From: an uncultured Desulfobacteraceae bacterium
GTDB lineage: Bacteria > Desulfobacterota > Desulfobacteria > Desulfobacterales > Desulfatirhabdiaceae
Assembly (NCBI GenBank): GCA_903839535.1
Contig: CAIMCT010000438.1
Coordinates: 1 to 35,042 of the forward strand
Length of the DNA: 35,042 bases
Direction: 5' to 3'
This document shows, piece after piece, positions 1 to 35,042 of the stretch (positions are counted from its first letter, which is position 1; each line of letters opens with the position of its first letter). The notes below the pieces were generated by a model. It was not told where the DNA came from, did no database searches, and saw only the letters and a list, made by a program, of their open reading frames with translations. A program made the translations under genes and the position numbers.

Positions 1-509
1 ATGATGATATGAGTGTTGAAAAAACGTATGTGTTTTGGTAACTGTATTGAATCCATGGTTCATTGTCTTGAAAAATTGTTATATAATCAAATAGTTGATG
101 GCAATAGGAAAAAGAATATTGCAAGGTATATGTTTTTTATAAAAACGTATGGATTTTTCGTTATGTCTTTTTTGGCATAACGCTATATATAGTGGTTAAA
201 ATCTTTAGATATACCATATATAGTGTATGAAAGAATAAAATGAGCATTTGTTCGGTATTTTTTAGCTGTAAGTAGTTGATATTATTGAATCGGATATATA
301 GTATCCAGTTTTCAGTATCCAGTATCCGCATACTTTTTACCCATATTCTGTTTTTTCTCTTTGCTATTAAAAATAGTATGTAATAAATAGCTGTTTTTAT
401 TGCAAATAAAAAAAGACAAAAAAAATACATCATTGGCTAAATAATTGCATTAGTAATATGGCAAATAGAAGAGGGTTAGAAACAACATTATTATATAAAG
501 GAATAGAAA
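1..509. other. AT-rich gene-poor leader with short repeats
   Basis: No convincing gene is visible on either strand. The stretch is strongly AT-rich and holds three copies of TATATAGT (starting at 186, 217 and 295) and three direct copies of GTATCC (301, 315 and 322). This looks like a regulatory or replication-control region ahead of the rightward early genes. The repeat GTATCC also occurs in the divergent control region near 23314. An antisense open frame at 161-433 has a low-complexity, AT-driven composition and is not called. Confidence 0.5.
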
Positions 510-758
510 ATGAAAAAATCAATCGAAAAGATGGTTAAAGATCAAATGTCAAGTTGGTGGAAAGAGGAAGGCGCGCTCGAATCTGTGTTAGATATGGAAG
601 TTTCAAACATAGACGAGCAAGAGATTGATGAAAACTTATATGGAATGAATATGGAAATGAATATGGGAGAGTTGATGATAATCATCGAGGATACGTTTTA
701 TACAGTCCAGAAAAACGTTCGGGAAGCACTGGCAATTGCAGAAAGAGCGTTTTATTAA
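510..758 (+). CDS. Small acidic hypothetical protein (82 aa)
   Basis: I do not recognise this protein. It is acidic and methionine-rich (a repeated MNMEMNM pattern near residues 46-53), has a WW pair near residue 16 and shows no membrane segment. AAAGGA lies about 7 bases before the ATG and supports the start. It is the first gene of the rightward early block and is separated from the HTH gene at 815 by a perfect hairpin. The amphipathic C-terminal half could be helical. Function unknown. Confidence 0.6.
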   Translation: MKKSIEKMVKDQMSSWWKEEGALESVLDMEVSNIDEQEIDENLYGMNMEMNMGELMIIIEDTFYTVQKNVREALAIAERAFY

Positions 759-768
759 ATCACAAACC

Positions 769-796
769 ACCTTGCAATCTTTACCGATTGCAAGGT
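769..796 (+). other. Intergenic hairpin, 11-bp perfect stem
   Basis: ACCTTGCAATC (769-779) pairs fully with GATTGCAAGGT (786-796) around a 6-base loop. No T-run follows, so it is not a classical terminator. The AAGGGG ribosome site of the gene at 815 follows directly, so the hairpin could act in mRNA processing or stability, or modulate translation of that gene. Confidence 0.6.
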
Positions 797-814
797 TGAA
801 AGGGGAAAACAACG

Positions 815-1834
815 ATGAGAGTTTATAAAAATGGAATTATCGGCAAAGATGAAATGTCCAGATGTTTTGGACAAAAGTTTTATGTCCTGCTAAAGAAAGG
901 GAAAATTATTTGTACTATCTTTAGTTTATCTCATGAGGAATTGGGTAAAATTAACAAGATATTGGCAAAAAATGTCATGAATGCAAAATTGACATTTATC
1001 CCGACTATGTCGGGACCTTTTAACTATGATAACAGGTCAGGGATTGAACAAGACCTTGCAATATTGCCTAAAATGGCAAAGGTCAACGGTACATCAGCAA
1101 CATCTAAGCAAATTGGCAATATGTCCGATTTTTACACGGACAAGACGAGCTATGTCCGCTCAAAACAAACAGGCCATAATGCCATAACGTCTTCTTGTGA
1201 GCATAGCAAATACGGGAGCGCAAAACGCGCGCCTGTCAATTGTGAGCAGGATGAACTGCTCGCATTGGCAACTACCGATTGCATTATCAATATCCTCGAA
1301 GCGGGAGAGCGTTATATCAGCTCGTCATTCGCTGATAAATGTACTGGTATTGATTTTACCCATATATCCGATAATATCGGATATTGCAGGAATGCTTATA
1401 ATAATGCCATTTCCAATTTATCCAGAACATGGAAAGCGGCAAAAAGACCGCAGGTAAAAGACGCTGTTGATCCCAATGTTATTGGAATTGATCATGTTGA
1501 ATTGATTGCAGCTAATACTTTTTTTGCGCGCAAAGAAGAGAAGATAGCTGTCATAAACAGGACAAGCGGTAAAATCATTGACGGACTGTCCGTCATGGTT
1601 ACGGATTCTGACTTTCACAGGAATGCAAGAAAACTTCTTACTGGAATACATCTGAATGTATTCGATATGAAAATGAATGGATATTTAGAGGCGGAAATTG
1701 CAGAAGAAATGGGCTGCAACATTCGCAAAATAGGTCGTATCATGGTTAAAATCCGAAATACAATCGAGCCTATAGCAAGTGACCTATCAGACTATGTACA
1801 GCGTCAGGCTGGTACCCCTGCTTATAGCTGGTAA
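815..1834 (+). CDS. Putative HTH DNA-binding protein with sigma region 4-like C-terminus (339 aa)
   Basis: The N-terminal two thirds are not recognised. Residues about 280-325 contain a likely helix-turn-helix of the type seen in sigma factor region 4: a hydrophobic helix, then EAEIAEEMGCN, then a recognition-like helix rich in K and R. The start has AAGGGG upstream with good spacing, and the gene is followed by a strong intrinsic terminator, so it closes its transcription unit. A role as an early transcription regulator or sigma-like factor is inferred only. Cysteines are scattered, without a clear zinc motif. Confidence 0.6.
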   Translation: MRVYKNGIIGKDEMSRCFGQKFYVLLKKGKIICTIFSLSHEELGKINKILAKNVMNAKLTFIPTMSGPFNYDNRSGIEQDLAILPKMAKVNGTSATSKQIGNMSDFYTDKTSYVRSKQTGHNAITSSCEHSKYGSAKRAPVNCEQDELLALATTDCIINILEAGERYISSSFADKCTGIDFTHISDNIGYCRNAYNNAISNLSRTWKAAKRPQVKDAVDPNVIGIDHVELIAANTFFARKEEKIAVINRTSGKIIDGLSVMVTDSDFHRNARKLLTGIHLNVFDMKMNGYLEAEIAEEMGCNIRKIGRIMVKIRNTIEPIASDLSDYVQRQAGTPAYSW

Positions 1835-1853
1835 TTCTTTCCTCTTCATTTTC

Positions 1854-1889
1854 AAGGCCAATTGGTTTTTATCCAATTGGCCTTTTTTG
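1854..1889 (+). terminator. Rho-independent terminator
   Basis: AAGGCCAATTGG (1854-1865) and CCAATTGGCCTT (1873-1884) form a perfect 12-bp stem with a 7-base loop. T residues continue the downstream arm to 1888. It ends the transcription unit of the HTH gene. Confidence 0.93.
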
Positions 1890-3222
1890 TTTGTCTTGTT
1901 TTCCTCGGGAATACGTTATAGGGAATGAGAGGAAAGAGGAAAGAATTGAATTGATAAACGTGTTTAGTTTATCGGTTGACTTGTTTCGTTTTTTGGTAGT
2001 GTTCTTCCGATGGCAATTGTGCCGAGAGCATTACAAATCTTCAAAAGCCACGGGTTCATGATTAAGAAACGTGACCTTGAATGAATAATTCAAGGCAATG
2101 TTTTTCATTCTGGGATTCTTGACATGTCTTGAGATTGTCGGGTGGATTATCGCCTGTGCAATCAGTATTATTGCGAGTCCGGTTTACTCACAACTTGCAA
2201 ATTGTTTGGGGGGAGTTAGCAGCGATAATCCCCAAGTGTGTGTTTCCAGTTTATCGGCTGGAGCATTTGGCTTGCTACGATAGTTTGCCGGTGGAGCGCA
2301 TTCAGCGATGATGCCGGGGTTTATCCCATGCTGTCGGGTATGGGGATTGACTTGATACGATATTGTCCGGGTGGCAACTTGACAATTATCTTAACGCCTG
2401 GGTGATTGACTACAATCTGGCTAACTGACAACAGTTTACAGCTCACGGATTATCCAGCGTCCGAGAGTCAAGTTGTAGCTGGGAATTTCCACAAAGAACG
2501 CCTATTCATGACAATCTGGAGTTTCGTCCCGGCTCCAATGGCTTAACTGCCATGCTTTGACTTGTCGATGAAATACCGAGGGGAATAGTGCGCGGGTTAC
2601 AGGTATTGCCTGCCATGATTATATCTTAAAAACCTCTTAGTCCGGGTTGCGGACTATATAAAAACTCCAAACATGGGAAGTCTCGCCTGGCAGTATTCGA
2701 GATAGGTCACTATCAACCGGCATGACTTGAAGCGGAACGCCATCGTCAAGGGCGCTGTTCATGGGCGGTAAGTCGTATCTCATGAGGGGTTAGCTATGGA
2801 CGGATTCTTGCTAACTGAATTTGAGCGTTTCGCCATGTTTGGCGTTTCGGGATATGGAAACATATTCAATCCATGCTGACTTTCCGGGTTATTGTGAGGG
2901 GGAGGCGCAATATTGAAAGTGAATCCTGTCAAGTTCTGAAACGTTTGTCTTTCGGCGTAACGTGTTTTTTGAGTTATCAAATTCGGGAAGCAACATGAAG
3001 TGAAGCGAACCCATGGCGAAAGCCTAAATCAGTCCACAAACAAGAAACTTGGATATGCGCTCTTTAGGTTCTGAAAGGCATATCGGTATAACCGGCTGCT
3101 GCGGATGCTGGCATGATCCAGACACAAGGGCTGGTAGTTTGTGGATTGATTTAGACTTTTGGCTTAACTTAACAACAAAACGCCTGTCCGGGGCTAAACA
3201 AATACCGGATACAGGGGGATTT
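1890..3222. other. Gene-poor, hairpin-rich region; possible structured RNA
   Basis: About 1.3 kb with stops scattered in all frames and no protein I would trust, although the base composition is less AT-rich than the leader. Perfect short hairpins recur: GATAAAC/GTTTATC (1953-1973), CCTTGAAT/ATTCAAGG (2075-2095), ATGGC/GCCAT (2538-2553), TAGTCCG/CGGACTA (2638-2656), CGCCA/TGGCG (2831-2844) and a GNRA-type GGC-GAAA-GCC (3015-3024). This is compatible with a large structured RNA of the kind some phages carry, or with decayed genes. No family can be assigned by eye. A hydrophobic 61-residue frame at 2098-2283 lacks a convincing ribosome site. Confidence 0.4.
2796..2879 (+). CDS. Possible 27-aa peptide
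   Basis: A tiny frame encodes 27 residues beginning MDGFLLTEFERF. GAGGGG lies about 6 bases before the ATG, which matches the G-run ribosome sites of the neighbouring mini-genes; that is the main reason to list it. It overlaps the CGCCA/TGGCG hairpin, so it may be chance. No function is suggested. Confidence 0.25.
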   Translation: MDGFLLTEFERFAMFGVSGYGNIFNPC

Positions 3223-3420
3223 ATGACAAGTTCTAACAATATCGGCTGTGGCGAGTTCGCTGATGAAGGCGGGCATGAATACTTAACTTTTACCTGCCCG
3301 GATTGCGGACAGGAGTCTTGCTGGAATTGTTCGGTACGATGTACGAATGATTCCACTGGCGAGGGCGTATTCACCTGCCCGAATTGTGGGCGGCGTGAGG
3401 ATTATCCTTTTATAGATTAG
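3223..3420 (+). CDS. Small zinc-ribbon protein (65 aa)
   Basis: The protein has two CxxC knuckles, CPDC and CPNC, about 26 residues apart, with a further CxxxC-like cluster between them, so it is predicted to bind one zinc ion. The start at 3223 is chosen over upstream codons because CAGGGGG stands at ideal distance before this ATG. It is the first well-supported member of the chain of G-run-SD mini-genes. Zinc ribbons in tiny phage proteins often bind nucleic acid or host proteins; no specific role can be given. Confidence 0.65.
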   Translation: MTSSNNIGCGEFADEGGHEYLTFTCPDCGQESCWNCSVRCTNDSTGEGVFTCPNCGRREDYPFID

Positions 3421-3431
3421 GGGGAACGAAC

Positions 3432-3584
3432 ATGAGCGTTTATTCAGGATACGAAGTTGCTGGCCGCAACAACGACCAGTGGGCAAATTACGAAGCTCAA
3501 GATTCAATCGCAGACTTCCGCCGAGTTTGGGGGGAAGTCGAATCATCACCCGAATCATCGCAACCAGAATCATCCGAAGAATAA
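3432..3584 (+). CDS. Hypothetical mini-protein (50 aa)
   Basis: The frame starts 11 bases after the previous stop, preceded by AGGGGGAACGAAC. The N-terminal half is polar and aromatic (YSGY, QWANY), and the C-terminus is a Ser/Glu/Pro-rich tail with repeated ESS. The strong ribosome site, tight spacing and sensible composition support it as a real gene. Function unknown. Confidence 0.55.
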   Translation: MSVYSGYEVAGRNNDQWANYEAQDSIADFRRVWGEVESSPESSQPESSEE

Positions 3585-3666
3585 CAATTCAATCCGATAA
3601 CACGGCGGCTTGTACCGTGTCCAGCTTAACCGGCGAAACTTACCCAAGCTGCTGATGTGCCGGGGG

Positions 3667-3838
3667 TTCAAATTACAGGGGGGATTATGACAAAGCTATT
3701 TTTCTACACACAGATGAGAATATCCGGCGTAAGTCTTGCCAGTCGGACTGGGGCGATTTTGTCCATGATGAAATCAATTGATCCTCCGGGCTTTGCACAA
3801 CGGTGGTTTATGTTTGACTAACTTCAAATTACAGGGGG
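3667..3838 (+). repeat. Direct repeat of a leader: TTCAAATTACAGGGGG
   Basis: The same 16 bases occur at 3667-3682 and 3823-3838, each placed just before the start codon of a mini-gene (3687 and 3845). The repeat contains the G-run Shine-Dalgarno site. It suggests that leader-plus-gene units were duplicated, or that the leader is a conserved translation signal. Confidence 0.7.
3687..3821 (+). CDS. Hypothetical mini-protein (44 aa)
   Basis: The start codon follows CAGGGGGGATT within the repeated leader. The product begins MTKLFFYTQMR, is weakly amphipathic and is rich in Met and Phe, with no recognisable domain. The leader shared with the next gene and the compact spacing argue for a real gene. 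Confidence 0.5.
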   Translation: MTKLFFYTQMRISGVSLASRTGAILSMMKSIDPPGFAQRWFMFD

Positions 3839-3844
3839 TGAATT

Positions 3845-4000
3845 ATGATGTTTCTGCTAAATATGAACACATGGGCAAAGTGCGATAATGTTGGCAATGA
3901 AATCACTTGCAATGAATATACAGTGAGATTTTATAACCAGCACTTTCTTGTATTAACAGACAGACAAGAGATGAAAGTGTGGGCAATATCACAAATGTAG
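3845..4000 (+). CDS. Hypothetical mini-protein (51 aa)
   Basis: The start lies after CAGGGGGTGAATT, the second copy of the repeated leader. A second ATG follows at once, so the first residue is uncertain by one codon. The product has two cysteines and a beta-rich looking second half (YTVRFYNQHFLVL). Not recognised. Confidence 0.5.
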   Translation: MMFLLNMNTWAKCDNVGNEITCNEYTVRFYNQHFLVLTDRQEMKVWAISQM

Positions 4001-4117
4001 TCAAAACCCCATAACGCGGGGGCAATAATACCGCGTCTGGCTAACAGGCGATAAAAGCGCGGCCACTGATGAGCCTGGCGCAAATAACAATCAAAAATAT
4101 TCTGAGGGGGATATAAC

Positions 4118-5272
4118 ATGGCTACACCTAAAAAGACAAAGACGGCAAAAGTTACGGCGGCTGAAGTTGCTGCCCAGGTTATTGAAACACCCGAATCAAC
4201 AATTATCCCGGTGGAAATTGTGGCGGAAACGCCTGCCCCGGTTGTTGAATATGATGTTATCCCGGCTGACGGATTGCCCGCGCCGGTGGAGCCTGCGGTA
4301 ACGTTTGAACCCGTTTATGACATTCCAGCGGTTCCGGTGACAATTCCCGAACCTGCCCCGGTATCTCATGCCGATAACGTATCCGGCGAAATTCTTGTGC
4401 TGTCACTTGACGCTGTTTTCCCTGACCCGGATCAACCTCGTAAAACATTTGACCGGGTATCACTTGTCGAGACGGGCAACAATATCCGTGAGAACGGACA
4501 ACTTGTCCCAATCCGGGTATCACTGAACCCTGATATTCCGGGGCAGTATCTTCTTGAGGATGGCGAGCGGCGTTATCAGGCGTGCCGTATTGCCAATATC
4601 CCGACCATTCGGGCGATTGTAGTCCCCAAGTCAACCGGCGCTGAGAGACTTGTAAAACAGATGAGCGCAAATACCGGGGTTCCGCTTCTCCCGATGGAAA
4701 CAGCCAATGGGTATCACCGGCTTACCCAATCCGGATGGAGTGAGGAAAGAATCGCAAAGACTTTCGGCGTGTCAAAAGCCACGGTTGAGTTAGACCTGAT
4801 GCTTTGTAACTGCCAAAAACCGATTCAGGATGCTGTTGACCGGGGATTCTCGAAATCGGTGGCGCGGCGGCTATCAACGATTGCAGAACCATCAAAACAG
4901 ATGGGTGCATTTCAAAGGGCGGAAACATGCCTTAACGACAAAAAGAAAATGGCGGCGGTTGACGCTTATCTGGCGCACGTTGCACAGACGACCATCTTCA
5001 ACAATCTGAAAGAAACGACAGACGGAGATAAGACTTTGGCAAGAAAAGCCTGGGGCAGTCTCAAAAGCGGGTTTTTCGCATTCAAAAATACCCCATTTGC
5101 CAAAACTAAAGACGATGGACTTGTGCTTATCGGAGCGATGAAGTCACAGGCTCACAGAATTGAGTTGGAGGCTACGGCCAAAGACATGATTAAGACGGCA
5201 CAGAAGATTCTGTCCGATCTTGAAAGCTACACGGCGGCGGTAGAGCAGAGCAAGCCGGTAAAAGCGGCTTAA
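4118..5272 (+). CDS. ParB/KorB-like DNA-binding protein (384 aa)
   Basis: Residues 1-88 are a low-complexity Ala/Pro/Val/Glu linker. Residues about 91-170 form a ParB/Srx nuclease-fold domain with the family signatures NIRENGQLVPI (122-132) and EDGERRYQA (147-155). A helix-turn-helix follows (about 205-228, EERIAKTFGVSKATVEL), then a helical C-terminus. The start is supported by GAGGGGGATATAAC. In this family such proteins bind short palindromic sites and serve plasmid-type segregation or transcriptional control. No ParA is visible nearby, so it may be a stand-alone regulator, or its partner may lie outside the window. A terminator hairpin follows. Confidence 0.88.
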   Translation: MATPKKTKTAKVTAAEVAAQVIETPESTIIPVEIVAETPAPVVEYDVIPADGLPAPVEPAVTFEPVYDIPAVPVTIPEPAPVSHADNVSGEILVLSLDAVFPDPDQPRKTFDRVSLVETGNNIRENGQLVPIRVSLNPDIPGQYLLEDGERRYQACRIANIPTIRAIVVPKSTGAERLVKQMSANTGVPLLPMETANGYHRLTQSGWSEERIAKTFGVSKATVELDLMLCNCQKPIQDAVDRGFSKSVARRLSTIAEPSKQMGAFQRAETCLNDKKKMAAVDAYLAHVAQTTIFNNLKETTDGDKTLARKAWGSLKSGFFAFKNTPFAKTKDDGLVLIGAMKSQAHRIELEATAKDMIKTAQKILSDLESYTAAVEQSKPVKAA

Positions 5273-5304
5273 CACCTACAAATTAATAAACCGGATTATC
5301 CCCC

Positions 5305-5363
5305 ACCCGGTAACGAGTTGCACTGATAGTCAGGGCGTACAAGTTACCGGGTTTCTTTTTTCT
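5305..5363 (+). terminator. Intrinsic terminator, copy 1 of a repeated element
   Basis: ACCCGGTAAC (5305-5314) pairs perfectly with GTTACCGGGT (5343-5352) across a 28-base loop, followed by a T-rich tract. It ends the parB-like transcript. The same arrangement, with an equally long related loop, recurs at 6076-6132. Confidence 0.8.
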
Positions 5364-5382
5364 GGGGGGGCGAGGGGGCGGC

Positions 5383-5622
5383 ATGTCAAAGTATTCAAAA
5401 ATGACGAACGAAGATTTCATCGGCATCTTGACTTCGATATTGGGCGAAAAGAACGGAACTGACTTGCTCAGTATTCCGGGCATATATGAGATACTGGCCG
5501 AGTATTATAATAACCAAGTGCTTGAAATATGGGCGGCGAAGTTTCGCCAGACTCATACGACTATTGCAAATATGCTCATAGATAGGGGGCGGCATGAGAT
5601 GGCAAAAACTAAACCCGGATGA
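5383..5622 (+). CDS. Hypothetical protein (79 aa)
   Basis: The ATG is preceded by GAGGGGGCGGC. The product is predicted helical, with a hydrophobic patch (LSIPGIYEILAEYY) and a basic tail, and has no known motif. Its end overlaps the start of the next gene at 5594, implying translational coupling. Confidence 0.6.
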   Translation: MSKYSKMTNEDFIGILTSILGEKNGTDLLSIPGIYEILAEYYNNQVLEIWAAKFRQTHTTIANMLIDRGRHEMAKTKPG

Positions 5623-5809
5623 ATACAGCCCCGGAGTATTTGGGCTTGAGTTTATCCGGGATATAAAAGCGGCAAAGTGGCACGGCGAATATGACGTGCG
5701 TGGGTTCCGGCTTCGGGGTTGGGAACTCATGGCAGACTGCATCGAAAATCATCCAGTATCCGGCAAACAGATGAAACATTCTGAATGGTGGATATGGGCG
5801 GCAAGATAG
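5594..5809 (+). CDS. Hypothetical protein (71 aa)
   Basis: The start overlaps the previous gene by 29 bases and has AGGGGGCGGC upstream. The product is Trp-rich (six tryptophans), with WHGEYDVRGFRLRGWEL in the centre and WWIWAAR at the end. It resembles short phage proteins of unknown function in general character, but no family is named. Confidence 0.55.
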   Translation: MRWQKLNPDEYSPGVFGLEFIRDIKAAKWHGEYDVRGFRLRGWELMADCIENHPVSGKQMKHSEWWIWAAR

Positions 5810-5817
5810 GGGGCGCA

Positions 5818-6060
5818 ATGACAATCGAATATCTTTCGGGCGGCAATATTATATGTCCGAAGTGTAAAGAATCGGATACTGCACAACTTGAAATAATCAA
5901 TGAATGGGAAGTTATAGGCTGCGAGACTTGCGGATATAATTCCGTCCCGTATGTGTGTATTTGTCCACACTGCGGCGAACGTGATATGGACAACATCCAG
6001 CCTCCGATAGACGATGATTTATTCCATTGCCTGTCGTGCGGCATGATATACAAAATATAG
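5818..6060 (+). CDS. Zinc-ribbon protein with four CxxC knuckles (80 aa)
   Basis: The knuckles CPKC, CETC, CPHC and CLSC are regularly spaced and would form two zinc ribbons. The start at 5818 is preferred because AGGGGGCGCA lies just before it, 8 bases after the previous stop. It belongs to the mini-gene chain and is followed by a terminator-like hairpin. A nucleic-acid or protein-binding role is inferred from the fold only. Confidence 0.68.
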   Translation: MTIEYLSGGNIICPKCKESDTAQLEIINEWEVIGCETCGYNSVPYVCICPHCGERDMDNIQPPIDDDLFHCLSCGMIYKI

Positions 6061-6075
6061 ACCGGCTATCCCCCT

Positions 6076-6132
6076 GCCCGGTTACAAATTGCCTCGGTTG
6101 TCGGGGCGGATGAGTAATCGGGCTTTCTTTTA
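6076..6132 (+). terminator. Intrinsic terminator, copy 2 of a repeated element
   Basis: GCCCGGTTAC (6076-6085) pairs with GTAATCGGGC (6114-6123), one pair being G-U, across a 28-base loop, and is followed by TTTCTTTTA. Stem layout, loop length and loop sequence match the element at 5305-5363. Confidence 0.75.
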
Positions 6133-6182
6133 TGGGGGAAACAAATGTAACGTTAGATTTAATCTTTTAGGGGGGGGGTAAC

Positions 6183-6317
6183 ATGAGAGAAAAACTGATT
6201 GCAGAGATTGACCGCCTGGAAGAACTGGCGGCGGATATTGTGGAAGTTATCGGGGACGCTGTTTCCCCGTTGTGGCAGCTTATCGAAAAATACAACATGC
6301 TGATTGAGGCCATGTGA
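6183..6317 (+). CDS. Hypothetical coiled-coil mini-protein (44 aa)
   Basis: A run of eight or nine G stands before TAACATG. The product is acidic and helical (EIDRLEELAADIVEVI), with heptad-like hydrophobic spacing, so it could form a short coiled coil or amphipathic helix. Unknown function. Confidence 0.55.
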   Translation: MREKLIAEIDRLEELAADIVEVIGDAVSPLWQLIEKYNMLIEAM

Positions 6318-6326
6318 GGCATATCT

Positions 6327-6548
6327 ATGGATTTACTCGTACTAAAGACATTGGATACTGGCATTTGTCAGATATTCGGATTCAGAGACATAACGATAAA
6401 ACTGGCGGAAATGGTTGTAAGTTGGAGGAAAACGGATGACCCGGCGTTTGTTATTGAAAACGACAAATGGCAAACAACAGGAAGATCGACTTCCGACTTC
6501 CATCCGTGTGACCGGCCATGTTGGGTAGATACTATCGAATTAATATAA
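6327..6548 (+). CDS. Hypothetical protein (73 aa)
   Basis: The start is 9 bases after the previous stop, with GAGG as ribosome site, weaker than in its neighbours. The product holds a hydrophobic strand pattern at the N-terminus (MDLLVLKTLDTG) and CDRPCW near the end. Not recognised. Confidence 0.5.
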   Translation: MDLLVLKTLDTGICQIFGFRDITIKLAEMVVSWRKTDDPAFVIENDKWQTTGRSTSDFHPCDRPCWVDTIELI

Positions 6549-6556
6549 GGGGGATT

Positions 6557-6700
6557 ATGCTTCAAAACATTGGCCGGAACACGGAAAACGAGGCGTTTAT
6601 CCTCATGAGAAGTTTGTCAAAAATGGGGTGGAGTGCATCTAATCCGTGGCATAGTTCTATTACAGGGATGTGGACGGTTACAACAAACTATCCATTTTAG
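6557..6700 (+). CDS. Hypothetical mini-protein (47 aa)
   Basis: AAGGGGGATT precedes the ATG, which is why this start is taken over an upstream in-frame ATG. The product contains MRSLSKMGWSAS and ends TTNYPF; it is polar, with no recognisable motif. Confidence 0.5.
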   Translation: MLQNIGRNTENEAFILMRSLSKMGWSASNPWHSSITGMWTVTTNYPF

Positions 6701-6708
6701 GGGGAGTT

Positions 6709-6792
6709 ATGCAAAGACGAATCAATAACTCAATAGCCATGCTGGTTACACTCGGCATACTTAGCTTCATGACGGCATTAACTTGCATTTAA
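6709..6792 (+). CDS. Single-pass membrane mini-peptide (27 aa)
   Basis: AGGGGGAGTT precedes the ATG 8 bases after the previous stop. After a basic start (MQRRINN) there is one hydrophobic segment of about 17 residues, so it would insert in the inner membrane with its N-terminus inside. Tiny membrane peptides of phages can act in lysis control or superinfection exclusion; nothing here decides between these. Confidence 0.5.
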   Translation: MQRRINNSIAMLVTLGILSFMTALTCI

Positions 6793-6811
6793 AAACAGGG
6801 GGGGAACAGAC

Positions 6812-7023
6812 ATGCACTGTAAAAGTTTTCCAGGAGTAGAATCTATAACAGTAAAAAACAACGGCTGAAGTATAAAGTTGTAGTGAGCTACGATCCTATA
6901 TTTGAGGACGCGCATGTCACACTTGAGACTGCGGCGAGGTTTTCTCATCATGGAGATGCTTGTATATATGCGTCTCACTTAAAGAAGTCTCCAAGAGTTA
7001 CATATATCAACGTCGAATATTAG
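6812..7023 (+). CDS. Small protein requiring a -1 frameshift (about 70 aa)
   Basis: The ATG at 6812 has an excellent G-run ribosome site but its frame stops at 6866-6868 after 18 codons. The frame contains A-AAA-AAC (6853-6859) in the correct phase for -1 slippage. The -1 frame is open from 6859 to the TAG at 7021-7023 and reads like a normal protein (KYKVVVSYDPIF, TAARFSHH), with no good start codon of its own. The fused product would be about 70 residues, matching neighbouring genes. AGGAG at 6832-6836 could stimulate slippage or allow internal initiation. A homopolymer sequencing error or a broken gene are the alternatives. Confidence 0.5.
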
Positions 7024-7037
7024 GGGGGGGGGCGGAT

Positions 7038-7217
7038 ATGGAAACACTACCAGAGCGGTTGGGGTATTTGAAAGATAGAGATACCAATACTGCTTATTAC
7101 GCAGTCAGATACAACAACGAAAAAGCACACATGTCTGACAATCATCTTGGGTGGCAGGCACTTATTGATTTTTTAGGAACAATGATGTGGATTAACGTCC
7201 ACAAATACTGGTTATAA
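7038..7217 (+). CDS. Hypothetical protein (59 aa)
   Basis: A tract of ten G (7023-7032) stands before CGGATATG. The product contains TNTAYYAVRYNNEKAHM and a hydrophobic C-terminal half (ALIDFLGTMMW). No known domain. The long G tract is prone to polymerase slippage and so could vary ribosome-site strength. Confidence 0.55.
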   Translation: METLPERLGYLKDRDTNTAYYAVRYNNEKAHMSDNHLGWQALIDFLGTMMWINVHKYWL

Positions 7218-7263
7218 ACTATCCCCGGTAATTCGGGGGCAACAAACACACGGGGAGAACATC

Positions 7264-7443
7264 ATGAAAGTTGAAATCAAGGGAAACAAGTTGGTAATCG
7301 AAATTGACATGGAGAATCCGCCAAAACCATCAGCATCAGGCAAAACAATGGTCGTGGCTTCTTCGAGGGGCAATGTAGTCACAACTGCGATGGTACAAGG
7401 GAAACCTATCACGATTGGTTTGAACGCTTATATCAAGCCATAA
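7264..7443 (+). CDS. Conserved-looking phage mini-protein (59 aa)
   Basis: The ATG follows CGGGGAGAACATC. The product begins with a beta-rich MKVEIKGNKLVIEIDM and then shows SGKTMVVASSRGNV and KPITIGLNAYIKP. This arrangement resembles a family of about 60-residue proteins common in phages and other mobile elements, without known function. Family membership is from memory only. Confidence 0.6.
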   Translation: MKVEIKGNKLVIEIDMENPPKPSASGKTMVVASSRGNVVTTAMVQGKPITIGLNAYIKP

Positions 7444-7456
7444 TGGGGGCGGGGAC

Positions 7457-7663
7457 ATGAACGTAAAATTATTCAGAATTATTGATCCGAAGAGCGATTC
7501 AGATATTCTGGGCGGAGAAGTATCTGAAGATAATGCACATTTAACTATTTGCATGTCTAAATCTGCAAAAAACCACAGAATGTTAAAGATAGGAGAGTCT
7601 ATGATGGCTGATTTTAGTTGCAGTGGGACGTATGGCTATTACCGTGTGTTGAGAACTAAATAA
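7457..7663 (+). CDS. Hypothetical protein (68 aa)
   Basis: GGGGGCGGGGAC precedes the ATG. The product starts with a beta-like strand (MNVKLFRIIDP) and ends GTYGYYRVLRTK, suggesting a small beta domain. Not recognised. Confidence 0.55.
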   Translation: MNVKLFRIIDPKSDSDILGGEVSEDNAHLTICMSKSAKNHRMLKIGESMMADFSCSGTYGYYRVLRTK

Positions 7664-7677
7664 GATAAGAGGCCGAA

Positions 7678-7718
7678 ACCGGGGCGCGGAGTTCCCCGGT
7701 CATGCCGTGAGGCGGCAT
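7678..7718 (+). other. Two adjacent hairpins between genes
   Basis: ACCGGGG (7678-7684) pairs with CCCCGGT (7694-7700), and directly after it ATGCCG (7702-7707) pairs with CGGCAT (7713-7718). No T-run follows. They sit between the genes at 7457 and 7747 and may be an mRNA stability or processing element, or a weak terminator. Confidence 0.6.
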
Positions 7719-7746
7719 TTGACAAGGCCAAAAATAAGGGGGCGGA

Positions 7747-7947
7747 ATGTGTGATTTCATAATGTTAATCGAGCGTGAAATAATTTCAAAATACAACTGG
7801 AGGATATTAGTTTTTGGATACCACAAAGACTGTTTTGCCGGATTGAATGAAAAATACGAATTGATATTTAGGCCGGATGATAGCGAATACCCAGTGATGA
7901 TATGGGAAAAGGACTACGTTCCACCATATTACGGATGCCACATGTAA
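7747..7947 (+). CDS. Hypothetical protein (66 aa)
   Basis: AAGGGGGCGGA precedes the ATG. The product is aromatic-rich (YNWRILVFGYH, DYVPPYYGCHM) with no motif I know. It is the last of the mini-gene chain, 20 bases before the sliding clamp gene. Confidence 0.55.
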   Translation: MCDFIMLIEREIISKYNWRILVFGYHKDCFAGLNEKYELIFRPDDSEYPVMIWEKDYVPPYYGCHM

Positions 7948-7967
7948 CATAAAACAGAGGGGGGAAC

Positions 7968-9065
7968 ATGACAGTAACAGTGAATAGAAAAGAATTATTA
8001 GCAGCGGTGACAACGGCGGGGAAGTACACGGAAGCAAATTCAGTATTCCCATGTATCTGCATTGATATGACAGAAAGAATGTCGGTACGTTCGTTTTCAT
8101 GTGAAGGCGCATTTGAGCAACGGATTAAACGTGTTCACGATGAAGGTGATTGTCCACCATTTGAGATTAACGCGGTGGTACTGTCAAAATTGATAAACAA
8201 ATCGAAGGCTGAATATCTAACGATTGAAATGGAAGAGAACTCATGGGTAAAGATATCAGATAGTGCCGGTGCTATCTGGCATGTTGTTGTGAGAGAGAAT
8301 AACACATTATTGGTGCAGCAACCTTTTAAATCTGATGCTGTAATCATAGATGTGAAAATTCGGCATATTGAAGCAATAGTACGATGTCCGCCTTCCAATG
8401 AAGATAGACGACCGCATACTTTAGGTGTTTGTCTTTCTGGAAAAGACAAGGCAATATTAGGAACAAATGGCAACCTTTTGATTGCAGGGAAGATAGGTGA
8501 TATGCCGGATGACATGAACGTATTAATACCACGGAAATCGTTTAAGTATATTCCCAAAGATATGGTTGTGGGGGGTTCTGTATCAATTCGCATATCCGAT
8601 GGAGAAGAAAACTCTCTTTATGAAATTTTTAACAAATCGACCACGATATGGGGGTATCTGATGCAAGGCAGTTTCCCTGACATCTCTGACTTATTGTCGG
8701 ATATTGGAACGTTTGACTCTGTTATGATTGACGCGGATGCCATGAGATATGCTGTTAAACAGACACAGGGAATACTTGACCAGACCAGTTACATCGGAGC
8801 AATCGTAGAATTCAACGAACGTGGATTTAAAATTCAGGCAACAAATCCGGAAATAGGGGAACTCTCTACGTTTGAAGTCCCGTACAAAAGTGATGTGCCG
8901 GGGATAAGTATAGAGACGGCTTATAATCCGATTTACATATTGAATGCAATCACAGGAATAAAATCCGGAGATGAAGTTAATGTACGGATTCCCAAAGACG
9001 GGGGATCACCGGCATCTTTCATATATCAGGATCAAACCACGGTAATCATGCCGATGAAATTGTAA
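7968..9065 (+). CDS. dnaN: DNA polymerase III beta subunit-like sliding clamp (365 aa)
   Basis: The length fits bacterial DnaN (about 365-380 residues). The N-terminus TVNRKELLAAVTTAGKY matches the first helix region of clamp domain 1, and the C-terminus shows the family pattern NPIYILNAITGIKSGDEV followed by the terminal VIMPMKL. The ring encircles DNA and tethers polymerases and other partners. The start has AGAGGGGGGAAC. No polymerase lies in the window, so the clamp may recruit a polymerase coded elsewhere in the genome or by the host, or support late transcription as phage clamps sometimes do (inference). Confidence 0.92.
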   Translation: MTVTVNRKELLAAVTTAGKYTEANSVFPCICIDMTERMSVRSFSCEGAFEQRIKRVHDEGDCPPFEINAVVLSKLINKSKAEYLTIEMEENSWVKISDSAGAIWHVVVRENNTLLVQQPFKSDAVIIDVKIRHIEAIVRCPPSNEDRRPHTLGVCLSGKDKAILGTNGNLLIAGKIGDMPDDMNVLIPRKSFKYIPKDMVVGGSVSIRISDGEENSLYEIFNKSTTIWGYLMQGSFPDISDLLSDIGTFDSVMIDADAMRYAVKQTQGILDQTSYIGAIVEFNERGFKIQATNPEIGELSTFEVPYKSDVPGISIETAYNPIYILNAITGIKSGDEVNVRIPKDGGSPASFIYQDQTTVIMPMKL

Positions 9066-9075
9066 GGAGATAAAC

Positions 9076-9258
9076 ATGAGCTTCATTACTTATGCGAATA
9101 ACGAGCGGGCGATGTACAACCGCGCGGCGATGGATTTAAACATAGACGGTAAGAGGCCGCCCGGTATCCTGATTGCATTTCAGGATATTATGGCAATCAC
9201 GGCGACTGCTTTCATTGCAGGAACGGTCGCCGGATACTTGGGTTGGATTCTAATTTGA
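9076..9258 (+). CDS. Small membrane protein (60 aa)
   Basis: AAGGAG stands before the ATG, 10 bases after dnaN. Residues about 33-58 form a hydrophobic segment with small residues (ATAFIAGTVAGYLGW), so one C-terminal membrane helix is likely. It overlaps no neighbour. Function unknown. Confidence 0.6.
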   Translation: MSFITYANNERAMYNRAAMDLNIDGKRPPGILIAFQDIMAITATAFIAGTVAGYLGWILI

Positions 9259-9269
9259 AAGGGGGAACC

Positions 9270-10169
9270 ATGACAATAAATTTATCGAGAGAAGCTGTGT
9301 TGGTAAAGGCGACTTTCCACTCATGGACGGGTGATAAGAGAGTTGACGACAAAACCGCCTTAACGTTTAACGAGGCGGTAGATACTCAAAAGGCGGCACT
9401 GAGACACACAAAGAAGTTACTGTCAAAGTCTGAGTACGCGGCCAATTGCCGGACGATCATATCAACTGCTCGTAAGTACCACCGGGATAATACCGTCCCG
9501 TGGACGTACGATGGATGGGGGCTGTTGCCAAAAGGCAACTTCGAGAAGTATCAAGAGCAAATGCGTGAGTTTGCCGACAATGCGCTGTATGGTGCGGCTT
9601 CCCTGTTGTTTGAAAACTTCTCTCAAGAGATTGAGAAAGACAGGGAGATTCTCGGCCAACTGTTCGATTACGAGGCATACATCATGCCTCACCAAGTATT
9701 CGAGCGGTTCCATATCGAATTACAATACGAGCCAATCGTTGACTTAAACGCGCCGCAGTTTGACGCAATGTCAACATCTGTTGACAGGATTATGGAACAG
9801 GCGAGAACCAGGCACGATGAGGCGATTGAAAACGCAACTCGCAACCTTCGTTCGAGAATCGAAACAATATTGGCTGACACAATCAACCGGCTTGAGAACA
9901 TTGACGACAAAAGCCGGAAGCCGTCTGCATTGCTTCGTTCGATTGAAGAATTAGCGGATGTTCTACCCCGGCTGAATATTTCCGGGGATGCGGATATATC
10001 GCAAGCGGCGCAACAAATGAAAGACAGGATACTGTTTTTCTCGGCGCAAGAATTAAAAGACAATGAAGCGGCCAGGGCGGAAGTTATCATGATTGCGAAA
10101 GAGATTTCTGGAGCAGTCGGGCGGAAGATAAAATTGCCGGTTAAGACGGCGGAAATGGCGGAGGTGTAA
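9270..10169 (+). CDS. Conserved phage protein upstream of the AAA ATPase (299 aa)
   Basis: AAAGGGGGAACC supports the start at 9270. The protein is largely helical, with a conserved-looking N-terminal half: FHSWTG, then TVPWTYDGWGLLP near residues 80-92, then long helices. I associate this W..NT.PW..G..LLP pattern with uncharacterised phage proteins (perhaps DUF3150-like), but cannot verify that. It sits in the same operon as the Ycf46-like ATPase and may be one of its partners. Confidence 0.6.
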   Translation: MTINLSREAVLVKATFHSWTGDKRVDDKTALTFNEAVDTQKAALRHTKKLLSKSEYAANCRTIISTARKYHRDNTVPWTYDGWGLLPKGNFEKYQEQMREFADNALYGAASLLFENFSQEIEKDREILGQLFDYEAYIMPHQVFERFHIELQYEPIVDLNAPQFDAMSTSVDRIMEQARTRHDEAIENATRNLRSRIETILADTINRLENIDDKSRKPSALLRSIEELADVLPRLNISGDADISQAAQQMKDRILFFSAQELKDNEAARAEVIMIAKEISGAVGRKIKLPVKTAEMAEV

Positions 10170-10171
10170 AA

Positions 10172-10474
10172 ATGAGTACCGACATGACATGCGCAAACAC
10201 CATACTCGAACAACTCGGCGGCCACAAGTTCATCGTAATGACTGGCGCTAAGAATTTTACCGGAACTGAGAAAACATTATCATTCAGTATCATGCGAAAC
10301 ACAAAGAAGGTAACTCACGTCAAGATTACGCTGAACTGGAAAGACTTGTATGATATTGAGTTTATGCGGGTGCATAAGCTCAAAGTCAATCCAATATCAG
10401 AAGCCAAAGACGTTTACTTTGATGAGTTGCAACGTGTGTTCACGGGAGAGACGGGACTTTATACACGGATATAG
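10172..10474 (+). CDS. Conserved small phage protein, ILEQLGG-KF type (100 aa)
   Basis: The product carries ILEQLGGHKFIVMTGAKNF near the N-terminus, a VKITLNWKDLYDIEFMRV core and FTGETGLYT at the end. I recall this pattern from a widespread family of about 90-100-residue phage and mobile-element proteins of unknown role. It starts 2 bases after the previous stop, so translation is probably coupled. A mixed alpha/beta fold is likely. Confidence 0.65.
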   Translation: MSTDMTCANTILEQLGGHKFIVMTGAKNFTGTEKTLSFSIMRNTKKVTHVKITLNWKDLYDIEFMRVHKLKVNPISEAKDVYFDELQRVFTGETGLYTRI

Positions 10475-10488
10475 GTGATACACGGATA

Positions 10489-10519
10489 CGACACATTTCC
10501 GACACATTCACGACACATT
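10489..10519 (+). repeat. Three CGACACATT repeats with 11-bp period
   Basis: CGACACATT occurs at 10489, 10500 and 10511, exactly 11 bases apart, followed by a partial CGACAT. They lie directly upstream of the AAA ATPase gene. One helical turn per repeat suits a protein-binding site on one face of DNA. Confidence 0.75.
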
Positions 10520-10539
10520 CCGACATGAAAGGATATAAT

Positions 10540-11973
10540 ATGTGCAAATTCAAAGACTACCTGAGCGCCGGTTATCCTGCATTATGGATTCAAACCCATG
10601 AAGAGGCAAGGGCGATAACAACATTATCAAAATCAGCACCGGAATATCACACTTACGTTTGGGACTTGATGAACGGGCTTTTGGATTGTGACGCGGGAAA
10701 ATACCAGTCGATCAAAGACCCGGTGAAAGCAATTCAATGTGTTTCTGAGCTTCCAGAAACGTCAATTATATTCATGAAGGATTATCATATATTCATGAAA
10801 TCAATTGAAGTTTCCCGATCGTTCAAGAATCTTTTATGGAAATTGAAAGCAACAGACAGACACATCATTTTCGTATCCCCAGTTATATCAATTCCTGTGG
10901 AGTGCGAGAAGGATATAACAATATACGAGTTTGCATTGCCGACTACATCAGAGATTGAGGCATTGGCAACGAAGATCGTGGCGGAGAACAATCTGGATAT
11001 AACGATTGACCCTCATGACATGGCGGCGGCAAAGGGATTGACGATTGAAGAGGCTGAGAATGCGATAACTCTGTCAATCGTTCAGAGCGGTTCCCTGAGC
11101 CGTTCGGTGCTGGAGCACGAGAAGCTACAGGCCGTCAAGAAGTCGGGGCTTATGGAGCTTTACAAGCCGGTTGATGAATCAGAGCTTGGCGGGCTTGACG
11201 CACTGAAAACGTATTTGCACAACAGGAAACGGGGGTTTGATCCGATAAATGGGATATCCGCTTTCCCGAAAGGTATTCTGTTGGTTGGTTTACCTGGCGG
11301 AGGAAAAACGCTGTCAGCCAAAGTCACGGCTTCGATTCTTGGAATGCCACTTGTCAGGCTTGATATTTCAAGCCTGAAAGGATCATTGGTTGGAGAGTCA
11401 GAACAAAAGATGAGAGCGGCAACTAAGCTGATTGATGCAATCGCTCCATGCGTTGTTTGGTGTGATGAGGTGGAGAAAGCATTATCAGGGGTGCAATCAT
11501 CTGGAAAGTCGGACGGCGGTTCAACAGCCGGAATGTTTGGACACCTTCTGACTTGGATGCAGGAATCCGAGACGCCTAAATATATTGTGGCGACATGTAA
11601 CGATATAGAAGAACTTCTTTCCGCTTCACAGGGGGCGTTTCTGAGGCGCTTTGACGATATCTTTTTTGTCGATCTTCCAAGTCGTGAAGACAGATTGAAG
11701 ATTCTGGAAATCATGAACAATCGGTATAACACAAAGTGCAAGTGTGACATCGTTGACCGGATGGAAAATTTCACGGGCGCAGAAATTGAAAAGACGGTTG
11801 TTGCCTCACTTTATGACGGCATCGAAGTGGCTATGGCGAACGTTCACCCAATTTACCAACAGAACCGAGCGAAGATTGACGCGGCGAGAGAATGGGCGAA
11901 AGATAACGCCAGGTGTGCCAATGGTAATGACATGGCGGCGGTTGTGCCGAAGAAAATCAGGAGGGTGAGATGA
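10540..11973 (+). CDS. Ycf46-like AAA ATPase (477 aa)
   Basis: The N-terminal 200 residues match the extra domain of Ycf46-type ATPases. The AAA module follows, with Walker A GLPGGGKT (250-257), Walker B VVWCDE (305-310), a sensor ATCND (351-355) and the arginine pair in LRRFDD (368-373). The start at 10540 is taken because AAAGGA lies 6 bases before it; an ATG at 10525 lacks a site. Ycf46 proteins are FtsH-like ATPases of cyanobacteria, plastids and many phages, often encoded with Ycf35 (DUF1257) and DUF2997, as here. The biochemical role in phages is not known. Confidence 0.88.
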   Translation: MCKFKDYLSAGYPALWIQTHEEARAITTLSKSAPEYHTYVWDLMNGLLDCDAGKYQSIKDPVKAIQCVSELPETSIIFMKDYHIFMKSIEVSRSFKNLLWKLKATDRHIIFVSPVISIPVECEKDITIYEFALPTTSEIEALATKIVAENNLDITIDPHDMAAAKGLTIEEAENAITLSIVQSGSLSRSVLEHEKLQAVKKSGLMELYKPVDESELGGLDALKTYLHNRKRGFDPINGISAFPKGILLVGLPGGGKTLSAKVTASILGMPLVRLDISSLKGSLVGESEQKMRAATKLIDAIAPCVVWCDEVEKALSGVQSSGKSDGGSTAGMFGHLLTWMQESETPKYIVATCNDIEELLSASQGAFLRRFDDIFFVDLPSREDRLKILEIMNNRYNTKCKCDIVDRMENFTGAEIEKTVVASLYDGIEVAMANVHPIYQQNRAKIDAAREWAKDNARCANGNDMAAVVPKKIRRVR

Positions 11974-12269
11974 ACCAATTCCCGAACGAGTGTTGCAGAT
12001 GTGGGTTCTGCTGCATAGTGGAGACATGTCCGGTTGCACAGTTTATGTACAACATTGACAAAGCCTACCCATGCCCGGAACTTGACTATGATCCAGAAAC
12101 AATGGTGGCGACTTGTCGGCTTAACGGAAAAACCAACGTTGGAGTTGGAACAGGATGCTGTATGGCTGCAAGATGTTTCAGAGATGGCATTCAGTATGAC
12201 TTTGCATCGCTACCGCCCGAATTGAAAAAGAATGTTGCGCTTGCCGATTGGAAAGGAAAACAAAAATGA
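11970..12269 (+). CDS. YkgJ-like cysteine-cluster protein (99 aa)
   Basis: The first 15 residues hold CCxCGxCC, the signature of the YkgJ type zinc/iron cluster fold, with further cysteines in ETCPV, PCPEL, ATCRL and GCCMAARC. AGGAGGGTGAG gives a strong ribosome site. The start overlaps the ATPase stop by 4 bases (ATGA), so the two are coupled. The gene is probably part of the ATPase/DUF1257 module. Metal binding is predicted; the function is not known. Confidence 0.7.
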   Translation: MNQFPNECCRCGFCCIVETCPVAQFMYNIDKAYPCPELDYDPETMVATCRLNGKTNVGVGTGCCMAARCFRDGIQYDFASLPPELKKNVALADWKGKQK

Positions 12270-12316
12270 GTCACACGGTCAACTACCATCAGTTAAAGCA
12301 GACGGCTTGCAGTTAA
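12266..12316 (+). pseudogene. Remnant 5' end of a DUF1257-like gene cut by the TnpB element
   Basis: The ATG overlaps the preceding stop as ATGA and AAAGGA lies upstream, the typical coupled start. The frame reads MSHTVNY and then runs into element sequence and stops. The intact DUF1257 gene beyond the insertion starts with MSHTMNI. The best reading is a DUF1257 start, either the original start of that gene or of a tandem paralogue, interrupted by the insertion. Confidence 0.45.
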
Positions 12317-12358
12317 GCGCTTAAGCACTCACCGCGATAGCTTGGTTGACAGCAAGCC
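12304..12358 (-). ncRNA. Candidate right end / omega RNA structural segment
   Basis: In TnpB elements the guide RNA overlaps the 3' end of tnpB and runs past it to the right end. Here GGCTTGC (12304-12310) can pair with GCAAGCC (12352-12358), and the palindrome TTAAGCGCTTAA lies inside, overlapping the tnpB stop. The position fits an omega RNA scaffold; the real 5' and 3' ends and the guide cannot be told from sequence alone. Confidence 0.35.
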
Positions 12359-13403
12359 TTCCCCGATAAGACAAATTCAGGGAAGCGTTGGCGTCAGCAT
12401 TGGCCGAATGGCCGCAACTGATACAAGAAAAAACACTTTGGCTTTTACGGTTACGCTTATCAATACAATGGCATACAGAGCACTCCCTGCTGGAATTACG
12501 TGGGTCAACAATAATCAAAGGAACGCCAGACCGTTTTGCCTTGTAAGTGATGAAGTGTTTCAGTTCTTGGAAAGCCCAAGAAGCATGGATATATCGCTGA
12601 TTCCTTCTAACCCTGACCCTCTCCCGAATGCCATTGAGGTCTTCAAGGACAATCGCTTGATTCGTGCGTTCAGCATCAGCGACAATATGTTTACTTATGC
12701 AATGGTTGACATCTTTAGAAAAACGGGACTCTTTGTGACGACGATGCTTCAAAAGACGTTTAGCGGACTTCGTGCCTTTCTTTTGGAGTTTCCTGCGGAG
12801 TTTAACATTTCTGATTCTTCGTCCGGTAAGCTCTTTACCAGAGTAGGATTTGCCAGAACTGGTGGATGCAATTTCAACAATACCAAAGTCAACGCCCATA
12901 AATCCATCTGGTATGAATTCTTCGGATTCAACAACGTTACAATATTGATGAATATAAAAAGCACCATCTCTGAAAATAAGATCTGCCTCACCTTGAAGCG
13001 AATTGAGCATGTCGATCTGTTTCACGCCAGCAAGAAACGGAATTTTAATTCTACCTGATACTGTCCAAATCGAAATGTTTTTCTTGTCGAGTTTCCAAGA
13101 AAGAATGCGCGGGTCAAACGGGATTGCGCCGTGCCGAACGAAGACACATTTTCTGTTTACACCCATTTTATATGCGTCTGCAACCTTAGCAATAACTCGC
13201 ACAACAACCTGAGCAGACAGGTTAAATCGTTGCCTGATAATATAATATTGTGACTTGTGGATATCATATTGTCTGAATATTTTATTATCCCAAGCAAACT
13301 CACTGATAAAGTTGGCGGCATCGTTTGAGGTTTCAAGTGTTAGCAAAAGTGCAGAAAACTGTTCTGAGTTTGTGTTAAGTTTAACTTGGGCAATCAATTT
13401 CAT
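12321..13403 (-). CDS. tnpB: TnpB RNA-guided nuclease, OrfB family (360 aa)
   Basis: TnpB cleaves DNA under guidance of an omega RNA from the element end. The RuvC-type residues all look intact: Asp in MGVDFG, Glu in VLEDLNG and Asp in NADANASLN. The C-terminal zinc finger has CSVC and CISC. The start at 13403 is chosen because CTTGAAAGGATATGCC precedes it; the upstream extension is not protein-like. The length is normal for compact TnpB, so the protein is probably active rather than a nuclease-dead derivative. A near-perfect promoter lies upstream. Confidence 0.92.
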   Translation of the reverse strand: MKLIAQVKLNTNSEQFSALLLTLETSNDAANFISEFAWDNKIFRQYDIHKSQYYIIRQRFNLSAQVVVRVIAKVADAYKMGVNRKCVFVRHGAIPFDPRILSWKLDKKNISIWTVSGRIKIPFLAGVKQIDMLNSLQGEADLIFRDGAFYIHQYCNVVESEEFIPDGFMGVDFGIVEIASTSSGKSYSGKELTGRRIRNVKLRRKLQKKGTKSAKRLLKHRRHKESRFSKDVNHCISKHIVADAERTNQAIVLEDLNGIRERVRVRRNQRYIHASWAFQELKHFITYKAKRSGVPLIIVDPRNSSRECSVCHCIDKRNRKSQSVFSCISCGHSANADANASLNLSYRGRLAVNQAIAVSA

Positions 13404-13428
13404 GGCATATCCTTTCAAGTGTTGAAAA

Positions 13429-13457
13429 ATTATATTGCTTTTGAGCAGATATGTCAA
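13429..13457 (-). promoter_or_regulatory. Consensus sigma-70 promoter for tnpB
   Basis: Read on the minus strand, TTGACA (13457-13452) and TATAAT (13434-13429) are separated by exactly 17 bases, a perfect match to the housekeeping consensus, and point at tnpB 26 bases downstream. Such a strong promoter on a tnpB gene is uncommon. Confidence 0.85.
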
Positions 13458-13489
13458 TACAAAACTTAAAATTACAAGGAGGATCGGGC

Positions 13490-13855
13490 GTGTCTCACAC
13501 AATGAACATTGCAATTGAGATGAAAGACATTGACGCACTGGCGGCGGCATGCGAGCGGCTTGGAATTGAAATGTTGCCATACGGCGTTCACAAACTGTTC
13601 TCTTCCAACAGGGAAACAGGCATCGGCGTAATGTTGACAGGTTGGAGTTACCCTGTTGTCGTTAAAGACAATGGAATGGTTGCATTTGATAATTTCAATG
13701 GGCGATGGGGAGATGAAGCCAAACTGAACGAACTCAAGGCATATTATGGGCTTGAGAAGGCCAAAATCGAGGCGAGAAGGGCCGGGTATTCCGTTTACGA
13801 GTCGTTTGATGAAGTCACAAATGACTTGGTTCTGAGAATCAGTATTGGAGGGTGA
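13490..13855 (+). CDS. DUF1257 (Ycf35-like) protein (121 aa)
   Basis: The product starts MSHTMNIAIEMKDIDALAAACERLG, the form typical of DUF1257: an MSH start followed by a strand and a helix rich in Leu/Ala. It continues with a central beta region (VVVKDNGMVAF, NGRWGD) and a C-terminal YSVYESFDEVTNDLVLRI. The GTG start is supported by AAGGAGGA 6 bases upstream. DUF1257 proteins commonly pair with Ycf46 ATPases; here the pair is split by the TnpB element. Function is unknown in the family. Confidence 0.75.
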   Translation: MSHTMNIAIEMKDIDALAAACERLGIEMLPYGVHKLFSSNRETGIGVMLTGWSYPVVVKDNGMVAFDNFNGRWGDEAKLNELKAYYGLEKAKIEARRAGYSVYESFDEVTNDLVLRISIGG

Positions 13856-13858
13856 AAA

Positions 13859-14086
13859 ATGGATTATACTGACGATGTAAGAGGCATAATCATTGGGGGG
13901 TTCACATTTCCATACGAATTCTGGACAGAGAAAAAACCGTTAGGATCATGTGGAATTGACATCCTCTCCGTAAAAATCGACAAAAGACATTTTTTAAACG
14001 ATGAAGATGCGGTTGAATGGTTCAAAGAAAAATATCCCGAAGAGTTCAAGGCGGGTGTCGAAATGAGAGTTTTCGATCAAAAATGA
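13859..14086 (+). CDS. Hypothetical protein in the DUF1257 module (75 aa)
   Basis: The gene starts 3 bases after the DUF1257 stop, with TGGAGGG as ribosome site. The product has a beta-like N-terminus (GIIIGGFTFPYEFW) and a charged helix DAVEWFKEKYPEEFKAG. Not recognised. The tight spacing indicates one operon with its neighbours. Confidence 0.6.
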   Translation: MDYTDDVRGIIIGGFTFPYEFWTEKKPLGSCGIDILSVKIDKRHFLNDEDAVEWFKEKYPEEFKAGVEMRVFDQK

Positions 14087-14098
14087 AAGGAATGTAAC

Positions 14099-14302
14099 AT
14101 GCCAGAAATAATCGTAAAATTCAGCATTGCAACAGGAGAAGTGAAAGTCGATGCGAAAGGGTTCATCGGTTCATCGTGTGCCGAAGCCACAAAGTTTCTG
14201 AAAGACACACTTGGAGAATCTTCCGACTTCCAGCGAAAGGCTTCATGGTACGAAACTGCAATCCAAAGTGTGTGCGGGATACAATCGAACTTGTGTGGAT
14301 AG
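14099..14302 (+). CDS. DUF2997-like protein (67 aa)
   Basis: The pattern MPEIIVKFSIATGEVKVDAKGF, then SSCAEATKFLKDTLGE, then KASWYE matches DUF2997: two short strands with a G-V turn, a conserved SC and a helix. DUF2997 proteins are often encoded beside DUF1257 and Ycf46-type ATPases, which supports the call. AAAGGAATG precedes the start. Function unknown. Confidence 0.7.
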   Translation: MPEIIVKFSIATGEVKVDAKGFIGSSCAEATKFLKDTLGESSDFQRKASWYETAIQSVCGIQSNLCG

Positions 14303-14310
14303 GAGGCGAC

Positions 14311-14427
14311 ATGAGCAAAGAAGCGATTATGCTACATGAGTTATTCACGATACGGGTCAACGTGTTAATTGACAAACTTGAAAAACTTGTCGTCAATTCA
14401 ATGCCACACAAGGCCAGAAGATTTTGA
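14311..14427 (+). CDS. Hypothetical mini-protein (38 aa)
   Basis: TAGGAGGCGAC precedes the ATG 8 bases after the DUF2997 gene; this is one of the best ribosome sites here. The product is a single predicted amphipathic helix (IRVNVLIDKLEKLVV) with a basic tail KARRF. Unknown. Confidence 0.5.
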   Translation: MSKEAIMLHELFTIRVNVLIDKLEKLVVNSMPHKARRF

Positions 14428-14442
14428 ACCGGAGGGCTGAAT

Positions 14443-14646
14443 ATGAGAAACTTGGAAATTGAAACGGTGGAAAAGGCGCAGGCATCAGCATATTTTATGG
14501 TTCATGAACTTCGAGCGTTAAAACGGTTGGGGGGTGAAAGCAGTCAAGCCGTTGCTGACAGGTTCATTGACGAATCTAAACAGATGGAATGTGCATTAAA
14601 TGAATTGCTTGAAACATTAATCAAGGAGGCCGATGAAAATCATTGA
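14443..14646 (+). CDS. Hypothetical helical protein (67 aa)
   Basis: CGGAGGGCTGAAT precedes the ATG. The product is almost wholly helical and acidic (KQMECALNELLETLIKEADENH), consistent with a small coiled-coil protein. Its end overlaps the start of the next gene. Confidence 0.55.
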   Translation: MRNLEIETVEKAQASAYFMVHELRALKRLGGESSQAVADRFIDESKQMECALNELLETLIKEADENH

Positions 14647-14908
14647 TCTTTCAAAAATAATCAAGCATCGTGAAGATGAGCAAAACATGATATGGTTCAA
14701 GCAGGGATTGACGGAACTGAGTTTGCTTGAACCGGAAACCGCAGATAAGATCGTTACATTCATCGTGAATTATCTGCTTTTGGAAATCAAAGTCAAACTG
14801 AAACTGGCAGAAGTTGACAAAGACATCTTGAAAGATGATTCGATGTTTGAATTTTCAAACAAAGTAAAATGCTTGTTTATTCAGGCATGTTGGGAAGAAC
14901 CTGAATAA
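14633..14908 (+). CDS. Hypothetical protein, paralogue of the one at 16133 (91 aa)
   Basis: AAGGAGGCCG precedes the ATG inside the previous gene. The product starts MKIIDLSKIIKHRED and continues with WFKQGLTEL, a hydrophobic helix NYLLLEIKVKLKLAEVDKDIL and an acidic end. The protein at 16133 has the same order (IIDFSKAIK, WFKKGMRTF, EVDSEILMNDDNFEF), so the two are paralogues. This copy lacks the C-terminal zinc knuckles of the other. Function unknown. Confidence 0.62.
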   Translation: MKIIDLSKIIKHREDEQNMIWFKQGLTELSLLEPETADKIVTFIVNYLLLEIKVKLKLAEVDKDILKDDSMFEFSNKVKCLFIQACWEEPE

Positions 14909-14932
14909 GTATCAAAAAAACGGGGAGGAAAC

Positions 14933-15610
14933 GTGCGATATAAAAAAAGTGACGACAGGATTATAGCGAACCCCACAATCCGTTTGTCACAACAAGAATA
15001 CCGAATAAGTGCAGATGGTACTGTGCAACATCTGCACGTTGGCGCAGACGGAGAAACCGAATGGAAGCAGACAAAGTATCAAATTGATGAGAGATGTATG
15101 CTCATCACGAAAACAAAGGTAAGAAACATCATGCCAGGTGACAAGCCTGTTTATTCACTGGTATTTAACGTCGATGATGGCATACCAACAAACGCCAACC
15201 GTGATATAAAAAAGTATCATGGTTGGTGTGGAACGACACCAATCGTGACAATCCATGCTTACGGGTTACGAAAAATTATTGATATAATTCACCTAAAGTG
15301 TGGTGATATATCAATCAAATTGAGTAGAGATTTGAAACCAGAAGGAAAAGAAGTGAACATAACAGATGAATGGCTACCTGTGCTGAACTCCAAAATTACA
15401 TCTGGTGAATTCGGCAGGCCATTAACTTCTGCTGAACTAACTGCCATCAGGAAACGTGGGTACAAATGTGCTCATGGATGGATAGTTGTGATGTATGATA
15501 ATTCTCCGCTTAGAGGCATTTGTTATAAGGAATATCGTCACAGCGGAGACTACAATAACACTGGAATAAAAGTGGAAATGAAAAAAGGAGTAACAACATG
15601 GAAATATTAA
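14933..15610 (+). CDS. Hypothetical protein (225 aa)
   Basis: The gene begins with GTG, supported by CGGGGAGGAAAC. I recognise no domain. The N-terminal half looks beta-rich, with YRISADGTVQHLHVG and PVYSLVFNVDDG. A GYKCAHGWIVVMYDN segment lies near residue 180, and the end is basic. The opening resembles proteins that start with a sequence-reading wing or an HNH-like fold, but no catalytic motif is visible. Confidence 0.6.
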   Translation: MRYKKSDDRIIANPTIRLSQQEYRISADGTVQHLHVGADGETEWKQTKYQIDERCMLITKTKVRNIMPGDKPVYSLVFNVDDGIPTNANRDIKKYHGWCGTTPIVTIHAYGLRKIIDIIHLKCGDISIKLSRDLKPEGKEVNITDEWLPVLNSKITSGEFGRPLTSAELTAIRKRGYKCAHGWIVVMYDNSPLRGICYKEYRHSGDYNNTGIKVEMKKGVTTWKY

Positions 15611-15651
15611 TCGCAATTTTTATCTGTTTGGTACTGTGGAAGAAAATATAA
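15598..15651 (+). CDS. Possible membrane peptide (17 aa)
   Basis: AAAAAGGAG precedes the ATG, which overlaps the end of the 225-residue gene. The product MEILIAIFICLVLWKKI is a single hydrophobic helix with a basic end. The good ribosome site and clear membrane character justify listing; chance cannot be excluded. Confidence 0.35.
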   Translation: MEILIAIFICLVLWKKI

Positions 15652-15693
15652 CGTTGCATTTTTTAGATATGGAGATAAGTCAACGGAGAACGA

Positions 15694-15756
15694 TTGGCAG
15701 CTTCGGAATTGGCGGAATATGAAGAAGAACAAGCAATGTTATATCCTAAAATATGA
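15694..15756 (+). CDS. Possible 20-aa acidic peptide
   Basis: The frame starts at TTG with ACGGAG 5 bases upstream and encodes an acidic helix (ELAEYEEEQAML). Listed only because the space between 15652 and 15786 holds nothing better. Confidence 0.2.
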   Translation: MAASELAEYEEEQAMLYPKI

Positions 15757-15786
15757 AACAATATACGAATGAAGGAGAAAAAGACG

Positions 15787-16110
15787 ATGAGATACATTTT
15801 AAATTCAGCAGTTATCACAACACCAGGAACATACGAATACCGATTGATAGAAACAGGCGAAGCGATATCGTGGCTATCGAGTGAGTTCATTTCAACCATT
15901 GGCTATCAAGAGACGGCGGATGCTTTGGCTTCAATCGCCGGAAGGCATATCCCCGTCAACAGGAAGATGATCAAGATGGAGGCATGTGACGAGGCTCTCG
16001 TATTCCGCCTCACAGTAAGACTGACTGACCCGACTGTTAAAGGCCGTATTAATGACCGAAATTGGATCATTGAAAACTCGGAAATTGGCATCTTGAGAAA
16101 ACTTAACTAA
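15787..16110 (+). CDS. DUF1874 / AcrIII-1-family protein with substituted catalytic residues (107 aa)
   Basis: The family fold is plain: MRYILNSAVITTPGTYEYR, then GEAISWL, FISTIGYQETADAL, IPVNRKMIKME and ALVFRL. AcrIII-1 members are viral ring nucleases that cut cyclic tetra-adenylate and so block type III CRISPR. The catalytic His of the conserved GH.ST motif (His47 of SIRV1 gp29) is Tyr40 here. The acidic residue after RLxE (Glu88 in gp29) aligns near Asp81. Arginines linked to ligand binding (NR at 58-59, RL at 78-79) are kept. AAGGAG supports the start. It may bind without cutting, or use altered chemistry. Confidence 0.8.
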   Translation: MRYILNSAVITTPGTYEYRLIETGEAISWLSSEFISTIGYQETADALASIAGRHIPVNRKMIKMEACDEALVFRLTVRLTDPTVKGRINDRNWIIENSEIGILRKLN

Positions 16111-16132
16111 TCGCAAATTGGGAGAAACATAA

Positions 16133-16582
16133 ATGGCAGAAAAGAATGACGTGAACATAATCGACTTCTCGAAAGCAATAAAGGAAAAGGTTCCATCAGA
16201 ATGGTTCAAAAAAGGCATGAGGACTTTCAGGAAATTGTCAAATGAAGACCAGCGTGAGATTTGGGACTTTATCACAACGTATCTGATAGCTATGGTACGA
16301 ATAAACAAGGGGCTTATCGAAGTTGATTCGGAAATACTCATGAACGATGATAACTTCGAGTTTGCCGATGAGATTAATGATATTTATACGGAAGCGACTC
16401 GTGGATGCTTTTTGTGCAATCCAACGAGCGATTCTAATGAGAAGTTTGACGAACACACATACGTTTGTTTCTTCTGTCAGAATAAGATTCATAGTATAGT
16501 AGCACACTATATGCTACACTTTACGGATAAGGATAAGCCGGAATGGTACAAGAATCTTATAAAGGGGCGAGTTTTGAAATGA
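16133..16582 (+). CDS. Hypothetical protein with C-terminal zinc knuckles (149 aa)
   Basis: Residues 8-95 are paralogous to the protein at 14633 (IIDFSKAIK, WFKKGM, EVDSEIL). Beyond that, CFLC and CFFC, about 22 residues apart, form a likely zinc-binding unit, followed by HSIVAHYMLHF. The start has GGGAGAAACATAA. It sits between the DUF1874 gene and the recombinase. Function unknown. Confidence 0.6.
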   Translation: MAEKNDVNIIDFSKAIKEKVPSEWFKKGMRTFRKLSNEDQREIWDFITTYLIAMVRINKGLIEVDSEILMNDDNFEFADEINDIYTEATRGCFLCNPTSDSNEKFDEHTYVCFFCQNKIHSIVAHYMLHFTDKDKPEWYKNLIKGRVLK

Positions 16583-16620
16583 ATTTTATGTATCACATTG
16601 AAAGAAGAAAGGAATAAGCA

Positions 16621-17184
16621 ATGCAGGGGTCAAGAGCGATAACGAACGAAGAGATAAATGAATTGCTCAAGGTTGCGTCTCCACGGGATCGGTTATTGAT
16701 CCTGACAGGTATCACATTCGGGACGCGCATCTCAGAATCTCTTGAGTTGACATTTAAAGACGTTGACGGTGCAACTCTGCGGCTGAAAAGCAAGAAAGGT
16801 TCATTTAACCAAGAGTTTCCAATTCCCAGAGGCTATAACATCGCGATGAACGCGATGAAGAAGTATTACCAAGAGAACGGTATTGAAGTAACCCCGGATA
16901 CTCATTTATTCTTGAGCGTTAGGAGTGAAACATATCGTGGGAAGGTGATGACTTCCCAGAACGCCAATTCAACGATAAGATTGTTGGCGAAGCGAATTAA
17001 AGCGGAGGGGAAGGTATCTTGTCATTCTATGAGGAAGGCTTTTGTGACAAGAATCTATGAAAAAACTGAGTTTAACATCGCCGCAACTCAGAAGTATTCG
17101 CGGCATAAGTCATTGAACAATTTACAGTATTACATCAGCACAACAGATTCGATGGAGCTGGTGAATGATGAATTATGGGGGTGA
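16621..17184 (+). CDS. Short tyrosine recombinase / integrase (187 aa)
   Basis: Only the catalytic domain is present, with Arg36 in GTRISES, a Lys in the beta hairpin (KSKKG, 57-60), His135 and Arg138 in HSMRKAF, His162 in SRHKS and a nucleophile Tyr at 170 or 171. The usual N-terminal core-binding domain is missing; the length is close to that of FimB/FimE-type recombinases. AAAGGAATAAGCA precedes the ATG. It may integrate the phage, resolve dimers or invert a segment. No attachment site is recognised near it. Confidence 0.85.
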   Translation: MQGSRAITNEEINELLKVASPRDRLLILTGITFGTRISESLELTFKDVDGATLRLKSKKGSFNQEFPIPRGYNIAMNAMKKYYQENGIEVTPDTHLFLSVRSETYRGKVMTSQNANSTIRLLAKRIKAEGKVSCHSMRKAFVTRIYEKTEFNIAATQKYSRHKSLNNLQYYISTTDSMELVNDELWG

Positions 17185-17188
17185 AAAT

Positions 17189-17584
17189 ATGCTAAAAATG
17201 CCATTATCAGATGAAGCGATGGATGAAATAAGAAAAGCTATTGAAAAAGTGATGGGGCAAGATACGGTTTTCGATGGTGATCCGATGTTGGTTGAAGCGT
17301 TCAAAGAAGTGTTTATGGCAGGTGAAGAAATGGGGATGGCCTACAATGAGAAACAAATTACTCAGAGACGGCAAATTCAGAAAGACGCAAGAACGCTGTC
17401 TTTGTGCGCCGCTGCAATGTTTGGATACGATGGCATTTCACCTGAACAATGGTGGGACACAATCAAGGATGAGTCAAAAACGCAAGAATCAATTACAGCT
17501 ATAACATCATTAGCGAGCATGCATCGTAACGAAAATTGGGCAAGTTACTTTAGATCGTTATTAGTGGAAGGGGATGACAGATGA
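17189..17584 (+). CDS. Hypothetical protein (131 aa)
   Basis: The start at 17189 is chosen because TGGGGGTGA lies before it and no site precedes the in-frame ATG at 17165. The product is acidic and helical; EVFMAGEEMGMAYNEKQI and a WWDTIKDESK segment stand out. No known domain. Its last codons overlap the next start. Confidence 0.58.
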   Translation: MLKMPLSDEAMDEIRKAIEKVMGQDTVFDGDPMLVEAFKEVFMAGEEMGMAYNEKQITQRRQIQKDARTLSLCAAAMFGYDGISPEQWWDTIKDESKTQESITAITSLASMHRNENWASYFRSLLVEGDDR

Positions 17585-17802
17585 AAAAAGAAAATTACAC
17601 ACTTGTTGGTTATGAAAGGGTTATACCTGGGGTACTAATAGATTATGACGAAATGTTTGAAATTTTGGGACGTGAACATTATGGAAGCCCGGATGATGAC
17701 CATATAGCAATCGAATATTTGGAATCCAACGGTTGGCACATTGATAGTGATGAAATGGGGCTGGTTGATGAATCAGGCTTCCGATATCCACTTTTGCCAT
17801 GA
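17581..17802 (+). CDS. Hypothetical acidic protein (73 aa)
   Basis: AAGGGGATGAC gives a good ribosome site and the ATG overlaps the stop of the preceding gene by 4 bases. The acidic product has YDEMFEILGREHYG and ends ESGFRYPLLP. Not recognised. Confidence 0.55.
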   Translation: MKKENYTLVGYERVIPGVLIDYDEMFEILGREHYGSPDDDHIAIEYLESNGWHIDSDEMGLVDESGFRYPLLP

Positions 17803-17862
17803 TGAGACAACTATGAACTTTCGAGGGGGTGATTAATAACATAAGACAACAGGGAGATGAAA

Positions 17863-18243
17863 ATGAAACGATATATCGTATTGACGTTGATTATTTCAAC
17901 GTGTTTCTTTTACGGCTGTGTGGCGAATAGACCCATTGTTGACATGAGAGGACGTAGCCAGTGGGCTTATGACAACGACTTTAACGAATGCCAGAAGTAC
18001 GCGGATCAAGTATCAACTGGCGCAAACGTAGCGGCAGGTGCCGGTGCTGGCGCTGGATTAGGTGCTTTGGCGGGATTGATTGTTGGGATAGCATTTAACG
18101 TCAATCCTGGGGAACTCGCCGGATTCGGTGCTGCAATCGGTGGCTTGCAAGGCGCTGCGGCTGGCGGATCTGCTGCGGTTCAAACGAAGGACAATATTGT
18201 CAAGAATTGTATGAGAGGACGCGGGTATAACGTGCTGAATTAA
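17863..18243 (+). CDS. Glycine-zipper lipoprotein (126 aa)
   Basis: MKRYIVLTLIISTCFFYGC is a lipoprotein signal with the lipidated cysteine at residue 18. The middle has long Gly/Ala stretches (VAAGAGAGAGLGALAG and AAIGGLQGAAAGG) typical of glycine-zipper membrane segments, and the C-terminus has a conserved-type NCMRGRGY. The start at 17863 fits GGGAG 6 bases upstream; the ATG at 17857 is too close. It would sit in the envelope and could serve lysogenic conversion, superinfection exclusion or lysis. It is the last gene before the terminator. Confidence 0.8.
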   Translation: MKRYIVLTLIISTCFFYGCVANRPIVDMRGRSQWAYDNDFNECQKYADQVSTGANVAAGAGAGAGLGALAGLIVGIAFNVNPGELAGFGAAIGGLQGAAAGGSAAVQTKDNIVKNCMRGRGYNVLN

Positions 18244-18294
18244 AGTATCATGGCGCTACCATCAATATGTGTGAGATAAGAAAATGACGTTGAT

Positions 18295-18342
18295 AACGCA
18301 AGTGGCCCGTATCTGAGCAATCAGAACGGGCCTTTTTGCGTT
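18295..18342 (+). terminator. Terminator between convergent transcription units
   Basis: GGCCCGT (18304-18310) pairs with ACGGGCC (18326-18332), and inside it TCTGA/TCAGA closes a GCAA tetraloop. TTTTT follows. An outer AACGCAA/TTGCGTT arm (18295-18301, 18336-18342) extends the structure. It lies between the plus-strand lipoprotein gene and the minus-strand portal gene. Confidence 0.85.
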
Positions 18343-18344
18343 CA

Positions 18345-19892
18345 TCAATCTTGCATCGGAGGCGTTTCCCCCGGCAGTTTCACCTGCGACGCAATAACCT
18401 TTTCCCCTTGACCTTTCCCCGCCGCGTTTCCCCCCGCGCCAATATACGTCCTTCCAGCGTTCGGAATGTTCGATTTGGATTTCGGTTGATTATCGAATTT
18501 TTCCTCTTTCAAAGAATCAATCTCATCGTTAATTTTCACCAGCATATCTGTAGTAGCATCTGGCAGGTTCTTCTTTGCAACCATCTTCGCAACTTCCCGC
18601 TTGAACGTAATGGACGGAGACAATGTTCTGGCCATGGTAAGGTTCTGAAGATTCTGGTTCAGGTCGTCAACGCTGAAATCTTTTGTTCGGTACACGTTTA
18701 TCTCATCGTACATATCCGATTGATTCTGCCATTTCAACCACAACCGTATAATGGCAAGCTCTGCCTCTGTCAAGTTGACGCTCTTCTTGGCAAGTACCCT
18801 CCCCAATTGCTGGAACTCATACCGTAAAGCCACTCCCGACCTTACCTGATCCGACTTTTCGTGAGCATGAATACCGGAAAGATGCGACATCTGGTACACT
18901 TCCCCAATCTTCCTGTCAATCCAGTCCATTATTGATTCAATCGGTTCCTTGATTGCAGATTCGAGCCAGTCTGGTTTTCCGTCTTTGCCAAACTCTGGAT
19001 TGAATTGCAAGACGGACGTGTGACCGACTACCTGTTGTGAATCTTCCTGATTATCCGCAGTCTGAGGCAGTCGCAGCATCGGGAACCCCGCAAACTTTAT
19101 GACTTCCTCCCCGCATGACAAATTCCGAATGATACTGGCGTTGATCCGAGCGATCTCTTTAATATCCGACACGCCTATAAATGGGTTATTCGGATTCCTG
19201 ATATTGTGTAGCCATACAAACGGTATCTCACCTAACGAATTCTCCCCCTGAGCATCCAACACCGGATTTTTCTTTGCGTCAATACTCCACATGTACCAAG
19301 AGTCCGTACTCCAGATGATATACTTCCCGTCATTATCCTTCAATTTCAGATATACCAGAGATGGCCGGTTTGTTTCTTCATCCCGCGTGTATCTCCAGTC
19401 CAGAATATTCGGCAGAATATATGATGAGCAATACGGGTATATCCCCTTCTTCAATGCCGTCTTTCGTGTCATGCCGATACTTGACCTGGCTTTATCCACA
19501 AGTACGCCCATTGTCCCGTAGATTGACGCTGTGCGCTGAGATTCAATCAAGAACTCATCGAAGTTTGTATCTGACAAGTCGCAATCTTTCAAGAACATCT
19601 TCCAAAAGGCATCATCCAACAACTTTCCCATGTTCGATCTATCTGGCGCCTTCTCTGTGAGGTAGAATGAGAACAAATCCACCACAATCGCCGCATAGTT
19701 GAATGCGAACCCGTCCTTTACCCTCGCTCTCCAATTCTCTTGAGTCTCACGCGGATGTCTTTCGAGAGATAGCCGTAAGAATTCATCCCCGCCATTATAT
19801 GCACTCCCCATGAAAAGCCATGTGTCGATATTCTGTTTATAAATCTCATGAGTAGATGTTAATTCTTCGTATGTCATTGTGTTTTCTGGCAT
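18345..19892 (-). CDS. Portal protein (515 aa)
   Basis: The length, the position after the large terminase and the pattern of an all-helical clip/stem with a hydrophilic C-terminal tail fit a phage portal of the SPP1 gp6 or DUF4055 type. The middle shows GEIPFVWLHN and ISDIKEIARIN-like core segments, and the C-terminal 60 residues are Gly/Lys/Ser-rich and disordered. Portals form the dodecameric DNA channel at one capsid vertex and bind terminase. AAAGGATTAAAGAAC precedes the ATG on the minus strand. The family name is from overall resemblance. Confidence 0.82.
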   Translation of the reverse strand: MPENTMTYEELTSTHEIYKQNIDTWLFMGSAYNGGDEFLRLSLERHPRETQENWRARVKDGFAFNYAAIVVDLFSFYLTEKAPDRSNMGKLLDDAFWKMFLKDCDLSDTNFDEFLIESQRTASIYGTMGVLVDKARSSIGMTRKTALKKGIYPYCSSYILPNILDWRYTRDEETNRPSLVYLKLKDNDGKYIIWSTDSWYMWSIDAKKNPVLDAQGENSLGEIPFVWLHNIRNPNNPFIGVSDIKEIARINASIIRNLSCGEEVIKFAGFPMLRLPQTADNQEDSQQVVGHTSVLQFNPEFGKDGKPDWLESAIKEPIESIMDWIDRKIGEVYQMSHLSGIHAHEKSDQVRSGVALRYEFQQLGRVLAKKSVNLTEAELAIIRLWLKWQNQSDMYDEINVYRTKDFSVDDLNQNLQNLTMARTLSPSITFKREVAKMVAKKNLPDATTDMLVKINDEIDSLKEEKFDNQPKSKSNIPNAGRTYIGAGGNAAGKGQGEKVIASQVKLPGETPPMQD

Positions 19893-19908
19893 GTTCTTTA
19901 ATCCTTTG

Positions 19909-20085
19909 CTATAACTCGTATCCCGTAAATCGTTTGTATTCAGGCTCGCATTCCGGGTTTAATTTCGCTTTGTGCCGTTCACTTTTCGCAACACATTTTT
20001 TCAGGTGTCTGGCAATGTTCGACCTACTTTTCCGCTTCCACTCTGGGTTATCCCACGTTCCTCTTTGCATTCTTGATAATGCCAT
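19909..20085 (-). CDS. Small basic protein between terL and portal (58 aa)
   Basis: A short minus-strand frame fills the gap between the terminase and portal genes. AAGGA lies 8 bases before the ATG. The product is very basic (WKRKSRSNIARHLKKC) with WDNPEWKRK near the start and ends RFTGYEL. The tryptophan-rich start and basic helix resemble small DNA-binding or HNH-fragment-like proteins, but no active-site motif is seen. It fits the gap exactly. Confidence 0.62.
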   Translation of the reverse strand: MALSRMQRGTWDNPEWKRKSRSNIARHLKKCVAKSERHKAKLNPECEPEYKRFTGYEL

Positions 20086-20101
20086 TTCGATTTCCTTGTC
20101 A

Positions 20102-22378
20102 TCACTTCCAAAAAAGAGGTTTCATCGTAAAAGTGTATCTCGGCTTGGCACACCATAACAAGAATTGGCTGGTAGCATCCACCATATCATCGTGTTTATC
20201 ATACGGGAATGTGGTTATCTGTGTCTCATAATCCACAAGCCACGGGGCGCTCATGGGTAAGAGAACGTTCCCGCCTTCAAAGTAGTGACTTACGCTCGAA
20301 AACCTGGTGACTTTATCAATGTTCATAGTTTTAATTGGTATCACAGGGATAGGCGATATGCGTTTGAACTCTTGAATGAGAGACTGACCAGAAGAACGAT
20401 CCTCCACCAAACAAGCAGAAGCCGCCCATTTCTGATACATTGTGGCGATAGTGTTTTTCAGTTCGTGAAACTCCATCCTGCGGCATAAAACGTCAAGCAG
20501 GTAATATTCGGTTTTGGTAACACCCCAAACCAGAATAGCAGTTGGATCAGCCAATTCAGTTGCTTTAAATGCAGTATCACAACTCAAGACTATCTTTTGA
20601 AACGATGGTAATTTAGCTGAATCGTATTTGCGAAGCCATTCATGCTTAATGATACTGCCTTCTGCTGATACTGGCCTTTGCTGATATTGAGAGTTCCATT
20701 CGTAAGACCCGATAGCAGTCTTGATTGTTTCCAGCGTCTTTAATGGATACGCCTCCGGCCATAACACTTCCCCTCGCTTCCGGCCAAGCATATCATTATC
20801 CTCGGCAATGGCAGGCATATTCAATACAACCCAACCCTCGGATGCGTGTTCCCGTAATAACCATCCAGAAAGATCGTCCTCATGCCAACGAGTATTGTGG
20901 CTAATTAAGCCATTTGCGATAAAATTTTCTGTACCAGCCACCTCAATATCAAAAACATCCTCTCTTGGAGATACATCTATTTTTGTTACGATATCAGGAG
21001 CGATCTCGAATGTGTCGAGCGGCTGCGACTTTATTTTTCCACTTTCCCCATTGACCCGGAAGATTACGTCCGAGACTTGTATATTCTTTAACTTCATCCA
21101 TAATGTTTTGCCATTCCTCTTTATTAAAAATGGATGTCTATCGTTTGCCGTTACACTTGCACCTGATTTAGTCTTAAGAGTGTAACAGTCATCCATTCCC
21201 TGGTTTGCCCAATTGGTTACTTGTGATGGAACAATCTTACCTTTTGAAAACGATGCCACATAGTCACCGACATTAATATCTTTAATTTTCCGCTTAGAAC
21301 CATCAGCCATAGTAACCATTGTGCTTCCAGCCACACAGTTTATAATCACTATTTTCCCGCCAACCATAAGCCGTGTATATGCAACTCCGCGATACCAAGT
21401 CTGGAGCTTTTTGCGTTCCAGTACTGACTCTGCGCTCGCCCTGTCTTTTAATGCATCATCTATTAGGAAGCAGTTGTGGAGGCATATCCCATTTCCGAAG
21501 AAATTATGTGTGGCTTCAACCTGGATATCGTAAACTGGAAAATGTGACTTGGGGATTGTTTTTATCTTTGTAACGTCTGAGAATCGAATACTTCCATCTT
21601 CCCGAACAGAGTCAAGCGTATCTCCTACCTCCAGACAATCCGCTCGAACCCAGCCTTTTCCTTCCCCATAGACAAAAAATAAATGATCAGATGTTGAATA
21701 AATATCCCTGCCGGTATTATTTGAAATGATAAATATGTTTTCATTTATATCCCGCCTTGAAACGGCGATTATCTTTCTATAGACAATTGCAGAATGGTTA
21801 GTGACCCTCGAAGCGGCCATTATCTGGTTGTTTATATTCCATTCATTGTAGATTTCAGATATTTTAATCTCCCCACGATTTGTTAAAACAAGGGTGTCGC
21901 CTCCGACACAATGCGCTCCACGGCCAGTGATACTACCGCCAACACCCATTGAGAAGTATTCCCCGTTCTGATTCGTGCTGAAATGCTGGATAGACTTCAT
22001 GTCATCAGCAATCTGGCAATGCGGGAAAATAGAACGATGAACTCTATCGTCAAGTTGGTTCCTGACTTTACGGCCTACGTCATTCGCGCGTGTTTGGCTG
22101 TACGAACATGAAATAATATGCTTGTCTGGATTGCGGCCTAAAAACCATGCAGGGAAGAACTCGCTTACCAGGGCCGTTTTGCCATGTCGCGGAGGGGCCA
22201 GAACAATGAGCCTCATTATGTCACCGCGCTCCACGGCTTCGAGATATTCAGCAAGAGTTTCGTGCATTTTACCAATCTTGTAAGCGGGGAACTGCATGGC
22301 AGCATAGCAAAGCAACTTGCTATATGCCAATTCTTCAATACTTATCATTTTGGGCTGTTCTGGTTTAGCGGCTGGCAT
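20102..22378 (-). CDS. terL: Terminase large subunit with two mini-inteins (758 aa precursor)
   Basis: The ATPase and nuclease motor packages DNA into the head. Walker A is APPRHGKT (61-68). The Walker B strand FLIDD follows intein 1 at residue 304, and the TRWHEDD motif follows intein 2 at residue 496. Nuclease acidic residues are Asp600 (SCDTAF), Glu659 (VEDRSSG) and HDDMVDA (729-735). Intein 1 spans 157-302 and intein 2 spans 348-495; removing both leaves 464 residues, a normal TerL length. The exteins join as GRGAH-CFLIDD and VIIN-TRWHEDD. Confidence 0.93.
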   Translation of the reverse strand: MPAAKPEQPKMISIEELAYSKLLCYAAMQFPAYKIGKMHETLAEYLEAVERGDIMRLIVLAPPRHGKTALVSEFFPAWFLGRNPDKHIISCSYSQTRANDVGRKVRNQLDDRVHRSIFPHCQIADDMKSIQHFSTNQNGEYFSMGVGGSITGRGAHCVGGDTLVLTNRGEIKISEIYNEWNINNQIMAASRVTNHSAIVYRKIIAVSRRDINENIFIISNNTGRDIYSTSDHLFFVYGEGKGWVRADCLEVGDTLDSVREDGSIRFSDVTKIKTIPKSHFPVYDIQVEATHNFFGNGICLHNCFLIDDALKDRASAESVLERKKLQTWYRGVAYTRLMVGGKIVIINCVAGSTMVTMADGSKRKIKDINVGDYVASFSKGKIVPSQVTNWANQGMDDCYTLKTKSGASVTANDRHPFLIKRNGKTLWMKLKNIQVSDVIFRVNGESGKIKSQPLDTFEIAPDIVTKIDVSPREDVFDIEVAGTENFIANGLISHNTRWHEDDLSGWLLREHASEGWVVLNMPAIAEDNDMLGRKRGEVLWPEAYPLKTLETIKTAIGSYEWNSQYQQRPVSAEGSIIKHEWLRKYDSAKLPSFQKIVLSCDTAFKATELADPTAILVWGVTKTEYYLLDVLCRRMEFHELKNTIATMYQKWAASACLVEDRSSGQSLIQEFKRISPIPVIPIKTMNIDKVTRFSSVSHYFEGGNVLLPMSAPWLVDYETQITTFPYDKHDDMVDATSQFLLWCAKPRYTFTMKPLFWK
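20894..21337 (-). mobile_element. Mini-intein 2 in terL (148 aa)
   Basis: The intein begins CVAGST, has TANDRHPF in block B and ends with VFDIEV, TENFIANG and SHN; the next extein residue is Thr of TRWHEDD. At 148 residues it also lacks an endonuclease. Its sequence differs clearly from intein 1 outside the splicing blocks, so the two are separate acquisitions or an old duplication. Confidence 0.93.
21473..21910 (-). mobile_element. Mini-intein 1 in terL (146 aa)
   Basis: The intein begins with Cys (CVGGDT, block A), has TSDH in block B (residues 73-76 of the intein) and ends with VYDIQV, THNFF and LHN, the penultimate His and final Asn of block F-G. The next extein residue is Cys. At 146 residues there is no homing endonuclease domain. 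All catalytic residues for self-splicing appear to be present. Confidence 0.93.
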
Positions 22379-22381
22379 TTT

Positions 22382-22696
22382 TTATACTCTTTCGATTGTT
22401 TCCAAGAATCCATCCTGCCATGTTCCACAATGTGGGCAGTAAACACCTTCTGTGTTAATTGCGAAATAATCACAACCGCAGTCGCACGTCCAGTGTGGTT
22501 CTTTGCGTTTTACTGGATAAATGAATCTACCTTTTACCAATGAGCATGACGGGCATTCAAGCCAATCGAATCCTGGTGGTGATTCTGATTCCCATTCGTA
22601 ATCGCAAGACAAACATCTTGCTTTGCCGATAAGATTCGACAGTGACTTGCGGTATAGTTTTACTGCTTCCATACTGACGACTTTAGCGACGGGCAT
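22382..22696 (-). CDS. Zinc-ribbon protein between terS and terL (104 aa)
   Basis: Four knuckles (CLSC, CPSC, CDCGC and CPHC) predict two zinc ribbons. The start overlaps the small terminase stop by one base and the end is 3 bases before terL, so it is part of the packaging operon. It could assist DNA recognition by the terminase complex; that is inference from position. Confidence 0.72.
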   Translation of the reverse strand: MPVAKVVSMEAVKLYRKSLSNLIGKARCLSCDYEWESESPPGFDWLECPSCSLVKGRFIYPVKRKEPHWTCDCGCDYFAINTEGVYCPHCGTWQDGFLETIERV

Positions 22697-23196
22697 TACT
22701 CATTCCCCTCAATCAGCCTTTTTGAATCTGGAGTAACGTTTATCATCGGCCTTGAATTGCCATACTTTGCTGCATTCGCTACGGCATCAAGCATTTCCTT
22801 TGGGTATTTATTCTCGACTGTTCCCTGAAACTGTATCTGTTCAACATATCCCCGATCTTGGCACTTGGATTTCAAGAAGAACAACGTCGCCACCATGCCT
22901 ACCTTGTTATTCATCCCCATAAACTCCCGCAGCCGTCTTTCCCCCCAATCTTTTATCCCTTCCTCACATATTTCCAGTCGTTTTTTTAATTCAGGGTATT
23001 TTTTGAGCCACCTGTGAAACTGTCCGGGCAATATGCCTACGGCTGCCATCGTATTGTCTCTATCCCAATCGTGTTTTGGATACGCTTTCAAGAACAATGC
23101 GAATTTAGACTTTACGAACTCAGGAGGTGTAGCAGTCACATCGTAATTGCCATTATCGCTCTTTTGACAGACTACAACGTTTGATATTTTTGGCAT
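22696..23196 (-). CDS. Terminase small subunit-like protein (166 aa)
   Basis: The first gene of the minus-strand packaging operon. Residues about 35-75 form a helix-turn-helix of the type used by small terminases (NTMAAVGILPGQFHRWLKKYP), then a long helix ICEEGIKDWGERRLREFM and ATLFFLKSKCQDRGYVE, the usual core of such proteins. The start at 23196 is preferred because GGGG lies 7 bases upstream; the ATG at 23208 lacks a site. It would recognise the packaging site and present DNA to TerL. Confidence 0.75.
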   Translation of the reverse strand: MPKISNVVVCQKSDNGNYDVTATPPEFVKSKFALFLKAYPKHDWDRDNTMAAVGILPGQFHRWLKKYPELKKRLEICEEGIKDWGERRLREFMGMNNKVGMVATLFFLKSKCQDRGYVEQIQFQGTVENKYPKEMLDAVANAAKYGNSRPMINVTPDSKRLIEGNE

Positions 23197-23264
23197 TTGG
23201 AACCCCATTGGACAAATAAAATATTGTTTTTAAACAAAATGTGACGAAAACTAACATATTTATC

Positions 23265-23294
23265 TTGACATGTCTATAAATATGTGTGTATTTT
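23265..23294 (+). promoter_or_regulatory. Candidate promoter for the structural operon
   Basis: TTGACA (23265-23270) and TATTTT (23289-23294) are 18 bases apart in the divergent spacer, pointing at the scaffold gene at 23378. The -35 is perfect and the -10 is weaker. A palindrome TTGTTT-TT-AAACAA (23224-23237) nearby could serve the opposite promoter. Confidence 0.5.
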
Positions 23295-23295
23295 A

Positions 23296-23320
23296 TATCC
23301 ATGTGGATACTTTGTATCCA
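23296..23320. promoter_or_regulatory. Candidate operator: overlapping TATCCA palindromes
   Basis: TATCCA-TG-TGGATA (23296-23309) overlaps TGGATAC-TTT-GTATCCA (23304-23320), giving three half-sites in 25 bases directly downstream of the candidate -10. A repressor or activator binding here would control the structural operon. Confidence 0.5.
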
Positions 23321-23377
23321 GTTTTATTAAAAACACATCAATTGCCTTTTGGATAAAAGGTAAGAAAGGAGGGGCGG

Positions 23378-24175
23378 ATGCCCTGGAAATTACGAGAAGA
23401 TGGTTCGGTGGAATCCGAAAACGGCAATCCTGTTTTTGTATATCCTGATGGGAAAGAGGTTCTTGCAGACTTTGAATCGGCAACAAACAAAATCACGGCG
23501 CTGAACAAAGAAAGTAAAGGACACAGATTAAAGTATGAAGAAGCAATCAAACAATTAGAATCATACGCTGAAATCGGAGATGTAGAAGAAGCCAAGAAAG
23601 CTCTTGAAACAGTTAAGAGTCTGGATGCCAAAAAGCTCGTAGATGTAGGACAGATCGACATCCTGAAAGCTGAAATGGGTAGAACCTTTGCAGAAAAAGA
23701 GGGTTCCCTTAAAAGCCAGTGGATGCAAAAAGAACAAGAATATCAAGGTCATCTAAAGGTCAAGGATGAAGCCATACAGTCCATACTCATGGGCGGAAAG
23801 TTCGCTTCGTCTGAATTCTTGAAAAAAACAAACCTTATCCCGGAAATAGCCGCCAATTACTTTGGGAAGAACTTTCGGATCGAAGGTGAAGGCGCAGAAA
23901 TAAAAGTAGTTGGGTATCTCAATGGCGAAAGAATCCCAAGCCGTGAAAAGTTTGGTGAGCCTGCCGATTTTGATGAAGCTCTGGCAGCGGTCATTGACGC
24001 ATATCCACATAAAGACCGGATCATGTTGGCTGGAATGTCATCTGGTTCAGGTTCTCAAGGAAACAAGCAACATCCTCATGACATCGGGAAAAGGTTCATA
24101 GATAAAAATGACGTTAAAGGTTTCGCAGACAATCTCGAAGCCATCGCAAAAGGCGAGGTCGTTGTTCAAGGGTAA
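23378..24175 (+). CDS. Putative scaffolding / head morphogenesis protein (265 aa)
   Basis: AAGGAGGGGCGG gives a strong start. The protein precedes the coat gene and has the usual scaffold design: a mixed N-terminus with YPDGKEVLADFE, a long central coiled coil (about 30-140, many Lys/Glu/Gln) and a basic C-terminal tail (HDIGKRFIDKNDVKGFADNL). A resembling family is the DUF6651-type phage proteins, named from memory. Scaffolds direct procapsid assembly and leave before maturation. Confidence 0.68.
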   Translation: MPWKLREDGSVESENGNPVFVYPDGKEVLADFESATNKITALNKESKGHRLKYEEAIKQLESYAEIGDVEEAKKALETVKSLDAKKLVDVGQIDILKAEMGRTFAEKEGSLKSQWMQKEQEYQGHLKVKDEAIQSILMGGKFASSEFLKKTNLIPEIAANYFGKNFRIEGEGAEIKVVGYLNGERIPSREKFGEPADFDEALAAVIDAYPHKDRIMLAGMSSGSGSQGNKQHPHDIGKRFIDKNDVKGFADNLEAIAKGEVVVQG

Positions 24176-24190
24176 AATAGTTTACCGAAC

Positions 24191-24240
24191 AAGAACCCGC
24201 CATAATTTATTTCTTATTGATTATTTTTAGGAGGGTTCTT
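24191..24240 (+). promoter_or_regulatory. Hairpin covering the coat-gene ribosome site
   Basis: AAGAACCC (24191-24198) can pair with GGGTTCTT (24233-24240); the second arm includes the GGG of the AGGAGGG Shine-Dalgarno site (24229-24235) of the coat gene. The intervening 34 bases are AT-rich. Such a pairing could hold back translation until another factor opens it. Confidence 0.5.
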
Positions 24241-24244
24241 ACTT

Positions 24245-25387
24245 ATGGCTAATACCAATACTTTAACTTATGCTATCCCCACATTGCTCGCACAGGGCCT
24301 CATGGCGTTACGCGCAAATTGCGTTATGCCGCGTCTCGTCAATCGTAACTTTGAGAACATGGCTGCCGAGAAGATGGCGACTATCAATGTTCCGATCCCA
24401 TCTGCAATCACATCCGTAGCAGTATCCCCGTCTTATGTTCCCCCCGACACTGCCGGTGTTGTTCCTTCCAGTGTGCCTATCGCACTTGATCAGTGGTACG
24501 AGGCTGGTTTCTTCTTGTCTGATAAGGATCAAGTGGAATCCATTAACGGCCTTATCCCAATGCAGGCTTCCGAGGCTATCAAGAGCCTTTCCAATAGAAT
24601 CGACGCTGCTCTGCTTGGATTATACACTGATGTTTACGGTTGGGCCGGTTCATCTGGAGTTACCCCATTCGCATCTGATATTTCTGAAATCACCGCTGCT
24701 CGAACTGTTCTGAACAAACAGCTTGCGCCGAATGATGATAGACGGTTCGTTATTTCTCCTGATGCCGAAGGTAATGCACTTGGATTGAGAGCATTTCAGG
24801 ACATGTCTTTTTCAGGTTCAGCACAGGGGATTGTTGACGGCAAGATTAACAGAAAGCTCGGTTTCGACTGGTATATGGATCAGAACGTTCCAGTACACAC
24901 AACCGGAACCGTCGCCGTTTCATGGATATGCAAAACCAGTACAGCCGTTGTTGCAGGCCTTAAAACTGCCGTAACTACTACGGGTGGGACTGCCGCATTG
25001 GTAAAAGGAGATGTGTTTACCATCGCTGGCCAAACACAAACATACGTTCTGACAGCAGATGCAACTCGATCCGGTGGCGGCGATATGACCATCTATTTTG
25101 AACCTGGGCTGAAAACTGCTCTTGCCGGTGACGAGGCGATTACTCTCAAAGCTTCACATACCGTCAACTTGGCATTCCATCGTGATGCTTTTGCATTCGT
25201 ATCTCGGCCATTGGCTGATAACGCTGACGGCCTTGGCAATATCATCCAATCCGCCATTGACCCTGTAAGCGGCCTTGCGTTAAGACTTGAAGTATCCCGT
25301 GAGCATAAACGAACCAAATTCTCTTATGATATTTTATATGGGCTTGCGTGTGTCAGGCGTGATCTTGCCTGCCGTATCGCCGGATAA
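24245..25387 (+). CDS. Major capsid protein, P22 gp5-like (380 aa)
   Basis: The N-terminus LTYAIPTLLAQGLMALR with VMPRLVNRNF and the C-terminus DILYGLACVRRDLACRIAG match the P22-type coat family, a variant of the HK97 fold. Middle segments such as IPSAI, PIALDQWYEAGFFLSDKD and RFVISPDAEG fit too. The region about 225-300 has short Thr/Ala/Gly-rich beta segments, likely the inserted domain. It forms the capsid shell. AGGAGGG 9 bases before the ATG is the best ribosome site in the region, as suits the most abundant protein. Confidence 0.88.
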   Translation: MANTNTLTYAIPTLLAQGLMALRANCVMPRLVNRNFENMAAEKMATINVPIPSAITSVAVSPSYVPPDTAGVVPSSVPIALDQWYEAGFFLSDKDQVESINGLIPMQASEAIKSLSNRIDAALLGLYTDVYGWAGSSGVTPFASDISEITAARTVLNKQLAPNDDRRFVISPDAEGNALGLRAFQDMSFSGSAQGIVDGKINRKLGFDWYMDQNVPVHTTGTVAVSWICKTSTAVVAGLKTAVTTTGGTAALVKGDVFTIAGQTQTYVLTADATRSGGGDMTIYFEPGLKTALAGDEAITLKASHTVNLAFHRDAFAFVSRPLADNADGLGNIIQSAIDPVSGLALRLEVSREHKRTKFSYDILYGLACVRRDLACRIAG

Positions 25388-25411
25388 CCATCAAAAAAAT
25401 ATAAACCCGAC

Positions 25412-25451
25412 AAGGTAAAACTCCTGCTCCTTAAAAAAGAGCAGGTTCCTT
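25412..25451 (+). terminator. Hairpin after the coat gene
   Basis: CCTGCTC (25423-25429) pairs with GAGCAGG (25439-25445), with an outer AAGG/CCTT arm. Only a short T-poor tail follows, so it may be a partial terminator that lets some transcription pass to the decoration and tail genes, or an mRNA-stabilising hairpin. Confidence 0.6.
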
Positions 25452-25471
25452 GACTCATAGGAGAATTGAAT

Positions 25472-25939
25472 ATGGACGTTAGACTATACCCTTCTGCAAA
25501 ACAGATCATTCCGACAGCGAGTATCGTTACATCGCCTACCACGTCGGATTTGATTGAGACTATTCGGGGTAACGCTACCAAAAAGGCAATCACCATTGCC
25601 AACTTACTTGCTGCCCCTCCTGCATTAACCAAACTCACGCTGTCTGAAACCATCTACACGACAACTGGAGCTATCGCATCTACCGTTTCTATGGTTGCCT
25701 TAAATGGTGCTGGGAAACTGGAAATGACAATCGCTGCTCCTGCTGCTGGCCGTTTTCTGGTGATTTATCAAAAAGACGCCAGAACTGATGGTCACACGGT
25801 AACTCTTACCGCTGGGACTTTCGATGGAAGTACGACTGTAGCAACTCTCGACGCTGCCAACGAATCTCTCGTGCTCTTTGGCGTGTCTGCTACCCGGTTC
25901 TTAATCGTTGCCAATATCGGCGGCGTAACGTTCGCATAA
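25472..25939 (+). CDS. Putative head decoration/structural protein, copy 1 (155 aa)
   Basis: TAGGAG supports this start. The product has RLYPSAKQIIPTAS near the N-terminus and, at the C-terminus, HTVTLTAGTFDG, then ESLVLFGVSATRFLIVANIGGV, a beta-rich pattern common in phage decoration and fibre-like proteins. A paralogue follows directly. A role on the capsid surface is inferred from its place after the coat gene and its beta composition. Confidence 0.65.
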   Translation: MDVRLYPSAKQIIPTASIVTSPTTSDLIETIRGNATKKAITIANLLAAPPALTKLTLSETIYTTTGAIASTVSMVALNGAGKLEMTIAAPAAGRFLVIYQKDARTDGHTVTLTAGTFDGSTTVATLDAANESLVLFGVSATRFLIVANIGGVTFA

Positions 25940-25953
25940 GAGAGGTGGGATAT

Positions 25954-26427
25954 ATGGATAATAGACTATACCCATCAGGAAAACAGATTATACCGACAAG
26001 TTGGATTGAAACCATGCCGACAAACTCGGATATGGTTGAGGTTATCAGTGGAGATTCCAGTCAGAAGTACATCAGCCTTCTAAACCTATTTCGGGCATAT
26101 CCGACTATTGCCAAATTGCCTTTCACTGAAACCGCATACACTGCAAGTGGAGCCATATCTGGCGTTTCATGTGTAGCACTGAACAAGCTAACGCCAAAGC
26201 TTCAAATGACAATTGCTGCACCCGAACCCGGATGGCTGCTTGCAATTTATCAAAAAGATGCCGGAACCGCTGCACACACAGTTACACTTACGGCTGGAAC
26301 GTTCAACGGAACAAACAAGATCGCAACGTTTAATGCTCAGAATAAAGGTTTGGTATTGCTTGGAGTTTCAGCTACCAGATTTTTGATTGTTGCAAACGTT
26401 GGAACCGTGACTTTTAGCGGAACCTAA
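25954..26427 (+). CDS. Putative head decoration/structural protein, copy 2 (157 aa)
   Basis: A paralogue of the gene at 25472: shared RLYPS.KQIIPTS, IYQKDA, HTVTLTAGTF and SATRFLIVAN. The central part differs more, so the duplication is not recent. AGAGGTG precedes the ATG at 25954. The two may form mixed oligomers on the capsid or be alternative decoration proteins. Confidence 0.65.
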   Translation: MDNRLYPSGKQIIPTSWIETMPTNSDMVEVISGDSSQKYISLLNLFRAYPTIAKLPFTETAYTASGAISGVSCVALNKLTPKLQMTIAAPEPGWLLAIYQKDAGTAAHTVTLTAGTFNGTNKIATFNAQNKGLVLLGVSATRFLIVANVGTVTFSGT

Positions 26428-26440
26428 TAAGGAGCAATAA

Positions 26441-26671
26441 ATGATTCTCGAAACAGTACGGGTTGTGAATCCAAGCTCAAACGATGGAATGTTAATCAAT
26501 GCACAAGACTTTGATGCCTCGATTCACAAGCTATTTAAACCAATTCCCGACACTATCAAGAGTATGCCTGTTGACGTTGTGATGACGGACATGCCGAAAA
26601 CTGAAACAACGTCAATGCAAGAAGAATATGTTTCGGCTTCTAAAAAAGGAAGGCCGTTCTCAAAGAAGTAG
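26441..26671 (+). CDS. Hypothetical protein in the head operon (76 aa)
   Basis: AAGGAGCAATAA precedes the ATG. The product starts MILETVRVVNPSSNDGMLINAQD and ends with a basic tail SKKGRPFSKK, like short phage proteins encoded between coat and connector genes. Function unknown. Confidence 0.6.
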   Translation: MILETVRVVNPSSNDGMLINAQDFDASIHKLFKPIPDTIKSMPVDVVMTDMPKTETTSMQEEYVSASKKGRPFSKK

Positions 26672-26683
26672 GGACAACACATC

Positions 26684-27190
26684 ATGGCATTAACCATTGT
26701 TTCTACCGCTGGAGCTGTTGATGCAAACTCATACTGTTCTCTTGCAGAAGCCGAGACTTATTTCGAGAGTAGGCTTCATAAAACAGTTTGGAGTGCAGCG
26801 TCAACCGCAGATAAAAACATTGCGCTCGTATGGGCTACATCTGTGCTGGACGCAACCATGAACTGGTATGGATGGGGAATGACTGAAATACAGGCGTTAA
26901 GATGGCCTCGATCCGGGCTTGCAAGTCCGGATGGATGGACAATAAGCAGCACAACTATTCCCCCATTTCTTAAAAAGGCAACCGCCGAATTCGCAATGCA
27001 ATTGATTGAATCCGACAGGATGGCTGATCCAGAGACTATGGGATTCAAGCAAATAGCTGTGTCGAGTATCCAAATCACAACAGACAAATTTGACCGGAAA
27101 ACAGTAATACCCCAGGCTGTTTGGAATATCGTCAGGCCATACGGGAGCAAATATTCAGGTTCAGCTTCTATTGAGCTAACCAGAGGATAA
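26684..27190 (+). CDS. Putative head-tail connector / adaptor, DnaT-like family (168 aa)
   Basis: The order SYCSLAEAETYFESRL, ALVWATSVLD, LRWPRSGLASPDGWTI and ATAEFAMQLI is that of phage head-completion proteins catalogued with a DnaT-like label. They bind the portal from outside. Position after the coat genes fits. The name is from pattern memory; no ssDNA role is implied. Confidence 0.7.
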   Translation: MALTIVSTAGAVDANSYCSLAEAETYFESRLHKTVWSAASTADKNIALVWATSVLDATMNWYGWGMTEIQALRWPRSGLASPDGWTISSTTIPPFLKKATAEFAMQLIESDRMADPETMGFKQIAVSSIQITTDKFDRKTVIPQAVWNIVRPYGSKYSGSASIELTRG

Positions 27191-27194
27191 TACT

Positions 27195-27482
27195 ATGAGA
27201 ATAAGCCAATTCAAGACAATTACTGCTCAAAATACATTCACAGGTTGGGTGCAACTTGACGGGATATTCCAACTTCACATCACAGGGGTTGTAGGCTCAA
27301 TTGTCACATTCCAAGGCTCTCCTGACGCAGGTGTCACCGTTTATGATCTTGATACATACTCAGGGCTGTCTTCTAACACCATGCACGTTGGTACATTGGC
27401 TCAATCAAATTGGGTTTATCGTGCTGGCGTTAAAACTGGCGGGTACGCTTCAGATACGGTTATTGTAAGAATGGAGGCATAA
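27195..27482 (+). CDS. Putative structural protein (95 aa)
   Basis: AGAGGATAATACT precedes the ATG, 4 bases after the previous stop. The product is beta-rich (FTGWVQLDGIFQLHITG, VTFQGSPDAGVTVYDLDTY) with Gly and Thr throughout, consistent with a small virion or fibre-associated protein. Not assigned to a family. Confidence 0.58.
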   Translation: MRISQFKTITAQNTFTGWVQLDGIFQLHITGVVGSIVTFQGSPDAGVTVYDLDTYSGLSSNTMHVGTLAQSNWVYRAGVKTGGYASDTVIVRMEA

Positions 27483-27484
27483 AA

Positions 27485-29866
27485 ATGTCAAATATCTTTG
27501 TGCGTCCATTCGGGAAAGATACGATTGCAGAGTTGCAAATTGGATATGACTCAGAGACAGGAGTATTGAAATTATATTCTGAGCAAGGAGTAACCGACTA
27601 TATCGCTTCAATACGTCCCAATTCAGCAATGACAGAGGACGCAAGTTTCTACCTGCCGTCAGCTAAACCAGCCGCCACATACATAATGACCATGACATCT
27701 GCTGGAATTATGGGCTTCGACGTAAGTTCTTATTTGTCTTTGGCCGGAAATCAAAACGTTGCAGGAATTAAAACATTCTCATCTTTCCCGATTACGCCAT
27801 CGTCAATGCCATCGTCTGATTATCAAGTTGCGAACAAAGCTTATGTCGATAGTGTAGCAGTTGGATTAACGCCTAAAGACGCTTGCAGACTTGCCACAAC
27901 CGCCGTTATTCCCGCATGTACATATGCTGCATCGCCTGCCTTTACACTTACTGGCGATGCCGTAGGTGCGATTGCTGATATTGATTCTGTCACTCCTGTC
28001 AATACCAATCGCATACTTGTTAAGAATCAAGCGGATCAAACTCAAAACGGAATTTATACAGTAACGACAGCAGGAGATGGTGGAACGGCATTCGTCCTAA
28101 CAAGGGCCACTGACTACGACTCAACAGCAGAAGTCGTTAGAGGAACATTCACATATATAAGCGCTGGTACTTCAAACGCTGGCTATCAATTCATTCAAAC
28201 AGAAGCAAGCCCAGTGCTTGATGCAAACAATCTGATTTATGGTGTTTTGTATGCTCCGCTTGCAGACACATTGCAAACAGTAACAAACCGTGGGGCTGTC
28301 ACAACCGCTCATTCTACATTTGGTGGTGTTACAAACACTAATTCGGTTATCGAATCTGGAATAAAAAACTTAGTATTTGGAGATAGCCCATATACGGTCT
28401 TATCTACCGATAGGCATATTTATGGAAAAACCGCAGGTGGAGCTATAAATGTAATTCTTCCTCCCGCAACCGGATCAGGCATGATTTTGTCTTTCAACAA
28501 GCGAGACACATCAGCCAATATTATGACGATCATAGCTGATATAACAGATATTCCTGATCTAATTAATGGCGCTACCACAAAATCACTTGAGAACATTTAT
28601 GACAGTATCACAATCCAAGACTGTGCATCGAACGAATGGTCTAACGTTATTCGTTCATCAGATGTTGCGTCAAACACATATAGGGTATCAGCATCAGGCC
28701 GCGCCGATTACAAAACGATTGGAGAATGTATTACATTTATCAATTCTCTGTCTCAAACAGTCGGAGTTAGAATTGTCGTAGATGGTGGTGAATATACAAT
28801 ATCATCTACCATAACGGTAAACGCTACAATGCCGATAACCATAGAAGGTGGGGGGGTATCAAGTACGATATTCAAAGCTGGAATCGGGCTCATCAACAGT
28901 AATATGTTTGAACTTTATTCCAATACTGACTTTATAGGAGTTGGTTTTGACGGAACTGTTGCAGGATGGACTGCTGGCACAACCGCATCATTTATAAAAA
29001 CAATGACAGACGGTATTTATTGTGAGTTTAAAGATTTCATAATGGATACTTGCAAGATTGGGATTGATATTGTCAAGAACTGTGAAATTTTCGCTTTTAA
29101 CTTTAATATAATGAACGCAACTGTTTCTGGTATTAGCACCAACACAACAGGCGCGGTTGCGATTGATGCAGAGGTTGGCAATTTTGAATCATGTGCTGTC
29201 GGAATACATCTATTAAAATCGTCTGCCGGAGATGTTTTTTTAAACGCCATACGGTTTTTAAATGGATTGGCTGGCATTGGCATCCTTTATGTTCCGGCGA
29301 CTTTCACATACTCAGAGTTTACAATAATATCAGCGGTGCATAATCACATTGGAACATTTTTATCGGGTTTTGATTTCACTACCGCCAGAGATTCAAATGT
29401 TGAGCTATGCAATTGTATAGGGGAAGAAAATAAAAGTCCTCATGCCAAGGTCAACCTATCTGGAAATACCACTGTTACATCTATTGCGACAAACACATGG
29501 ACAAAAGCAACGTTTGTAAATACATCGTCATACACATGCAAGTTTTCAGTTGCCAATAACAGGCTTACCTATCAATCAGATCATGGTTCTGATGTTATGA
29601 TGTGGATATCTGGCAATATTTACATATCTACAAGTGGCACCAAGGAAATACAACTTGCAATCGTTAAAAATGGCACACCGACTACTGTATATGGATTGTG
29701 CCAAGTCTCTTTAGATGTCAATGCAAGGATGTTTTCATTCTCAACATGCGTGTATCTGGACGATATTGATAAGGGCAATTTCTTTGAAGTGTGGATTAAA
29801 AATCTGACAAATGGCGATGATCCTGTAATAGCTGACCTTAATTGGCTTACCAAGAGTACATCATGA
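27485..29866 (+). CDS. Tail fibre / spike protein with beta-helix region (793 aa)
   Basis: GGAGGCATAAAA precedes the ATG. Residues about 110-265 have the fibre repeat VANKAYVDS, then RILVKNQADQTQNGIYTV and FVLTRATDYDSTAEVV. Residues about 400-650 show a right-handed beta-helix character (SGRADYKTIGECITFINSL, then rungs such as GIDIVKNCEIFAFNFNIMN). The C-terminal 130 residues look like a compact beta domain for receptor contact. It probably recognises a host surface glycan. Its place between head-connector genes is unusual for a tail fibre, so a head fibre or neck appendage is also possible. Confidence 0.75.
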   Translation: MSNIFVRPFGKDTIAELQIGYDSETGVLKLYSEQGVTDYIASIRPNSAMTEDASFYLPSAKPAATYIMTMTSAGIMGFDVSSYLSLAGNQNVAGIKTFSSFPITPSSMPSSDYQVANKAYVDSVAVGLTPKDACRLATTAVIPACTYAASPAFTLTGDAVGAIADIDSVTPVNTNRILVKNQADQTQNGIYTVTTAGDGGTAFVLTRATDYDSTAEVVRGTFTYISAGTSNAGYQFIQTEASPVLDANNLIYGVLYAPLADTLQTVTNRGAVTTAHSTFGGVTNTNSVIESGIKNLVFGDSPYTVLSTDRHIYGKTAGGAINVILPPATGSGMILSFNKRDTSANIMTIIADITDIPDLINGATTKSLENIYDSITIQDCASNEWSNVIRSSDVASNTYRVSASGRADYKTIGECITFINSLSQTVGVRIVVDGGEYTISSTITVNATMPITIEGGGVSSTIFKAGIGLINSNMFELYSNTDFIGVGFDGTVAGWTAGTTASFIKTMTDGIYCEFKDFIMDTCKIGIDIVKNCEIFAFNFNIMNATVSGISTNTTGAVAIDAEVGNFESCAVGIHLLKSSAGDVFLNAIRFLNGLAGIGILYVPATFTYSEFTIISAVHNHIGTFLSGFDFTTARDSNVELCNCIGEENKSPHAKVNLSGNTTVTSIATNTWTKATFVNTSSYTCKFSVANNRLTYQSDHGSDVMMWISGNIYISTSGTKEIQLAIVKNGTPTTVYGLCQVSLDVNARMFSFSTCVYLDDIDKGNFFEVWIKNLTNGDDPVIADLNWLTKSTS

Positions 29867-30228
29867 GCCTAAAAACAGCAATACAGTCAGCCGCAATTGC
29901 AGCGTTTACAGTTGCTTCGAGTTTTGAAAAGTCAATGGCAATTGTCAAGAACACTGGCAATCCAACGTATGATCCGGCGACTGGAATTATGACAGCTACA
30001 ACCACAAGCCAGACGTTCAATGCTTTGATCGTGAATTACGAAAGAGACGAAACTGACGGGCAGAATGTCCTTTTGACTGATGCAAAGATTATATTTCCTC
30101 AATCCAGAATTACCGGAACGCCTATCACTACGGATACCCTAACCATAGATACTGTGAGTTGGGATATTAAGAACGTCATTACAGACCCGGCAGACGCTAC
30201 ATGGACAATTCAGGCAAGGCGGGCATGA
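29863..30228 (+). CDS. Putative head-tail joining protein (121 aa)
   Basis: The ATG at 29863 overlaps the fibre stop as ATGA, so it is chosen over an in-frame upstream ATG. The product contains SSFEKSMAIVKNTGNPTYDPATG, then a beta part TFNALIVNYERDE and TDTLTIDTVSWDIKNV. This resembles small joining or stopper proteins at the head-tail interface. Confidence rests mainly on position and size. Confidence 0.55.
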   Translation: MSLKTAIQSAAIAAFTVASSFEKSMAIVKNTGNPTYDPATGIMTATTTSQTFNALIVNYERDETDGQNVLLTDAKIIFPQSRITGTPITTDTLTIDTVSWDIKNVITDPADATWTIQARRA

Positions 30229-30235
30229 TTTTATT

Positions 30236-30664
30236 ATGAGCTTTGAAACTGAACTCGCAACCGAAATCGGAGTGATTAAGAAAAACGTTGGGGACGGCGT
30301 TAGACTTGTCGCAGATGAGATATTTGTGAATCTTTGCAACAACTCACCAACTCCAGGATTTGCGCCATTTTCGTTAGGCTCTTATGTACTCAGCCACAGG
30401 ATAAATGGCGGTAGTGCAGACACAAGCATCACAGAGATAACAAATGAGAACAGAAATGCAATTGGCGAGGCAATGTCAAATGAGTTGCCGAAACTGGATT
30501 ATATCAGCCCGTTTCAAACCATCGTTATCTCAAACTCTATAGATTACAACGAGAACATAGAATATCTCGGATGGAGTACAGGAACAGGCCCATATCACAC
30601 ATTTAAAAAGACAGAAGGCACTATGGAAAACATAGCGCAGCAAGCAATGGACAGGATTATTTAA
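30236..30664 (+). CDS. Putative tail completion protein, HK97 gp10-like (142 aa)
   Basis: The product has DGVRLVADEIFVNLCNNSPTP, SYVLSHRINGG and QQAMDRII, the order of gp10-like tail completion proteins (a helix, a mixed core and a final helix). The gene is followed 1 base later by the tail terminator gene. Start after ATTTTATTATGAG is weakly marked. Confidence 0.6.
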   Translation: MSFETELATEIGVIKKNVGDGVRLVADEIFVNLCNNSPTPGFAPFSLGSYVLSHRINGGSADTSITEITNENRNAIGEAMSNELPKLDYISPFQTIVISNSIDYNENIEYLGWSTGTGPYHTFKKTEGTMENIAQQAMDRII

Positions 30665-30665
30665 C

Positions 30666-31067
30666 ATGGCCGATAACCTTGAAACCATACGCGCGAGCGT
30701 ACAGGGATTATTTAGTGCCGGATGGGTAACGAGGACTCCGATTCAATGGGAGCAGGTGACTTACGAACCTACCCCCGGCACCGCTTATGTGTCAGTGTGG
30801 TTATCTCCGAGTGACGCTATCCAAGTTGGATTGGGTTCGATAAAGCCGTTCAGGGTATTCGGGACAGTCCAAATAGATATTAATTGTCCAGTCAATACAG
30901 GAATAGTGGCCATAACCGGCCATGCAGATAAAGTGAAAGATATATTTTTAGGCAAACAGACAACAGCAGGCGTAACGTTTACCAATATGAAGATTTACAA
31001 AACAATCGTTGGCGTATGGCAGCGGTGGTGCGTTTCGTTCAACTTCTACAAAGACATTTTAGCATAA
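30666..31067 (+). CDS. Putative tail terminator protein (133 aa)
   Basis: The pattern ETIRASVQGLF, PGTAYVSVWLSPSDA and GTVQIDINCPVNTG, with ADKVKDIF, matches the small alpha/beta tail terminator family (lambda gpU-like, DUF4128-type). It caps the tail tube and fixes its length. The position right before the tail tube gene supports it. Confidence 0.68.
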   Translation: MADNLETIRASVQGLFSAGWVTRTPIQWEQVTYEPTPGTAYVSVWLSPSDAIQVGLGSIKPFRVFGTVQIDINCPVNTGIVAITGHADKVKDIFLGKQTTAGVTFTNMKIYKTIVGVWQRWCVSFNFYKDILA

Positions 31068-31079
31068 AGGAAAAAAGCG

Positions 31080-32312
31080 ATGAGTGACAGTAATCGGACT
31101 CAAATGTATTACTTACCAGAAGTGAGTTGGGGCGTAACTCCAGACCCCGCAGCTTTCACTGAAATGCGATTTACAAGTGAGAGTTTGTCTTACGGAATTC
31201 AAACAAAGTCGAGTGACGAGATCAGGTCAGACAGACAACTTTCAGATTTGATTTTAACAGGGGCAGAGGCAACGGGAGGTATTAACTACGAGTTGTCTTA
31301 TGGAACTTATGACCCATTCTTGGCCGCAGCGTTGATGTCCGCAGGATGGTCAACACCTGTGGTTGTTGCAGCGGCAACAGATATCGCTGCTGTCACTTTA
31401 GGCAATAAATATACATCAACATCAACAGATTTCGCAGCAGTGGGTGCATATATTGTACCCGGCCAATGGCTTAAAGTGTCTGGTTTTGCGAATGCTGCTA
31501 ATAATGGATATAAAAGGGTTATATCTGTAGCGGCTGGTGTATTAGAGGTTGCAGTTGGCGAAATTGCGCTTGTAGATGCGGCTGCAACTCTTGCCATCAC
31601 AATGAAAGGTTCGCGCATCAGGAATGGCGTTACCGAATCGTCTTTCACTTTGGCGAGGCATCATGCAGATGTAGGTGTAGAACAGATGTTTATTTACACT
31701 GGCATGGTTGTTGATTCTATGGATATGAAACTGGCAGCTGGTAGCATCATTACAGGCGCGTTCAATTTCAAGGGCAAACAAGAAAAGTTAGCTCAAAAAA
31801 CAGGCGCTTATTTAGCGCTATACGAACAAGTTTTAGGGACTGGCGAAAAAGCAGGTCCTGTAGCAGCTTCAACTACGCAGATTATAAACGCTGTGTCGAA
31901 CGTTGCCAATGTAATCGAAGGCAGCAGTCTTGATGCTATGGCTGGCGTTTACATCAATTCTCTGGATGTGTCTATCAAGAACAATGCCAGGGGATTGACT
32001 GCTGTAGGCTCTCTCGGATCTGTAGATATGGGATATGGCAGATGCGACGTGACTGGCAATATGAAGGCATATTTCATTAACAACACGCTATATGACAAGT
32101 ATATCAATAATGCCCGGTCAGGTCTTTCATTCCGCATATTTGATGGGGCAGGAAATACTTACATCGTAACAATCCCGACTATAGAATTCAACTCCGCCAA
32201 GGTAAACGCTGGTGGGGGCAATCAAGATATAACTGTCGATATCGGCTGGACAGGTCTCATGCACACGACACAACTGAACACCATCCAGATTGACAGATTT
32301 CCGGCAACTTAA
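31080..32312 (+). CDS. Major tail tube protein (410 aa)
   Basis: AAAGGAAAAAAGCG precedes the ATG. The N-terminus YLPEVSWGVTPDPAAFTEMR and ELSYGTYDPFLAAAL, and later VEQMFIYTGMVVDSMDMKLAAG, match the phage tail tube family with an added surface domain (about 95-180). The C-terminus NAGGGNQDITVDIGWTGLM is the usual final strand pair. It stacks as rings to form the tube. With no sheath gene following, a non-contractile tail is indicated. Confidence 0.85.
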   Translation: MSDSNRTQMYYLPEVSWGVTPDPAAFTEMRFTSESLSYGIQTKSSDEIRSDRQLSDLILTGAEATGGINYELSYGTYDPFLAAALMSAGWSTPVVVAAATDIAAVTLGNKYTSTSTDFAAVGAYIVPGQWLKVSGFANAANNGYKRVISVAAGVLEVAVGEIALVDAAATLAITMKGSRIRNGVTESSFTLARHHADVGVEQMFIYTGMVVDSMDMKLAAGSIITGAFNFKGKQEKLAQKTGAYLALYEQVLGTGEKAGPVAASTTQIINAVSNVANVIEGSSLDAMAGVYINSLDVSIKNNARGLTAVGSLGSVDMGYGRCDVTGNMKAYFINNTLYDKYINNARSGLSFRIFDGAGNTYIVTIPTIEFNSAKVNAGGGNQDITVDIGWTGLMHTTQLNTIQIDRFPAT

Positions 32313-32461
32313 TTATCGGTTTCTATGCCTTTTTAGCGTGATTTGTTACCCCGTGAATCTTTAAAAAACACTAATTAGGCATGGATTTTATAAGCAAAAC
32401 AACAACGGGGGAAATTACCATAGATGCAACAAAAACAACCATAAACGGGGAGTATTTAAAA

Positions 32462-32869
32462 ATGGATTTAAAAAAAGAGTACGGAACAAACAAGAAATCA
32501 GAAGTCGATGGCGTGTGGGAAGATATGGGCGGTGGATGCAAGGTATTGATTGCTCGAATCGGGAATGAAAATTACCAGAAAGTTTTCCGACGCATTTCTA
32601 AACCTTACCAGAACGCAATCAGACGTGGGACACTCGGCAATGACAAGGCAGAAGACTTATTGATTCAGGCTATGGCCGATTGCATTGTTCTTGACTGGAA
32701 GGGGCTTGAAGAGGACGGTAAAGCCGTGAAGTTTTCCAAGGAAGAGTGTGTCCGGGTTCTTAAAGAGTACAAAGACTTCCGAGATCACGTTTCAGAACTT
32801 GCCAATTCGATGGAGATTTTCAGGCAAGAGATGGACGCTGAGGCTGAAAAAAACTTGAAGAAACCCTAA
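32462..32869 (+). CDS. Tail assembly chaperone, gpG-like (135 aa)
   Basis: The family-typical start is MDLKKEYGTNKKSEVDGVWED, supported by CGGGGAG upstream; an in-frame ATG at 32381 has no ribosome site. VLIARIGNENYQKVF and a helical C-terminus follow. It chaperones the tape measure protein during tail assembly. A -1 slippage near its end makes a longer form, as in the lambda G/GT system. Confidence 0.8.
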   Translation: MDLKKEYGTNKKSEVDGVWEDMGGGCKVLIARIGNENYQKVFRRISKPYQNAIRRGTLGNDKAEDLLIQAMADCIVLDWKGLEEDGKAVKFSKEECVRVLKEYKDFRDHVSELANSMEIFRQEMDAEAEKNLKKP

Positions 32870-33234
32870 CGTGGAGCTTTAGGGTTGGGGATCAATACGA
32901 ATGGCTCCTGCAACTCCAATCAGAAGGTAACTATGTCCCGGCACTGGAAGAACAGCCTTATCTTTTTGAAGATATGTCGCATTTTTGGGCGGCTTTTCAC
33001 GAATGTAGCTCATCCCGTAGTGTTGGGATGAGCGTCGGGGCAATACCGTTATCAGAGATAGTTGCATTTCTTGACCTTCATCAGATTACCGATATTGACG
33101 AACGTCTTGAATACTCGAAATGGATTAGGTTTTTGGATCATGTTTACCTGAAACTTAACTCAGAGAAGTCGGAAAAAGAATCCAAAGAAAAGCCGGTGGG
33201 GAACCAGAATAAGTTACCGGGAAAACGCAAATAA
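32462..33234 (+). CDS. Frameshifted tail assembly chaperone, gpGT-like (257 aa)
   Basis: After slippage at 32848-32854 the -1 frame continues from 32854 as LEETLTWSFRVGDQYEWLLQL and ends at 33234. The added 126 residues are helical, with DLHQITDIDERLEYSKWI and a Lys/Glu-rich tail. The zero-frame start and the order ahead of the tape measure gene match the GT form of siphovirus tail chaperones. The T extension has no ribosome site or good start of its own. Confidence 0.82.
32848..32886 (+). promoter_or_regulatory. Programmed -1 frameshift signal
   Basis: The slippery heptamer A-AAA-AAC (32848-32854) is in phase, followed after 7 bases by a perfect 8-bp stem AACCCTAA (32862-32869) / TTAGGGTT (32879-32886) with a 9-base loop. 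The zero-frame stop lies inside the stem. Every part of a standard -1 signal is present. Confidence 0.9.
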
Positions 33235-33257
33235 TCATCCAAAAAGGCTTTGGTGTA

Positions 33258-35042
33258 ATGGCAACTCTCAATATTACTATAGTTTCGACAGCCGCAAGAA
33301 CTGAGATTGATAATCTTGAGATATACGCCAGAAACGCAGCACAAAGAATTCAAGCTATATTTGCATCTATTGGGAGCGGAAACGCTTCCCAAACTATCAC
33401 CAGTGTGAATAATGCTATGAACGCAACTGCTCAGGCTGCGAACGTTCTTGCCCCTGCTGTCAATGCTGCACAATCTGCGATGAACGCGACAAATAGAGCA
33501 GCGGTTGCGATGGCTGCTGCTATCAATACTGCTCCCCCTGCGATAACTGCAACTACTCAAGCTGCAAATGTTCTTGCCCCTGCTGTTAATGCTGCACAAT
33601 CTGCAATGAACGCAACAAATAGAGCTGCGGTTGCGATGGCTGCTGCTGTCAATACTGCTCCCCCTGCGATAACTGCAACTACTCAAGCTGCAAATGGAAT
33701 GTCGTCTTCTCTCAGGGCTGCTTTAACATTGCTATCAGGAACAGGAACCGCTGCGGATGACACATCTGCGTCATTTTTGAGGATGATACCGCACGTTGCG
33801 GCTGTTACTGCTTCATATATGGCGATGAGGGCAGCGCTTAGCGGTTTTATGTCTATAATGGATGAAGTCACTAAATTTGATTTTGAAATGGCGAGAGTTG
33901 GAGCTGCGACAGGTGCAACAGGTGTAGAACTTGAAAAAATGGGAGATGCAGCAAGGGCGGCGGCGAAAGATTCGATATACATGGCTTCGGAAGCTGCTGC
34001 TGCAATGAAGGAGTTGGTGTTTGCAGGGTTTAGCGCAACCGAAGCTATGGAGGCATTACCCAATGTTTTAAAGCTTGCTACCATTGAGCAGATGGGTTTG
34101 GCGAAAGCTACCGAGTTTTCAGTTAATATTTTAAACTCGTTTGGGCTGTCTGTGTCGGAATTCTCAAGAGTCAACGATGTGCTGGCAACTACATCAGCAA
34201 AGACAAGCACAAACTTAACTCAAATGGGGCAAGCAATGAAATACGCTGCTCCAGCCGGAGCGCAGTTGGGGTATTCGATTGAGCAGGTATCAGCCATGTT
34301 GGGTGTTATGGCACAGGCTGGTATTAAGGGAGGTCAGGCTGGCCGTGTATTGCAACAGGCGTTTGTGAAAACATCAGATGTCGCAAAGACACTCGGAATG
34401 GATATGAATTCCAGTCTGATAGATGTTTTGACGGAGGTTGAAGCCAAAGGATATAGCGTTTCATCTATGGCTAAGATGTTTGGGCAGGTAGCATTGAAAG
34501 GCATATTGGCGCTTAAATCCAATACCGAAGGATACAAAGAGCTTTTGAACGCCAACATGAACGCCAATGGCGCTATGGATAAGATGGTAAATAGTATCGA
34601 AACAGCGTTAATACCACAACTTGAGAAACTCAAGTCTGTTACTGGTGATGTTGCTATTGGAATTTACAACAATTTCAGCGAGCAGATTATTGCATCTGTT
34701 ATATCATTGAGGGAAAACCTTGCAAGTTCAGAAAAATCAATCATCCAATTTTCGACAATATTTATTAATGCTTTAAATAGTATATCATCACCTCTTTTGA
34801 ATTTAGGTGGACAATTAGCTATTGTATATGGTGCATTCAAGGCTTGGGAGCTTATTATCCCGATAATACTTGGGGTATCATCCGCAATGGTGGAACTTGT
34901 ACCCATATTTGGGTTGACTGGTGCTGCATTGATTTCGCTTGAGGCTGCATGGAAAGGGTTATCTCTTGCGATGCAAGCCAATATCGCAATTATGGGTGGA
35001 TTGGGGTTGGGAGTAATTATAAATTGGCTGAGAGAATATCAA
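33258..35042 (+). CDS. Tail tape measure protein, TP901-like (partial, 595 aa visible)
   Basis: The gene runs off the right edge with no stop. Residues 1-150 are Ala/Asn-rich and include a 42-residue tandem repeat. Residues about 195-390 match the TP901-type core: FDFEMARVGAATGATGVELE, AMKELVFAGFSATEAMEALP and LAQAGIKGGQAGRVLQQAF-like segments. Hydrophobic stretches follow near 530-580 (WELIIPIILGVSSAM). The protein sets tail length and is ejected during infection. The weak ribosome site (AAGG) suggests translation coupled to the chaperone genes. Confidence 0.88.
   Translation, partial: MATLNITIVSTAARTEIDNLEIYARNAAQRIQAIFASIGSGNASQTITSVNNAMNATAQAANVLAPAVNAAQSAMNATNRAAVAMAAAINTAPPAITATTQAANVLAPAVNAAQSAMNATNRAAVAMAAAVNTAPPAITATTQAANGMSSSLRAALTLLSGTGTAADDTSASFLRMIPHVAAVTASYMAMRAALSGFMSIMDEVTKFDFEMARVGAATGATGVELEKMGDAARAAAKDSIYMASEAAAAMKELVFAGFSATEAMEALPNVLKLATIEQMGLAKATEFSVNILNSFGLSVSEFSRVNDVLATTSAKTSTNLTQMGQAMKYAAPAGAQLGYSIEQVSAMLGVMAQAGIKGGQAGRVLQQAFVKTSDVAKTLGMDMNSSLIDVLTEVEAKGYSVSSMAKMFGQVALKGILALKSNTEGYKELLNANMNANGAMDKMVNSIETALIPQLEKLKSVTGDVAIGIYNNFSEQIIASVISLRENLASSEKSIIQFSTIFINALNSISSPLLNLGGQLAIVYGAFKAWELIIPIILGVSSAMVELVPIFGLTGAALISLEAAWKGLSLAMQANIAIMGGLGLGVIINWLREYQ
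33432..33683 (+). repeat. 126-bp tandem repeat in the tape measure gene
   Basis: Two in-frame copies of 126 bases (33432-33557 and 33558-33683), with a third partial copy starting at 33684, encode a 42-residue unit that begins QAANVLAPAVNAAQ. The few differences are mostly third-base changes. It could alter tail length by copy number. Confidence 0.85.

Follow-up and report, generated by a model that had tools for sequence, protein, structure and literature searches.

What this locus asks is what the two insertions in its large terminase (TerL) are, and from what kind of element they descend. The window, by which we mean the whole 35,042-nucleotide stretch analysed here (contig CAIMCT010000438.1, from an uncultured Desulfobacteraceae assembly), encodes a TerL interrupted twice by segments that a preliminary description had called endonuclease-free inteins. 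We think, with a probability of roughly nine in ten, that both are self-excising mini-inteins, that the second arose by deletion from a family of inteins carrying an overprinted endonuclease VII, and that the first, as we infer from its relatives, may have had a similar history. Related loci and contigs compared with the window are labelled L001, L002 and so on.

Two mini-inteins in one large terminase

The terL precursor gene (20102..22378, minus strand) is a single open frame of 758 codons plus stop. Pfam recognises its RNase H-like nuclease domain, Terminase_6C (PF17289), with E 2.7e-17 and 63.6 bits (cut-off 22.6), and places the N-terminal ATPase domain, Terminase_6N (PF03237), just below its cut-off (E 1.7e-4, 21.8 bits against 22), this domain being split by the inteins; in the intein-free TerL of L002 both families exceed their cut-offs, PF03237 with 46.1 bits. 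Translation, together with alignment to L002, gives an N-extein of 156 aa with the P-loop RHGKT and the C-terminal end GRGAH (21911..22378, minus strand) and a middle extein of 45 aa, running from CFLIDD to VIIN and containing Walker B (21338..21472, minus strand); translation and Pfam give a C-extein of 263 aa plus stop, with the C-motif TRWHEDD and the nuclease domain (20102..20893, minus strand). Intein 1 (146 aa, residues 157-302, +1 Cys; 21473..21910, minus strand) sits at the Walker-B site and is recognised by Pfam, alignment and structure match; intein 2 (148 aa, residues 348-495, +1 Thr; 20894..21337, minus strand) sits at the C-motif site and is recognised by Pfam and alignments.

A class 1 intein has Cys1, a His in block B, a C-terminal His-Asn and a Cys, Ser or Thr at +1. 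Read from the sequence, intein 1 has Cys1, STSDH in block B, an LHN end and +1 Cys, and intein 2 has Cys1, ANDRH in block B, an SHN end and +1 Thr; the Asn that replaces the usual Thr in block B of intein 2 is also found in the family of inteins at the C-motif site. Both thus carry the class 1 residues, and both have the Hint fold: Intein_splicing (PF14890) matches TerL in three stretches (E 1.8e-31), and the top PDB match of the TerL structure model is a DnaB mini-intein (E 2.9e-10), with RecA mini-inteins also matching and terminases among the matches (8dgc_E, 3.5e-9; 5oee_C, 2.3e-6). The model of the whole precursor is itself of moderate quality (mean pLDDT 72.4, pTM 0.48). No nuclease family was found inside either intein by the Pfam scan, and in the window's own genome the intein-family matches are confined to the terL gene. 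Among host relatives, 6/57 genomes match (the window's own included), the remaining five weakly.

That these segments are insertions, and not normal parts of the protein, is confirmed by the 455-aa TerL of L002, which runs without interruption through both sites (one just before Walker B, the other before TRWH) and has colinear flanks; removal of both inteins leaves 464 aa colinear with it. The preliminary description thus had the lengths, the splicing residues, the sites and the 464 residues left after removal right, and erred by one in the spacing, which is 45 extein residues and not 46. The first +1 position is Leu in L002 and Cys in the window, the residue that splicing would need. Judging from residues, fold and relatives, the 758-aa precursor would be self-splicing: with both Hint-type mini-inteins released, GRGAH would be linked to CFLIDD and VIIN to TRWH, and the product would be a 464-aa packaging ATPase-nuclease.

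As for the genomic context, a portal protein gene lies downstream (18345..19892, minus strand; phrog_145, E 5.3e-57), and a 104-aa ORF (22382-22696, minus strand), with weak zinc-ribbon-like Pfam matches below the family cut-offs, adjoins terL upstream. Terminase and portal occupy the minus strand (18345-23208), and the plus strand carries a P22-like coat gene (PF11651, E 3.3e-26) along with the tail genes (region 24245-25387); the tape measure gene is truncated by the contig end. The contig also holds a TnpB/Cas12f-like gene (12321-13580, minus strand; PF07282 E 9e-19, OrfB_IS605 9.9e-6). Neither an Rfam match at gathering score nor a tRNA was found in the window.

Terminase inteins are already known, as had been pointed out, and the sites on record include the P-loop, Walker B and the C-motif (PMC5050341). 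The further opinion that two in one TerL is unusual is weak, since several related loci also carry two or more. Inteins occupy the same two sites as in the window in L001 and L062; L003 and L004 have a P-loop intein and a Walker-B intein and lack the C-motif intein; L017 and L022 combine a P-loop intein, with a LAGLIDADG_3 match inside, and a C-motif intein. The P-loop inteins of L003 and L004 (inserted between RHGK and T) have no Cys1 and appear class-3-like by eye, and that of L004 has LAGLIDADG-type domains in frame. At the DNA level the exteins of L001 share 86 to 90% identity with those of the window, yet at the same two sites only 55/143 residues (about 38%; splicing parts, intein 1) and 47/139 aligned residues (intein 2) are identical, as if the two sites had been filled by different lineages.

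An endonuclease VII in the +2 frame of C-motif-site inteins

The inteins at the C-motif site form a large phage family. Intein 2 qualifies for the TerL6-f family, being inserted immediately before T-R-W-H and having a related splicing domain, as in the mycobacteriophage representative (Chandler gp6; PMC5050341), which is inserted directly before TRW and belongs to the same Hint family. Used as a query, intein 2 of the window retrieved 21 viral loci, and a search with an N-terminal alignment retrieved 452, the best 80 of which were used, together with six contigs from bacterial genomes or MAGs; 57 phage records match intein 2.

In most of the members read, the middle of the intein is noise-like in its own frame, and the +2 frame encodes a protein of the endonuclease VII family. 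PF02945 was found in 10/10 of the hidden ORFs tested (E 4.7e-17 or better), and a hidden endonuclease VII is present in the +2 frame of 69 of the 74 non-redundant inteins derived from the best 80 of 452 viral relatives. Among the other five, four gave no match; in L048 the nuclease is read in the frame of the intein, and that frame stops there. Named phages with this arrangement include Angelicage and Fosterous (Gordonia) and AlanGrant, phi1_186018 and Chandler (Mycobacterium/Mycolicibacterium), the Chandler intein being 254 aa long in its record. Compared with it, intein 2 of the window has only 148 aa and a relic of the nuclease, and the window TerL has a second intein. In six phage records examined, the terminase is annotated (in Phlyer the intein too), and no nuclease is annotated inside the terminase gene. 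As far as PMC5050341 could be consulted, nuclease activity is tied there to identifiable domains for TerL1-b and -c only, and not for TerL6-f. A hidden nuclease is not obligatory at this site, because L026, which has the same insertion point, lacks a hidden endonuclease VII; LAGLIDADG-like motifs are seen by eye in its own frame.

The count of 74 was made after merging near-duplicates (more than 90% identical). It leaves aside L026 and, for L049, L062 and L122, the rows of their additional inteins (all removed by an N-terminal residue filter), L035, L037, L125 and L130 (removed by name) and L028, L029, L030, L036 and L080 (no row in the N-terminal profile search). We treated 61 of the 74 as full length, including the shortened L116 (215 aa); outside the 61 are L010, L011, L043, L047, L048, L049, L067, L068, L070, L083, L085, L096 and L123. 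In L083, L085 and L123 the ORF tails suggest a frame open as far as the end of the terminase, which the end-finding pattern did not pick up, and L047 stops with its contig.

Is the hidden frame a gene? Its start lies on a conserved Trp codon of the intein in 61/61 full-length members (from the best 80 of 452), as ATG in 49 and GTG in 12; at other Trp codons of the exteins, the base preceding TGG is A in 199/961 and G in 364/961. A Shine-Dalgarno-like core (GGAG, GAGG or AGGA at -16 to -5) precedes the start in 38/61 members, against 1509 of 17,543 control positions; the core so defined is absent in the remaining 23/61. Over 10,027 hidden codons there are 659 stops in the third frame and none in the intein frame, the 61 members having been selected as open to the C-terminal junction. 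Synonymous recoding leads one to expect 3.1 intein-frame stops per intein, with a mean probability of an open frame of 0.07; among the 74, where openness was not a selection, the intein frame is broken once (L048) and cut by a contig end once (L047). Identity is higher in the hidden frame than in the linker in 1830/1830 pairs (means 0.50 vs 0.28), and nucleotide identity at hidden codon positions 1, 2 and 3 is 0.61, 0.65 and 0.40. The members being related, none of these counts is made up of independent trials. The structure model of the L014 intein has confident splicing halves, and linker residues 99-221 have pLDDT below 50 and no predicted structure.

From this coding signal, the conservation of start and ribosome site, and the distribution of the family, we think that the hidden nucleases of the relatives are probably translated by internal initiation and would drive homing. 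One might prefer a ribosomal frameshift within the intein as the way of reaching them, the hidden frame being often open upstream of the start, for 0 to 90 nt. We consider this improbable: the start codon is conserved in 61/61 members, the ribosome-site core lies ahead of it in 38/61, and in 4/61 members (L014, L020, L040, L112) a stop abuts the start.

The relic in intein 2, and the Walker-B site

The window has preserved what remains of one of these hidden nuclease genes. Translation and a profile scan reveal, in the +2 frame of intein 2, a stretch of 35 codons plus stop (20994..21101, minus strand) in which a family-like start part (GRNLPGQWGKWKN) is joined, in one open frame, to a family-like end part (AAARHIRDRS). 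The start-part profile scores 35.3 bits here, the next best among 69,996 window positions being 9.8 and the family median 40.6. The end-part profile is also highest at this place, yet weakly so (9.4 bits vs 9.3 for the next; family median 26.9). Upstream of the relic's ATG (21102..21121, minus strand), GGCA stands where many relatives have GGAG (-11), and an AGGA lies further out, at -17 to -14. The intein frame itself retains QPLDTFEIAPD, a sequence like that of the other members where their hidden gene ends. The claim that both inteins are endonuclease-free is thus correct as regards an in-frame nuclease, which neither has, and incomplete as regards intein 2, where the hidden frame retains these 35 codons and no full-length +2 ORF.

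In our reading, intein 2 goes back to a widespread kind of phage intein in which endonuclease VII is overprinted in the +2 frame and not fused in frame. The nuclease of these inteins has a start codon of its own, placed on the conserved Trp codon and often with a Shine-Dalgarno-like site ahead of it, and comparison shows that in the window an internal deletion has joined both ends of the hidden gene. On the evidence of its sequence, intein 2 is shown to be a descendant, and not a present member, of the inteins with an overprinted endonuclease VII. Other members have been shortened as well (L010, L043, L049, L067, L068, L070, L096 and L116), and L011 retains the start only; because the junctions of the shortened members differ, the hidden gene was probably lost repeatedly. 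A search of the window's own genome for endonuclease VII gave no match, but control genomes were equally silent.

It could be objected that there is nothing special about these mini-inteins, that the nuclease their ancestors lost was an in-frame one, and that the +2-frame likeness in intein 2 is fortuitous. The weakness of the end part, the lack of any relic in intein 1 and the example of L026 speak for this objection. Yet chance would have to account for a start part that far outscores every other window position and falls at the conserved start, for the adjacency of both relic parts in one open frame, and for the same kind of junction in other short members, and we find it very unlikely.

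For intein 1 the argument goes through relatives at the same site. A single-sequence search of viral contigs gave seven pattern matches, none of them confirmed, and an alignment search gave seven loci, three of which (L136 to L138) are the same contigs as L003, L004 and L001. Only nine phage records match intein 1, all of them from Corynebacterium phages at about 28% identity.

The Walker-B inteins of L001, L003 and L004 are 351, 366 and 369 aa long, and the +1 frame of each has an ORF in which Cys pairs of zinc-finger type accompany an HNH; HNH_3 matches these ORFs with E 9.8e-4 (below the family cut-off), 1.2e-5 and 9.7e-7 (both above it), respectively. Searching with an alignment of the hidden HNH brought up these three contigs and no others. 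The Walker-B intein of L062 has a related hidden ORF (29.6 to 31.5% identity, E 8e-18 to 9e-30), so that a single TerL combines a full-length intein with a hidden HNH and a full C-motif intein with a hidden endonuclease VII. In these four inteins the intein frame has no stop where 15.8 to 30.2 are expected, and 0/2000 recodings per locus were open. The other forward frames of intein 1 in the window are open nowhere for more than 150 nt, and with no HNH ORF in its +1 frame there is no direct link to a hidden HNH. Intein 1 stands at a site where the full-length inteins of relatives hold a hidden zinc-finger HNH, and by analogy with them we infer that it may once have held one.

Taken together, the two inteins have the appearance of elements that go back to nuclease-overprinted inteins and are no longer mobile; this descent is demonstrated for intein 2 and conjectured for intein 1. 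Neither would now be able to spread alone, to judge from the coding signal, the conservation of start and ribosome site, and the distribution of the relatives.

Function, precedents and wider reading

The preliminary description also suggested that splicing could time the start of DNA packaging. A related proposal, that the inteins have been kept as a switch whose condition-responsive splicing times packaging, has in its favour that a TerL with interrupted ATPase motifs cannot be active, which is established and is also argued in PMC5050341. We regard it as very improbable, however: the sites are empty in relatives (both in L002, the C-motif site in L003 and L004), the related Chandler gp6 intein (TerL6-f) spliced readily in a reporter (PMC5050341), and nothing conditional was found in the window terL, so that the timing idea is left unsupported. 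A reading of the segments as open-frame RNA introns, or as regular parts of this terminase, is barely tenable even though a related endonuclease VII lies within a TerL annotated as two joined pieces in rV5-like phages, given the Hint sequence, fold and splicing residues, the lack of both segments in L002 and, as a weak test in which the rV5-like L135 was also silent, the lack of any Rfam match in the window and nine related loci. In those rV5-like Escherichia phages (L134, L135), the endonuclease VII nested in the joined TerL perhaps belongs to an intron with a related nuclease.

Several systems in the literature are partly comparable. TerL1-e resembles intein 1 in that it interrupts a large terminase at Walker B (a likeness of motif, not of aligned position), in a host protein of the Terminase_1 family, unlike the Terminase_6 of the window (PMC5050341). 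Out-of-frame HNH nucleases have been described in methylase insertions (PMC11855218; PMC12613952): the ShiLan domain likewise leaves the frame of its host open while a different frame encodes an HNH nuclease, and differs in lying in a methylase, in lacking a splicing domain and in having no ribosome site that could be detected, according to PMC11855218. In the MIJ3 PolB split intein an HNH nuclease gene is likewise tied to a phage Hint intein, as a separate ORF between the halves of a split gene and not overprinted (PMC6892783). A literature search, with bioRxiv outside its scope, found no title or abstract opening that reports a Hint intein with a nuclease out of frame. In its conclusion, PMC11855218 refers on the matter of overlapping frames to a 2025 preprint about the "non-canonical architecture" of actinobacteriophage inteins, and this preprint may already report such overprinted inteins.

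Some further cases were seen along the way. An intein in a Terminase_3 protein (L141:2129-2749) has a +1-frame ORF for a DUF559/Vsr-like nuclease (PF04480, E 3.6e-15). In L142 (322-1164, minus strand) the strand opposite to an intein holds an ORF of DUF559/MTES_1575 type (E 3.5e-8 and 7.8e-9, the second value being below its cut-off), and further downstream lies another intein, whose DUF559 is in frame. The second intein of L049 (2996-3979), near the C-terminal nuclease motif (between NDDV and C), marks a third TerL site and has a +2-frame ORF that is HNH-like by eye.

We would give slightly less than even odds to a broader reading: that phage inteins commonly overprint homing-type nucleases in another frame or strand, with the start and part of the ribosome-binding site placed in conserved intein codons; that the linker encoded in the intein frame is a placeholder without structure; and that many "endonuclease-free" mini-inteins, intein 2 of the window included, are deletion fossils. 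The named phages Chandler, Angelicage and AlanGrant make the overprinting idea directly testable.

Double mini-inteins in a TerL are modest when taken alone; the interesting part lies in the overprinted nucleases and in the relic of the window, which is a clear fossil of nuclease loss. Inteins are usually called "mini" or "full" according to their in-frame nuclease. If nucleases are often overprinted, mobile inteins will have been wrongly classed as lacking a nuclease or as oddities, and the long featureless linkers of phage inteins become readable. Mobility would then, if this is true, be separated from splicing, the nuclease being made, lost or tuned outside the splicing precursor.
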